Origin: Azonexus fungiphilus
GTDB lineage: Bacteria; Pseudomonadota; Gammaproteobacteria; Burkholderiales; Rhodocyclaceae
Length of the DNA stretch: 64,000 nucleotides
Direction of reading: 5' to 3'
Assembly: GCF_003634965.1 (NCBI RefSeq)
Contig: NZ_RBXP01000016.1
Coordinates: 42,935 to 106,934 of the forward strand
The stretch's first letter is position 1. Each line of letters starts with the position of its first letter. Positions 1-64,000 of this stretch are shown one piece after another. The notes under the pieces are model-generated. The model worked only from the letters and a program-made list of their open reading frames with translations, was not told the origin of the DNA and did not search any database. A program made the position numbers and the translations under genes.

Positions 1-472
1 CGACAGCAGCGTGAACCACCGCCCCCAGCCGTACCAGCGTGATGTCGAAACCGAACCAGGCGCGCCAGATGAGCAGACCCGACACCGTCATCAGCAGCAT
101 GCACACGGCCAGCGCCCAGAACATCACCTTCTGCCCGCCGTTGTACTTGCCCTGCTCCGGCATGTCGTGGTCGTTGCCGTCGACCATGTTCTTCGCCTTC
201 GCCAGCCATTCCTTGTCGGCCGGCGTCATCTTGTTCAGATGCTTGAAGCGGAAGAACATGACGACAAAGCCCAGTGCCATGATCGCCCCGAGGTAGGGAT
301 GAATGATCCGGGCCCACACCGGCCCGCCGAACAGCTGCGTCAGCGGGAAGAACGCCGGGTGGAAGAAGGCCAGCCCGGAGAGCGCCAGCAGGATGAAGCT
401 GATGCCGACCAGCCAGTGGTTGGCCCGTTCCGACGCGGTATAGCGCTTGAGGTCTTTCGGGTCGCGGATCAT
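1..472 (-). CDS. fdnI: Formate dehydrogenase gamma subunit (cytochrome b), first copy, cut by window edge
   Basis: Membrane cytochrome b556 subunit that anchors respiratory formate dehydrogenase and passes electrons from the beta subunit to quinone. Only the first 157 codons are in the window; the complete copy at 6473-7093 has 206 residues, so about 50 C-terminal residues are missing. Hydrophobic segments lie near residues 20-40, 53-75 and 113-135, with the His in the RANHW motif near residue 18 as a likely haem ligand. The ATG at 472 overlaps the stop of the beta gene by four bases (ATGA), so the two are translationally coupled. The part beyond residue 71 is almost identical in DNA to the second copy, while the first part is clearly diverged, which suggests gene conversion. 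Confidence 0.9.
4..256. repeat. Near-identical direct repeat, copy A (in first fdnI)
   Basis: Bases 4-256 match 6625-6877 in the same orientation with one visible mismatch (G at 101, A at 6722). To the right of 256 the two gamma genes differ at many third positions, and the flanking beta and alpha genes are also diverged. The tract continues off the left edge of the window, so its full length is unknown. The abrupt boundary fits recent gene conversion between paralogues. Confidence 0.85.
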
Positions 473-1365
473 TTCGCTTCCTCCTTGTCTTCACGTTCGA
501 TCTCGTCCTCGGTCTCCTTCGAGACCTCGTTCGGCCCCTTGGTCACGTAGTGGAACAGGCTGCCCAGCGCGACACCGGCGAGGGCCAGCGTCGCCAGCGG
601 CTTGGCGAAGCCCTTCCACAGCGCGACCAGCGGGCTGATCGACGGATTGGCAGGCAGGCCGGCGTAGAGGTCGGGCTTGTCGGCGTGGTGCAGCACGTAC
701 ATCACGTGGGTGCCGCCCACCCCTTGCGGGTCGTACAAGCCGGCCTGGTCGTAGCCGCGTTCCTTGAGGTCGGCGACACGCTTGGCAGCGTAATCCTTCA
801 TGTCCTCCTTCGAACCGAACTGGATGGCGCCGGTCGGGCACGCCTTGACGCAGGCCGGCGCCTGGTTGACCGCAACCCGGTCGGAACACAGCGAGCACTT
901 GTAGGCCTTGCTGTCTTCCTTGGAGATGCGCGGAACGTTGAACGGACAGCCGGTGACGCAGTAGCCGCAGCCGATGCAGTTTTCCTGGTGGAAATCGACG
1001 ATGCCGTTGCTGTACTGGATGATCGCGCCGGGCGACGGGCAGGCCTTTAGGCAGCCCGGATCGGCGCAATGCATGCAGCCATCCTTGCGGATCAGCCACT
1101 CGAGCTTGTTGTTCTGCTCGACCTCGGTGAAGCGCATCACCGTCCACGACTTCGCCGTCAGGTCCATCGGGTTGTCGTACACACCGTGGCAGTTGCCGAC
1201 TTCGTCGCGGATGTCATTCCACTCCGAGCAGGCAACCTGGCAGGCCTTGCAGCCGATGCAGGCGGATACGTCGATGAGCTTGGCGATCTCGATGGTTTCC
1301 CGGACTTGCGTCGAGGGCGTGGTCGTCGCGGAGCGCTGTTTGATGTCTAGCGATTGCAGTGCCAT
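469..1365 (-). CDS. fdxH: Formate dehydrogenase beta subunit (four [4Fe-4S] clusters), first copy
   Basis: Iron-sulfur subunit, 298 residues, carrying electrons from the molybdenum or tungsten site of the alpha subunit to the membrane cytochrome. Sixteen cysteines form four ferredoxin-type groups: C36/C39/C42/C46, C97/C100/C105/C109, C130/C133/C136/C140 and C157/C160/C172/C176. One hydrophobic helix near residues 246-270 is the expected membrane anchor, with the short acidic tail on the cytoplasmic side by analogy with E. coli FdnH. It lies 12 bases downstream of the alpha gene and overlaps the gamma gene by four bases. The subunit type is certain; assignment as FdnH- rather than FdoH-like is not possible from sequence alone. 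Confidence 0.95.
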
Positions 1366-1377
1366 GTCAGCTCTCCC

Positions 1378-4300
1378 TTACGCTTTCTCGATGTTGACCA
1401 GGAACGCCTTGTACTCTGGCGTCTGCGTATTGGCGTCACCCACGAACGGGGTCAGGGTGTTGGTGATGAAGCCAGGCTTCGTCGCCCCCTTGAAACCGTA
1501 GTGGATCGGGATGCCGACGGTATGCACCTTCTTGCCGTCCACATCGAGCGCCTTGATGCGCTTGGTCACCACCGCCACGCCCTTGATGAAGCCGCGGTTG
1601 GAGCGGATCTTCACCTTGTCGCCGGCAACGATGCCCTTTTCCTTCGCCAGTTCCTCGCCGATTTCGACAAACTGTTCCGGCTGCATGATCGCGTTGATCC
1701 TGCTCTGCTTGGTCCAGTAGTGGAAATGCTCGGTCAGGCGGTAGGTGGTCGCCACGTACGGGAAGTCCTTGGCCTTGCCGAACGCCTCCATGTCACCCTT
1801 GTACACGCGGGCGGCCGGATTGCTGAGCGCCTTCGGGTTGTTCGGGTGCATCGGGTTGGCGTCGAGCGGGGTCTCGAACGGCTCGTAGTGCTCAGGGAAA
1901 GGGCCTTCGTTCATCAGGCCGAGGCTGAACAGGCGCCCGACGCCTTCACCGGTCATGATGAAGGGCATGACGTTCTGTTCCGGCGCGGCATCCGGACGCA
2001 TGTCGGGGATGTCGTTGCCGCCCCACTTGTCGCCCAGCCACTTGAGCACGGTCCGCTTCGCATCCCACGGCTTGCCGGCGAGGTCCGCCGAGGCGCGGTT
2101 GTACAGGATGCGCCGGTTGACCGGCCAGGCGAAGCCCCAGTTCAAGGTCTGGCCGAGGCCGGACGGATCGCTGTTGTCACGCCGCGCCGAGTTGTTGCCG
2201 GCCTGCGACCAGACACCACAATAGATCCAGTTGCCGCAGGTGGTCGACCCGTCGTCGCGCAGCATGGCGAAGCTCGGCAGTTGATCGCCGGCCTTGACCA
2301 GCACCTTGGTCGGATCCTTCGGATCGGTGACGTCGGCCAGCGCCTTGCCGTTGTACTCCATCATCAGCTCTTCCGGCGACGGCTTGCCCGGGATCCGGTA
2401 AGCCCAGGTCAGCTTCTGGATCGGCTCGGCGTAGGCACCGCCATCCTTGGCATACATCTCCTTGAGCCTGAGGAAGAGGCCGGCCAGGATTTCGGTATCG
2501 TCCTTGGCATCGCCCGGACCTTCCACCGCCTTCCAGCGCCACTGGATGACGCGCCCGGAATTGGTGAAGCTGCCGGTCGTTTCGGCAAACAGCGTGGTCG
2601 GCAGACGAAACACCTCGGTCTGGATTTCCGCCGGATTGACCTCGTTGAACTCGCCATGCGGCTTCCAGAACTCGGAGGTATCGGTGGCCAGCGGATCGAT
2701 CACGACCATGTACTTCAGCTTGGCCAGGGCATCGCCGACCTTCTTCTTGTTGGCGACGGAGGCCAGCGGGTTGAAGCCCTGACAGAAGAAGCCGTTGATC
2801 TTGCCCTGGTACATCTGGTCGAAAATCGACAGCACGTCGGAAGCACCGGCCAGCTTGGGCATGAAGTCGTAAGCGAAGCCGTTTTCCTTGGTTGCCGCAT
2901 CGCCCCACCAGGCCTTGTGCAGGCTGACGTACCACTTCGACAGGTTCTGGCCGAAGTTCATCTGGCCGGGACGCAGCAACTTCGGCGTCTTCTTGTCGAG
3001 GAAGGTCTTGAGGTCGGGTTCGGCATCGCTCGGCACCGCCAGGTAACCGGGCAGGTTCTGGGCATAGAGCGCGAAGTCGGTGATGCCCTGGACGTTGGCG
3101 TGGCCGCGCAGCGCGTTGATGCCGCCACCCGCCATGCCCATGTTGCCGAGCAGCAACTGGATGATCGCCATGCAGCGGATGTTCTGCGAACCAACCGAGT
3201 GCTCGGTCCAGCCCAGCGCGTACAGGCTGGTCATGGTCCGGTCCGGCGCCGCCGTTTCGGCGATGTATTCGCACACCTTGAGGAAGGCTTCCTTCGGCGT
3301 GCCACAGACCTTGGCCACCATCTCCGGCGTGTAGCGGGAATAGTGCGTCTTCAGCAGCTGGAAGGCACAGCGCGGGTCCTGCAGCGTCTGGTCGACCTTG
3401 ACGAAGCCGTCCTCGCCCATCTGGTAGCTCCAGTTGGCCTTGTCGTAGCTGCGCTTTTCCTCGTTGTAACCGGTAAAGATGCCGTCCTCGAGCGAGAAGC
3501 CTTCGTTGATCAGGAAGGACGCGTTGGTATACGCCTTCACGTACTCGTGATGGATCTTGTCGTTGGTCAGCAGGTAGTTGATGACGCCGCCGAGGAAGGC
3601 GATGTCGGAACCGGGGCGCACGGGGGCATAGAAGTCGGCCACCGACGCGGTGCGGTTGAAGCGCGGGTCGACGACCACGAGCTTGGCCTTGCGATTCTTC
3701 TTGGCTTCGATCGCCCACTTGAAGCCGCAGGGATGCGCTTCAGCGGGGTTGCCACCCATGACGAAAATCAGATCGGCGTTCTTGATGTCCACCCAGTGGT
3801 TGGTCATCGAACCACGCCCAAAACTCGGAGCCAGACTGGCCACCGTGGGAGCGTGTCAAATGCGCGCCTGAGTGTCGATCGAGGTCATCCCCAACGCGCG
3901 AAGCATCTTCACGGTCAGGTAGCCGGTCTCGTTCTGTGCTGCCGACGAGGCGAGGAAGCCGGTCGTCGTCCAGCGGTTGACGGTCACGCCGTCCTTGTTC
4001 TGGGCCACGAAGTTGGCATCGCGGTCGGCCTTCATGTGCTTGGCGATGCGGTCGAGGGCTTCGTTCCAAGAAATCTTCTTCCATTCGCTGGCACCCGCTT
4101 CGCGGACTTCCGGCCACTTCAGGCGGTTCTGGCTCTGGATCATGTCGCGCAGGCCGGCGCCCTTCGGGCACAGGGTTCCGCGATTGACCGGATTGTCCGG
4201 ATCGCCTTCGATATGAATGATCTCGCTCTGGGAGTTCTTGGATTTATCCCCGGTCGAGTAGATCAGCACGCCGCAGGACACCGAGCAATACGGGCAGATA

Positions 4301-4443
4301 TTGCGTGTTTCGGTGGCGCGGGCGAGCTTGAAGGTGCGTACTTCCGCAAGGGCTGCATTCGGCGAGAAACCCATCAGTGCGATGGACGACCCTCCCAGCC
4401 CGGCGGAGCAGACCTTGAAGAACTGCCGCCTGTTCATGTTCAT
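1378..4443 (-). CDS. fdnG: Formate dehydrogenase alpha subunit, selenocysteine-containing (TGA read through at codon 196)
   Basis: Catalytic subunit of a periplasmic formate dehydrogenase, formate to CO2, with a bis-pterin guanine dinucleotide cofactor. It reads as 1021 residues if the in-frame TGA at 3856-3858 is decoded as selenocysteine; without that it would appear as two fragments of 195 and about 820 residues. The N-terminus has a twin-arginine (Tat) motif, NRRQFF at residues 4-9, and a cleavable hydrophobic segment. C50, C53, C57 and C92 bind the [4Fe-4S] cluster, followed by a conserved Lys at 94. Sec196-His197 matches the active-site pair of E. coli FdnG, and the Cys paralogue at 8009-11056 has Cys196-His197 at the same position. 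Reading frame and homology continue unbroken on both sides of the TGA. The upstream sigma54 promoter suggests regulator-dependent expression. Confidence 0.93.
3826..3845 (-). other. Bacterial SECIS-like hairpin for selenocysteine insertion
   Basis: In the mRNA, ten bases after the UGA, the sequence CGG-U-GGCC-AGUCU-GGCU-CCG folds into a three-pair lower stem, a bulged U, a four-pair upper stem (one G-U) and an AGUCU loop. A bulged U and a GU in the apical loop are the SelB-recognition features known from E. coli fdhF, and E. coli fdnG has the same AGUCU loop. The matching region of the Cys paralogue does not need this element. Confidence 0.8.
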
Positions 4444-4487
4444 TGAATTTCCTCCTGTGTGCGACTCCGTGTCGCTGGCGGAAACCG

Positions 4488-4503
4488 TGCAACGATCATG
4501 CCA
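4488..4503 (-). promoter_or_regulatory. Sigma54 (-24/-12) promoter of fdnG copy 1
   Basis: On the minus strand the sequence is TGGCATGATCGTTGCA, one change from the TGGCACG-N4-TTGCA consensus, with the standard GG to GC spacing. The predicted start is near 4477, giving a leader of about 34 bases before the fdnG ATG at 4443. A Shine-Dalgarno-like AGGAGG stretch (reading on the minus strand) lies just before the ATG. Confidence 0.8.
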
Positions 4504-4557
4504 TTATTGGCAAGTCGTTGAGCTAAAAGTAATCCACCACAGCAAGGCAAGGCAAAA

Positions 4558-4605
4558 GTGGGACATTTTGTCCGTTGACCGTTAAACCCGGACAAAATGT
4601 CCCAC
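4558..4605. promoter_or_regulatory. Paired palindromic upstream activator sites for fdnG copy 1
   Basis: Two 13-base palindromes, GGACATTTTGTCC at 4561-4573 and GGACAAAATGTCC at 4590-4602, lie head to head in a larger perfect inverted repeat with 16-base arms (4558-4573 and 4590-4605). Their centres are 29 bases apart and lie about 90 and 119 bases upstream of the predicted sigma54 start. The same GGACA-N3-TGTCC motif appears upstream of the second operon, which points to a shared activator, most likely the regulator encoded at 12705-14078 (inference). Confidence 0.75.
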
Positions 4606-4631
4606 TCGGGACGAATGGTCTGGCCGAGGGT

Positions 4632-5501
4632 TCAGCCGGTCAGCAGGAAGGGATTCGGCGCGCCTCTGGCGTAGCCCTGTTCGCCGACCAGGACGTCGAG
4701 CGCCAGTGTCGCCAGATCGTCGGCGAGCGGCTCGACGACCAGGTCCTTGTCCTGGAAATAGAGCTTGCTGTAGCCCTTGCAGTGTTCGCAGGCCTCGGCG
4801 CGGACCGCCGGAAAGGCGTCCTCGATGCCGAGGTAGGCAACCACGCCCGGATCGTCGCACAGCGTGCAGCGGGCACGGACCGCGTTCCAGCGCGTCGCGC
4901 ACAGGCTGCATTCCTGATAGCGGGCGCCGCCCCGGCCCTGCCCGGCGAAGACGATGCTGCCGAGCGGCGCGCTACCGCAGCACGGACAATGCCCGCGTTC
5001 GGCCAGCAAGACCTTGCCGGTCGGCACGTCCAGCCCCTGGGCAAAGCGTGTCCACACCACCTGCAGCGCCGCGGCGAGCACCGCCTCGGTCGGCGACTGC
5101 AAGGCGGCCTCGGCCTCGCCCGCAAGCAAGGCGCGCACTGCCGGCAGACTGGCCTGTGCCGACCCCAGGTCGGCGACGGCGACGCCGGCAGCAGCCATGG
5201 CGCTGGCCAGTTGCGGATAAATTGCCGGCCACGCCGCCTCGATCTCTGCCTCGCGCCCGGCTGACACGGCCTGCTGCCAGGCGAAACCGGCCGGTAAGCG
5301 CAGGCCGAGGTCGCCCAGTGCATCGAACGCCGTCTGCTGCGCGTCGCACAGCAGCGCCAGCCGATTCAGCCAGTCGGCCGCCGGCGCGCTGCCGGCCAGC
5401 GTGCGCAGGCGGCTGGCCCGGCGGGCAAAGAGGCTGGTTCCCGGACGCAGCAGGCTCGGGTAATCGTCGGCGGAAGGCAGGGATTGCGGGGGGAATTGCA
5501 T
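4632..5501 (-). CDS. fdhE: Formate dehydrogenase accessory protein FdhE
   Basis: Cytoplasmic rubredoxin-like protein of 289 residues needed for maturation of respiratory formate dehydrogenases; E. coli FdhE binds iron and interacts with the catalytic subunits before Tat export. Four CxxC pairs are visible at C172/C175, C198/C201, C212/C215 and C238/C241, the hallmark of the family. It begins 13 bases after fdhD ends, so the two are probably co-transcribed, and it sits between the two structural operons, consistent with serving both. The stop at 4632 is followed within 30 bases by the paired palindromes that control the next operon. Confidence 0.92.
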   Translation of the reverse strand: MQFPPQSLPSADDYPSLLRPGTSLFARRASRLRTLAGSAPAADWLNRLALLCDAQQTAFDALGDLGLRLPAGFAWQQAVSAGREAEIEAAWPAIYPQLASAMAAAGVAVADLGSAQASLPAVRALLAGEAEAALQSPTEAVLAAALQVVWTRFAQGLDVPTGKVLLAERGHCPCCGSAPLGSIVFAGQGRGGARYQECSLCATRWNAVRARCTLCDDPGVVAYLGIEDAFPAVRAEACEHCKGYSKLYFQDKDLVVEPLADDLATLALDVLVGEQGYARGAPNPFLLTG

Positions 5502-5514
5502 GTATTTCTCTCGC

Positions 5515-6396
5515 TTACATCAGGATGGCCGGCGCCGGCGCGGCAGTATCGCCGGCAAGGTATTCGCCGCCAGCATAAACGACCAGCCCGTCGGCACGTG
5601 CGAAACCGGCCAGCAGCAAGCCGACGGCACGAGCCTGGCGGACCGCCAGCGCCGTCGGCGCAGACACCGCAACCAGTGCCGGCAAGCCGGCGCTCGCGGT
5701 TTTCTGGACCATCTCGTAGGAGGCCCGGCTGGTGACCACGACGAAACCGTTTCCATCGCCTGCCGCACCGCTGCGCGACAGTGCGCCGATCAGCTTGTCG
5801 AGTGCGTTGTGCCGTCCGACATCCTCGCGCACGCAGACGATGTTGCCCTGCGCATCGGCCCAAGCTGCCGCATGTGCCGAGCCGCAACGCTGGCGCATGA
5901 CCTGGCAGTGCGGCAACTGGCGCAGCGCTTCGCGGATGGCGGCCGGCGAAACAGCAGCAGCCCCGCCGGGCAGGACTTGCGGCATCGGCGGCAGGCCGGC
6001 CAGGCTCTCGACGCCGCACAATCCGCAGCCGGTGCGGCCGGCCAGCTGGCGACGGCGTTCCTTGAGGCCGGCAAAACGTTCGCTGGCGATGCTCAGGTCG
6101 ACCGTGATGCCCTCGCAGGCGACATTGATCTCGATGTCGTACAACTCGCCGGCACGACCGAGGATGCCTTCCGAGAGGCTGAAGCCGAGCGCGAAATCCT
6201 CGAGGTCGGCCGGTGAGGCGAGCATCACCGCATGCGAGATGCCGTTATAGACGAGCGCGACCGGGACTTCCTCGATCAGGTCGTCGCTGGCTGCCGACCA
6301 GTGCTCGCCGCGCAGGCGGTGCACCCCGGACGATACGATCGTCGGCTGGGTCTCGTCCGAGCCGCTGTCGGCGACGCTTGGGTCAGGCAGGTTCAT
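5515..6396 (-). CDS. fdhD: Formate dehydrogenase accessory sulfurtransferase FdhD
   Basis: Sulfur carrier that moves sulfur from IscS to the molybdenum cofactor of formate dehydrogenase, essential for activity in E. coli. With the ATG at 6396 it has 293 residues. The conserved GCGLCG motif places the reactive cysteines at C124 and C127, and the family motifs REDVGRHNALDKLIG and SRASYEMV are present. The frame stays open upstream into the gamma gene, but no homology is seen before the chosen ATG. No strong ribosome site is visible. A hairpin terminator lies immediately upstream, so fdhDE may rely on read-through or a weak promoter of its own. Confidence 0.92.
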   Translation of the reverse strand: MNLPDPSVADSGSDETQPTIVSSGVHRLRGEHWSAASDDLIEEVPVALVYNGISHAVMLASPADLEDFALGFSLSEGILGRAGELYDIEINVACEGITVDLSIASERFAGLKERRRQLAGRTGCGLCGVESLAGLPPMPQVLPGGAAAVSPAAIREALRQLPHCQVMRQRCGSAHAAAWADAQGNIVCVREDVGRHNALDKLIGALSRSGAAGDGNGFVVVTSRASYEMVQKTASAGLPALVAVSAPTALAVRQARAVGLLLAGFARADGLVVYAGGEYLAGDTAAPAPAILM

Positions 6397-6413
6397 GGCG
6401 CTATCCGGCGTCC

Positions 6414-6450
6414 AAAAAAGCGGGGATGCAGTAAAACCTGCAGAGCCCCG
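6414..6450 (-). terminator. Rho-independent terminator after fdnI copy 2
   Basis: On the minus strand a hairpin forms between CGGGG (6450-6446) plus TGCAG (6442-6438) and CTGCA (6431-6427) plus CCCCG (6425-6421), followed by a run of six T (6419-6414). It begins 23 bases past the gamma stop at 6473 and ends 18 bases before the fdhD start, so it separates the structural operon from fdhDE. Confidence 0.75.
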
Positions 6451-6472
6451 ATAACGCAAGGCAAACGGAAAA

Positions 6473-7093
6473 TTACTTGCCGGTGACCTGACGGTACCAG
6501 CCGCGATGATGCTGCTTGGCCCAGGCGCGGGTGACCGTGCCGTACCACATGGCACGGATCGTTCCCTTGACCCAGATCGCGGCATAGACGTGCACCATGA
6601 TCAGGCCGATCATCACCGCCCCGGCAGCAGCGTGAACCACCGCCCCCAGCCGTACCAGCGTGATGTCGAAACCGAACCAGGCGCGCCAGATGAGCAGACC
6701 CGACACCGTCATCAGCAGCATACACACGGCCAGCGCCCAGAACATCACCTTCTGCCCGCCGTTGTACTTGCCCTGCTCCGGCATGTCGTGGTCGTTGCCG
6801 TCGACCATGTTCTTCGCCTTCGCCAGCCATTCCTTGTCGGCCGGCGTCATCTTGTTCAGATGCTTGAAGCGGAAGAAGATGATCAGGAAAGCCAGTGCCA
6901 TCACCACCCCGATGTAAGGGTGCAGGATGCGCGCCCAGACCGGGCCGCCGAAGAACTGCGTCAGCGGGAAGAAGGCCGGGTGGAAGAAGGCCAGCCCGGA
7001 CAGCGCCAGGAGGATGAAGCTGATGCCGATCAGCCAGTGGTTGGCCCGTTCCGACGCGTTGTAGCGCTTGAGGTCCTTGGGATCGCGGATCAT
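6473..7093 (-). CDS. fdnI: Formate dehydrogenase gamma subunit (cytochrome b), second copy
   Basis: Complete 206-residue membrane cytochrome b subunit. Four hydrophobic segments can be seen near residues 20-40, 53-75, 113-135 and 150-170. Histidines in RANHW near residue 18, in HPYIG in the second segment and in HVYAA in the fourth are the expected haem b and quinone-site ligands of FdnI-type proteins. The ATG at 7093 overlaps the beta stop by four bases. Long open sequence upstream in this frame belongs to the beta gene in another frame and is not coding here. Bases 6625-6877 are almost identical to the first gamma copy. Confidence 0.93.
6625..6877. repeat. Near-identical direct repeat, copy B (in second fdnI)
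   Basis: Partner of 4-256, same orientation, offset 6621 bases, one visible mismatch. Divergence begins at 6878 and rises to many differences per 100 bases over the rest of the gene. Left of 6625 the comparison runs off the window. Confidence 0.85.
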
Positions 7094-7998
7094 TTTGCTG
7101 CCTCCTTGTCTTCGGCTTCGATTTCTTCCTCGATTTCGCGGGAAACCTCGTTCGGCCCCTTGGTCACGTAGTGGAACAGGCTGCCCAGCGCGACACCGGC
7201 CAGCGCCAGCGTCGCCAGCGGCTTGGTGACGCCTTTCCAGATCGAGACCAGCGGGCTGATTGCCGGATTCGCCGGCAAGCCGCTGTACAGCTCGGGCCGG
7301 TCGGCATGGTGCAGCACGTACATGACGTGGGTGCCGCCCACCCCCTGCGGATCGTACAGGCCGGCATTGGCGAAGCCGCGTTCCTTGAGGTCCTTGACCC
7401 GGTCGTCGGCGACCAGCTTCATGTCTTCCTTGGTCCCGAACTGGATGGCGCCGGTCGGGCAGGTCTTGACGCAGGACGGCTCCTGGCCGATGGCCAGACG
7501 GTCCGAACACAGCGAGCACTTGTAGGCCTTGTGGTCGTCCTTGTTGATCCGCGGCACGTTGAACGGGCAGCCGGTGACGCAATAGCCGCAACCGATGCAA
7601 TGCTCGGACTGGAAATCGACGACGCCGTTGGCGTACTGGATGATCGCGCCGGGCGCCGGGCAGGATTTCAGGCAACCGGGGTCGGCGCAATGCATGCAGC
7701 CGTCCTTGCGGATTAGCCACTGCAGGCGGCCGCCCTCGTCCTGGTGCTCGGCGAAACGCATCACCGTCCAGCTCTTGGCGGTGAGGTCGACCGGGTTGTC
7801 GTAGATGCCGTGGTTGTGGCCGACTTCGTCGCGGATGTCGTTCCATTCCGAGCAGGCGACCTGGCAGCCCTTGCAGCCGATGCACACGGTAACGTCAATC
7901 AGCTTGGCGACCTCCAGCTTGTGGTCGCGCACTTGCGGCGGCGGCGTCAGGCTCGACGTGGCCGAACGCCGGATGATGTCTTGGGATTGCATGGACAT
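7090..7998 (-). CDS. fdxH: Formate dehydrogenase beta subunit (four [4Fe-4S] clusters), second copy
   Basis: Iron-sulfur electron-transfer subunit of 302 residues, paralogous to the copy at 469-1365 and collinear with it. Cysteine groups are at C39/C42/C45/C49, C101/C104/C109/C113, C134/C137/C140/C144 and C161/C164/C176/C180, enough for four cubane clusters. A single C-terminal hydrophobic helix near residues 250-273 should anchor it in the membrane. It starts 10 bases after the alpha stop and overlaps gamma by four bases. The N-terminal 25 residues and the region just before the second cluster group differ most from the first copy. Confidence 0.95.
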
Positions 7999-8008
7999 GA
8001 TGGTTTCC

Positions 8009-11000
8009 TCAAGCCTTTTCGATGTTGACCAGGAAGGCCTTGTATTCAGGCGTGTGGGTGTTGGCGTCGCCGACGCGCGGGCTCAGCGTGTTGGCCAGGT
8101 AGCCCTTGCGCGCCGTGCCCTCGAAACCCCAGTGCACCGGGATGCCGACCTGCTCGACTTCCTGCCCCGCCACCTGCAGCGTCATCACGCGCTTGGTCAC
8201 CACCGCCTTGCCGCGGATGTGACCGCGCTTGCTCGATACCTTGATCAGGTCGCCGGCCTTGATGCCCTTGCTCGCCGCCAGCTTCTCGCTGATCTCGACG
8301 AACTGCTCGGGCTGGACGATGGCGTTGAGCAGCGAATGCTTGGTCCAGTGGCGGAACATCTCGGTGATCGAGTACGAGGTCGCGACGTAGGGGAATTCCT
8401 CGCGCGAACCGAAAGTCGGCTTGTCGTCCTTGAAGATGCGCGCCACCGGGCTCTTGCCGCTGCCGGAATGCAGCGGGTTGGCCGGGATCGGGCTTTCCTC
8501 GGGTTCGTAGTGCTCGGGGAAGGGCCCATCGGTCATCGCGCCCATCGAGAACAGGTGGCCGACGCCGTCCTGGAGCATGATGAACGGACTGACACCGCTG
8601 CCCGGCGCGGCCGTCGGCGGATAGTCGGGGACGTCGGCGCCACTCCACTTGACGCCATCCCAGTGCAGGAACTTGCGCTTCGGATCCCACGGCTTGCCGG
8701 ACGGGTCGGCCGAGGCGCGGTTGTACAGCAGGCGGCGGTTGGCCGGCCAGGCAAAGCCCCAGCCCGGCGTGTTGCCGAGACCGGTATCGGTATTGTCGCG
8801 GCGGGCCATCATGTTGCCAGCCTGCGTCCACTGGCCGGTGTAGATCCAGCACAGGCTGGTCGTCGTGCCGTCGTCGCGCAGGTGGGCGAAGCTCGACAGC
8901 AGCTCGCCCTTTTTCGCAATCTGGTTGCCCTTGTCGTCGAACAGGTCGGCCAGCGCGTAACCGTTGAGTTGCTTGGCGACTTCTTCCGGATGCGGGTCCT
9001 TGGGATCGTGGTAGTGCCAGTCCACGTTCATCAGCGGCTCGGGGCAGACGCCGCCTTCCTTGGCGTAAAGTTCGCGCAGCTTCATCAGCAGGGTGCCGAG
9101 GAAGCGGCCGTCGTGCCAGGCTTCGTGCGGCGGCGTCTGTGCCGCCCAGTGCCATTGCAGCCAGCGGCCGGAGTTGGCGATCGAACCGTTCTCCTCGGCG
9201 AAGCAGGACGACGGCAGGCGGAACACCGTGGTCTGGATGTCGGTCGGATTGACGTTGTTGAACTCGCCGTGGTTCTGCCAGAACGACGAGGTTTCGGTCT
9301 GCAGCGGGTCCATCACCACCAGGTACTTGAGCTTGGCCAGGCCTTCGCGCACCTTGCCCGACGACGCGGCGGCGGCGATCACGTTGAAGCCCTGGATGAT
9401 GTAGCCGTTGGCCTTGCCCTTGTGCATCTGCTCGACGAAGGCCATCACGTCGTAGCTGCGGTCCCACTTGGGCAGCCAGTCGTAGCCGAAGTTGTTCTCG
9501 GGCGTGGCCTTGTCGCCGTACATCCCCTTGAGGAAGCTGACCATGAACTTGGGCGTGTTCTTCCAGAAGTTCACCTGCTTGTCGACCAGGGTCTTCGGCG
9601 TGCGCTGTTCGAGATAGGCTTGCAGCGTTTCCTGGTTCTCGTTGGGCAGCGTCAGGTAGCCCGGCAACATGGTGGTGAGCACGCCCAGGTCGGTGAAGCC
9701 CTGGACGTTGGAGTGGCCGCGCAGGGCATTGATGCCGCCGCCGGGCATGCCGATGTTGCCGAGCAGCAGCTGGACGATGGCCGAGGCGCGGATCATCTGC
9801 GAGCCGCCGACGTGGTGGGTCCAGCCGAGCGCGTAGAGGATGCTGGTGGTCTTGTCCGGGACGCAGGTCGAGGCGAGTTTCTCGCAGACGTGCAGGAAGT
9901 CTTCCTTGGGCGTGCCACAGATGCTGCTGACCATCTCCGGCGTGTAGCGCTCGACGTGCTTCTTGAGCAGGTTGAAGACACAGCGCGGATGCTGCAGCGT
10001 CTCGTCGCGCAGCGCGTAGCCGTCGGCGCCCAGCTCGTAGGCCCAGGAGGAGCGGTCGTAGCTGCGTTTCTCGGCGTCATAGCCGCTGAACAGGCCATCC
10101 TCGAACTTGTAGTCCTCGCGCACGATGAGCGGCGCGTTGGTGTAGGCCTTGACGTATTCGTGCTGGATCTTGTCGTTGGTCAGCAGGTAGTGAGCAACAC
10201 CGAGCAGGAACGCCGAATCGGCACCGGCACGGATCGGCGAATAGAAATCGGCGACGGCGGCGGTGCGGTTGAAGCGCGGATCGACGACCATCATGTAGGC
10301 CTTGTTGCGCACCTTGGCCTCGACCGCCCACTTGAAACCGACCGGGTGAGCCTCGGCCGGGTTGCCGCCCATCACCAGGATGACGTTGGCGTTCTTGATG
10401 TCGACCCAGTTGTTGGTCATCGCGCCGCGCCCGAAGGACGGCGCCAGGCCGGCCACCGAGGGGCCGTGGCAGAGGCGGGCCTGGTTCTCCAGGTGCACCA
10501 TGCCGAGCGCGCGGGCGAACTTGACGTCGAGGATGCCGGTTTCGTTGCTCGCCGCCGACGAGCCGAGGAAGCCGGTGGTCGTCCAGCGATTGACCAGTTG
10601 TCCCTTGTCGTTCTTCTCGATGAAGTTGGCGTCGCGGTCGTCCTTCATCAGGCGGGCGATGCGATCGAGCGCCTCTTCCCAGGAAATGCGCTTCCATTCG
10701 TTGCTGCCGGCCTCGCGCACTTCCGGGTATTTCAGGCGCTGCGGGCTGTGGATGAAGTCGAGCACACCGGCCCCCTTCGGGCACAGCGAGCCACGGCTGA
10801 CCGGGTGATCCGGGTCGCCTTCGACGTGGAAGATCTTCTTCTTCGCGTTCTTGGCGCCGTCGCCCAGGCTGTACATCAGAATGCCGCAGCCGACCGAGCA
10901 ATAGGTGCAGTTGTTGCGCGTCTCGGTGGCGCGGAACAACTTGTACTGGCGCACGTCGGCCTGGGCGGCGGTCGGCGTCATGCCGAGCGCGGCAAGGCCG

Positions 11001-11056
11001 GAACTGCTCAGACTGGCCGCCGAAATCTTGAAAAACTGCCGTCGATTGATGTTCAT
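8009..11056 (-). CDS. fdnG: Formate dehydrogenase alpha subunit, cysteine-containing paralogue
   Basis: Catalytic molybdopterin subunit of 1015 residues, a close paralogue of the selenoprotein at 1378-4443 but with Cys196 in place of selenocysteine, followed by His197. A Tat signal (NRRQFF, residues 4-9) directs folded export. C50, C53, C57 and C92 bind the [4Fe-4S] cluster. A Cys enzyme needs no selenium but is usually slower than its Sec homologue (family knowledge), so this copy may serve selenium-poor or low-demand conditions. It heads its own fdnG-fdxH-fdnI operon and has a consensus sigma54 promoter with an upstream palindrome like that of copy 1. Confidence 0.95.
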
Positions 11057-11104
11057 TTTGTCTTTCCCTCCTGGTCGGCCCTGGCGGCCACGAGGGAAAG
11101 CCTT

Positions 11105-11120
11105 GGCAACGAACGTGCCA
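11105..11120 (-). promoter_or_regulatory. Sigma54 (-24/-12) promoter of fdnG copy 2
   Basis: Minus-strand sequence TGGCACGTTCGTTGCC matches the TGGCACG-N4-TTGC consensus exactly. Predicted start near 11094, 38 bases before the ATG. The promoter lies inside an inverted repeat, CCTTGGCA (11101-11108) and TGCCAAGG (11116-11123), which could be a second protein site or chance. Confidence 0.85.
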
Positions 11121-11188
11121 AGGCGCGCAAGTCATTGAACTAAATGAAATCGACGCTGTCGCGCGAAACAAATCCCTCTTGCCGAAAT

Positions 11189-11233
11189 GGACATAATGTC
11201 CAGGCACCGGCCCGCCCGTCGGACAAAATGGGA
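11189..11233. promoter_or_regulatory. Upstream activator sites for fdnG copy 2
   Basis: A perfect GGACATAATGTCC palindrome at 11189-11201 and a degenerate partner beginning GGACAAAATGGGA at 11221-11233, centres 32 bases apart, lie about 101 and 133 bases upstream of the predicted sigma54 start. The motif matches the pair at 4561-4602. The second site almost abuts the stop codon of the helicase gene at 11238. Confidence 0.7.
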
Positions 11234-11237
11234 CAGC

Positions 11238-12545
11238 CTAGCGCCCGCCGCGGCCGCTTTTGGCGCCGCCCGGCCGGCCTCGCCGGGCGCCGCCGGGGCG
11301 CTCGTCGAAACCGACCCAGTTGCCCGGCGTCCGGCCCCGCCCGGCACCGGCCTTGGCCAGCGGCGGTGGCCGGCGCGACGGTGCGGCGACCGCCGCCACC
11401 GTCGCCGGCAACTGGTGGCGCGGCTCGAAACCCGGTTCCTCGTCGCGGCTCAGTTTCTTCTTCAACAGGCTTTCGATGGCTGCCAGTTGCGGCGCCTCGT
11501 CGGCGCAGACGAAGGAAATCGCCTCACCCGCGGCCCCGGCGCGCCCGGTGCGGCCGATACGGTGCACGTAATCCTCGGCCTGCAGCGGCAGGTCGAAATT
11601 GACCACCTGCGGCAACCCGTCGATGTCCAGCCCGCGCGCGGCGACGTCGGTGGCGACGAGGACCGCCACCGTGCCCGCCTTGAACGCTGCCAGCGCCGCC
11701 TGACGGCTGGCCTGCGGCCGGTCGCCGTGGATCGCCTCGGCGGCGATGCCCTTGCCGCGCAGGCGCTCGGCCAGTTCGTCGGCGCCCAGCTTGGTCTTGA
11801 CGAAGACCAGCACCTGCTGCCAGCCGCGGTCGCGCCACATGAACAGGAACAGCTCGGGCTTGCGCTTCTTGTCGACCGGCACCACCCACTGGCGGATCGT
11901 CCGCGCCGCCGTGTTGCGCGGCGTCGCCTCGATGCTCAGCGGCTTGCGCAGGCGCGCCCGGGCCAGTGCCCGCACCGCGTCGGCAAAGGTGGCCGAGAAC
12001 AGCAGCACCTGGCGCTCGCGCGGCAGCGCCTGGAAGACGGTCGCCAGGTCGTCGGCGAAGCCGAGGTCGAGCATGCGGTCGGCTTCGTCGAGGACGACAT
12101 GGCGGACTTCGCGCAAGCGCAGCTCGCCCTTGCCGAACAGGTCGATCAGCCGCCCCGGCGTCGCCACCAGCAGATCGACGCCTTCACGCAGCGCGGTCAG
12201 TTGCGGGCCGTGGCTGACGCCGCCGTAGAGCGCGTAGCAGCGCAGCGGCAGGCCGGCGCCGTAGCGCTGGCAACTGGCCAGTACCTGCTCGGCGAGTTCG
12301 CGCGTTGGCACCAGGACGACGGCGCGCGGCGCCGGGCCGGCGGCCGGCGTGGCGGCGAGCATCTGCAGCAGCGGCAGGACGAAGGCGGCGGTCTTGCCGG
12401 TGCCGGTCTGCGCCGCGGCCAGCACGTCGCGCCCGGCCAGCACCGCCGGCACCGCCTGCTGCTGGACCGCCGTCGGCGCGGCGTAGCCGAGCTCGGCGAG
12501 GGTTTGCGTCAGGGGTGGCTGCAGGCCGAGTTTGGCGAAGCTCAT
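11238..12545 (-). CDS. rhlE: DEAD-box ATP-dependent RNA helicase, RhlE type
   Basis: Cytoplasmic RNA helicase of 435 residues, a family used in ribosome assembly and RNA decay. The Q motif is at residues 4-35, Walker A AQTGTGK near 45-51, the DEAD box (VLDEADRML) near 150, SAT near 180, and the helicase C motif HRIGRTGRAG near 330. The last 60 residues are rich in Arg, Gly, Ala and Pro, the usual RNA-binding tail of RhlE. The frame is open far upstream, but the family homology begins at the ATG at 12545, and the upstream part is antisense to the regulator gene. It is transcribed toward the formate operons but is not functionally tied to them. Confidence 0.92.
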   Translation of the reverse strand: MSFAKLGLQPPLTQTLAELGYAAPTAVQQQAVPAVLAGRDVLAAAQTGTGKTAAFVLPLLQMLAATPAAGPAPRAVVLVPTRELAEQVLASCQRYGAGLPLRCYALYGGVSHGPQLTALREGVDLLVATPGRLIDLFGKGELRLREVRHVVLDEADRMLDLGFADDLATVFQALPRERQVLLFSATFADAVRALARARLRKPLSIEATPRNTAARTIRQWVVPVDKKRKPELFLFMWRDRGWQQVLVFVKTKLGADELAERLRGKGIAAEAIHGDRPQASRQAALAAFKAGTVAVLVATDVAARGLDIDGLPQVVNFDLPLQAEDYVHRIGRTGRAGAAGEAISFVCADEAPQLAAIESLLKKKLSRDEEPGFEPRHQLPATVAAVAAPSRRPPPLAKAGAGRGRTPGNWVGFDERPGGARRGRPGGAKSGRGGR

Positions 12546-12704
12546 GGCGGCGTGTTCGGGGTGAAAAATGGCGATTTTACCCGGTCGACCGTCAACGACT
12601 GGAAAAGCGTCGATCCGGCGCAGCCCGGCGCGGAAAAATCGGTGATTCTCCGTTTGCCTCAGCAGCCGCAGGTTTGCGATCATGCAGGCTACGCGGAGAA
12701 AAAC

Positions 12705-14074
<1,370 letters not shown>

Positions 14075-14078
<4 letters not shown>

Positions 14079-16072
14079 GCGATGGCGCGCCCCGCCAGTC
14101 GATCCGCAGGCGCCTGATCGGCCTGGCGCTGCTGCCGCTCGGCGTCGTCCTGCCGCTGCTGCTGGTGACGCTGGTGAACTGGGGCAGCGGCTTTCTCGAC
14201 CGCCTGCTGGTAGCCAAGGTCGGCGCCGACCTGGTCAGCGCCAACAGCTACTACGAACGGGTCAGCGCCGGCATCGGCACTGCCGTCGAAGGCCTGGCCG
14301 GCTCGGCGCGGCTGGCCACCCGGCTCGACATGCCGCAAGCGCAATTGCAGGACTGGCTGGGCGAGGAACGCCAGCGCCTGCAACTCGATTTCCTGCTCCT
14401 CCTCGACCGCGACGCTTGCGCCCACGGCCACCCCAAGGCGCCTTGCCTGGGCAACTGGCCGGTCGTCGCCGATGCCCTCAGGGGCAAGGCCGATACCGTC
14501 AACGACGTCTTCAGCGCCGGCCAACTGGCGGCGATCGACCCGGCGCTCGCCGAGCGCGCACGCACGCCGCTGCTGCCGACCCGCAACGCGCAACCCAGCC
14601 AGGCCGCCGTCGAGGAACGCGGCCTGGTCGTGCACAGCGCCGCCCCGGTCCATGACGCCCAGGGCCGCCTGCTCGGCGTGCTGGCGGGTGGCGTGCTGCT
14701 CAACGGCAACCTCGAATTCATCGACCACCTCAACGAAATCGTCTATCCCGACGACAAGCTGCTCGACAGCGTCGGCACCGCGACGCTGTTCCTCGGCGAC
14801 GTGCGCATCGCCACCAATGTCCGCCTGTTCGAGGGCGAGCGGGCGATCGGCACGCGCGTCTCGCAGGCGGTGCGCGATACCGTGCTCGGCCGCGGCGAAA
14901 CCTGGCTAGCCCGCGCCTTCGTCGTCCAGGACTGGTACTACTCCGGCTACCGGCCGCTGCTCGACAGCCGCGGCGAGCGGGTCGGCATGCTCTACGTCGG
15001 CTTCCTCGAAACGCCTTTCGTCGCCGCCAAGAAATCGGCCTTCATCGGCATCGTCGCGCTCTTCGCGCTGGCCATGCTGATCGCCGCGATCTTCGCGGTG
15101 CTCTGGGCGCGCCGCATCTTCCGCCCAATCGAGAAGATGCACGCGACGATGAACGAAATCGAGGCCGGCCGCACCGACGCCCGCGTCGGTGCGGTCGCCA
15201 ACGCCGACGAAATCGGCGAACTGGCCCGCCACTTCGACCGCCTCCTCGAAAGCCAGCAGGCCCAGGCGGAAGCCCTGCAACGCTGGGGCGAATCGCTCGA
15301 CGGCAAGGTCGCCCAGCGCACCGCCGAACTGCAGGAGGCGCTGGCCAACCTGCGCTCGACCCAGGGCAAGCTGATCACCAACGAGAAAATGGCCGCCATC
15401 GGCCAGTTGACCGCCGGTGTCGCCCACGAGATCAACAACCCGATCGCCGTCATCCAGGGCAACCTCGAACTCGCCCGCGAACTGCTCGGCGCGCAGGCCA
15501 AGCCGGTCGAGCCGGAATTCCGGCTGATCCTCGACCAGGTGCACCGCATCCGCCTGATCGTCACCAAGCTGCTGCAGTTCGCCCGCCCGCAGGAGTACGT
15601 CGGCTACCTCGAGCCGGTCAATGCCAGCCAGCTGATCCACGACTGCCTGCTGCTGGTCGGCCACCTGCTGCGCAAGGGCAACGTCGCCATCGAACAGGAA
15701 ATCGCCACCAACCGGCTGGTCACCTGCAACAAGAACGAACTGCAGCAGGTGATGATCAACCTGCTCGCCAACGCCATCCAGGCCATGCCCGACGGCGGCC
15801 TGCTCCGCCTGCGCGCCGAGGAATGGGACGAGGCCGACATGCCGATCGGCCTGCGCCTGAGCGTTGCCGACTCCGGTCCGGGCATCCCCGAAAGCGAACG
15901 CGAGCACCTGTTCGAGCCTTTCTTCACCGCCCACAAACCGGGCGGCCACGGCCTCGGCCTGTGGGTCAGCAAGTCGCTGGTCGAACGCTACGACGGGCGC
16001 ATCACCGTTGATTGCCCGGACAGCGGCGGCGCCGTGTTCACCGTCTGGCTGCGTTGCGAACCGCTCGGCTGA
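14075..16072 (+). CDS. Membrane sensor histidine kinase, partner of the 12705-14078 regulator
   Basis: A 665-residue kinase starting with GTG at 14075, overlapping the regulator stop. One membrane helix near residues 14-34 and a second near 322-346 enclose a large extracytoplasmic sensor domain of about 285 residues that looks like a Cache-type fold (inferred from size and position). A HAMP linker and a coiled coil follow, then the H box with His451 in a VAHEINNP motif, and an ATPase domain with N box (NLLANAIQAM), G1 box DSGPGIP and G2 box GHGLGL. The sensed signal is not known; formate or another one-carbon or anion signal would fit the neighbourhood but is a guess. Confidence 0.92.
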
Positions 16073-16132
16073 GCGACTGTTTTTGCAGGGAAAACTTGGC
16101 TTTCGGGCCGTCGACCGCTACACTTCGCCTCC

Positions 16133-16197
16133 TGCCGAGGAGCGCTGCGACCATTTCACTGTATGGCCAGGCTCGGCAACGATCAACGGCGCTCGCA
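16133..16197 (+). promoter_or_regulatory. S-adenosylhomocysteine (SAH) riboswitch upstream of metH
   Basis: The leader contains the conserved SAH-riboswitch blocks in order: CCGAGGAGCGCTGCGAC at about 16135-16151, GGCCAGGCTCGGCAA at about 16165-16179, and AACGGCGCTC at 16186-16194. CCGAG pairs with CTCGG and GAGCGC with GGCGCTC, as in the known aptamer. SAH riboswitches switch on genes of SAH recycling, and metH is a typical target. The start of metH lies 78 bases further on. Confidence 0.88.
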
Positions 16198-16226
16198 AAC
16201 CCTGTTTCCCGCCGGTTTGCAGCGCC
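16188..16226 (+). promoter_or_regulatory. Probable expression-platform hairpin of the SAH riboswitch
   Basis: GGCGCT-C-GCAAACC (16188-16201) can pair with GGTTTGC-AGCGCC (16214-16226) with only one bulged C, giving 13 base pairs. The left arm reuses the GGCGCTC strand of the aptamer, so the two structures exclude each other. That suits an ON switch: SAH binding would stop this hairpin from forming. No clean U run follows directly (GTTCGCTTTT), so attenuation may not be classic intrinsic termination. Confidence 0.55.
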
Positions 16227-16274
16227 GTTCGCTTTTGGCGGCGTCACCGGTACTTTGCTTTGCCGAGGTAATCC

Positions 16275-19937
<3,663 letters not shown>

Positions 19938-19956
19938 TCGACTGCCGGAACACCCC

Positions 19957-20433
19957 ATGACCGACGAAATCAACTACGGCAACAACCCCCTGCACGGCGT
20001 CAGCCTGAAGCAGATGGTCAGCGAACTCGCCCAGCACTACGGCTTCGAAATCCTCTACGCCTACCTCAACATCAACTGCTTCAAGACCAACCCGAGCACC
20101 GAATCGAGCGTCAAGTTCCTGAAGAAGACCGACTGGGCGCGCGAGAAGGTCGAGGCCTTCTACCTCTACCAGTACAAGAGCCTGCCGCGCGCCTCGGCCG
20201 AGCAGTTCGAGCGCCCGCCGCGCGACCGCATCGTCCCGCCCGACCAGGTGCCGGGGCCGCCGGCCGTACTGAGCCTGGAAGACGCCGAACGGCTGCGCGA
20301 AAAGCGTGCCCGCAAGGCCGAGCAGCACGACCGGGAAAGTGCGCAACGCCCGGAGCGGGGTCGCCGCCCGGCGTCACCGCGGCCGGGCCCGGCCGCCGGC
20401 AACGACGACCCCTGGGCGAAGTGGCGCAAGTAG
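19957..20433 (+). CDS. VF530-family protein (DUF2132) with basic C-terminal tail
   Basis: A 158-residue protein whose first 75 residues match the VF530/DUF2132 family: [12 protein letters not shown], then [11 protein letters not shown] and [20 protein letters not shown]. The family fold is small and helical and has been proposed to bind DNA (family knowledge); cellular role is unknown. The rest, rich in Arg, Pro, Ala and Glu, looks disordered and extends beyond the usual family length of about 70-90 residues. It starts 19 bases after metH and may be co-transcribed, though no functional link is evident. Confidence 0.85.
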
Positions 20434-20447
20434 GACGACACGGCGAC

Positions 20448-20498
20448 TTGTGCGGATTTCCGCACAAATCACCCGCCCGATTCCGGGATTCCGCACGC
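20448..20498. promoter_or_regulatory. Tandem palindromic upstream sites for the TRAP operon
   Basis: A perfect palindrome with nine-base arms, TTGTGCGGA-TT-TCCGCACAA, lies at 20448-20467. A weaker copy aligned on TCCGCAC lies 31 bases downstream (20479-20498), about three helical turns. They sit about 141 and 110 bases upstream of the predicted sigma54 start. The motif resembles DctD-type sites in other proteobacteria (from memory), and a DctB/DctD-like pair is encoded just downstream. Confidence 0.7.
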
Positions 20499-20572
20499 CG
20501 CGACCGCCAACCAGCCCAGGCCGCTCGCCGACAAGCCCGCTAAATCAGCGACTTGCCGACCAGCCCCCTGGC

Positions 20573-20588
20573 TGGCACAGGTCCTGCA
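20573..20588 (+). promoter_or_regulatory. Sigma54 (-24/-12) promoter of the TAXI TRAP operon
   Basis: TGGCACAGGTCCTGCA fits the consensus TGGCACG-N4-TTGCA with two changes and correct GG/GC spacing. Predicted start near 20599, 45 bases before the ATG of the binding protein, which is preceded by a strong GGAGGAG ribosome site. Confidence 0.75.
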
Positions 20589-20643
20589 ATGTTCTCCTCC
20601 GCTGCCGCCCTGCGGCGCATCCCAATTCCACGGAGGAGAAAAA

Positions 20644-21588
20644 ATGAAACTGCGTTCACTGATCGTCGCCGCCTCGCTGGCCGTCGGCGCCACCGCCGGC
20701 CATGCAGCCGAGTTCATCAACGTGCTCACCGGCGGCACCAGCGGCGTCTATTACCCGCTCGGCGTCTCGCTGACCCAGATCTACGGCAAGGTGCTGCCGG
20801 ATGCCAAGATGTCGGTGCAGGCGACCAAGGCCTCGGCCGAGAACCTCAACCTGCTGCAGGCCGGCAAGGGCGAAATCGCCTTCACGCTCGGCGACACGCT
20901 CTCCGAAGCCTGGAAGGGCAATCCCGAAGTCGGCTTCAAGGCGCCGCTGAACAAGCTGCGTACGGTCGCCGCGATCTACCCGAACTACATCCACTTCCTG
21001 GCTTCCGCCGATTCCGGCATCAAGTCGCTGGCCGATCTCAAGGGCAAGCGCGTCTCGGTCGGCGCGCCGAAGAGCGGCACCGAACTGAACAGCCGCGACA
21101 TCCTCAAGGCAGTCGGCATGAGCTACCAGGATTTCGCCAAGGTCGAATACCTCGGCTACTCGGAGTCGGTCGAGCTGATGAAGAACCGCCAGCTCGACGC
21201 CACCCTGCTCTCGTCCGGCCTCGGCGTCGCCGCCGTGCGTGACCTGGCCACCGCGCTGAAGATCGTCGTCATCCCGATCCCGGCCGATGTCGTCGCCAAG
21301 ATCGGCGACGCCGCCTACCAGTCCGGCACCATCCCGGCCAACACCTACAACGGCCAGACCACCGACGTGAACACCGTGCTCGTGCCCAACTACCTGATCA
21401 CCCACGCCGGCGTCTCCGAGGACACGGTCTACAAGATGACCAAGTCGATGGCCGAGAACCTCGACGCGATGGCCACCGCCCACGCGGCCGCCAAGGCGAT
21501 CAAGAAGGAAAAGCTGGCCGCCGGTTCGCCGGTGCCGCTGCACCCGGGCGCCGCCAAGTACTACCGCGAAGCCGGCCTGCTCAAGTAA
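20644..21588 (+). CDS. TAXI family TRAP transporter solute-binding protein
   Basis: Periplasmic substrate-binding protein, 314 residues, with a signal peptide cleaved after about residue 22 (AGHAA). The GGTSGVYYPLGVSL motif near residues 27-40 is diagnostic of the TAXI (TRAP-associated extracytoplasmic immunoglobulin-like... now generic solute receptor) family. These receptors deliver organic acids or amino acids to a fused TRAP permease. A strong ribosome site lies just before the ATG. The next gene, six bases on, is the fused permease. Substrate cannot be read from sequence; glutamate/2-oxoglutarate-like compounds are known for some family members. Confidence 0.93.
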   Translation: MKLRSLIVAASLAVGATAGHAAEFINVLTGGTSGVYYPLGVSLTQIYGKVLPDAKMSVQATKASAENLNLLQAGKGEIAFTLGDTLSEAWKGNPEVGFKAPLNKLRTVAAIYPNYIHFLASADSGIKSLADLKGKRVSVGAPKSGTELNSRDILKAVGMSYQDFAKVEYLGYSESVELMKNRQLDATLLSSGLGVAAVRDLATALKIVVIPIPADVVAKIGDAAYQSGTIPANTYNGQTTDVNTVLVPNYLITHAGVSEDTVYKMTKSMAENLDAMATAHAAAKAIKKEKLAAGSPVPLHPGAAKYYREAGLLK

Positions 21589-21594
21589 GCCACC

Positions 21595-23660
<2,066 letters not shown>

Positions 23661-23664
<4 letters not shown>

Positions 23665-24041
23665 ACGTGATCTGCCTCGTCGCCGGCCTGCTGGTGGCGC
23701 CGCTCGGCGAGGCAGTCACGCTGCAATGGACGCATTCGGTGCAGAAAACCCTGTGGGCGGAGGATTACCGCCTGCAGGGCGAGCGCCTGCAATTGAGTTC
23801 GGCACGGGTCGAGGGCACCGGCGCCGGCATGGAACCGCCGCCCGACGCCGTCTACCGTGACGGTGCCTGGCATTACACGCCGGCCCTGCCGTTGCTGCCG
23901 GCGGTGACGCTGCGCCACTCGCCCTACGTCGCGCCCTACACCGTCTGCGTCGCCGGCGACTGCCGGGCGCTGCCAGCGTGGCTGCCCGGCCTGCCCGCCG
24001 ACAGCGTGGTCAGCCTCCAGGCATGTCCGGCCCGTCGCTGA
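23661..24041 (+). CDS. DUF1850 protein of TAXI TRAP operon
   Basis: A 126-residue protein starting at the ATG at 23661, which overlaps the permease stop by four bases. An N-terminal hydrophobic stretch (about residues 3-17) and the motif WTHSVQKTLWAEDYRLQG fit DUF1850, a family found almost only beside TAXI TRAP permeases. The THSV pattern and acidic residues are conserved in that family. It is probably a periplasmic or membrane-associated auxiliary factor of the transporter; its biochemical role is not known. Two closely spaced cysteines near residues 95 and 100 might form a disulfide. Confidence 0.8.
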
Positions 24042-24079
24042 GCCTGCCGGCCACCGGCAAAACTGGTTACGATGCGGCC

Positions 24080-25891
24080 ATGCCCGCATCGTCGCTTCCC
24101 GCCCGCGCCTGGCTGCTCACCACAGCCGCCGCCGGCGCCTGCCTGCTGGTCGGCCTGCTCGCCTACCACCTGCTGCTCGGCAGCTATCTCACACACGAAC
24201 GCCTGCTCGCCAGCCAGCGCCTCGACGCCTTCGCGCTGTCGCTGGAAGCGACGCTGAACCGCCACGAATCGCTGCCCGGCCTGCTCGCCCTCGAACCTTC
24301 GCTGGCCGCGCTGCTGCGCGATCCGGGAAATGCGCAGCGGATCGCCGCCGCCAATGCCTATCTCGAAGCGGCCCAGCAAGGCGCCGCCGTCGCCGCCACC
24401 TACCTGATCGACGCCGACGGCCTGACCCTGGCCGCCAGCAACTGGCGCCAGCCGCGCAGCTTCGTCGGCCACAACTACGCCTTCCGCCCCTATTTCACCG
24501 ACGCCGTCGCCCACGGCCTGGGCCGCTTCTACGGCGTCGGCGTGACCACCGGCGAGCCCGGCTACTTCCTCGCCGCACCGGTCCGCGACGGCGGTCGCGT
24601 GCTCGGCGTGGTCGTCCTCAAGGTCGGCCTCGAAGCCATGGAGCAGGCCATGGCCGGCGCTGGCGACACGCTGCTGCTGGCCGACGCCGACGGCATCGTC
24701 TTTCTTTCGTCCGAACGCCGCCTGCGCTACCGCACGCTGGCACCGCTGCCGGCGGCGGTCAGCGCGCGCCTGGAGAGCACCCGGCAATACGGCAACCAGA
24801 CCATCCTGCCGCTCGCCGACCGGGCGCTAGTGCTCGACGCCACCCGGCCGCAACGCCTGGCCCTGGCCGACGATGCGGCACGCGAAGTGCTGCCGCTCAG
24901 CCGGCCGGTCGGCAACCTCGGCTGGCGCGTCGTCCAGCTCGGTCGCCCGGACGAGGCGCGCAGCGCCGCCTTTTCCGGGGCCATGGCGATCGCCCTGGCG
25001 GCGGCCTTCGCCCTCGGCGTCGCCGCCCATCTCCGCCATCGGCGGCGGCGGCGCGAGGAATTGCGGCGCATCCACGGCGAACTCGAACAGCGCATCGCCG
25101 AACGTACCGCCGACCTCACCGCCAAGGTCGCCGAGCTGCAGCGCACCGAAGCGATCCTCCACGAAACCCGCGACGCCGCGGTGCAGGCCGGCAAGCTCGC
25201 CGTCCTCGGGCAGTTGTCGGCCGGCATCAGCCACGAGCTGAACCAGCCGCTGGCGGCGCTGCAGACCTTCGCCGACAACGCCAGCGCCCTGCTGGCGCGC
25301 GGCCGCCATGAAGAAGTCGGCGAAAACCTGCAGATGATCGGCGAGCTGATCGGCCGCACCGGGCGCATCGTCCGCCAGTTGAAGACCTTCGCCCGCAAGG
25401 AGGCGGCGACGCCTCAGCCGGTCGCCGTCGCCGCCGCGATCGAGCACGCGCTGCTGCTGGTCGAACCGCGCCGGCGCGACAGTGGCGCCCGCATCGAGCT
25501 CAGCCAGGACGAGCCCGGTCTGTGCGTCGTCGCCGAAGCCGGGCGCCTCGAGCAGGTGCTGGTCAACCTGATGCTCAACGGCCTCGACGCGATGCACGGT
25601 CAACCGGCGCCCAGCCTCGAAATTGCCGTCGCCCGTGCCGGCGACTGCATCCGCCTGAGCGTGCGCGACCACGGGCCGGGCATCGCCGACGAAGTCCGCA
25701 ATCACCTCTTCGAACCCTTCTACACGACCAAGCCCGCCGGCGCCGGCCTCGGCCTCGGCCTGGCGATCTCGCTGGCCATCGTCGACAGCTACGGTGGCAC
25801 ACTACGCACCGAGAACGCGGCCGACGGCGGCGCCGTGTTCGTGCTGACCCTGCCCGCCGCCGGAGACGACCATGCCGCACCTGACGCTTGA
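24080..25891 (+). CDS. DctB-like sensor histidine kinase
   Basis: Kinase of 603 residues, probable partner of the regulator at 26224-27555. Membrane helices near residues 9-31 and 300-320 flank a periplasmic double-Cache type sensor domain of the kind that binds C4-dicarboxylates in DctB (FVGHNYAFRPYF and GEPGYFLAAPV are family motifs). After a coiled coil the H box contains His385 in SHELNQPLAAL, a DctB hallmark. ATPase boxes follow: NLMLNGLDAM, DHGPGI and GAGLGLGLAI. The ATG at 24080 gives the expected short cytoplasmic N-terminus; an ATG at 24023 is an alternative. Its location after the TRAP genes suggests it senses the TRAP substrate. Confidence 0.9.
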   Translation: MPASSLPARAWLLTTAAAGACLLVGLLAYHLLLGSYLTHERLLASQRLDAFALSLEATLNRHESLPGLLALEPSLAALLRDPGNAQRIAAANAYLEAAQQGAAVAATYLIDADGLTLAASNWRQPRSFVGHNYAFRPYFTDAVAHGLGRFYGVGVTTGEPGYFLAAPVRDGGRVLGVVVLKVGLEAMEQAMAGAGDTLLLADADGIVFLSSERRLRYRTLAPLPAAVSARLESTRQYGNQTILPLADRALVLDATRPQRLALADDAAREVLPLSRPVGNLGWRVVQLGRPDEARSAAFSGAMAIALAAAFALGVAAHLRHRRRRREELRRIHGELEQRIAERTADLTAKVAELQRTEAILHETRDAAVQAGKLAVLGQLSAGISHELNQPLAALQTFADNASALLARGRHEEVGENLQMIGELIGRTGRIVRQLKTFARKEAATPQPVAVAAAIEHALLLVEPRRRDSGARIELSQDEPGLCVVAEAGRLEQVLVNLMLNGLDAMHGQPAPSLEIAVARAGDCIRLSVRDHGPGIADEVRNHLFEPFYTTKPAGAGLGLGLAISLAIVDSYGGTLRTENAADGGAVFVLTLPAAGDDHAAPDA

Positions 25892-26231
25892 ATACACCGC
25901 CAACCTCGCCCTCGATCCGGCTGCCGCGCTGGCGGCGATCAACGCGGCAGCCTTCGACTCCGGGCTGTTCGGCGAGTCCGACATCAAGAGCCGGGCGCTG
26001 CGCCTGGCCGATTTCCGTACCGGCATCGAAGCTACCGAACGCGCCTACGCCCATGTCCGCATCGCCCTGCTCGGCGGGCGCACGCCGGGCGAGCGCAAGG
26101 AACTCGCCGACGCCGTCCTCGCCGCGCTGACGGCGGTGCTGGCCGCACCGCCCGGCCACGAACTGCAACTGAGCGTCGAGACCGTCGATCTCGACCGCGC
26201 CAGCTACGCCAAGGCCGTCGTCCATGGCTGA
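25872..26231 (+). CDS. 5-carboxymethyl-2-hydroxymuconate delta-isomerase family protein
   Basis: A 119-residue protein of the tautomerase-like CHMI (HpcD) family, which in homoprotocatechuate breakdown isomerises 5-carboxymethyl-2-hydroxymuconate. The N-terminal MPHLTLEYTANL matches the family and would place the catalytic Pro at residue 2 after Met removal. The gene overlaps the kinase gene by 20 bases and the regulator gene by 8 bases, so it is embedded in a two-component operon with no other aromatic-pathway genes nearby. Its true substrate here may differ. A link to the compound imported by the TRAP system is possible but unproven. Confidence 0.85.
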   Translation: MPHLTLEYTANLALDPAAALAAINAAAFDSGLFGESDIKSRALRLADFRTGIEATERAYAHVRIALLGGRTPGERKELADAVLAALTAVLAAPPGHELQLSVETVDLDRASYAKAVVHG

Positions 26232-27555
26232 GGCGCCGGTCTTCCTGGTCGAGGACGACGCCGCCGTGCGCAAGGGCTGCGAACAGGCGCTGGCGATCGC
26301 CGACATCCCGGTGCGCGGCTTCGCCGACGCCGAAAGCATGCTCGCCGCGCTGGCGACGATGCGGCCGGCGCTGGTCGTCAGCGACATCCGCCTGCCCGGC
26401 CGCGACGGCCTGACGCTGCTGCGCGAGCTGCGCCAGTTCGACCGCGAGCTGCCGGTGCTGCTGGTCACCGGCCACGGCGACGTGGCCATGGCGGTCGAAG
26501 CGATGCGCGACGGCGCCCACGATTTCATCGAGAAGCCCTTCCCCTCCGAGCGGCTGATCGCCGCGGTCCGCAGCGCCCTCGACAAGCGCGCCCTGCTGGT
26601 CGAGAACCGCCAGCTCAAGGAACAACTGCAGGCCGCCGGCCTCAGCGCGCTGATCGGCGAGACGCCGGCGATCCAGGCGATCCGCCAGCTGATCGGGACG
26701 CTGGCGCCGACCGGCGTGGACATCCTGATCAACGGCGAGACCGGCAGCGGCAAGGAAGTCGTCGCCCGCGCCATCCACGACGCCAGTGGCCAGCGCGGTC
26801 CCTTCGTCGCGGTCAATTGCTCGGCGCTGCCGGAAACCGTCTTCGAGAGCGAACTCTTCGGCCACGAAGCCGGCGCCTTCACCGGCGCCGGCAAGCGCCG
26901 GGTCGGGCGGATCGAGCACGCCGCCGGCGGCACCCTCTTCCTCGACGAAATCGAGTCGATGCCGCTCGCCCTCCAGGTCAAGCTGCTGCGCGTGCTGCAG
27001 GAACGCAGCCTGGAGCGCCTGGGCAGCAACCACAGCATCGCCGTCGATTGCCGTGTCGTTGCCGCCAGCAAGGCCGACCTCAAGGCGCTCGCCGACGCCG
27101 GCCAGTTTCGCGCCGACATCTACTACCGGCTCAACGTCGTCAGCATCGACCTGCCGCCGCTGCGCCAGCGGCGCGACGACATCCCGCTGCTCTTTGCCGC
27201 CTTCCTCCACGAGGCCGCCCAGCGCTACCAGCGCCCGCCGGCGAGCTGGACGCCGGCCGACCTGGCGCGCTGGCAGGCGCACGACTGGCCGGGCAACGTG
27301 CGCGAACTGAAGAACGTCGCCAACCGCTGGGCCCTCGGCCTGCCCGACGGCCTCGCCGGCCCGGCCGCAGCGCCGCCGGCCGCTGCCCTCGCCGCCCAGG
27401 TCGACGCCGCCGAGCGGCGCGCCATCGAAGCCGCGCTGCAAGCCAGCGGCGGCAACGTCGCCCAGGCCGCGGAAGCCCTGCAGGTGCCGAAAAAGACGCT
27501 CTACGACAAGCTCGCCCGCCACGCCATCAGCGCCGAACGCTTCCGCCCGGCCTGA
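26224..27555 (+). CDS. DctD-like sigma54-dependent response regulator
   Basis: Enhancer-binding regulator of 443 residues. The receiver has E10/D11/D12, phosphoacceptor D54 and K104. The AAA+ domain carries Walker A GETGSGKE at 171-178, GAFTGA at 217-222, Walker B LFLDEIES and the PGNVRELKN motif, so it can in principle activate sigma54. The C-terminal Fis-type helix-turn-helix contains GNVAQAAEALQVPKKTLYDK. It very likely binds the TTGTGCGGA palindromes before the TRAP operon (inference from position and family). It closes the operon; the next gene starts after a 63-base gap. Confidence 0.92.
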   Translation: MAEAPVFLVEDDAAVRKGCEQALAIADIPVRGFADAESMLAALATMRPALVVSDIRLPGRDGLTLLRELRQFDRELPVLLVTGHGDVAMAVEAMRDGAHDFIEKPFPSERLIAAVRSALDKRALLVENRQLKEQLQAAGLSALIGETPAIQAIRQLIGTLAPTGVDILINGETGSGKEVVARAIHDASGQRGPFVAVNCSALPETVFESELFGHEAGAFTGAGKRRVGRIEHAAGGTLFLDEIESMPLALQVKLLRVLQERSLERLGSNHSIAVDCRVVAASKADLKALADAGQFRADIYYRLNVVSIDLPPLRQRRDDIPLLFAAFLHEAAQRYQRPPASWTPADLARWQAHDWPGNVRELKNVANRWALGLPDGLAGPAAAPPAAALAAQVDAAERRAIEAALQASGGNVAQAAEALQVPKKTLYDKLARHAISAERFRPA

Positions 27556-27618
27556 GCCGCCTGCGCCGGGCGCACGGACGCGGTATCCTTGCGCCCTCGA
27601 CCTGAACGACGCACCGCC

Positions 27619-28275
27619 ATGGCCCGCTATCCGCACATCCTGTTCGACCTCGACGGCACCCTGATCGACTCGGCACCGGCGATCCTCGCCAGCTTCCGCG
27701 AAGCCTTCGCCCGCTGCGCCATCGCCCCGGTGCGCGCCATCGACGACAGCGTCATCGGACCGCCGCTGCACGAAACCCTGCAGCTCCTGGCGGGGCGCAG
27801 CGACGCCGCGCTGATCGGCGAACTCGCCGACGCCTTCAAGGCCAGCTACGACGGCAGCGGCTACCGCGCCACCGCCGCCTACGCCGGGGTCGCTGCGCTG
27901 CTCGACGAACTGGCCGGGGCCGGGCGGACCTTGTCGATCGCCACCAACAAGCGCCTCCACCCGACCCGGCTGATCCTCGATCACCTTGGCTGGGGCGGGC
28001 ATTTCGCCCACGTTTACGCGCTCGACCTGGTCTCGCCGCGGCTGCCCGACAAGGCGACGATGATCGGCCGCCTGCTCGCCGACCAGGGCATCGCCCGCGC
28101 CCAGGCGATCTACATCGGCGACCGCCGCGAAGACGGCGAATCGGCCGACGCCAACGGCCTGCCCTTCATCGCCGCGACCTGGGGCTACGGCAGCCTGAGC
28201 GCCGACGAAATGCGCGCCGGCTGGCGGGCGGCGGCCAGTCCGGCCGATCTCGCGGCCCTGCTGCTGGCCGACTGA
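27619..28275 (+). CDS. HAD hydrolase, phosphoglycolate phosphatase-like
   Basis: A 218-residue HAD-superfamily phosphatase. Motif I is FDLDGTLID (about residues 8-16) with the nucleophile Asp at 9 and the acid/base Asp at 11. Motif II is the Thr of IATNKR, and motif III/IV is near IYIGDRREDGESADANG. The cap domain is the small helical type of the Gph/PGMB group. Members act on phosphoglycolate, 5'-nucleotides or pyrophosphate, and sequence alone does not separate these. The ATG at 27619 begins right at the conserved core, while the longer open frame upstream adds ten unconserved residues. It is followed four bases later by murB. Confidence 0.85.
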   Translation: MARYPHILFDLDGTLIDSAPAILASFREAFARCAIAPVRAIDDSVIGPPLHETLQLLAGRSDAALIGELADAFKASYDGSGYRATAAYAGVAALLDELAGAGRTLSIATNKRLHPTRLILDHLGWGGHFAHVYALDLVSPRLPDKATMIGRLLADQGIARAQAIYIGDRREDGESADANGLPFIAATWGYGSLSADEMRAGWRAAASPADLAALLLAD

Positions 28276-28278
28276 GCG

Positions 28279-29280
28279 ATGGCGATGACCGACCTGACCC
28301 CGTTCACCACGCTGGCCCTGCCCGGCCGCGCCGCCCACTACCTGAAAATCACCGATCCCGGGCAGTTGACCGTCAGCGCCCCCGGCGAGCGCCGCTTCGT
28401 CCTCGGCGGCGGCAGCAACCTGGTGCTCACCGGCGATTTCCCCGGCCGCGTGCTGCACATGGCGATCGCAGGCAAGCGCCTGCTGCATGAGGATGCCGAG
28501 GCGCGCTACGTCGAGGCCGGCGCCGGCGAGAACTGGCACGACTTCGTCCAGTGGACGCTGGCGCAAGGCTGGCCGGGACTGGAAAACCTGTCGCTGATCC
28601 CGGGCACGGTCGGCGCCGCGCCGGTGCAGAACATCGGCGCCTACGGACTGGAAGTCGGCGAGCGACTGGCCTCGGTCAGCGCCTGGGATTTCGAAAAACA
28701 GGCGTTTTTCACCGTCGACCGTGAACATTGCCGTTTTGCCTACCGCGACAGCCTGTTCAAGCAGCAGGGCTGGCATCTCGACGGCCGGGTCGCCATCGTT
28801 GCAGTCGTCTTCCGCCTGCCCAAGGCCTGGCGGGCGAACATCGGCTACGCCGACCTGCGCCAGGAACTGGCCGGGCGCGGCATCGCCGAACCGGGCGCGC
28901 GCGACGTCGCCGACGCGGTCATCGCGGTGCGCCGGCGCAAGCTGCCCGACCCGGCGGTGACGCCGAACGCCGGCAGTTTTTTCCACAATCCGGTGGTCGA
29001 CCGTCAGATCGCCGCCGCGCTGCTCGCCGCCCATCCGGCGCTGCCGCACTATCCGCAGACCGACGGCCGGGTCAAGCTGGCCGCCGGCTGGCTGATCGAG
29101 CAGGCCGGCTGGAAGGGCAAGGCACTCGGGCCGGTCGGCATGTACGAGAAGCAGGCGCTGGTGCTGGTCAACCACGGCGGCGCGACCGGCGCCGACGTCG
29201 CCCGGACGATGGCCGCGGTGCAGGCGGCCGTACGCGAGAAGTTCGCCGTCGAACTCAGTCCCGAGCCGGTTTTCCTGTGA
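28279..29280 (+). CDS. murB: UDP-N-acetylenolpyruvoylglucosamine reductase
   Basis: FAD-dependent MurB that reduces UDP-GlcNAc-enolpyruvate to UDP-MurNAc in cytoplasmic peptidoglycan synthesis. The 333-residue length matches the type I (E. coli-like) enzyme. The FAD-binding segment has GGGSNLVL near residue 40 and [16 protein letters not shown] near 110-125. The catalytic Ser lies in the NAGSFFHNP motif near residue 234, and the C-terminal EPVFL carries the conserved Glu. A second ATG at 28285 is an alternative start. The last 26 bases overlap the convergent amidase gene. Confidence 0.95.
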
Positions 29281-29956
29281 CCTGCAGGCAGGCGGCCAGG
29301 CCGCTCGCCAGCGCGTCGGCCATGCGCGCCTGGCGCGCCGGGTCGCGCAATTCCAGTTCCTCGTCCTTGTGCTTGATAACGCCGGCCTCGAAGAGCACCG
29401 CCGGCAAGCGGGTGCGGTAGAGGACGACCAGATTGTCGTAGTACCAGACGCCGTTGTGCGCATCGGCCGCCTGGTGCTTGCGGCCGTGCCAGTCGCTGGC
29501 CGCGAAGCCGGCGCGACGCAGCATCGCCCCCATGGTCGAGGCGCAGAGCAGGCTGGTCGGCAGATCCGGGTTGGCCGCCGAAACGAACAGGCCGTAGCCG
29601 CGCTTGACCTCGGTGTGGGTGCGCTCGACGCCCTCCCAGGTCCACGGCAGCAGCCAGGCTTCGCCGATCGAGTCGTGGTGGATGGAAATGAAGAAATCGC
29701 TGCCGGCAGCGGCCTGCGGGCGCGCCGCCAGGCTGCCGATGGCGCCGTCGAAATTGATCCGGCGCACGCGCTGGCCGCCGGCCGCCAGACGTTCGGCGAG
29801 AATCCCGGCGAAGTCCCGGTTGAAGTCGAACTCGCCGCGCCCGCGCGCCGAAATCGCCCCCGGATCGCGCCCGCCATGGCCGACATCGACGGCGATCTCG
29901 GCGGCGAGGACGTTCACGGTCGACCACAGGAAAAGGCAAAAAACCGGCAGGCGCAT
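29255..29956 (-). CDS. N-acetylmuramoyl-L-alanine amidase (amidase_3)
   Basis: Zinc amidase of 233 residues that cuts the amide bond between MurNAc and the stem peptide during cell separation or remodelling. A signal peptide (cleavage after about residue 19, VLAA) directs it to the periplasm. Metal and catalytic residues are visible: H27 in [11 protein letters not shown]42, the His in FISIHHDS near residue 92, and the Glu in AVLFEAGVI near residue 197. It is a single catalytic domain without the AMIN or LysM modules of AmiC or AmiD-type proteins. It is divergent from the cupin gene and overlaps murB tail to tail. Confidence 0.88.
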
Positions 29957-30028
29957 GTGCCGATTATCGCGGCAAACGCGGCTGCCGGCGGCTTAAAATA
30001 GTCGCCCGCCTCCTTGTCGCCGCCGCCG

Positions 30029-30403
30029 ATGCCCAAGCTGACCGTCTTTTCCCGCCAGTCGCCTCCCGCCACCTACGACCATCCGCGCCCCGAGCGCTTG
30101 CTCGAGGGCAATCCGCTGCGCACCACCCACGAACATTTCGCCTCGCCGCGCGGCGACCTCGTCGCCGGCATCTGGGCCTGCCAGCCGGGCGCCTGGCGGA
30201 TCGCCTTCGGCGCCGACAAGGACGAGTTCTTCTGCATCATCGAAGGCCGCATCCGCATCACCGACGCCGACGGCGCGGCCGCCGAATTCGGGCCCGGCGA
30301 AGCCGGCGTGATCCCGGCCGGTTTCACCGGCAGCTTCGCCGTGCTCGAGGCGGTGCGCAAGCATTACGTCGTGCTGGAGCGGGCAGCCGGAAGTGCGTTA
30401 TAG
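30029..30403 (+). CDS. Cupin domain protein (DUF861/cupin_3)
   Basis: A 124-residue single-domain cupin. The motifs GAWRIAFGADKDEFFCIIEGRIRI and the later GPGEAGVIPAGFTGSF match cupin_3, a family near ureidoglycine aminohydrolase-like domains. The classic His metal ligands are only partly kept (the first motif lacks the HxH), so enzyme activity is uncertain. It lies on the plus strand divergent from the amidase. TAAAAT at 29994-29999 is a candidate -10. The ATG at 30029 is chosen over an upstream TTG because the preceding residues are unconserved. Its stop overlaps a TATAGT that could serve the next gene. Confidence 0.7.
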   Translation: MPKLTVFSRQSPPATYDHPRPERLLEGNPLRTTHEHFASPRGDLVAGIWACQPGAWRIAFGADKDEFFCIIEGRIRITDADGAAAEFGPGEAGVIPAGFTGSFAVLEAVRKHYVVLERAAGSAL

Positions 30404-30428
30404 TCGCCGACCAGAACAGGACACCCCC

Positions 30429-30998
30429 ATGACCGACAAGATCCTTCCGCCGCGCGGCTCGACCGCGCACGCCCCGGACCTCAACTGGAGCCAGGTCCGC
30501 GAAACCGTGCTGATGCTCGAACTCGCCGCCGTCCAGATCGAACATGCGATGAAGGACAGCAACGCCTCCGTCGACGTGCTCACGCAATCGTTCACGGCGA
30601 TGGCCGGGAGCATGCAGGAGATCGTCGGCAAGGTCACGGCGCTGCCCGAGGATGGCCCGGCCGGGGCTGCCCGCAGCGAACTGCTCGGTGCCGCCGGCAA
30701 CGTTTCCGGGATGATGCACCAGGCGATCATCGCCTTCCAGTTCTACGACAAGCTGGTCCAGCGCCTCGCCCACGTCGGCCTGAGCCTGGGCGAACTGAGC
30801 GACCTGGTCGCCGAGCCGGCGCGCCTGTACAACCCCGGCGAATGGGTCGGGCTGCAGCAGCGGATCAAGGCCAAGTACTCGACGCGCGAGGAAATCGCGA
30901 TGTTCGACGCGGTCATGCAGGGCATCCCGGTCCAGGAAGCGGTCGAGCGCTTCATGGCCGAGATGAAGGAAAAGCACGACGATATCGAGCTGTTCTGA
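30429..30998 (+). CDS. Conserved hypothetical helical protein with a CheZ-like FQFYDKL segment
   Basis: A 189-residue, mostly helical soluble protein that I cannot place in a named family. It begins with a disordered 20-residue part, then long amphipathic helices (about 25-65 and 90-130). The central segment HQAIIAFQFYDKLVQRLAHV resembles the FQDxxxQ motif of CheZ-type phosphatases and related chemotaxis helpers, but the resemblance is short. The C-terminus (RIKAKYSTREEIAMFDAVM) is well structured. The start at 30429 follows a candidate -10 (TATAGT, 30399-30404). It ends convergently with a DUF1840 gene; the two stop codons lie in a small inverted repeat. Confidence 0.7.
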   Translation: MTDKILPPRGSTAHAPDLNWSQVRETVLMLELAAVQIEHAMKDSNASVDVLTQSFTAMAGSMQEIVGKVTALPEDGPAGAARSELLGAAGNVSGMMHQAIIAFQFYDKLVQRLAHVGLSLGELSDLVAEPARLYNPGEWVGLQQRIKAKYSTREEIAMFDAVMQGIPVQEAVERFMAEMKEKHDDIELF

Positions 30999-31007
30999 GC
31001 CGCCGGC

Positions 31008-31340
31008 TCAGAAATCGGCGGCCGCCGTCCAGGTGATGTGGGCGTCCGGCCCGGCCTTGGCCGTGCGCTCGAGCATGTCGATCAGCGGCCAGGCGCGCTG
31101 CGGCAGGCTGACCGGCAGCGGCTTGCTGCGGTCTTCCTCGTCGTCGTCCGGCTGCGCCGCTGCCTGACGCCGCGCCTCGGCCACCGCTGCCTGCAGTTTG
31201 GCCAGCGCCGACAGCATTTCCGGCGGCGTGAACACGCCGCGTGCGCTGCCCGCCTTGCCGACGATGTCGAGCAGCGTCTTCGCCGTCTCGGCGTACATCA
31301 GCACTTCACCGGTCTCGCTCGATACGAAGGTGACGATCAT
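31008..31340 (-). CDS. DUF1840 domain protein
   Basis: A small 110-residue cytoplasmic protein of the DUF1840 family, common in Betaproteobacteria and of unknown function. The start MIVTFVSSETGEVLMYAETAKTLLDIVGK matches the family's N-terminus, which is why the ATG at 31340 is preferred over the one at 31349, although the latter also has a plausible ribosome site. A low-complexity Asp/Glu loop near residues 66-71 separates two helices. It is the last gene of the long minus-strand amino acid cluster, 27 bases after the regulator, but the link may be only positional. Confidence 0.8.
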   Translation of the reverse strand: MIVTFVSSETGEVLMYAETAKTLLDIVGKAGSARGVFTPPEMLSALAKLQAAVAEARRQAAAQPDDDEEDRSKPLPVSLPQRAWPLIDMLERTAKAGPDAHITWTAAADF

Positions 31341-31375
31341 GGCATCCATCCCTGCTCATTTCCGAAGGCTTGCGA

Positions 31376-32691
<1,316 letters not shown>

Positions 32692-32695
<4 letters not shown>

Positions 32696-34599
32696 GTCGG
32701 TTTTCCCTGCGGCAAGGGCGGCAGCAGCACGACGAAACGGGCGCCGCCGCCGGGCGCCGGGCCGGCCATCAGGTCGCCGCCGAAATCGCGCAGGATGTCG
32801 CGCGAGATGGTCAGGCCGAGACCCAGGCCTTCGCCCGGCTGCTTGGTGGTGAAGAAGGGTTCGAACAGGCGGGCGACCGCCTCCTCGGAAAATCCGTAAC
32901 CGGTATCGGTGACGGCCAGCGCGATCTTGCCGGCGCTGGTCCGCTCGCTGGAGAAGCTCAGCCGGCGCACCGGCTCGTCGTGCATCGCGTCGAGCGCGTT
33001 GCCGATCAGGTTGACCAGTACCTGCTGCAGGCGGTTGCCGTCGCACCAGGCCGTCGCGGCATCGGCGCCGATGCGCCGCTCGAGGACCACGCCCTCCTTT
33101 TTCAGGCGGTTCTCGAACAGGAACAGCGCGCTATCCACCGCCCCGCCGATGTCGACCGCGCTCGACACGGCCGGCGACTTGCGCGCGAAGGTCTTCAAGG
33201 GGCCGATGATGTTGCCCATCTGCTCGGTCAACTGCTCGACGATGCCGAGATTGCGCGCCGCCGTCCCGGCATCGCCGCGGCGCATGAATTCGGCGGCATT
33301 GGCCGCCAGCGTGCGGATGGCGCCGAGCGGCTGGCTCAGTTCGTGGGTGATGCCGGTGGCCATCTGGCCGAGCACGGCCAGCTTGGCCGCCTGGACCAGC
33401 TCGTTCTGGGCGGCGCGCAGCGTCTGCTCGGCGCGCTGGCGCTCCTGGACCTCGCGCTGGAGACCGGCAACCGCCGCCGAGAGGTCGACGGTGCGCGCCT
33501 CGACCTTGCGCTCGAGTTCCTGGTTGGCGCGCTCGAGCATCGCCCGCGCCTCCTCGCGCCCGCGCGCCAGCCGGCGGCGCTGGCGGGTGTAGAGAACACC
33601 GAGCAGGACGCAGCCGAGCGCGGCAATGCTCAGCGCGGCGTGCGTCGCCGCCTGCACGCCGACCTGGCGCAGGTCGGAGAAAACGACGATGCGCCAGGCA
33701 GTACCGGAGAGGTGTCGCGACATCGCCAGGTAAGGACGCGCCCCCTGCGCCGGCGCGACGTCGTCGCGCAGGTGCTTGGGCAGGCGGACGATGCGCCCCT
33801 CGTCGGCACCGGCCAGGTCGATGTCGAGGCTGACCGCGCCCAGCGGCTGACCGGCGAACTGCTGGCGGCCGAGCCGCTCGAGGGTGTCGGGCGACTGCGG
33901 ACGCAGCGTCGCGTAGCGCCATTCCGGCGGCGAAGCGAGCAGGACGACGTCGTTGCGGTCGATGATCAGCGCCGGCGCCTCCTGCGCCAGCCAGCGCCGC
34001 TCGACTTCGCGGATCCCTGACTTGACGACGGCGACGCCGATGATCGCCCATTCGCGTTCTTCGTCGCGGATCGGCAGGGCGAAGTAGTAGCCGGGCTCGT
34101 GGCGGATGTGATCGACCGCGTAGTGGCGTGCCGGGGTGCCGCGCACCGCGTCGCGGAAGAAAGGCATGTAGGACAGATCGGAGCCGAGCAGGTTGTCGGA
34201 GAAGATCCAGTCGCTGGAAGCGACGACGCGGCCACGCAGGTCGAGGACGAAGATCGCCGGCCCGCCGAGATGGTCGTTGAGCTTCTGCAGGAAGCGGTTG
34301 GCTTCGGCCTGGCGGATGTCGAGATCCTCGACCGGTGCCCGCAGCAGCGCAATCACGTCGGGGTTGAGCTCGACCGCACTCGGCACCGAAGCATGCCGGG
34401 TGACCTCGCTGTCGATTGCCGCGCCGAGGATGTCGAGCTGGTGCGAGGCCGCCTGGCGCATGCCCTCGATACCGTAGTGCTCGGAGATCCGGTAGGAGAA
34501 AAAGCCGAGCAGCAGAAAGGCAACCAGCAAGCCGGCCAGGCCGAGCACCCGGTGCGGTCTGGGGATTGCGTGCGGATTCAGGACGGGGCTAGCGGGCAT
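32692..34599 (-). CDS. Sensor histidine kinase, AauS/DctB-like
   Basis: A 635-residue membrane kinase. Two membrane helices (about 17-37 and 320-340) enclose a periplasmic double-Cache type sensor domain with the family motifs SDNLLGSDLSYMPFF and HEPGYYFALPIRD. A coiled coil leads to the H box with His419 in THELSQPLGAI, then the ATPase boxes NLIGNALDAM, DTGYGF and GEGLGLGLTI. The ATG at 34599 gives a proper short N-terminus; upstream open frame overlaps the binding-protein gene. By context it should sense glutamate, aspartate or their amides, directly or through the binding protein encoded just upstream. Confidence 0.9.
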
Positions 34600-34658
34600 G
34601 GTTTCCAATCGACGACAGGCGGATTGTAAGTCCGAACGGGCCGCCGGCGCCGGGCCCT

Positions 34659-35540
34659 TCAGTCGGCGGCCGTGGCGCTGGGAAAACGCAGTGAATCGCG
34701 CAGCAGGAAGGACATCGGCCAGCGCAGGTTGATGCCACCGGGCGGGATCGGCTGCTCGAACCATGTCCGGTAGGCGCGCTGCAGCTCGCCACCGGCAATC
34801 AGGCGCTTCATCTCGCCGTCGATGATCGCCTTGAATTCCGGATCGTCCTTGCCCAGCATGATCGCCAGTTGCTCGATCCGGTAGGTATTGTCGAGCAGGC
34901 GGTAATCGTCGGGATTTTTCGACGCCGCCCGCAAGCTGGCGAGCAGGATGTCATCCATCATGAAGGCATCGGCCTGGCCGGCTGCCAGCATGGCGAAGGC
35001 AGCGGCGTGATCGGGCGCGAGCAGCAAGCGGGCAGCGGGATCGATTTCCCGGAACAGCTTTTCCGCCGTCGAACCGCGCGTCGTCACGATCGCCGCCCGG
35101 CTCAGGTCGGCATGCTTGCGCAAGCCCGAATCCGCTCGCACCATGAAGCGGATGGCACTGATGAAGTGCGGCACGGTGAATGCGACCTGCTTTCTCCGTT
35201 CGGCATTGTTGGTCGTGCTGCCGCATTCGAGATCGACCTGGCCGCTGGCCACCAGATCGATGCGGTTGGCCGAGGTCACCGGCCGGTATTCACGGCGCAG
35301 TTCGCGCCCCAGGCGCTTGTTCAGGGCATCGACGAGATGCCGGCAAAGGTCGATGGCGTAGCCCTGCGGCCGCCCCTGGGCATCGAGATACGAGAAGGGA
35401 ATCGACGACTCGCGATAGCCGATCACGATATTGCCGGTACGCGCCACCCGCTGCCAGGTCGTCTCGGCAATCGCCGGCAGCGTCACTGCCAGCAGCATGA
35501 GCGCGCACAGGCCGAGGTGGAGCGGATGCCGGCGGTGCAT
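34659..35540 (-). CDS. Second amino acid-binding periplasmic protein (signalling or alternative receptor)
   Basis: Periplasmic binding protein of 293 residues with a signal peptide ending near residue 25 (LPAIA). It is a paralogue of the GltI-like protein at 40566-41465: both share an ESSIPFSYLD/YYD block, PVTSANRI, and VDLECGSTTNN, the acidic amino acid-binding signature. It lies between a chemoreceptor gene and the sensor kinase gene rather than with the permeases, three bases after the chemoreceptor. This suggests it either widens the substrate range of the ABC transporter or presents ligand to the receptor or kinase (inference). Confidence 0.87.
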   Translation of the reverse strand: MHRRHPLHLGLCALMLLAVTLPAIAETTWQRVARTGNIVIGYRESSIPFSYLDAQGRPQGYAIDLCRHLVDALNKRLGRELRREYRPVTSANRIDLVASGQVDLECGSTTNNAERRKQVAFTVPHFISAIRFMVRADSGLRKHADLSRAAIVTTRGSTAEKLFREIDPAARLLLAPDHAAAFAMLAAGQADAFMMDDILLASLRAASKNPDDYRLLDNTYRIEQLAIMLGKDDPEFKAIIDGEMKRLIAGGELQRAYRTWFEQPIPPGGINLRWPMSFLLRDSLRFPSATAAD

Positions 35541-35543
35541 GGT

Positions 35544-37184
35544 TCAGGCCGTCCGGAAGCGTGCCGTGCTCGCCGCCAGCGCCCCGGCCAGGCGGTCGAG
35601 CTCGCCGGCCGTGGCCGCCAGGGCATCGCTGGCGCTTTCGCTGGCGCGGACCATGCAGACGATGCCGTCGACCCGCTGGCCGACCTCGTCGCCGGCCTGC
35701 GCCTGGCGACTGAGCTTGCCCGAGACCTCGCCGATCACTGCCGCGACTCGCCGGCTGCCGTCGTCGATCGACTGCATCGAGGCGCCGGCCTGGCGGGCCA
35801 TCCCGAGGCCGGCCTTGACCTGCTCGACCGAGCGCTGCATCTGCTCGCCCATCGCCTGCGCCCCGCCCTGGATCGCCTGGACCATGGCCGCGATCTGGCT
35901 GGCCGAGGCAGTCGTCTTCTCGGCCAGCTTGCGTACCTCGTCGGCGACCACGGCAAAGCCGCGCCCGCTTTCCCCGGCCCGCGCCGCCTCGATCGCCGCG
36001 TTCAGCGCCAGCAGATTGGTCTGGTCGGCGAGATCGTGGATCACCGAAGTGATCGCCGAAATGCGCTGCGAATCGACGCCGAGCGAGGCGGCGGTGAGCG
36101 CCGAACCTTCGACCGAAGCGGCGATGCGCTCCATTTCGGCAACCATCGTCGTGATCGTGCGGTGCCCCTTGCCCGCCTCGCTGCCGGCGGCGCCAGCCAG
36201 TTCGCGGGCTTCGCTGCCGAGCGCGGCGACTTCGGCGATACGCTCGGCCATGTCCTGCAGCGTCGCCGCCATCGCCGCCGCTGCCTGCGATTGCTCGCGT
36301 GCCCCATGACGCATGCCGTCGGTGGTGGTGGCCAGCGTCGTCGCCGCGTTCTGCAGGCCGCTCGCCTCATTGCGGATGTCGCCGAGAATGCGCGCCAGCG
36401 TCCGCGTCGTGCGCAAGGCCGCTTCCTGGACGCGGCGGATCTCGGCGCAACCGGCGATCTCGATCCGGCCGCCGAGGTCGCCGGCGGCGACTTCTTCCAT
36501 CAGTTGCGCGGTTGCCTGCAGCGGCCGGCTGACGGCGCGGGTCAGCACCCAGCCGAGGAGGCCGGCGAGAACCGCCGAAAGGACCGCGAGCACCAGCACC
36601 AGGCGCGTCGTCCGCCCCGATTCGGCGACGATGTCGGCGGCCCGTTCGCGGCTCTGCGCCTGGACCAGGCTGCGCAGCTCGCCGAGCGACTGGTCGAGCT
36701 GCAGCATGCGCGGCATCGTTTCCTGCTGGAGGATGCCCATCGCCACCGCCGAGAGGAACTGCATCGCCTCGGCCATCGCCTGGTCCTGATGCTGCAGTGC
36801 CAGCTGCGACTGCGCGCGGATGCGCTGCAGGATTTCCCGCTCGCCCGGCGCCGCATGCGTCGCGGCGATGCCGTCGAGAGCGGTCAGCGCCGCCAGGAAT
36901 TGGCCTTTTTCGGCGGTGTACCGTGACATTTCGCGCTGCATCACCTCGGCGTCGGTGAAGATGATGTTGTTGCGCACGCTTTCGCGCATCCTGGCGTAGG
37001 CCAGGTTGAGCGCCGCGATCTGTTCCTCCTTGGCCAGAGACACCGTGGCGATGCGCCCGGCGGCTTCGTCGACCCGCGCCAGACTGAAGGCCGTCCAGGC
37101 GGCGACGATCAGGAACTGGCCGACGACCAGGGTGAAGGCGATCGCCAGCTGACGACCGATGCCGAGGCGGAACAGGTTTTTCAT
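35544..37184 (-). CDS. Methyl-accepting chemotaxis protein
   Basis: Chemoreceptor of 546 residues. TM1 is near residues 13-33, a four-helix-bundle periplasmic domain follows (about 34-190), then TM2 near 193-215, HAMP, and the cytoplasmic signalling hairpin. The tip sequence [20 protein letters not shown] is the conserved CheA/CheW contact. There is no C-terminal pentapeptide for CheR/CheB tethering. It lies five bases after the ATPase gene and three before a binding-protein gene, so chemotaxis toward acidic amino acids is the likely role. Whether ligand binds directly or through the binding protein cannot be told from sequence. Confidence 0.93.
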
Positions 37185-37189
37185 CGGAC

Positions 37190-37918
37190 TCAGTGGTGCA
37201 GGATCTTGGCCAGGAATTGCTGCGCCCGTTCCGAGCGCGGATTGGCGAAGAAGGCGTCCTTGCTGTCATCCTCGACGATGCGGCCGTGATCCATGAAGAT
37301 GACGCGATTGGCAACGCGCTTGGCGAAGCCCATTTCGTGCGTGACGCACATCATGGTCATGCCTTCCTGGGCGAGTTCGGTCATCACGTCGAGCACTTCG
37401 TTGATCATTTCCGGATCAAGCGCCGAGGTCGGTTCGTCGAACAGCATGCAGATCGGATCCATCGCCAGCGCCCGGGCGATCGCCACGCGCTGCTGCTGGC
37501 CACCGGACAGCTGCCCCGGGAACTTGTGCGCGTGCGCCTTGAGCCCGACGCGGTCGAGCAGCTTCAGGCCCTTGTCGACGGCCTCGTCGCGATTGCGCTT
37601 GAGCACCTTGATCTGGGCGATCGCCAGGTTCTCGGTGATGCTCATGTGCGGGAACAGCTCGAAGTGCTGGAAGACCATGCCGACGTGCGCGCGCAGCTTG
37701 GACAGGTTGGTTTTCGGGTCGCCGACCGAGGTGCCGTTGACGATGATCTGGCCCGACTGGAAAGGCTCGAGGCCATTGACGCACTTGATCAGCGTCGACT
37801 TGCCGGAGCCCGACGGCCCGCAGACGACGATGACCTCGCCCTTGTTGACGGTGGTGCTGCAGTCCTTGAGCACATCGAAGGAACCGTAGCTCTTGCTGAC
37901 ATTGGCAATCTGGATCAT
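37190..37918 (-). CDS. gltL: Glutamate/aspartate ABC transporter ATPase
   Basis: Cytoplasmic ATPase of a polar amino acid importer, 242 residues. Walker [10 protein letters not shown] is at residues 34-42, the signature LSGGQQQR near 137-144, Walker [13 protein letters not shown] just after, and the switch His in THEMG near 200. It is equivalent to AatP of Pseudomonas. The gene follows the two permease genes with a gap of 23 bases and precedes the chemoreceptor by five bases, supporting one transcript from the sigma54 promoter before gltI. Confidence 0.95.
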
Positions 37919-37941
37919 GGGATTCTCCGGTAAGCGCGGCC

Positions 37942-38625
37942 TCAGGCCGGGTGGTATTTTTTCTGCAGATGCTTGACCAGCATCGAAGCGGCAAAGCAGA
38001 GGACGAAATAGACGAGACCGGCGAACAGCAGCAGCTCGACCAAGCGGCCGTCGCGGTCGCCAACCTTGTAGGCGGCACCGAAGAAGTCGGCGAGCGCCGA
38101 CACATAGACCAGCGAGGTGTCCTGGAACAGGATGATCCCCTGGGTGAGCAGCAGCGGCACCATGTTGCGGAAGGCCTGGGGCAGGATGACCAGGCGCATC
38201 GCCTGGCCGTAGGTCATGCCCAGCGCCTGGCAGGCGGCCATCTGGCCCTTGGGGACCGACTGGATGCCGGCACGGATGATTTCCGAGTAATAGGCCGACT
38301 CGAACAGGGCGAAGCCGATCATCGCCGAGGTCAGCCGCAGGTCGGTGCCGGGCGGCAGGCTGAAGGCCTGTTCGATGAACTTGGGCACGATCAGGAAGAA
38401 CCAGAGCAGGACCATGACCAGCGGCACGGCGCGGAACAGGTTCACATAGCCGGCAGCGAACAGCGACAGCGGCTTCACCGACGACAGCCGCATCATCGCC
38501 AGCAGCGTGCCCCAGACGATGCCGACGACGATCGCGGTCAACGTGATTTCCAGCGAGATTTTCATGCCGTCCCAGAGGAAGGGCAGCGCCCCGGGGATCG
38601 ACGACCAGTCGAATTCGTAGACCAT
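37942..38625 (-). CDS. gltK: Glutamate/aspartate ABC transporter permease
   Basis: Inner-membrane permease of 227 residues with about five helices, HisM/GltK type. The cytoplasmic coupling loop EAA motif is visible as [23 protein letters not shown] near residues 128-150. It pairs with the other permease, which lies one base upstream. Equivalent to AatM in Pseudomonas. Confidence 0.94.
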
Positions 38626-38626
38626 G

Positions 38627-39364
38627 TTACTTGCCTCCCATGTAGCCCGGCACGCGGACCTTGTCTTCCAGCTTCTTCATCAGCGTCATGACGATGATGT
38701 TGATCGCGACGTAGGCGACGGTGACGGCGATGAAGGATTCGTAGGGTTGCGCCGTGTAGTCGACCAGCTGGCGCCCCTGGGCGGCCAGCTCGAGCAGACC
38801 GATCGTCGAGCAGACCGCGGAATTCTTGAAGATGTTGAGAAATTCGGACGTCAGCGGCGGCACGATCAGGCGGAAGGCCATCGGCAGCAGCACGTGCCGG
38901 TAAACCTGCGGCAGCGAGAAGCCGAGCGCCAGGCCGGCATTCTTCTGGCCGCGCGGCAGGGCGTTGATCCCCGAACGCACCTGCTCGGCAACGCGGGCGC
39001 TGGTGAACAAGCCGAGACAGACCATCGCCGCCAGGAACTGCTGGAACACCGGGTGCGACTGCTTGTAGGCATCTCCCAGGCTGGCCGGCACCAGTTCCGG
39101 CAGCACGAAGTACCAGATGAACAGCTGCACCAGCAGCGGCACGTTGCGGAACAGCTCGACGTAGGTAGCCGCCAGCCCGCTCAGGAACCTGTTCGGCACC
39201 GTGCGCAACACGCCGATCACGGCACCGAGCAGCAGGGCGATGAGCCAGGCGCTCAGCGAGAGCATCACGGTCATCTGAAGGCCGGAGAGCATCCAGCCGA
39301 GATAGATGTCGTCGCCTGCTGCGGTCGGCTGCAGGAAGACACCCCAGTTCCATTGATAATTCAT
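38627..39364 (-). CDS. gltJ: Glutamate/aspartate ABC transporter permease
   Basis: Inner-membrane permease of 245 residues, HisQ/GltJ type. Segments of about 20 hydrophobic residues lie near 30-50, 70-105 and 200-225, with the EAA coupling motif near residues 160-182 ([19 protein letters not shown]). The first 25 residues (GVFLQP...[16 protein letters not shown]) form the usual periplasmic N-terminus of this group. It follows ansB by 55 bases. Equivalent to AatQ in Pseudomonas. Confidence 0.94.
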
Positions 39365-39419
39365 GGTCGGTCCTCGTCAAAACTAGTGCCGGGCACGGCG
39401 GGCGTGCCCGGCGGGTGGA

Positions 39420-40499
<1,080 letters not shown>

Positions 40500-40565
40500 T
40501 CAGGGTTGCAGCGGGCCCGGCACCCCGTTTCCGGGGCACCTCGGTCACCGCGATTTCTTGGGGAA

Positions 40566-41465
40566 TTACTCGAAGGCCTTGTCGTTCGGCGCCTTGTACA
40601 GGGCCTTCATTTCAGCCGACAGCGGCATGCTCAGGTTGAGGCCCTTGGGCGGGATCGGGTTCATGAACCACTTGTTGTAGATCTTCTCGGCGTCGCCGGA
40701 AGTCATCGCCTTGGTCAGCGCAGCATCGACGACCTTCTTGAATTCGGCGTCGTCCTTGCGCAGCATGCAGCCGTAGGCTTCCTTCGACTGCGCCGTGCCG
40801 ACCACCGCCCAGTCGCCCGGCTTCTTGGCCTTGGCCATTTCGCCGTAGAGCAGCGCATCGTCCATCATGAAGGCGACGGCGCGGCCGGTTTCCAGGGTCA
40901 GGAAGCTTTCGCCGTGATCCTTGGCCGAGATGACGTTCATCTTCATCTGCTTTTCCTCGTTCATCTTGCGGATCAGGCGCTCCGACGTCGTCCCGGCGGT
41001 GGTGACGACGTTCTTGCCGGCGAGGTCGGCGAAATCGTTGATGCCCGAACCCTTCTTGGTCATCAGCTTGGTCCCGATGACGAAAATGGTGGTCGAGAAA
41101 CCGACCTGCTTCTGGCGTTCCAGGTTGTTCGTCGTCGAGCCGCACTCGATATCGACGGTGCCGTTCTGCAGCAGCGTGATGCGGTTGGCCGAGGTCACCG
41201 GCATCAGCTTGGTGTCGAGCTTGGCCAACTTCAGCTCGGCCTTGACCGCGTCGACGACCTTGAGCATCAGTTCGTGCGAGTAGCCGATGACCTGCTGCTT
41301 GTCGTCGTAGTAGGAGAACGGGATCGAGGATTCACGATGACCCAGCGTGATGCTGCCGGTGTCCTTGATCTTCTTCAGCGTCGAGGCTTCCTGGGCGAAC
41401 GCCGAGGGCACGGCGGCGGTGGAAAACACGGCGGCGAGGGCGGCGGCGAGGGCGATACGTTTCAT
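40566..41465 (-). CDS. gltI: Glutamate/aspartate-binding periplasmic protein
   Basis: Primary substrate-binding protein of the importer, 299 residues. The ATG at 41465 gives a signal peptide cleaved after about residue 24 (PSAFA). Binding motifs HRESSIPFSYYD, PVTSANRI and VDIECGSTTNN are typical of GltI/AatJ proteins. The frame is open upstream, but that part lies in the regulatory region. As first gene of a ten-gene minus-strand cluster it carries the sigma54 promoter, and a gap of 81 bases separates it from ansB. Confidence 0.94.
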   Translation of the reverse strand: MKRIALAAALAAVFSTAAVPSAFAQEASTLKKIKDTGSITLGHRESSIPFSYYDDKQQVIGYSHELMLKVVDAVKAELKLAKLDTKLMPVTSANRITLLQNGTVDIECGSTTNNLERQKQVGFSTTIFVIGTKLMTKKGSGINDFADLAGKNVVTTAGTTSERLIRKMNEEKQMKMNVISAKDHGESFLTLETGRAVAFMMDDALLYGEMAKAKKPGDWAVVGTAQSKEAYGCMLRKDDAEFKKVVDAALTKAMTSGDAEKIYNKWFMNPIPPKGLNLSMPLSAEMKALYKAPNDKAFE

Positions 41466-41517
41466 GTCTTCTCCTGAAAGTGAGGAAGCCGCGAGCGGGC
41501 TTCGGCGAAAGATACTT

Positions 41518-41533
41518 TGCAAGCCACGTGCCA
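41518..41533 (-). promoter_or_regulatory. Sigma54 (-24/-12) promoter of the gltI-ansB operon
   Basis: Minus-strand sequence TGGCACGTGGCTTGCA is an exact match to TGGCACG-N4-TTGCA. Predicted start near 41507, 42 bases before the gltI ATG, with an AGGAGAAGAC-like ribosome site in between. Confidence 0.88.
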
Positions 41534-41599
41534 GCCTGCCAACGCGATGCAAGCCATTGATTTTCAAACAACAGGAAACAGCAAGCTGCCCTGCCGCCA

Positions 41600-41643
41600 A
41601 CGGAATTCCGATAGCCGCACCGGCAACGCCCTCGGTTTTCCGA
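41600..41643. promoter_or_regulatory. Two CGG-N4-CCG palindromes upstream of gltI
   Basis: ACGGAATTCCGA at 41600-41611 and TCGGTTTTCCGA at 41632-41643 share a CGG-N4-CCG core, 32 bases apart, and lie about 99 and 131 bases upstream of the predicted sigma54 start. The second matches the TTCGG-N4-CCGAA inverted repeat reported for AauR in Pseudomonas apart from the outer bases. The rest of this 295-base intergenic stretch holds only the two promoters. Confidence 0.65.
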
Positions 41644-41709
41644 CGGCCCTGCGATTTTCCACCGCCGGCCGGTGGCGTCAATCACCAGCCCGCGCCCCCG
41701 GCCGGCAAG

Positions 41710-41739
41710 TTGTCAGGAGCATTGCCCCTCATGCACAAT
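41710..41739 (+). promoter_or_regulatory. Possible sigma70 promoter for the 41761 gene
   Basis: TTGTCA (41710-41715) and CACAAT (41734-41739) are separated by 18 bases. The predicted start would be close to the AGGGGGAG ribosome site at 41747-41754. The -10 match is only fair. Confidence 0.35.
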
Positions 41740-41760
41740 GGGCTCAAGGGGGAGACGCCG

Positions 41761-42411
41761 ATGAACAAGAATACCGACAGCAATCCTTGGGCGGAGGAAA
41801 ACGACGCCATCCAGCAACTGGCGCTCGAGGAATGCGCCAAGCGCCAGCGCATCGACCACAGCGTTTCGGTGCTCGTGCTGCCGGCCGGCCAGTGCAAGCT
41901 GGCGGCCCGCTTCGCCCAGCTCGACGCCCGCGTCACCGTCGCCGACACGCCCGAGCGCCAGCACGAGATCGAGGGGCGCATTCTCGCCGCCGGCCACCTC
42001 GGCAGCATCCACTTCGCCGCCACCGAACTGCCGGCGCCGCCGGCCACCGACAGCGGCGCGCCCTACGACATCATCGTCCTCCGCCGCGGCCTGTGCAGCC
42101 TGCCCTACGCCCAGGGCAAGGCGCTCATCCGCGAACTGATGCGCAAGCTCAAGATCGGCGGCAAGCTGTTCATCTCGATCCTCGGCCTGCACTCGGAGCT
42201 GGGCGACGGCTATCCCGGCCGCGAGCAGTCGATCTACGAGCGCTACAGCCCGCTGTCGCCAGCGATGGCGCGCAAGTACGAGATCCATCACGAAGTCTGC
42301 CTGTATTCCGAGCGCGACCTCTTCCTGCTCCTGCTCGAATCCGGCGCCAGCGTGCTGCGCACGATGACCACCACCTGGGGCAACGTCAAGGGCGTCGCCG
42401 TCCGCGTCTGA
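41761..42411 (+). CDS. Methyltransferase-like protein
   Basis: A 216-residue protein with the layout of a class I S-adenosylmethionine methyltransferase: VSVLVLPAGQCKLAARFAQL near residues 34-53 in the place of motif I, acidic residues at the end of strand 2 (VTVADTP), PYDIIVLRRGLCSLPYA near 101-117 as motif IV, and LKIGGKLFISILG as motif VI. The glycine-rich loop is degenerate, so cofactor binding is uncertain. A strong AGGGGGAG site six bases upstream fixes the ATG at 41761. The stop overlaps the start of the ROK kinase gene by one base. No specific function can be assigned. Confidence 0.7.
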   Translation: MNKNTDSNPWAEENDAIQQLALEECAKRQRIDHSVSVLVLPAGQCKLAARFAQLDARVTVADTPERQHEIEGRILAAGHLGSIHFAATELPAPPATDSGAPYDIIVLRRGLCSLPYAQGKALIRELMRKLKIGGKLFISILGLHSELGDGYPGREQSIYERYSPLSPAMARKYEIHHEVCLYSERDLFLLLLESGASVLRTMTTTWGNVKGVAVRV

Positions 42412-43304
42412 TGCGCCTGGGCATCGATCTCGGCGGCACCAAGATCGAGATCTGCGCGCTCGCCGCCAACGGTGGCTGCCTGCTCCGCCGGCGCGTGCCG
42501 ACACCGCAGGGCGACTACCCGGCAACGCTGCGGGCGATCGCCACCCTGGTCGCCGACGCCGAGCACGAGCTCGGTCGGCGCGGCAGCGTCGGTATCGGCA
42601 TTCCCGGCGCCGAGTCGCAACGCGACGGACGGATCAAGAATGCCAATTCGACCTGCCTGATCGGCCAGCCGCTGCGCCAAGACCTGCAGGCGCTGCTCGG
42701 GCGCGAGATCCGCCTGGCCAACGACGCCAACTGCTTCGCGCTGTCCGAGGCGGTCGACGGCGCCGGCCAGGGAGCCCGCTGCGTCTTCGGCGTCATCCTC
42801 GGCACCGGCGTCGGCGGCGGCATCGTCATCGACGGCCGGGTGCTGGTCGGCGCCCATGCCATCGCCGGCGAGTGGGGGCACAACCCGCTGCCGGCCGACG
42901 CCGCCGACCCGCTGCCCCCCCTGCCCTGCTACTGCGGCCGCAGCGGCTGCGTCGAAACCTGGCTGTCCGGCCCCGGCCTTGCCGCCGACCACCGCCGCGT
43001 CACCGGCGAGACCCTCACCGCCAGCGACATCGCCGGCCGCGCCGCTGCCGGCGACAGCGCCTGTGCCGCCACGCTCGAACGCCACGGCCGCCGCCTCGGG
43101 CGGGCGCTGGCCGGCGTCATCAACCTGCTCGACCCGGACGTCGTCGTCCTCGGCGGCGGCCTCTCGCAGTTGCCGGGACTGAGCGCGTCGCTGCCGGAAT
43201 TTTGCGGTCGACACGTCTTTTCCGACGATTTCCATACCCGCTTCCGGCTGCCGGTGCACGGTGATTCCTCCGGCGTGCGCGGCGCAGCGTGGTTGTGGAA
43301 TTGA
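42411..43304 (+). CDS. ROK family sugar kinase (fructokinase or N-acetylglucosamine kinase type)
   Basis: A 297-residue kinase of the ROK family. The ATP phosphate loop is LGIDLGGTKIE at residues 3-13. The catalytic Asp lies in LANDANCFALSE near residue 104, and the ROK zinc site is HNPLP followed by CYCGRSGCVETWLSG near residues 160-190. These motifs fit Mak fructokinase, NagK or similar enzymes, and I cannot choose between them. The ATG shares one base with the preceding stop (TGATG). Confidence 0.87.
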   Translation: MRLGIDLGGTKIEICALAANGGCLLRRRVPTPQGDYPATLRAIATLVADAEHELGRRGSVGIGIPGAESQRDGRIKNANSTCLIGQPLRQDLQALLGREIRLANDANCFALSEAVDGAGQGARCVFGVILGTGVGGGIVIDGRVLVGAHAIAGEWGHNPLPADAADPLPPLPCYCGRSGCVETWLSGPGLAADHRRVTGETLTASDIAGRAAAGDSACAATLERHGRRLGRALAGVINLLDPDVVVLGGGLSQLPGLSASLPEFCGRHVFSDDFHTRFRLPVHGDSSGVRGAAWLWN

Positions 43305-43322
43305 TGGCACAATCGCCGGCCC

Positions 43323-44024
43323 ATGGTGCAGATCTCCCTTTTCGTCGGCGGCATCCGCCTGCTTCCCGAGTCCGGACGACCGACCGGCATCTATAAACAG
43401 CCGGCCAGCGGCCCGCTCGAACTCGGCCCGGCCGGCTTCGTCGCCGACCGCCAAGCCGACCTGCGCGTGCACGGCGGCCCGGAAAAGGCCGTGCACCTCT
43501 ACCCAGCTGCCCATTACGCCCGCCTCGCCACACGCTTTCCCGAAATTGCCGAGGCGCTGGTCCCCGGCAGCCTCGGTGAAAACCTCTCGGCCAGCGGCCT
43601 TGACGAAACCGGTGTCGGCGTCGGCGATGTCTGGCAGCTCGGCAGCGCCCGCCTGCAGGTCTGCCAGCCGCGCACGCCGTGCTGGAAGATAGACGAGCGT
43701 TTTGCCACCGAAGGCATCGCCCAGTTCATCGCCGAGCAGCAGCTGACCGGCTGGTACTGGCGCGTGCTGTCGCCCGGCATCGTCGCCCCCGGCGACCCGC
43801 TGCGTCTCGAACAGGCCGGCAGCGGGCCGACGCTGGCGGCGGCAATGCAGCTCTGGCAAAGCCATCGCCCGCCGGTGGCGGCGCTCGAGCAACTGGCGGC
43901 GACACCGGGCATCGCCGAACACTGGCGCCAGAAAATCGACCAGCGCTGCGCCTGGCTGCGCAGCAACCCAGAAACCCCGGCCAAGGCGCCGACATCGTTC
44001 CACGTGAAACCGGAGCAGGCATGA
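43323..44024 (+). CDS. MOSC domain protein, YiiM-like
   Basis: A 233-residue MOSC protein with the C-terminal three-helix extension of the YiiM group, linked to molybdenum-cofactor-dependent detoxification of hydroxylated bases and to sulfur or metal transfer. The conserved ADLRVHGGPEKAVHLYP block is near residues 43-60, and the family Cys lies in VCQPRTPCWKI near residues 118-128, the likely molybdenum or sulfur ligand. It starts 18 bases after the ROK kinase and overlaps the MFS gene by four bases. Confidence 0.88.
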   Translation: MVQISLFVGGIRLLPESGRPTGIYKQPASGPLELGPAGFVADRQADLRVHGGPEKAVHLYPAAHYARLATRFPEIAEALVPGSLGENLSASGLDETGVGVGDVWQLGSARLQVCQPRTPCWKIDERFATEGIAQFIAEQQLTGWYWRVLSPGIVAPGDPLRLEQAGSGPTLAAAMQLWQSHRPPVAALEQLAATPGIAEHWRQKIDQRCAWLRSNPETPAKAPTSFHVKPEQA

Positions 44025-45238
44025 GCCATCCCGATCCGCGCAGCCTGATGCTGCGCCTTTTCCTGCCGTTCGCTGCCGGCTATTTCCTGTCCTACCTCTA
44101 CCGCACGGTCAATGCGGTACTCGGACCGGTCATCGCCGGCGAACTGGCGCTGCCCGACAACGCCCTCGGCCTGCTCACCAGCACCTATTTCCTCGCCTTC
44201 GGCGCCGCCCAGCTACCGCTCGGCATGCTCCTCGACCGCTTCGGCCCGCGCCGGGTCGAGGCCGTACTGCTCACCATCGCCGCCGCCGGCGCCGCCACCT
44301 TCGCACTGGCCGACGGCCTCAGCGGCCTGACGCTGGGCCGGGCGCTGATCGGGCTCGGCGTCTCGGCCTGCCTGATGGCCTCTTTCAAGGCCTTCTCGCA
44401 ATGGTTCCCGCCCGAGCGCCAGGCCTCGTTGACCGGCTGGATCATGGCTTCGGGCGGCCTCGGTGCGCTGGCCGCAGCGAAACCGCTGGAAATCGCGCTC
44501 GGCTTCACCGGCTGGCGCGAAATCGTCTTCGCCCTGGCCGCCGTCACCCTGGTGGTTGCCGCCGCACTCTGGCGCTACGTTCCCGACAAGGCCAGTGAAG
44601 CCGGTGGCGCCGGCTTCGCCGAACAACTGGCCGGCGTCCGCCACATTTTCGCCAGCCGCCATTTCTGGCGTTACGCGCCGATGGGCTTCGCCTTCACCGG
44701 CGGCTTCATGGCCGTCCAGGGACTGTGGGCGTCGCGCTGGATGAACGTCATCGAAGTCCTCGACGCGGCGGCGGTCGCTGCCCGGCTCACCTGGATGGGC
44801 CTGGCCATGCTCGGCGGCTTCCTGTTCATGGGCTTCTTCGCAACGGCACTGGTACACCGCGGCATGCCCCTGGAAAAACTCTATCGCACGGCGATGCTGC
44901 TGGCCTTCGCTGCCTTCGCCTGCATCGCGCTGCAGCCCCAGTTTGCCGGTGCCCTGCTGTGGCCGCTGCTCGGCGCCTGCTTCTCGCTGTCGAACATTTC
45001 CTACTCGCTGGTCGCCCAGGCTTTCCCGGCGCAATGGTCGGGCCGCGCCAACACCGCCTTCAACCTGCTCGTCTTCCTCGGCGCCTTCGGCCTGCAGTGG
45101 GGCATCGGTGGCCTCATCGACGGCCTCCGGGCAGCCGGCTGGGATGCCGCCGGCGCCTACCGGATCGCCTTCTTCAGCCTGCTAGGTGCGCAGGCCCTGG
45201 CCCTCGCCTGGTTCCTGCTGCCCCGCCGGGCGCCCTGA
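44021..45238 (+). CDS. Major facilitator superfamily transporter
   Basis: A 405-residue inner-membrane transporter with twelve predicted helices. The MFS loop 2-3 signature is GMLLDRFGPRRVE near residues 67-79, and the N-terminal YLYRTVNAVLGP fits the group of organic anion or nitrate/sugar-phosphate-like permeases, without a clear substrate. The ATG at 44021 overlaps the MOSC stop (ATGA), so the open frame upstream belongs to another frame. The last 57 bases overlap the convergent EF-hand-like gene, an unusually long tail-to-tail overlap. Confidence 0.87.
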   Translation: MSHPDPRSLMLRLFLPFAAGYFLSYLYRTVNAVLGPVIAGELALPDNALGLLTSTYFLAFGAAQLPLGMLLDRFGPRRVEAVLLTIAAAGAATFALADGLSGLTLGRALIGLGVSACLMASFKAFSQWFPPERQASLTGWIMASGGLGALAAAKPLEIALGFTGWREIVFALAAVTLVVAAALWRYVPDKASEAGGAGFAEQLAGVRHIFASRHFWRYAPMGFAFTGGFMAVQGLWASRWMNVIEVLDAAAVAARLTWMGLAMLGGFLFMGFFATALVHRGMPLEKLYRTAMLLAFAAFACIALQPQFAGALLWPLLGACFSLSNISYSLVAQAFPAQWSGRANTAFNLLVFLGAFGLQWGIGGLIDGLRAAGWDAAGAYRIAFFSLLGAQALALAWFLLPRRAP

Positions 45239-46168
45239 CACGGCCAGGTCGACCTGCTGCAGCAGGCCGGCCTGCCCGCTTTCCATCAGATACACGCCGG
45301 CCGAGCGAATCTGCCCGAGCAGTTCGTTGTCGGCGGTTTTCAGCGCAAACGGGGCGTCGACCGTCAGCGTGTACAGCGCGCCGACCCCGGCTGCCGCCAG
45401 CGGGCGATAGCTGTCGCCTGACCACAGCGCGAGCCGGGCGTAGGCAGCATCGGCTTCGTCGATCCAGCCGTTGCCGTCATCGTCGAGCCTGGCCAGGTCG
45501 GCGAAACCGTCGCCACTGCGGGCGCCGAACAGTTCGCTGCCGTCGTCGGCGCGACCGTTGCCGTTACGGTCGAAAACCAGGAAGGCACTGCCACCGGCCA
45601 GCCCGGGCAGCGATTCGCAGCTGCCGTCGGCATCGAGATCGAAGTCGAAGCGTTCGCCGACCAGTTCGCAGTAGTTGCCGGCGAAGCTGAGGACCAGCGG
45701 GTCGCGCAGGCGGATGCTGCCGCTTTCCTCGCTGACCCGCTCGCGGCTGTATTCGCGCTGCATCGTGAGGCTGAAATCGAAGTCGATGCTGCGTCCGTCG
45801 CAAGTGCGGACGCTGCCCCGGGCACAGACTTCGGTGCTCTCGCTTTCGCTGATCCGTTCGCTGACCACCCGCCGCCAGGCGATGCCGCGCTCGCCGCCGC
45901 TGGCCGCGCTGGCGACCGGCAAGCTTGCCGCATCGGCGGCAAGAGGTTCCTGGCATTGCCGGCCATCGATTGCCGCCAGGATGGTTTTGAGCAGCGATTC
46001 GAGCAGCTTCTGCACCCGCTGCTGCAAGTTCGTCGATGCCTCGGCCGGGGCCGTGGCGAGGCTCTCGAACAGCTGGCCGAAGCTGTATTCAGCGGTAATC
46101 GACACGCTCTGGCTGCTGCTCGCCGCGTGTGTAGCCGCCAGGTTGACGGCCGTTTCCTCGATCTTCAT
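45182..46168 (-). CDS. Uncharacterised protein with EF-hand-like calcium loops
   Basis: A 328-residue protein of unknown function. The C-terminal half has two Asp/Asn-rich loops, DRNGNGRADDGSELFG near residue 200 and DDDGNGWIDEADAAY near residue 228, of the EF-hand or dockerin type that bind calcium. The N-terminal 120 residues are Ala/Ser/Glu-rich and probably helical. No signal peptide is obvious with the ATG at 46168; an upstream ATG at 46198 is possible but adds unconserved residues. Similar proteins occur in Pseudomonas and Vibrio as predicted surface or secreted proteins (from memory). It lies between the MFS and priA genes. Confidence 0.7.
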   Translation of the reverse strand: MKIEETAVNLAATHAASSSQSVSITAEYSFGQLFESLATAPAEASTNLQQRVQKLLESLLKTILAAIDGRQCQEPLAADAASLPVASAASGGERGIAWRRVVSERISESESTEVCARGSVRTCDGRSIDFDFSLTMQREYSRERVSEESGSIRLRDPLVLSFAGNYCELVGERFDFDLDADGSCESLPGLAGGSAFLVFDRNGNGRADDGSELFGARSGDGFADLARLDDDGNGWIDEADAAYARLALWSGDSYRPLAAAGVGALYTLTVDAPFALKTADNELLGQIRSAGVYLMESGQAGLLQQVDLAVSGRPAGQQEPGEGQGLRT

Positions 46169-46226
46169 CCGGATGCTCCTCGTGGTCGTGGGGAGCAAGC
46201 CTCAGCAAGGCTCGTGCCGATTCGGC

Positions 46227-48209
46227 TCAGAGCTCGAGCGGATCGACCTCGAGGTGCCAGCGCAGCTTCGAGCCCGCCTTCAGGCCGTCGATCGCCGCCC
46301 GCCAGCGCGGCAGGAAAGTCTGCAGCGCCGGCCGGGAATAGGATTCGGCGAGCAGTTGCCCACGTTCGAGATTGGCCAGCCGGGCCATCTTCATCGGCAC
46401 CGGGTCGTAGAGCATGACCTGATCGTGCTCGCCGATCACCGGCAGGGCTGCGGCCTGCTCGAGAAAGGCGATCGCCTCGGCCATCGCCGGTGCCTCGGCC
46501 CGCAGCACCGCCTGGAAGGCATAGGGCGGAAAGCCGGCCTGCTCGCGCTCCTTGAGCTGGGCGGCAGCGAAGCCCGGATAGTCCTGGGCGACCAGCGCGG
46601 CGAACAGCGGATGATCCGGATACTGGGTCTGGATCAGCACCTCGCCGGCCAGCTCGGCACGACCGGCGCGACCGGCCACCTGCATCAGCTGGGCGAACAG
46701 GCGCTCCGGGGCGCGCCAGTCGGCGGCGTAGAGCGCGGCATCGGCACCGAGCACGCCGACCAGTGTCAGCCGCGGGAAATCGTGTCCCTTGGCCAGCATC
46801 TGGGTACCGACCAGGATGTCCGCCTCGCCGCCGTGGATGCGCTCGAGGACCGCTTCCCACTGCTTGCGGCTCTTCACCGCATCGCGGTCGACGCGCAGGA
46901 TGCGGGCCTCGGGGAACTCGCCCTGCAGCCACTCCTCGACGCGCTGGGTGCCGCGGCCGAACGGGTGGATGTCCTGGTTGCCGCAGGTCGGGCAGGCGCG
47001 CGGGATGCCGTTCTCGAAACCGCAGTGGTGGCAGCGCAGGCGGCGATCGGCCAGATGCAGCACCAGGTTGGCGGCACAGCGCTGGCAACGCGAGACCCAG
47101 CCGCAGGCCGGACAGGCGAGCACCGGCGCATAACCGCGCCGGTTGAGGAAGACCAGGCTCTGCTCGCGGCGCGCCAGACGCTCGCGGATTGCCGCCAGCA
47201 GCGGCGCGCTGACGCCCTCCTTGAGCACCAGCCGGCGGGTATCGATGACATGCACCGCCGGCAACCGCGCCTCCGGATTGGCCCGGGCCTTCAGATCGAG
47301 CCGTCCGTAGCGGCCGCCCTCGGCGTTGGCCCAGGTTTCCAGCGACGGCGTCGCCGAGCCGAGCAGAATCGGGATCGCCGCCTGGCGGGCGCGGACGACG
47401 GCGACATCGCGGGCCGAATAGCGCATCCCGTCCTGCTGCTTGAACGACGGGTCGTGCTCCTCGTCGACGATGATCAGGCCAAGCCGCGGCATCGGCGTAA
47501 ACACCGCCAGACGGGTGCCGAGAACGATCTCGGCCTGGCCGCCAAAAGCCGCCAGCCAGTTGCGCTCGCGCGCCGCTTCGGCGAGTTCGCTGTGCAGCGA
47601 GACCACCTCGCGCGTCGGGAAACGCCCGCGCACGCGTTCTTCGAGCTGCGGCGTCAGGTTGATCTCGGGGACCAGCAGCAGGACCTGGCGGCCGAGCGCC
47701 AGCACCTGCTCGACCAGACGCAGGTAAACCTCGGTCTTGCCGCTACCGGTGACGCCGAACAGCAAATTTGCCGAAAATCCGCCGTCGACCGTGACCTTCC
47801 CGATCGCAGCCGCCTGCTCGGCGGTCAGCGCCGGCTGGGCCAGCGCCGGCGGTGCCTTGCGCGCCCGCCCGGCACGCCGCTCCGGCGGCGTCAGCCGCTT
47901 CAGCCCGGCCGGCAGCGCCTGCAGCACGACCTCGCCGAAAGGCGCCTGGTAATAATTGCTGGCGAACTCGCAGAGGGCGAAGAAATCGTCGGGCAGCGGC
48001 GCCGGTTCGGCAAGGATTTCCCCGGCCTGCTTCAGCTGCGCGACCGGCCATGCGCTGTCATCGACGACGGCGACGATGACGCCGATGCGCTCGCCGCGCC
48101 CGAACGGCACCTTGACCCGCCGGCCGACGTCGGCCGCCCCCGCCGCCGGCGACAGGTAGTCGAACAGGCGGTGCAGCGGCAGGTCGAGGGCAACGCGCAG
48201 GACAGGCAT
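46227..48209 (-). CDS. priA: Primosomal protein N' (replication restart helicase)
   Basis: Superfamily 2 DNA helicase that reloads the replisome at stalled forks. At 660 residues it is shorter than E. coli PriA (732), mainly in the N-terminal DNA-binding part, as is common in Betaproteobacteria. Walker A is GVTGSGKTEVYL near residues 170-181 and the DEEH box is VDEEHDPSFKQ near 275. Eight zinc cysteines form CPAC, CQRC, CHHC and CPTC pairs in the 380-430 region. Three DnaA-box-like sequences lie 40-75 bases upstream of the start. Confidence 0.95.
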   Translation of the reverse strand: MPVLRVALDLPLHRLFDYLSPAAGAADVGRRVKVPFGRGERIGVIVAVVDDSAWPVAQLKQAGEILAEPAPLPDDFFALCEFASNYYQAPFGEVVLQALPAGLKRLTPPERRAGRARKAPPALAQPALTAEQAAAIGKVTVDGGFSANLLFGVTGSGKTEVYLRLVEQVLALGRQVLLLVPEINLTPQLEERVRGRFPTREVVSLHSELAEAARERNWLAAFGGQAEIVLGTRLAVFTPMPRLGLIIVDEEHDPSFKQQDGMRYSARDVAVVRARQAAIPILLGSATPSLETWANAEGGRYGRLDLKARANPEARLPAVHVIDTRRLVLKEGVSAPLLAAIRERLARREQSLVFLNRRGYAPVLACPACGWVSRCQRCAANLVLHLADRRLRCHHCGFENGIPRACPTCGNQDIHPFGRGTQRVEEWLQGEFPEARILRVDRDAVKSRKQWEAVLERIHGGEADILVGTQMLAKGHDFPRLTLVGVLGADAALYAADWRAPERLFAQLMQVAGRAGRAELAGEVLIQTQYPDHPLFAALVAQDYPGFAAAQLKEREQAGFPPYAFQAVLRAEAPAMAEAIAFLEQAAALPVIGEHDQVMLYDPVPMKMARLANLERGQLLAESYSRPALQTFLPRWRAAIDGLKAGSKLRWHLEVDPLEL

Positions 48210-48248
48210 CGGGGATCCGGAAAGCGGGGCCTCGACGACCGCTGGCGG

Positions 48249-48283
48249 TTGTCCACAAAAGCTGTGGATAACTTTGTGGATTG
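48249..48283. promoter_or_regulatory. Cluster of three DnaA-box-like sequences before priA
   Basis: TTGTCCACA at 48249-48257 (one change from TTATCCACA), TGTGGATAA at 48263-48271 (perfect on the minus strand) and TGTGGATTG at 48275-48283 (two changes) lie within 35 bases, spaced 12-14 bases apart. An AT-rich stretch follows. This may be a DnaA-controlled promoter or an accessory binding site. Confidence 0.5.
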
Positions 48284-48316
48284 CCGAGGTAAAGAAATGC
48301 TAAGTGGGCGTTTCGT

Positions 48317-48364
48317 AAGGGTTTTGTTATCTTGCCGAAATATTGGGCAGAAAACAAAACCCTT
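48317..48364. repeat. Inverted repeat between priA and hemE
   Basis: Perfect 12-base arms AAGGGTTTTGTT (48317-48328) and AACAAAACCCTT (48353-48364) with a 24-base spacer that itself holds TGCC/GGCA. The 267-base gap between priA and hemE is markedly AT-richer than its surroundings. No U run follows on either strand, so a simple terminator is unlikely. Confidence 0.6.
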
Positions 48365-48476
48365 TGTTTTCAACAGCTTGAATAATCAACACGGTGTCAA
48401 GCCGGTTTCGCGATTTTTTTCTTCCGGGGAACGAAGAACTGTGCATAAGTCAACCGTTTCCCCGGTTGCGGAGCAC

Positions 48477-49544
<1,068 letters not shown>

Positions 49545-49600
49545 GGTCTACTCCGCCTGAATTCGAAAAACCGCGATTATCCGCCTTTCCGGCGCCGCGG

Positions 49601-51061
49601 TCACTTCCGCCAGAAGGCGGGAGTCAGGACGACAAGCAGCGTGAAGATCTCGAGGCGGCCAAGCAGCATCGCGAAGGTGCAGATCCAGGTCTGGAAATCC
49701 TCGAGCACGGCATAGGTCGACGCCGGCCCGACCTGACCGAGGCCGGGCCCGGTGTTGTTGATGCTGGCCGCGACGGCGCTGAAGGCGGTGACGATATCGA
49801 GGCCGGTGAAGGCAAGCAGCAGCGTCATCGTGACGATGCTGACCATGTACACGAAAGCGAAGGCGAGGACGGCGAAGAGTACCGACTGCGGCGCCGTGGC
49901 GCCGCCGAGGCGGACGTTGTACACCGCCGCCGGGTGCATCGCGCGGACCAGCTCGCGATAAACCTGCTTGTAGAGCAGCAAGGCGCGCATCATCTTGATA
50001 CCGCCGCCGGTCGACCCGGCGCTGGTCGAGAAACTGCACAGGAAGAGCATCCACAGGCCGACGAACATCGGCCACTGGCCGTAGTCGATGGTCGAGTAAC
50101 CGGTCGTCGTCGCCACCGAGATGACGTTGAACAGCGCGTAGCGGAAGGCACTGTCCATGTCCTCGAAGGTCCCCTCCTTCCACAGGTAGTTGGCGAGCAC
50201 GAAGACGCTGACCAGCAGCACGCCGACGAACCAGCCGGCTTCCGGATCGCGGCCGTAGGCGAACAGCGAGCGACCGCTCAAAGCAAGGAAGTGGGTGGCG
50301 TAGTTGATGCCGGAAAAGAGCATGAAACCGACGCAGATCCATTCGATGCTCGCCGACTGGAAATAGCCGAGGCTGGCGTCATGGGTCGAGAAACCACCGA
50401 GCGACACCGTCGAGAAGCTGTGGCAGACGGCGTCGAACCAGCTCATGCCGGCCCAGCGATAGGCCAGCGTGCAGGCAATGGTCATCACCACGTAGATCAG
50501 CCACAGGCCCTTGGCGGTTTCGGTGACGCGCGGCGTCAGCCGGTTTTCCTTCATCGGCCCGGGAATCTCGGCGGCGAGCATCTGCCGGCCGCCAATACCG
50601 AGCATCGGCAGGATGGCGACGACCAGCACGATCAGGCCCATGCCGCCCAGCCACTGCATCAGGTGGCGCCACAGGTTGATCGATTTGGGCAGGTCGTCGA
50701 GCCCGGACATCAGCGTTGCCCCGGTCGCGGTCAACGCCGAGGTCGCCTCGAAATAGGCATCGGTATGCGACATCCCCAGATGAATCATGAACGGCAGCGC
50801 CGAAAACGCCGGCAGCACCGTCCACACCAGGACGACAAGCAGGAATCCGTCGCGCACGCTGAGGTCGCGCGTGGTGTGGCGATAGCGGTACCAGAGGAAG
50901 GTGCCGCACAGCACGGTGAGCAGGAAGACATGCTCGTACACGCGCTCGGCGCCATCGCTGGTCAGGTGCGAAACGCCGAGCGGTGCCAGCAGGGCCAGCC
51001 CGAAGAGCATCAGGATCAGCCCGAGGGCACGGTAGACCGGGGCAAAACGCGTCATCGGCAT
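49601..51061 (-). CDS. trkH: Trk potassium uptake protein, membrane subunit
   Basis: Potassium channel-like membrane subunit of the Trk system, 486 residues. Four P-loop repeats with selectivity-filter glycines can be seen in ATSALTATGATLM, HSFSTVSLGGFST, STSAGSTGGGIKMM and INNTGPGLG. It needs TrkA for gating, encoded immediately upstream; the trkA stop is four bases from the chosen start. The ATG at 51061 or the one at 51055 may be used, as neither has a clear ribosome site. The gene ends 56 bases before hemE. Confidence 0.95.
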   Translation of the reverse strand: MPMTRFAPVYRALGLILMLFGLALLAPLGVSHLTSDGAERVYEHVFLLTVLCGTFLWYRYRHTTRDLSVRDGFLLVVLVWTVLPAFSALPFMIHLGMSHTDAYFEATSALTATGATLMSGLDDLPKSINLWRHLMQWLGGMGLIVLVVAILPMLGIGGRQMLAAEIPGPMKENRLTPRVTETAKGLWLIYVVMTIACTLAYRWAGMSWFDAVCHSFSTVSLGGFSTHDASLGYFQSASIEWICVGFMLFSGINYATHFLALSGRSLFAYGRDPEAGWFVGVLLVSVFVLANYLWKEGTFEDMDSAFRYALFNVISVATTTGYSTIDYGQWPMFVGLWMLFLCSFSTSAGSTGGGIKMMRALLLYKQVYRELVRAMHPAAVYNVRLGGATAPQSVLFAVLAFAFVYMVSIVTMTLLLAFTGLDIVTAFSAVAASINNTGPGLGQVGPASTYAVLEDFQTWICTFAMLLGRLEIFTLLVVLTPAFWRK

Positions 51062-51065
51062 CGGC

Positions 51066-52499
51066 TCACAGGAAGTGGAAGCCAACCTGGAACAGCTTCT
51101 CGATCTTCTTGACCAGCTTCTTGCGCGTGCAGAACAGGATCACATGGTCGCCGGCCTCGATCACCGTGTCGTGGTGCGCGATCAACACCTCGCCGTAGCG
51201 GGTGATCGCGGTCCAGTCGTCGGTCTGGCCGACGACGATCGGTTCGTCGAAATTGCGCACCAGCGCGGCGACGGTGACGCCTTTCGGCCAGTCGACTTCG
51301 TCGATCCGCCGGCCGACCACCTTCGACGTCGCCCGATCGCCGTGAGCGACGATCTCGAGCGCCTCGGCGGCACCGCGACGCAGCGAATGCACTTCGGCGA
51401 CGTCGCCCTGGCGGACATAGGCGAGCAAGGTGCCGATCGAGACCTGGGCCGGCGAGATGCCGATGTCGATCGGCCCGCCCTCGATCATCTCGGCGTAGGC
51501 GCGGCGGTTGATCAGCGCGACCACGCGCTTGCAGCCGAGCCGCTTGGCCAGGCTGCCGGCCATGATGTTGTCTTCGTCGTCGTTGGTCATCGCCAGGAAG
51601 AGGTCCATCTCGGCGATGTTTTCCTGCTCGAGCAGCTCCTCGTCGGTGGCGTCGCCGCAGAGCACGAGCGTGTCGTTGAGCTCGTTGGCCAGCAGCTCGG
51701 CACGCGGCCGGCGGCCTTCGATCAGCTTGACCTCGTAGCGCCCCTCGAGCGCCTTGGCCAGGCGCAGGCCGATATTGCCGCCGCCGGCGATCATCACTCG
51801 TTCGACGCGGCTGACCAGGCGGCGCAACTGGTTGAGCACGGTATGGATGTTCTCGGCAGCGGCAAGCAGGAAGACCTCGTCGCCGGTACGGACGACGGTG
51901 TCGCCCTCGGGAAAGACCGGCTGGTTGTCGCGGAAGATGGCGGCGATGCGCGCATCGATCTCCGGCGGCAGCAGATCGGGCATCGCCTTGATCGGTTTGC
52001 CGACGAGCAGGCCGCCCTCGTCGGCGCGCACACCGACCAGGCAGACCCGGCCGTTGGCGAAATTGAGCACCTGCAGCGCACGCGGAAACTCGATCAGGCG
52101 GCGAATGTAGTCGGTGATCACCTGCTCCGGGCAGAGCGCGAAATCGACCGCGAAGTTGTCGCCGGAAAGGAGCACCTCGTCCTCGAGGAAATCACGCGAA
52201 CGCAGGCGGGCGATCCGCGTCGGGATGTTGAAGACCGACTGCGACAGCTTGCAGGCAACCAGGTTGGCCTGGTCGCTCTGGGTCACCGCGATGACCATGT
52301 CGGCATCCTCGGCGCCGGCGCTGCGCAGTACCGACGGCGTCGCCGCGTCGCCGACGACGGTGCGCAGGTCGAGACGGTCCTGCAACTGGTGCAGCCGGCC
52401 CGGGTCCTGATCGACGATGGTGATGTCGTTCTCTTCCGAAACCAGCCCTTCGGCGACGCTGGCGCCGACCTGGCCGGCGCCGAGGATGATGATCTTCAT
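51066..52499 (-). CDS. trkA: Trk potassium uptake protein, NAD-binding gating subunit
   Basis: Peripheral cytoplasmic protein of 477 residues that gates TrkH. Two RCK/TrkA-N Rossmann domains are visible, the first beginning IIILGAGQVGASVAEGL (residues 3-19) and the second ERVMIAGGGNIGLRLAKAL near 232-250. Each is followed by a TrkA-C domain. It is 13 bases after ntrX and overlaps nothing, consistent with an ntrYX-trkAH transcript that is common in this class. Confidence 0.96.
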   Translation of the reverse strand: MKIIILGAGQVGASVAEGLVSEENDITIVDQDPGRLHQLQDRLDLRTVVGDAATPSVLRSAGAEDADMVIAVTQSDQANLVACKLSQSVFNIPTRIARLRSRDFLEDEVLLSGDNFAVDFALCPEQVITDYIRRLIEFPRALQVLNFANGRVCLVGVRADEGGLLVGKPIKAMPDLLPPEIDARIAAIFRDNQPVFPEGDTVVRTGDEVFLLAAAENIHTVLNQLRRLVSRVERVMIAGGGNIGLRLAKALEGRYEVKLIEGRRPRAELLANELNDTLVLCGDATDEELLEQENIAEMDLFLAMTNDDEDNIMAGSLAKRLGCKRVVALINRRAYAEMIEGGPIDIGISPAQVSIGTLLAYVRQGDVAEVHSLRRGAAEALEIVAHGDRATSKVVGRRIDEVDWPKGVTVAALVRNFDEPIVVGQTDDWTAITRYGEVLIAHHDTVIEAGDHVILFCTRKKLVKKIEKLFQVGFHFL

Positions 52500-52512
52500 G
52501 CGCGGCCCCGGC

Positions 52513-53778
52513 TCATTCCTCGCCGCGCTTGCCGAGGCGGATGTCGAGTTGCTTGAGCTTGCGGTACAGATGGGTCCGCTCCAGCCCCGAACGCTCGGCC
52601 AGGCGCGTCATGTTGCCGCCCTCCTGGCGCAGGTGATGCTCGAAATAGAGCTTCTCGAAGGCATCGCGCGCTTCGCGCAAGGGCTGCTCGAACAGCGGCA
52701 GGAAGGACTGCGCCGGACTGTCCTCGACCACCTCGGGCGGCATCACGCGGGCCACGTCGTCGCTGCCGATTTCCTCATCGAGGGCCGTCAGCGCGAGGTT
52801 GCGCACCAGGCCGTAGAGGACGTTCCAGCTCGCTTCCGCGTGCTTCTTCCAGGGCAGCGTGCGCAGCGCGTTGAGCGCCGCGGTCGAGAATCGCCGCGCC
52901 GGCACTTCGCCGCGTTCGACGAAATTGGTCAGCAACAGGCTGGCGATTTCCGGCAATTCGTCGGCGTGGCCGGCGAGCGCCGGCATGGCCAGCCAGATCT
53001 CGCCAACGCGGGCGAGCAGCTTGGCGTCCCAGCCGTACTCGGCAAGTGTCGACAACGGCGTGGTGCAGGCCAGGACCAGCTGCAGATTCAGCTTCTCGGC
53101 ACGGTCGACCGCAAACGCCAGGTTCATCTGCTGCATCTTGCCCAGTGCCGCCAGGTCGGGCACGAAGAGGATGCCGCCGCTGGTCTTCTCGAGCGCTTCC
53201 TGGGTCAGGGCGCTGCTCGTCGCCGACAGGTCGAGCCAGGGCGCACGCGGCGCCAGCAGCGTGCGCGCGGCAATTTCGGCCATGCCCGCGGTGGCGCCCT
53301 TGATCAGCACCACCGGCGCCTTGGCCGCGGCCTGCTCGAGCCGGCGCCGGAATTCCTTGACGAAGGGCAGCCGCGAGAAGGCTTCCAGCGTCAGCGGCGG
53401 GCGCGGCGGCGGTGCGTCGTGCTTGAGTGCCTTCTGCACGGTGCCGAGCAGCTTCTGCAACGCAATCGGCTTCTCGAGGAAGTCGAAGGCGCCGAAACGG
53501 GTTGCCTCGACCGCGGTATCGATGGTGCCGTGCCCGGACATCATCACCACCGGCATGTTCAGATGACCGCCGACATGCCACTCCTTGAGCAGCGAGATGC
53601 CGTCGGTGTCGGGCATCCAGATGTCGAGCAGGACCAGGTCCGGGCGCAGTTCGTTGCGCACCCGGCGGGCCGCGCAGGCGTTCTCGGCGAGGCGCACGTC
53701 GTAGCCCTCGTCGATCAGGATTTCGGAAAGCAGTTCGCGGATGCCGACTTCGTCATCAACGACCAGAATGATTGCCAT
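52513..53778 (-). CDS. ntrX: NtrX-like response regulator with a degenerate AAA+ domain
   Basis: A 421-residue regulator paired with NtrY. The receiver is normal: D9/D10 acidic pair, phosphoacceptor in LVLLDIWMPDTDG near residue 53, and K104 region (LEKPIAL). The central domain keeps the length and secondary pattern of a sigma54 AAA+ module but has lost its motifs: Walker A is replaced by KGATAGMAE, Walker B reads ILFVPDL, there is no GAFTGA and no PGNVREL. It therefore should not hydrolyse ATP or activate sigma54. The C-terminal Fis-type helix-turn-helix (GGNMTRLAERSGLERTHLYRKLK) is intact, so it probably acts as a conventional DNA-binding regulator. It overlaps ntrY by 23 bases. Confidence 0.9.
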   Translation of the reverse strand: MAIILVVDDEVGIRELLSEILIDEGYDVRLAENACAARRVRNELRPDLVLLDIWMPDTDGISLLKEWHVGGHLNMPVVMMSGHGTIDTAVEATRFGAFDFLEKPIALQKLLGTVQKALKHDAPPPRPPLTLEAFSRLPFVKEFRRRLEQAAAKAPVVLIKGATAGMAEIAARTLLAPRAPWLDLSATSSALTQEALEKTSGGILFVPDLAALGKMQQMNLAFAVDRAEKLNLQLVLACTTPLSTLAEYGWDAKLLARVGEIWLAMPALAGHADELPEIASLLLTNFVERGEVPARRFSTAALNALRTLPWKKHAEASWNVLYGLVRNLALTALDEEIGSDDVARVMPPEVVEDSPAQSFLPLFEQPLREARDAFEKLYFEHHLRQEGGNMTRLAERSGLERTHLYRKLKQLDIRLGKRGEE

Positions 53779-55912
53779 GCTTGGCCTCCTTGTCCCGAAC
53801 CAGCGGCAGGCGGATGTCGATCCGCGCCCCGCCGGTCGGTGCATTGCTGATTTCTATACTACCCTGATGCTCATCGACGATCTTCCTGACGATGGGCAAT
53901 CCCAATCCGGTCCCGCGCGCCTTGGTCGTCACGTAGGGCTCGAAGATGCGCGGCAGCAGTTCGACCGGAAAGCCCGGTCCGTTGTCGGCGATGAGCAGCC
54001 GGGCGCAACGCCCGACGATCTCGGTGGTGATGCCGACGCGACCGTCGGTGCGGCCTTCGAGCGCGTCCTCGGCGTTGCGCAGCAGGTTGTGGATGATCTG
54101 GCGCAGCTGTGTCGCATCGCCGAGCACCGGCGGCAGCGCCTCGCCCAGGCTGAGCTCGAACCGTACCGCCGAGCTTTCGTAGAGCCCGAGCACCTCGCCG
54201 AGCAGCCCGTTGAGGTCGAGGGGCGCCACTTCCGGCGCCGGCATCCGGGCGTAGTCGCGGAAATCGTCGACCATCCGCTTCATCGCCTGGACCTGGGCGA
54301 TGATCGTCTGCGTGCCGCGCGCCAGCATCTCGGCGTCGCCGTTGGCCAGCTTGCTCGCCAGCTTGTGCTGCAGGCGCTCGGCCGAGAGCTGGATCGGCGT
54401 CAGCGGATTCTTGATCTCGTGCGCCAGGCGGCGGGCAACTTCGCCCCAGGCGGCGCTGCGCTGGGCGGCGATCAGCCGGGTGACGTCGTCGAAGACGACG
54501 ACATCACCGCCACCGCTGGCTTCCGGCAGGCGCGAGGCGCGCAGCAGCAGTACCTGCGGCATGCCGTTCGGGCGCTCGAGTTCGAGCTGGGCCTGCCATT
54601 CCGGCTCGCCGCTGGCGGCAAAGCTGGCACGGATGAACTCGCCGAGCAGCTGCTGGCGCGGCCAGGCTTCCGGCGCCAGACCGATCAGGCCGGAAAAATC
54701 GTCGTCGAGAATCGTCAGCGCGCCCTCGTTGACCGTGCGCAACAGGAAATTGCGGTCGAAGACCAGCACCCCGGCCGAGAGGTTGGCAAGAATCGACTCG
54801 AGATAGCCGCGCGCCGATTCCAGCTCGCTGCGGTGACGGTCGGTTTCCCGGCGGGCGTCGTCGAGCTGGCGGGTCATCCGGTTGAACGACTGGGTCAGCA
54901 CACCGAGCTCGTCGCCGCTATAGACCGCCTGGCGCTGCGAGAAGTCGCCCTGGGCGACGGCCTGCGTGCCCTCGGCGAGGATGTACAGCGGCGCCACCAG
55001 CCGGCGGGCCATCCAGTAGGCCAGCGCAAAGGCGCTGAACAGCGCGACGAGCACGGTCAACGTCAGGGTCAGGGCATAAATGCGGGTCAGTCCCTGGCGC
55101 GCCAGCTGCAGTTCCTGATAGTCGCGATACACGGCCTGCACCGACTCGGCATCCAGCGCCAGGGTTTCCGGCACCTGCTGGGTCAGCTGCAGGATGCGCG
55201 GCTCGTCGAACATCTCGCGCGAACCGACCGGCATCAGCACGCGCAGGAACAGCGCCGACCCCTCGCCTTCGATCCCGCTCAGCCCCTGGGCGCTGCGCGC
55301 CTGCTTGAGCTGCGCCTGGGTCGGCAGCTCCGGCATCAGGCTGCCGAGGTCGCCGGTGGCGCTGGTCAGCAGCTGGCCGCCGACCGAGAACAACGCCGCG
55401 GTGTGCACGCTGCGATCCTCGCGCAGGCGGAACAGCGCCGAGCGCCGCGACGGTTCCGGCACGTAGGTCAGTTCGTCGGCCATGTCGCGGGCTTTCTGGG
55501 TCAGCTCGACGAGCAGCGAGTCGAGCGCCGAACGGCCGAGATGCAGGCCGGACTCGAGTGCCTTCTCGACGCGCACGTCGAACCAGCTTTCGATCGAGCG
55601 GGTGACGAACTGGACCGAGACGCCATACACCAGCGCCCCCGGAAGCACGGCGATGACGCCGAACATCAGCATCAGGCGCAGCTTCAGGCGGGCGCCGAAG
55701 ACCTGCGCCTGGTAGTCGCGCCACAGCGTGCGCAGCTGCCAGCCGACCAGGGTCACCATGCCGAGCGCGAGGACGATGTTGAGCGCGATCAGCAACGGAT
55801 AGTTGCGCGAAAAGACGACGGTATCGGCCGCCGTCGCCAGCAACAGCAGGAACCAGAGGATGCCGCCGACAGCGGCGGCCAGCGCACCGGCGGCAGCGAC
55901 GAAGCGCTTCAC
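53756..55912 (-). CDS. ntrY: NtrY-like sensor histidine kinase
   Basis: Membrane kinase of 718 residues starting with GTG at 55912, which overlaps the DUF4390 stop (GTGA). Three helices near the N-terminus (about 7-30, 40-60, 85-105) and one near 285-305 give the NtrY topology with a periplasmic loop of about 180 residues. HAMP (about 305-360) and PAS (about 375-480) domains follow, then the H box with His498 in LAHEIKNPLTPIQ, and ATPase boxes NLLRNAEDAL, DNGPGFP and GTGLGLPI. NtrYX systems respond to redox or nitrogen state in several proteobacteria; the signal here is unknown. Confidence 0.93.
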   Translation of the reverse strand: MKRFVAAAGALAAAVGGILWFLLLLATAADTVVFSRNYPLLIALNIVLALGMVTLVGWQLRTLWRDYQAQVFGARLKLRLMLMFGVIAVLPGALVYGVSVQFVTRSIESWFDVRVEKALESGLHLGRSALDSLLVELTQKARDMADELTYVPEPSRRSALFRLREDRSVHTAALFSVGGQLLTSATGDLGSLMPELPTQAQLKQARSAQGLSGIEGEGSALFLRVLMPVGSREMFDEPRILQLTQQVPETLALDAESVQAVYRDYQELQLARQGLTRIYALTLTLTVLVALFSAFALAYWMARRLVAPLYILAEGTQAVAQGDFSQRQAVYSGDELGVLTQSFNRMTRQLDDARRETDRHRSELESARGYLESILANLSAGVLVFDRNFLLRTVNEGALTILDDDFSGLIGLAPEAWPRQQLLGEFIRASFAASGEPEWQAQLELERPNGMPQVLLLRASRLPEASGGGDVVVFDDVTRLIAAQRSAAWGEVARRLAHEIKNPLTPIQLSAERLQHKLASKLANGDAEMLARGTQTIIAQVQAMKRMVDDFRDYARMPAPEVAPLDLNGLLGEVLGLYESSAVRFELSLGEALPPVLGDATQLRQIIHNLLRNAEDALEGRTDGRVGITTEIVGRCARLLIADNGPGFPVELLPRIFEPYVTTKARGTGLGLPIVRKIVDEHQGSIEISNAPTGGARIDIRLPLVRDKEAKHGNHSGR

Positions 55913-56517
55913 TTGTCCTCCCCGGCCGGCAGCGGCGGCAGGGTCGCTTGCCAGGTCTTGAAGTCGCCGGCCAGCGTCCATTCCTTGTTGCCCAGCGCAC
56001 TGATCTGGAACGGCCGCGGCAACTGGGCGACGTCGAGGCGCAGGCGCAGCGCCGCCAGGTAGCTGCCGCCGGCGACGACGCCGCGTTCGTCCTTGTCGAT
56101 GACCAGCCAGTGGCGCAGGCGGCGGAGCACGCCGAGGGCCTCGCCGAGCGTCTCGAACGACTGGTGCAGGCCGCCGGTGCTGAGCCGGTACTGGCGCGTC
56201 AGCGCATGGTAGGACAGGCGGTAGGTCTGGCTGCGCGTCACCAGCTTCTCGTCGAACCAGTACCAGCGTTCGCGGCCGAGTTCGAAATCGGCGACGAAAT
56301 AGAGCACGACGCCGCGGTTGACGGCTTCCTCGAGGCGTGAATTGAGTTCGAAGCGGAAATCGGCGGCGAGCACGTAGCCGTCGTCGCTGGCCGTCAACTG
56401 CGGGTTGGCGACCTCGATTTCCGCGGTCCACGCCAGCGCCGGCACGAAAACCAGCAGCAGCAACCAGCGCCGCAGGCGTTCAAGCACGCTTTTCGAGCAG
56501 GCAGTAGAAAAAGCCAT
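55909..56517 (-). CDS. DUF4390 domain protein
   Basis: A 202-residue exported protein of unknown function, found between rsmB and ntrY in many Betaproteobacteria. The hydrophobic segment LRRWLLLLVFVPALAWTA is a signal peptide, and the body starts AEIEVANPQLTASDDGYVL, the family's typical mature N-terminus. The ATG at 56517 overlaps rsmB by 38 bases; a GTG at 56487 would give a more compact signal peptide and an 8-base overlap and is equally possible. Gene order suggests a periplasmic partner of the NtrY sensor, but that is inference. Confidence 0.8.
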   Translation of the reverse strand: MAFSTACSKSVLERLRRWLLLLVFVPALAWTAEIEVANPQLTASDDGYVLAADFRFELNSRLEEAVNRGVVLYFVADFELGRERWYWFDEKLVTRSQTYRLSYHALTRQYRLSTGGLHQSFETLGEALGVLRRLRHWLVIDKDERGVVAGGSYLAALRLRLDVAQLPRPFQISALGNKEWTLAGDFKTWQATLPPLPAGEDK

Positions 56518-57739
56518 CGTGCTGCGCATCGGGAAGAAGCTGTTCCTCATGGACGATACCGACACCCGGCTGGGCGGCGGCGAAGGCCGCGATCTGCATC
56601 TGGTTTTCCGCCGGGAACACCGAACAGGTCGCGTAGAGCAGTTTACCGCCCGGCCTGAGCAGCGGCCACAGCGCGCCCAGGATCCGCTTCTGCGCCTGGG
56701 CGAAGCTGGCGATGTCGGCCTCGCGGCGCAACCACTTGGCATCCGGGTTGCGCCGGACGACACCGCTGGCGGTACACGGCACGTCGGCGAGCACCGCATC
56801 GAAGGGCCGGCCGTCCCACCAGCGCTCGGGACGCGTGCAATCGGCAGCGGTGACGCGCGCCGACAGTTGCAGCCGGCCCAGCGCTTCCTCGATGCGCCGG
56901 CAGCGGGCCGGCTTGAGGTCGAGGGCGAGCAAGTCGAGATCGGCCCGCTCGAGCAGGTGCGCAGTCTTGCCGCCGGGCGCCGCACAGGCATCGAGGACGC
57001 GGCTGCCGGGCGCCGGTGCGAGGATTTCGGCGGCCCGCTGGGCGCCGGGATCCTGGACCGAAACCAGGCCGTCGAAGAAGCCCGGCAAGCGGTCGACCGC
57101 TTGCGGCCGGGCCAGTGCTAGGCCGTCCTCGCCAACCGGCGTCGCGGCGATGTCGATGGCCGCCAGGCGGGCCAGGTAGTCGGCCCGCGCGAGGCGCCGG
57201 CGATTGACGCGCAAGCCCATCGGCGGCGCCTGGTTGCCGGCGGCGACGATGCGCTGCCAGTCGTCCGGCCAGGCCGCCTGCAGCTGACGCAACCACCAAT
57301 CGGGATGCTGGGCGACGGCGAGGCCGTCGGCGGCCAGGGCGGCGGTCAACGCCTCCTGCTGGCGCAGGAAACTGCGCAGCACGCCGTTGACCAGGCCGCG
57401 GAACTTGCCATGGAGCAGCTCGCCGGCAGCCGAGACGGCCTGATCGACAACCGTATGCACCGCTTCCGGCCGGGTTTCCAGCCGATACAGCGCGACCAGC
57501 AGCAGGGCCCGCACCTCGTCCACGGCGAGCGGCCGTTCGAGCAGGCGGGAGAGGAAGAAATCGCCGCGACCGAAGGCACGCAGGCTGCCGTAGACGAGGT
57601 CCTGGACGGCCGGCCGGGCCTGCGGGTCGACGCTGCCGAGCAGGTTGTCGGCCAGGCTCTGGCCGGCGAACACCGCCGCATCGATGCGGGCGGCCTCGCG
57701 CAGGGCATAGGCAAGGGAGTTGAAAGGCAATCGCGACAT
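56480..57739 (-). CDS. rsmB: 16S rRNA m5C967 methyltransferase
   Basis: RNA cytosine-C5 methyltransferase of 419 residues. An N-terminal NusB-like RNA-binding domain (about 1-140) is followed by the catalytic domain: cofactor motif DACAAPGGKTAHL near residues 238-250, the Pro-Cys motif in DVPCTASGVVRRNPD near 305-319, and the nucleophile Cys in YATCSVFP near 372. It is the second rRNA/initiation-type gene with fmt and def in a conserved neighbourhood, although the nuclease gene is interposed divergently. Contains a perfect 20-base palindrome at 57085-57104. Confidence 0.95.
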   Translation of the reverse strand: MSRLPFNSLAYALREAARIDAAVFAGQSLADNLLGSVDPQARPAVQDLVYGSLRAFGRGDFFLSRLLERPLAVDEVRALLLVALYRLETRPEAVHTVVDQAVSAAGELLHGKFRGLVNGVLRSFLRQQEALTAALAADGLAVAQHPDWWLRQLQAAWPDDWQRIVAAGNQAPPMGLRVNRRRLARADYLARLAAIDIAATPVGEDGLALARPQAVDRLPGFFDGLVSVQDPGAQRAAEILAPAPGSRVLDACAAPGGKTAHLLERADLDLLALDLKPARCRRIEEALGRLQLSARVTAADCTRPERWWDGRPFDAVLADVPCTASGVVRRNPDAKWLRREADIASFAQAQKRILGALWPLLRPGGKLLYATCSVFPAENQMQIAAFAAAQPGVGIVHEEQLLPDAQHDGFFYCLLEKRA

Positions 57740-57773
57740 AGGCCGCGATTATCGCACGGGGCATAATCGCGGC

Positions 57774-58670
57774 ATGCGCCCTTTGCTGATATTGCTGATC
57801 CTGATCTGTGCCAGCCCGCCGGCATTGGCCTGGAATGCCGCCGGCCATCGGCTCGCCGCGCTGATCGCCTGGCAGCAGATGAGCCCGCCGACGCGCAGCT
57901 TCGTCGCCACCGCCCTGGCCGGCCATCCCGACCACGGCCGCTGGCGCGAGAAAGCCGGCGCCGACGATCCGGCGCTGGTCTTCGCCGAGGCGTCGACCTG
58001 GGCCGACGCGATCCGCCGCGACCCGCGCTTCGCCGACGAGACGGCCCCGCCGCTGCCTGGATTCTCCGACATGGCGGCGCACGGCGACTGGCATTACGTC
58101 GATTTCGACAAGCGCGGAAAACGCGGCCGCGGGCAGATCGACCGCAAGATTCTGGAATTGCGCGAAATTTTGCGGTCGACCGTCAAAACCGAGGAAATTT
58201 CCTGGGCCCTGCCCTGGCTCGCCCACCTTGTCGGCGACCTGCACCAGCCTTTCCATGTCGGCCGCAGCGAGGATCGCGGCGGCAACAGCGTGCTCGTCGA
58301 AGACCCGGCGGCGCGGCAACCCTTCGTCAAGCTGCACGCCTGGTGGGACGACCTGCCCGGGAGCAGCGGCCTGCGCGGCAAACGCCTGCAGCGGCGCGCC
58401 GGGGAACTGCTGGCAGGACAGCCGACGCCGGAACAGGGCGAGGTCGGGCAATGGCTGCGCGAAAGCCGTCGCCTGCTGGCGCGGGCCTATCCGGCAACTC
58501 CCGGCAGTGTCAGCGCCCAGATCGACGACGACTATCGAACCTGGGCCAGCCAAACCGCTGAGCGGCGGGTGACCGAAGCCGGCTACCGGCTCGGTCGCCT
58601 GCTTGAGGAAATCCACCGCCGGCGCGTTTCACGTGAAACGGCCAGCCCTCGCCTCAAGCCGGAACGGTAA
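57774..58670 (+). CDS. S1/P1 nuclease family protein
   Basis: Zinc-dependent secreted nuclease/phosphodiesterase of 298 residues. The signal peptide ends near residue 19 (PPALA), leaving Trp20 at the mature N-terminus, which is a zinc ligand in P1-type nucleases. Further ligands are visible: H25 in AAGHRLAA, the His-Asp pair in [12 protein letters not shown] near residue 160, and LHAWWDD near residue 197. Members cut single-stranded DNA or RNA and 3'-nucleotides. The gene is on the plus strand between divergent rsmB and convergent fmt; its end overlaps fmt by 17 bases. A CATAAT box at 57762-57767 lies so close that the transcript may start at the ATG. Confidence 0.87.
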
Positions 58671-59577
58671 ACCGGTCGCCCGGCTGCAAGGGATGCCCGG
58701 CGAGGAACTCGCGCACCGGCAGGCGCTTGCCGCCGGCCTTCTGCAACTCGGTCACGGCCAGCGCCCCGCTGCCGCAGGCAACGACCACCGCCTGGCGATC
58801 GACCGCCAGGACACAGCCCGGTTCGCCCGCACCGGCCACCGGCTGTGCCGCCCACAGCTTGACCGTCTGCCCGGCGAACTGCGCCTGCGCCCCGGGAAAT
58901 GGGTTGAAGGCACGCAGGTGGCGGTCGAGCTCGGCAGCACTGCGCGTCCAGTCGATCGCCGCTTCCGCCTTCTCGATCTTGTGCGCATAGGTGACGCCTG
59001 CGGCCGGCTGCGGCGCAGCCGGCAAGGGCAGCCGGGCAAGCGCGTCGACGATGAGGCGGGCACCGCAGGCGGCGAGCTTGTCGTGCAAGCTTGCCGTGGT
59101 GTCGTCGCCGGCGATCGGGAAAGCCTCGCGCAGCAGCACCGGCCCGGTATCGAGGCCGGCTTCCATCTGCATGATGCAGACCCCGGTCTCGGCGTCGCCG
59201 GCGAGCAGCGCCCGCTGGATCGGCGCCGCACCGCGCCAGCGCGGCAACAGCGAAGCATGGATGTTGAGGCAGCCGTGGCGCGGCAGGTCGAGCACCGCCT
59301 GCGGCAGGATCAGCCCGTAGGCAGCAACGACCATGACCTCGGCCGCGAGTCCGGCCAGCCGGGCCTGCGCCTCGGCGTCCTTCAGCGACAGCGGCTGGAA
59401 GACCTCGACCCCGTGCGCCAGCGCCACCTGCTTGACGGCCGATGGCTGCAGCGCCATGCCGCGCCCGGCCGGGCGGTCGGGCTGGGTGAGCACCAGCGCC
59501 ACTTCGTGGCCGGCGGCGATGATCGCCGTCAGCGCCTGCGCCGCGAATGCCGGCGTGCCCGCGAAAATGACCTTCAT
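58654..59577 (-). CDS. fmt: Methionyl-tRNA formyltransferase
   Basis: Formylates initiator Met-tRNA using 10-formyltetrahydrofolate. Length 307 residues. The formyltransferase domain has the folate-binding signature [17 protein letters not shown] near residues 108-124 with catalytic Asn/His/Asp positions in ILPQAV...GCLNIHA and DTG, and the C-terminal OB-like tRNA domain starts with the [11 protein letters not shown] loop near 205-215. The start overlaps the def stop by four bases, so def and fmt are coupled. Confidence 0.96.
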
Positions 59578-60077
59578 GCGGTGACCCGCGACTGCTTGGC
59601 CAGCTTGCTGCGAATCCGCGTCTGCTTGAGCTGCGACAGGTGGTCGACGAAGACCTTGCCGTTCAGGTGATCGATTTCATGCTGGATGCACACGGCGAGC
59701 AGGCCGTCGGCATCGAGCACCTGCGGCTGGCCGGCGAGATCGAGATAACGCACGCGGACGCGCTCGGCGCGCTCGACCTTGTCGTAGATGCCCGGAACTG
59801 ACAGACAGCCCTCCTCGCCGATCGCCAGGCCGTAGCTGTTGTCGATCTCCGGATTGACGAAGACGCGCAGTTCGTTCTTCTCTTCCGAAACGTCGATCAC
59901 CACCACCCGCTTGTGCACATCGACCTGGGTCGCGGCCAGACCGATCCCCGGCGCCTCGTACATGGTTTCGGCCATGTCGGCCGCCAGCCGGCGAATGCCA
60001 TCGTCAATTTTCGTCACCGGTGCAGCGACTTTCTTCAGACGGGGATCAGGAAAACGCAAAATGGGTAAGAGTGCCAT
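59574..60077 (-). CDS. def: Peptide deformylase
   Basis: Metalloenzyme of 167 residues that removes the formyl group from new proteins, partner step to Fmt. The three family motifs are present: GIGLAATQV near residues 45-53, EEGCLSVPG near 87-95 with the metal Cys, and QHEIDHLNG near 131-139 with the two metal His and catalytic Glu. It is divergent from the LysM gene across a 141-base gap that should hold promoters for both; a TATAAG-like -10 for def is visible on the minus strand near 60100-60110. Confidence 0.96.
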
Positions 60078-60218
60078 GGTAAACAGGAATAAAGGCTTGC
60101 TTGCTTATAGGATTACATGCAGAATCTAAAGCAATTCTCGAGATATGAACGCGAATTGCAGACGCCGATAAGACCACACAATCTGCTGCGCGTTCCACCG
60201 GTACGTGAGGGACTACCC

Positions 60219-61241
60219 ATGGTTCGCATTATATCCGCGCTCCTCCTGGCCGCGACAGCGGCTTTCGCCACGGCCGCCGAGCCGCTGGAGCTGGTCAGCA
60301 ACCCGCCGGACCGACATGTCGTCGTCAAGGGCGACACCCTCTGGGGCATCTCCGGGAAATTCCTGCAGAAACCCTGGCGCTGGCCGGAAATCTGGCGCCT
60401 GAACAAGGATCAGATCAAGAATCCGCACCTGATCTATCCCGGCGACATCGTCTGGCTCGACCTCTCCGACGGCACGCCGCGCCTGCGCCTGGGCAAGCCG
60501 GTGGTGAATCGCCTGCAGCCCCAGGTCCACGCAACGCCGCTCGGCACCAGCATCCCGAGCATTCCCCCGAATGCGATCGAACCCTTCATCTCGCAACCGC
60601 TGATCATCGAGCAGGGCGCCGACAAGAAGGCTGCCCGCATCGTCGCCACCCAGGAAGACCGCGTCCTGCTCGGCAGCGGCGACCAGGCCTACGTCACCGG
60701 CATCCCCGATGCCAGCGTCGAGAAATGGCATGTCTTCCGCCCCGGCAAGGCGCTCACCGACCCGGAAACCGGCCAGGTCCTCGGCCATGAAGCCTTCTTC
60801 CTCGGCAACGCCCAACTGCTCCGCCCGGGCGAGCCGGCAACCCTGCGCATCACCCTGGCCAAGGAAGAGATCGCCCGCGGCGACTGGCTGCTGCCGGCGC
60901 CGCCGGCGACCATCCTGGCCTACGTGCCGCGCCAGCCGGAGCATCAGATCAAGGCCCAGGTGATGTCGATCTACGGCGCCGTCAATGAAGGCGGCCCCAG
61001 CTCGGTGGTTTCGATCAACCGCGGCAGTGCTGATGGCATCGAGCGTGGCCACGTCATCGCCCTCTATCGCAAGCGGGTTGCGCTGCACCTCGACGAGGAC
61101 GTCAAGCGCGAGACGACGGAAATTCCCGAAGAGCGCTACGGACTCGCCTTCGTCTTCCGGACCTTCGACCACATCGCCTACGCGCTGGTCGTCGAATCCT
61201 CCAAGTCGGTGCTGGTCGGCGACGGCGTGCGCAATCCGTGA
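60219..61241 (+). CDS. LysM domain protein
   Basis: Exported peptidoglycan-binding protein of 340 residues. Signal peptide of about 20 residues (FATAA). One LysM domain follows at about residues 31-80 (HVVVKGDTLWGIS ... HLIYPGDIVWL), and the rest is an unassigned beta-rich domain repeated in size among betaproteobacterial homologues. The ATG at 60219 is preferred to an upstream ATG at 60117 because only it yields a signal peptide. The stop overlaps the GTG of dprA, an arrangement seen in many Betaproteobacteria. Role is unknown beyond cell-wall binding. Confidence 0.85.
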   Translation: MVRIISALLLAATAAFATAAEPLELVSNPPDRHVVVKGDTLWGISGKFLQKPWRWPEIWRLNKDQIKNPHLIYPGDIVWLDLSDGTPRLRLGKPVVNRLQPQVHATPLGTSIPSIPPNAIEPFISQPLIIEQGADKKAARIVATQEDRVLLGSGDQAYVTGIPDASVEKWHVFRPGKALTDPETGQVLGHEAFFLGNAQLLRPGEPATLRITLAKEEIARGDWLLPAPPATILAYVPRQPEHQIKAQVMSIYGAVNEGGPSSVVSINRGSADGIERGHVIALYRKRVALHLDEDVKRETTEIPEERYGLAFVFRTFDHIAYALVVESSKSVLVGDGVRNP

Positions 61242-62305
61242 ATACCGATCCGGGCCTGGCCGACTGGCTGCGCCTGATCCTGCCCCCGGGCATCGGCGGC
61301 GAGACGCAGAGGAAGCTTCTCGCCGCTTTCGGTTTACCCGGCGCGATCTTCGCGGCCGGTCACGCTGCCGTACGCAGCGTCGTCGGCAACAAGGCCGACC
61401 TGCTTTTCGATTTTTCGTTCACCGAGGCCGTCGACCGTCACATGGCCTGGGGCGAGCAGCCCGGCCAGCACATCCTGACCCTGGCCGACGACGACTACCC
61501 ACCCGCCCTCCTTGAAATTGCCGATCCGCCCTGCCTGCTCTTCGTCCGCGGCCGCCGCGAACTGCTTGGCCGCCGGGGCATCGGCATCGTCGGCAGCCGC
61601 AACGCGACCCCGCAGGGGGTGCGCAACGCCGAGCAGTTCGCACACACCCTGGCCGGCGCCGGCTGGAGCATCATCAGCGGCCTGGCGCTGGGCATCGATG
61701 CTGCAGCCCACCGCGGAGCCCTGGCCGCCGCCGGCGATACCGTCGCGGTGATCGGCACCGGCCCCGACCGCATCTATCCGGCGCGCAACCGCGACCTGGC
61801 CCTGGCGATCGCCGAGCACGGCGCAATCGTCTCCGAATTCCCGCTCGGCACGCCGGCACTGGCCGCCAACTTCCCGCGCCGCAACCGGCTGATCGCCGGC
61901 CTGGCCCGCGGCGTCCTGGTCGTCGAAGCGGCGACCGAGAGCGGATCGCTGATCACTGCCCGGCTGGCCGGCGAACAGGGCCGCGAGGTTTTCGCGATCC
62001 CCGGCTCGATCCACTCGCCGGTCGCGCGCGGCTGCCACCGGCTGATCCGCGACGGCGCCAAACTGGTCGAGAGCGCCGCCGACATCCTTGAAGAACTCGG
62101 GCAAGCGGCAAGCCCGCCAGCCGCCCCGGCAACCGAAACGCTGCCGCCGTTGCTCGCGGCGATCGGTCACGATCCCTGCAGCCTCGACCAGCTGGTCGAA
62201 CGCAGCGGCCTCGGCGCCGAAGTCGTCCTGCCGCAGTTGCTCGACCTGGAACTCGCCGGCCGCATCGCGGTCCTTCCCGGCAACCGCTACCAGCGCCTGA
62301 ACTGA
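61238..62305 (+). CDS. dprA: DNA-processing protein DprA (Smf)
   Basis: Protects incoming single-stranded DNA and loads RecA during natural transformation. Length 355 residues, GTG start at 61238 overlapping the LysM stop. The Rossmann-like core has GIVGSRNATPQG near residues 105-116, ISGLALGIDAAAHRGAL near 144-160, and the GSLITA motif near 230. A C-terminal winged-helix-like domain follows residue 290. No other competence genes are in the window. The usual small smg gene between dprA and the topoisomerase is absent. Confidence 0.94.
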   Translation: MNTDPGLADWLRLILPPGIGGETQRKLLAAFGLPGAIFAAGHAAVRSVVGNKADLLFDFSFTEAVDRHMAWGEQPGQHILTLADDDYPPALLEIADPPCLLFVRGRRELLGRRGIGIVGSRNATPQGVRNAEQFAHTLAGAGWSIISGLALGIDAAAHRGALAAAGDTVAVIGTGPDRIYPARNRDLALAIAEHGAIVSEFPLGTPALAANFPRRNRLIAGLARGVLVVEAATESGSLITARLAGEQGREVFAIPGSIHSPVARGCHRLIRDGAKLVESAADILEELGQAASPPAAPATETLPPLLAAIGHDPCSLDQLVERSGLGAEVVLPQLLDLELAGRIAVLPGNRYQRLN

Positions 62306-62329
62306 TCCGGCGCCGTTTCGCCGGCGCCC

Positions 62330-62359
62330 TTGCCAATCCGTCCGGCGCCCACTTATCAT
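62330..62359 (+). promoter_or_regulatory. Likely sigma70 promoter of topB
   Basis: TTGCCA (62330-62335) and TATCAT (62354-62359) are 18 bases apart, four or five matches to consensus each. A GC-rich hairpin (CCGGCG and CGCCGG, 62307-62324) just upstream may end dprA transcription. Confidence 0.45.
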
Positions 62360-62384
62360 GCCCGGCACCTGACAGGCAGACCCC

Positions 62385-64000
62385 ATGAGCAAAAAACTGA
62401 TCATCGCCGAGAAACCCTCCGTCGCCAGCGACATCGCCAAGGCACTCGGTGGTTTCACCAAGCACGACGAATACTTCGAAAACGACGAATACGTCGTCTC
62501 GTCGGCCGTCGGCCATTTGCTCGAACTGGCCTGTCCGGAAGAATTCGAGGTCAAGCGCGGCAAATGGTCCTTCGCCCACCTGCCGGTGATCCCGCCGCAT
62601 TTCGCGCTGAATCCGATCGAGAAGAGCGCGCCGCGACTGCGCGTGCTCAACAAGCTGATCAAGCGCAAGGATGTCACCGGCCTGATCAACGCCTGTGACG
62701 CGGGGCGCGAGGGCGAGCTGATCTTCAATTACATCGCCCAGCACGCCAAGGCCGGCAAGCCGGTGCAGCGGTTGTGGCTGCAGTCGATGACGCCGCAGGC
62801 GATCCGCGACGGCTTCGCCCGCCTGCGCCCGGGCAGCGAAATGCAGGGGCTGGCCGACGCCGCCGTCTGCCGCTCCGAATCCGACTGGCTGGTCGGCATC
62901 AACGGCACCCGGGCGATGACCGCCTTCAACTCGAAGACCGGCGGCTTCCACCTGACCACGGTCGGCCGCGTGCAGACGCCGACGCTGGCGATCGTCGTCG
63001 AGCGCGAGCGCAAGATCCGCGACTTCGTGCCGCGCGATTACTGGGAAGTCGAGGCCGAATTCGCCGCCAAGGCTGGCGGCTATACCGGCAAATGGTTCGA
63101 CGAGGGATTCAAGGGCAAGCAGGACGACGAGCACGCCCGCGCCGACCGCCTCTGGGAAGTCGCCCGGGCCGAAGCGATCAAGGCGGCGACCTCGGGCAAG
63201 CCCGGCATCGTCAGCGAGGAAGCCAAGCCGGAAACCCGCCTGTCGCCCCTGCTGTTCGACCTGACCAGCCTGCAGCGCGAGGCCAACAGCCGTTTCGGCT
63301 TTTCGGCCAAGACCACGCTCGGCCTGGCCCAGGCACTCTACGAAAAGCACAAGGTCCTGACCTACCCGCGGACCGACTCCCGTTGCCTGCCCGAGGATTA
63401 CCTCGCCACGGTCAAGGAAACGATGCGCGTGCTCACCGGCGAAGGCGCCGGCAAGGGTCACGACGAAGTCCTGCTCGCCCGCTACGCGCCGTTCGCGCAC
63501 CAGATCCTGGCGCGCAACTGGGTGTTGCCGAACAAGCGCATCTTCAACAACGCGAAGGTGAGCGATCACTTCGCCATCATCCCCACGCCGCAGGCACCGA
63601 AGAACCTCAACGAAGCCGAGCAGAAACTGTACGACTTCGTCGTCCGCCGCTTCCTGTCGGTCTTCTTCCCGGCCGCCGAATACCTGGTGACCACCCGCAT
63701 CACCCGCGTCGAAGGCCATCCGTTCAAGACCGAAGGCAAGGTCCTGGTCAATCCGGGCTGGCTTGCCGTGCATGGCAAGGAAGGCCAGAGCGGCGACGAA
63801 GGCAACCTGGTCGCGGTCGACAAGGACGAAAAGGTCAAAACCGAGGAAGTCACGGTCAAGGCCAGCGCCACCAAGCCGCCGCCGCGCTATTCGGAAGCCA
63901 CCCTGCTGTCGGCCATGGAAGGTGCCGGCAAGATGGTCGACGACGAGGAACTGAAGGCGGCGATGGCCGGCCGCGGCCTCGGCACGCCGGCAACGCGCGC
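62385..64000 (+). CDS. topB: DNA topoisomerase III, cut by window edge
   Basis: Type IA topoisomerase; the first 538 codons are present and the frame runs off the right end. The Toprim domain starts at KKLIIAEKPSVASDIAKALGG (residue 3 onward) with the catalytic Glu in EKPS, and the acidic cluster is in DAGREGELIF near residue 107. The active-site Tyr is Y327 in TYPRTDSR, one residue from E. coli TopB Tyr328. The absence of the long TopA N-terminal pattern (KAKTIKKYLG) supports topB rather than topA. Zinc fingers, if any, would lie beyond the window. Later residues (RYSEATLLSAMEGAGK) are typical of the family. Confidence 0.92.
   Translation, partial: MSKKLIIAEKPSVASDIAKALGGFTKHDEYFENDEYVVSSAVGHLLELACPEEFEVKRGKWSFAHLPVIPPHFALNPIEKSAPRLRVLNKLIKRKDVTGLINACDAGREGELIFNYIAQHAKAGKPVQRLWLQSMTPQAIRDGFARLRPGSEMQGLADAAVCRSESDWLVGINGTRAMTAFNSKTGGFHLTTVGRVQTPTLAIVVERERKIRDFVPRDYWEVEAEFAAKAGGYTGKWFDEGFKGKQDDEHARADRLWEVARAEAIKAATSGKPGIVSEEAKPETRLSPLLFDLTSLQREANSRFGFSAKTTLGLAQALYEKHKVLTYPRTDSRCLPEDYLATVKETMRVLTGEGAGKGHDEVLLARYAPFAHQILARNWVLPNKRIFNNAKVSDHFAIIPTPQAPKNLNEAEQKLYDFVVRRFLSVFFPAAEYLVTTRITRVEGHPFKTEGKVLVNPGWLAVHGKEGQSGDEGNLVAVDKDEKVKTEEVTVKASATKPPPRYSEATLLSAMEGAGKMVDDEELKAAMAGRGLGTPATR

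Follow-up and report, generated by a model that had tools for sequence, protein, structure and literature searches.

The locus described here raises two questions, namely whether a stop codon inside a gene for a formate dehydrogenase alpha subunit is read as selenocysteine (Sec), and how the resulting enzyme may be regulated together with a cysteine (Cys) isozyme encoded beside it. Both genes lie in a stretch of 64,000 nucleotides from Azonexus fungiphilus, which is referred to as the window. By plain ORF calling, the first gene, fdnG(Sec), was split on the minus strand into a piece of 195 aa (4443-3856) and a piece of 821 aa (3843-1378). When the TGA was read through, a single frame of 1021 residues was obtained, with no other stop. 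The first-pass annotation expected automated annotation to cut the gene in two as well, which is its weak point: current annotation pipelines have rules for Sec-containing FdnG.

The in-frame TGA of fdnG

The features of the Sec operon are listed below.

1378..4443, minus strand: fdnG(Sec), formate dehydrogenase N alpha subunit, 1021 aa with a single in-frame TGA
3856..3858, minus strand: TGA codon 196, almost certainly read as selenocysteine (frame, alignment, conservation)
3803..3861, minus strand: SECIS element, Rfam RF01989 SECIS_3 (covariance-model match)
3826..3845, minus strand: apical SECIS hairpin with bulged U 3842 and AGUCU loop (folding, alignment)
469..1365, minus strand: fdnH, iron-sulphur subunit (TIGR01582, 473.8 bits, cut-off 334.7)
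1..472, minus strand: start of fdnI, cytochrome b subunit, which runs left of the window over a 93-N gap

The first-pass annotation had taken the TGA at 3856-3858 for a Sec codon standing where a paralogue has its catalytic Cys196, with homology and frame continuing on both sides; the position, the frame and the homology were confirmed by alignment. The read-through product aligned end to end with the alpha subunit of E. coli formate dehydrogenase N (1kqf_A, 1479.5 bits), with the TGA opposite residue 196, printed as X in that chain. It also matched NCBIfam TIGR01553 over its full length (1522.5 bits, cut-off 814.2). In the paralogue at 11056-8009 (60% identity overall), the same column is Cys196. 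Among the matches listed, the closest named isolate by fdnG(Sec) was Dechloromonas agitata (92%). A twin-arginine leader was recognized by eye in the product, and the [4Fe-4S] cysteines Cys50, 53, 57 and 92 are all present (positions according to the accessible part of PMC3636253). UGA-coded Sec196 is already established for E. coli FdnG, and the fdnGHI system (PDB 1KQF) likewise has the same Fe-S cysteines and a three-subunit operon, as described in that part of the paper (PMC3636253). Here, fdnH and fdnI follow fdnG(Sec), fdnI being interrupted by an assembly gap.

The conservation of the TGA was evaluated in three samples. In a search of named genomes led by the Sec sequence, the best 80 of at least 580 confirmed stretches were kept, and a TGA occupied the equivalent of codon 196 in 80/80 loci. 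This sample is biased, as ranking by similarity to the Sec query favours Sec forms. A less biased view was given by a search of 121 genomes drawn from the family, led by the Cys sequence, which returned 37 fdnG matches in 35 genomes (E <= 1e-150); exactly one TGA was found in 30 of these copies and no stop in the other 7. Both fdnG types occurred together in two of the 121 genomes, G000 and G094. Of the 109 rows in the tree, 103 had the TGA and 6 had Cys. The six Cys rows form one group (support 93) nested among the Sec rows under midpoint rooting. The tree omits L098 (Cys) and L103 (Sec), which the motif filter missed, as well as L093, a copy of the window gene, and those Cys-led matches that were given no locus.

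The SECIS element and the sel genes

In E. coli fdnG, a SECIS element follows the UGA. A hairpin with a bulged U and an AGUCU loop had likewise been proposed ten bases downstream of the TGA here, and it was found at 3845-3826 as CGG-U-GGCC-AGUCU-GGCU-CCG. Folding the bases after the TGA gave the hairpin as described, with an energy no better than that of shuffled sequences (z -0.51 for 59 nt; z -1.42 and -1.31 for shorter pieces, none significant). Fold energy was dropped as a proof of the SECIS, and the covariance model was used instead, with the Cys copy as control. Rfam gave two matches above threshold in the 64-kb window. SECIS_3 was among them, matching over its full length at 3861-3803, just past the UGA, and scoring 69.7 bits where the gathering threshold is 63 (E 2.7e-14 for the whole 64 kb); nothing notable differs from the RF01989 model.

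Because much of the element doubles as coding sequence, the Cys paralogue is a useful control. Its equivalent stretch, 10416-10474, reached 44.9 bits with SECIS_3, below 63 (E 9.3e-10 in a 121-base search), and the AGUCU loop has become GGCCU. As the Cys copy keeps 44.9 bits, the conservation of the SECIS must partly reflect coding constraint. The degenerate element is consistent with a descent of the Cys paralogue from a Sec form, and equally with shared coding constraint.

An alignment of 37 stretches (34 distinct), comprising the window sequence plus 36 loci hand-picked from the 80 for spread, was then considered. Standard pairs filled 91.0% of the pair cells, and the value dropped to 29-52% when the partner was slid by 1-3 columns. 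The apical helix was 99.6% paired, with two-sided changes at 3 of its 7 pairs, and the lower helix paired imperfectly (84.3%). Two-sided changes at 4 pairs were not unusual, since 138 of 500 shuffles had at least as many; none of the 500 attained the covariation score. It is the covariance model, not fold energy alone, that establishes the identity of the SECIS.

The genome was also searched for the Sec machinery, the absence of which would speak against a Sec codon. All four genes were present above their cut-offs, namely selA (549.8 bits, cut-off 267.9), selB (447.9 bits, cut-off 242.25), the tRNA-Sec gene selC (71.3 bits, cut-off 47; also called by ARAGORN, with anticodon tca) and selD (431.2 bits, cut-off 125), the last lying outside the fdn cluster. 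The Sec interpretation is therefore supported. Immediately downstream of the Sec operon, left of the window, the same strand carries selA, selB, selC and a further fdhE. About 9 bases separate the stop codon of selB from the start of selC (L009:12049-12150), which has the same orientation, so that co-transcription of the two is possible. Between selA and selB (L009:14021-15989) are a flavoprotein gene resembling FCSD/sulphide-quinone reductase and an FMN-reductase-like gene. Homologues of one or both occur within the same cluster in L013, L014, L016 and L017, and a role in selenium supply is possible.

We consider it about 97% probable that the product of fdnG is a selenoprotein and serves as the catalytic subunit in a membrane-bound formate dehydrogenase N; the in-frame stop is almost certainly read as Sec, like that of E. 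coli. Directly seen for this gene are the Sec codon with its conservation among relatives, a SECIS match that has decayed in the Cys paralogue, and the four sel genes. By analogy with E. coli, SelB carrying Sec-tRNA(Sec) would bind the SECIS hairpin ten bases past UGA196, and Sec would be inserted at the Mo/W cofactor of a catalytically active FdnG. Translation would end at residue 195 when selenium is lacking.

It is very improbable that the UGA is instead decoded by near-cognate suppression, with Trp or Cys at residue 196, or that the second piece is translated alone. An ORF starting from GTG 3843 could indeed be translated by itself, but this fragment would have neither the Fe-S cysteines nor the leader, and suppression is unnecessary with a SECIS and a full sel set. 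A pseudogene or sequencing error, in which a Cys codon (TGC or TGT, like the TGC at codon 196 of the paralogue) would recently have turned into a stop, can be dismissed for practical purposes, given the TGA in the Sec-led relatives (80/80, the best 80 of at least 580), the Cys-led copies (30/37) and the tree rows (103/109, the other 6 being one Cys group), the lack of a further stop in 1021 codons, the SECIS match, and the sel genes within the same cluster. The Sec-fdnG itself is supported as an ordinary, further member of the Sec-containing formate dehydrogenase N family. The Sec codon is hence one more well-supported case in a known enzyme family, and one that can be found by reading the raw sequence.

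A Cys isozyme operon in tandem

The second structural operon and the accessory genes comprise the following features.

4632..5501, minus strand: fdhE, accessory gene between the two structural operons (TIGR01562, 191.4 bits, cut-off 187.65)
5515..6396, minus strand: fdhD, sulphurtransferase (TIGR00129, 198.7 bits, cut-off 140.9)
6473..7093, minus strand: fdnI of the Cys operon (TIGR01583, 176.5 bits, cut-off 115.85)
7090..7998, minus strand: fdnH of the Cys operon (TIGR01582, 464.9 bits)
8009..11056, minus strand: fdnG(Cys), with Cys196 as TGC at 10471-10469 and a degenerate stretch at the SECIS position

Read along the minus strand, the genes run fdnG(Cys)-fdnH-fdnI-fdhD-fdhE, followed by fdnG(Sec)-fdnH-fdnI-fdhE-selA-flavoprotein-FMN reductase-selB-selC. 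Unlike E. coli fdnGHI, the Sec operon thus shares a cluster with fdhE, selA, selB and selC, and has a Cys isozyme operon in tandem. A second fdnG of either type was found in none of the fetched flanks (<=10 kb, many shorter) of the 80 named loci; the tandem Sec/Cys arrangement therefore looks unusual within that sample. An origin of the Cys fdnG by recent local duplication was rejected, as the Cys copies group apart from the Sec copy of the window (support 93).

The fdnI genes show a different relationship from the fdnG genes. The Sec- and Cys-operon copies of fdnI are 98.8% identical over 249 bp, and a 150-bp step from near window position 210 is 99% identical between the operons. The DNA of fdnG(Sec) and fdnG(Cys) is about 55-78% identical per 150-bp step. 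Near-identical fdnI beside diverged fdnG therefore suggests recent gene conversion. The 93-N gap in the Sec-operon fdnI (L009:18843-18935; contig C5:42842-42934) abuts window position 1 and is flanked by a 102-bp exact overlap, which suggests that the gap is an assembly artefact.

A proposed shared operator and the neighbouring regulator

The only part of the locus that might interest a specialist is a candidate operator shared by the Sec and Cys operons. The relevant features are as follows.

4488..4503, minus strand: sigma-54-type promoter TGGCATGATCGTTGCA of the Sec operon, 0 mismatches to TGGCAYRNNNNTTGCW
4561-4573 and 4590-4602, minus strand: two GGACA-www-TGTCC dyads upstream of the Sec operon
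11105..11120, minus strand: sigma-54-type promoter TGGCACGTTCGTTGCC of the Cys operon, 1 mismatch
11189..11201, minus strand: GGACATTATGTCC dyad upstream of the Cys operon
12705..14078, plus strand: NtrC-type response regulator with receiver, sigma-54 interaction and Fis HTH domains (PF00072, PF00158, PF02954)
14075..16072, plus strand: histidine kinase with sCache_3_3, HAMP, HisKA and HATPase_c domains, proposed partner of the regulator

A -24/-12 promoter with one or more upstream dyads was found at both operons. About 32 bases further upstream of the GGACATTATGTCC dyad of the Cys operon, a half-site that deviates at 3 positions was also recognized by eye. GGACA-nnn-TGTCC occurs at six places in the 3.55-Mb genome, and the core is all A/T in only these three; a reversed control pattern of the dyad had zero occurrences in the same 3.55 Mb. 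In G094, a genome of a second genus, the Sec and Cys fdnG genes lie on different contigs. All-A/T dyads number exactly two in this genome and lie 140 and 156 bp in front of the two fdnG genes; each is followed by a one-mismatch sigma-54-type promoter, and the Sec gene has an additional dyad with C in the core. Across the 121 genomes, the all-A/T dyad was found at 42 sites in 29 genomes. Seventeen of these sites are within 250 bp upstream of an fdnG and 25 are not near one. Many fdnG genes carry no strict dyad. The dyads of the Cys copies L095 and L096 have G or C in the core, and the upstream scan gave no dyad at the Cys copies L094, L097 and L099.

The genes for the regulator and the kinase are separated from the Cys operon by an RhlE-type RNA helicase gene. 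At 10 of the 80 loci, the flank fetched around the Sec gene contained a regulator homologue (>=45% identity). For the 75 loci with enough upstream sequence (5 were skipped), strict dyad and regulator occurred together at 7, the regulator alone at 3, the dyad alone at 3 and neither at 62. The dyad was thus found at 7/10 loci with the regulator versus 3/65 without it (Fisher p 6e-6, a value inflated by relatedness). Meanwhile, a hand tally over the 121 genomes, with E cut-offs of 1e-150 for fdnG and 1e-120 for the regulator, placed the regulator in 22/35 FdnG-bearing versus 22/86 other genomes (Fisher p 1.5e-4, uncorrected for relatedness).

Two dyad-bearing genomes with no fdnG at the cut-off were inspected, namely G049 and G062, the latter from the genus of the window. 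In both, the dyad precedes a formate-dehydrogenase-like cluster with a polyferredoxin gene. The G049 cluster also has a TorD-like gene, with regulator and kinase genes adjacent; the G062 regulator is on a different contig from the dyad-bearing cluster. Since the catalytic subunits are weakly matched (488 bits against a curated formate dehydrogenase cut-off of 666 in G049, and a 29% match to FdnG in G062), formate dehydrogenase function is a likely reading only. The dyads and the regulator point to a formate-dehydrogenase regulon, and both operons are probably activated by the nearby pair of NtrC-type regulator and Cache histidine kinase, perhaps in response to formate or a related signal.

The shared dyads could also belong to another regulator than the neighbouring response regulator. 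We regard this as rather unlikely, given the co-occurrence of regulator and dyad (7/10 versus 3/65) and the 17 of 42 sites within 250 bp upstream of an fdnG, even though 3 of the 75 loci have the dyad but no regulator homologue within the flank that was fetched, the strict dyad is missing in 3 of the 10 regulator-bearing loci, and 25 of the 42 dyads are not near an fdnG. The genome G112, from the genus of the window, bears on both sides, as its regulator lies about 9 kb from fdnG but its sole other dyad site is about 100 bp or less upstream of the regulator gene. This site (L177:4939) would fit autoregulation.

Sigma-54 control of such operons has precedents. The accessible text of PMC2725144 likewise describes a sigma-54 (RpoN) promoter on the Sec-fdnG operon of Geobacter sulfurreducens, with an enhancer-binding-protein gene upstream of fdnG, just as the window has a candidate activator gene nearby; a Sec/Cys pair or a dyad is not described in that text. 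Formate dehydrogenases are also among the predicted sigma-54-regulated genes in the consulted part of a survey (PMC12316311). Our literature search, made by title and abstract start with subscription journals mostly missing, returned nothing on a shared dyad operator or on Sec/Cys fdnG pairs in the family. HrsS, which we take to be the name of a selenium-responsive regulator, was not found among the matches listed in the search.

The common dyad and promoter, with a regulator and kinase nearby, suggest that both isozymes may therefore switch on together, selenium deciding at translation. We tentatively propose, at somewhat less than even odds, that a dedicated sigma-54 two-component system, maybe formate-sensing, would activate both the Sec and the Cys operon through one operator, and that selenium would pick between them by UGA read-through or termination and not by transcription. 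Judged from sequence patterns, it is doubtful that the Cys operon is instead a fallback for selenium limitation, with reciprocal selenium-dependent transcription. Treponema primitia, which likewise has Sec and Cys formate dehydrogenase isozymes (fdhF-Sec and fdhF-Cys) in one genome, offers a known pair with opposite responses to selenium (available text of PMC6288185). However, its FdhF belongs to another enzyme class, its transcripts oppose each other under selenium whereas the window has one dyad type, and there, too, only the transcript downstream of the SECIS responded (same part of PMC6288185). The same dyad and promoter type stand at both operons, here and in G094, so the same direction of regulation is predicted. 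If one operator does serve both operons as proposed, the tandem pair would be a natural single-strain test of the benefit of selenium to a formate-oxidising bacterium, with both isozymes compared within the same regulatory background.

Elsewhere in the window, an SAH riboswitch aptamer was found on the plus strand at 16131-16201 (64.4 bits, gathering threshold 37), with a long plus-strand ORF, 16275-19937, downstream of it.
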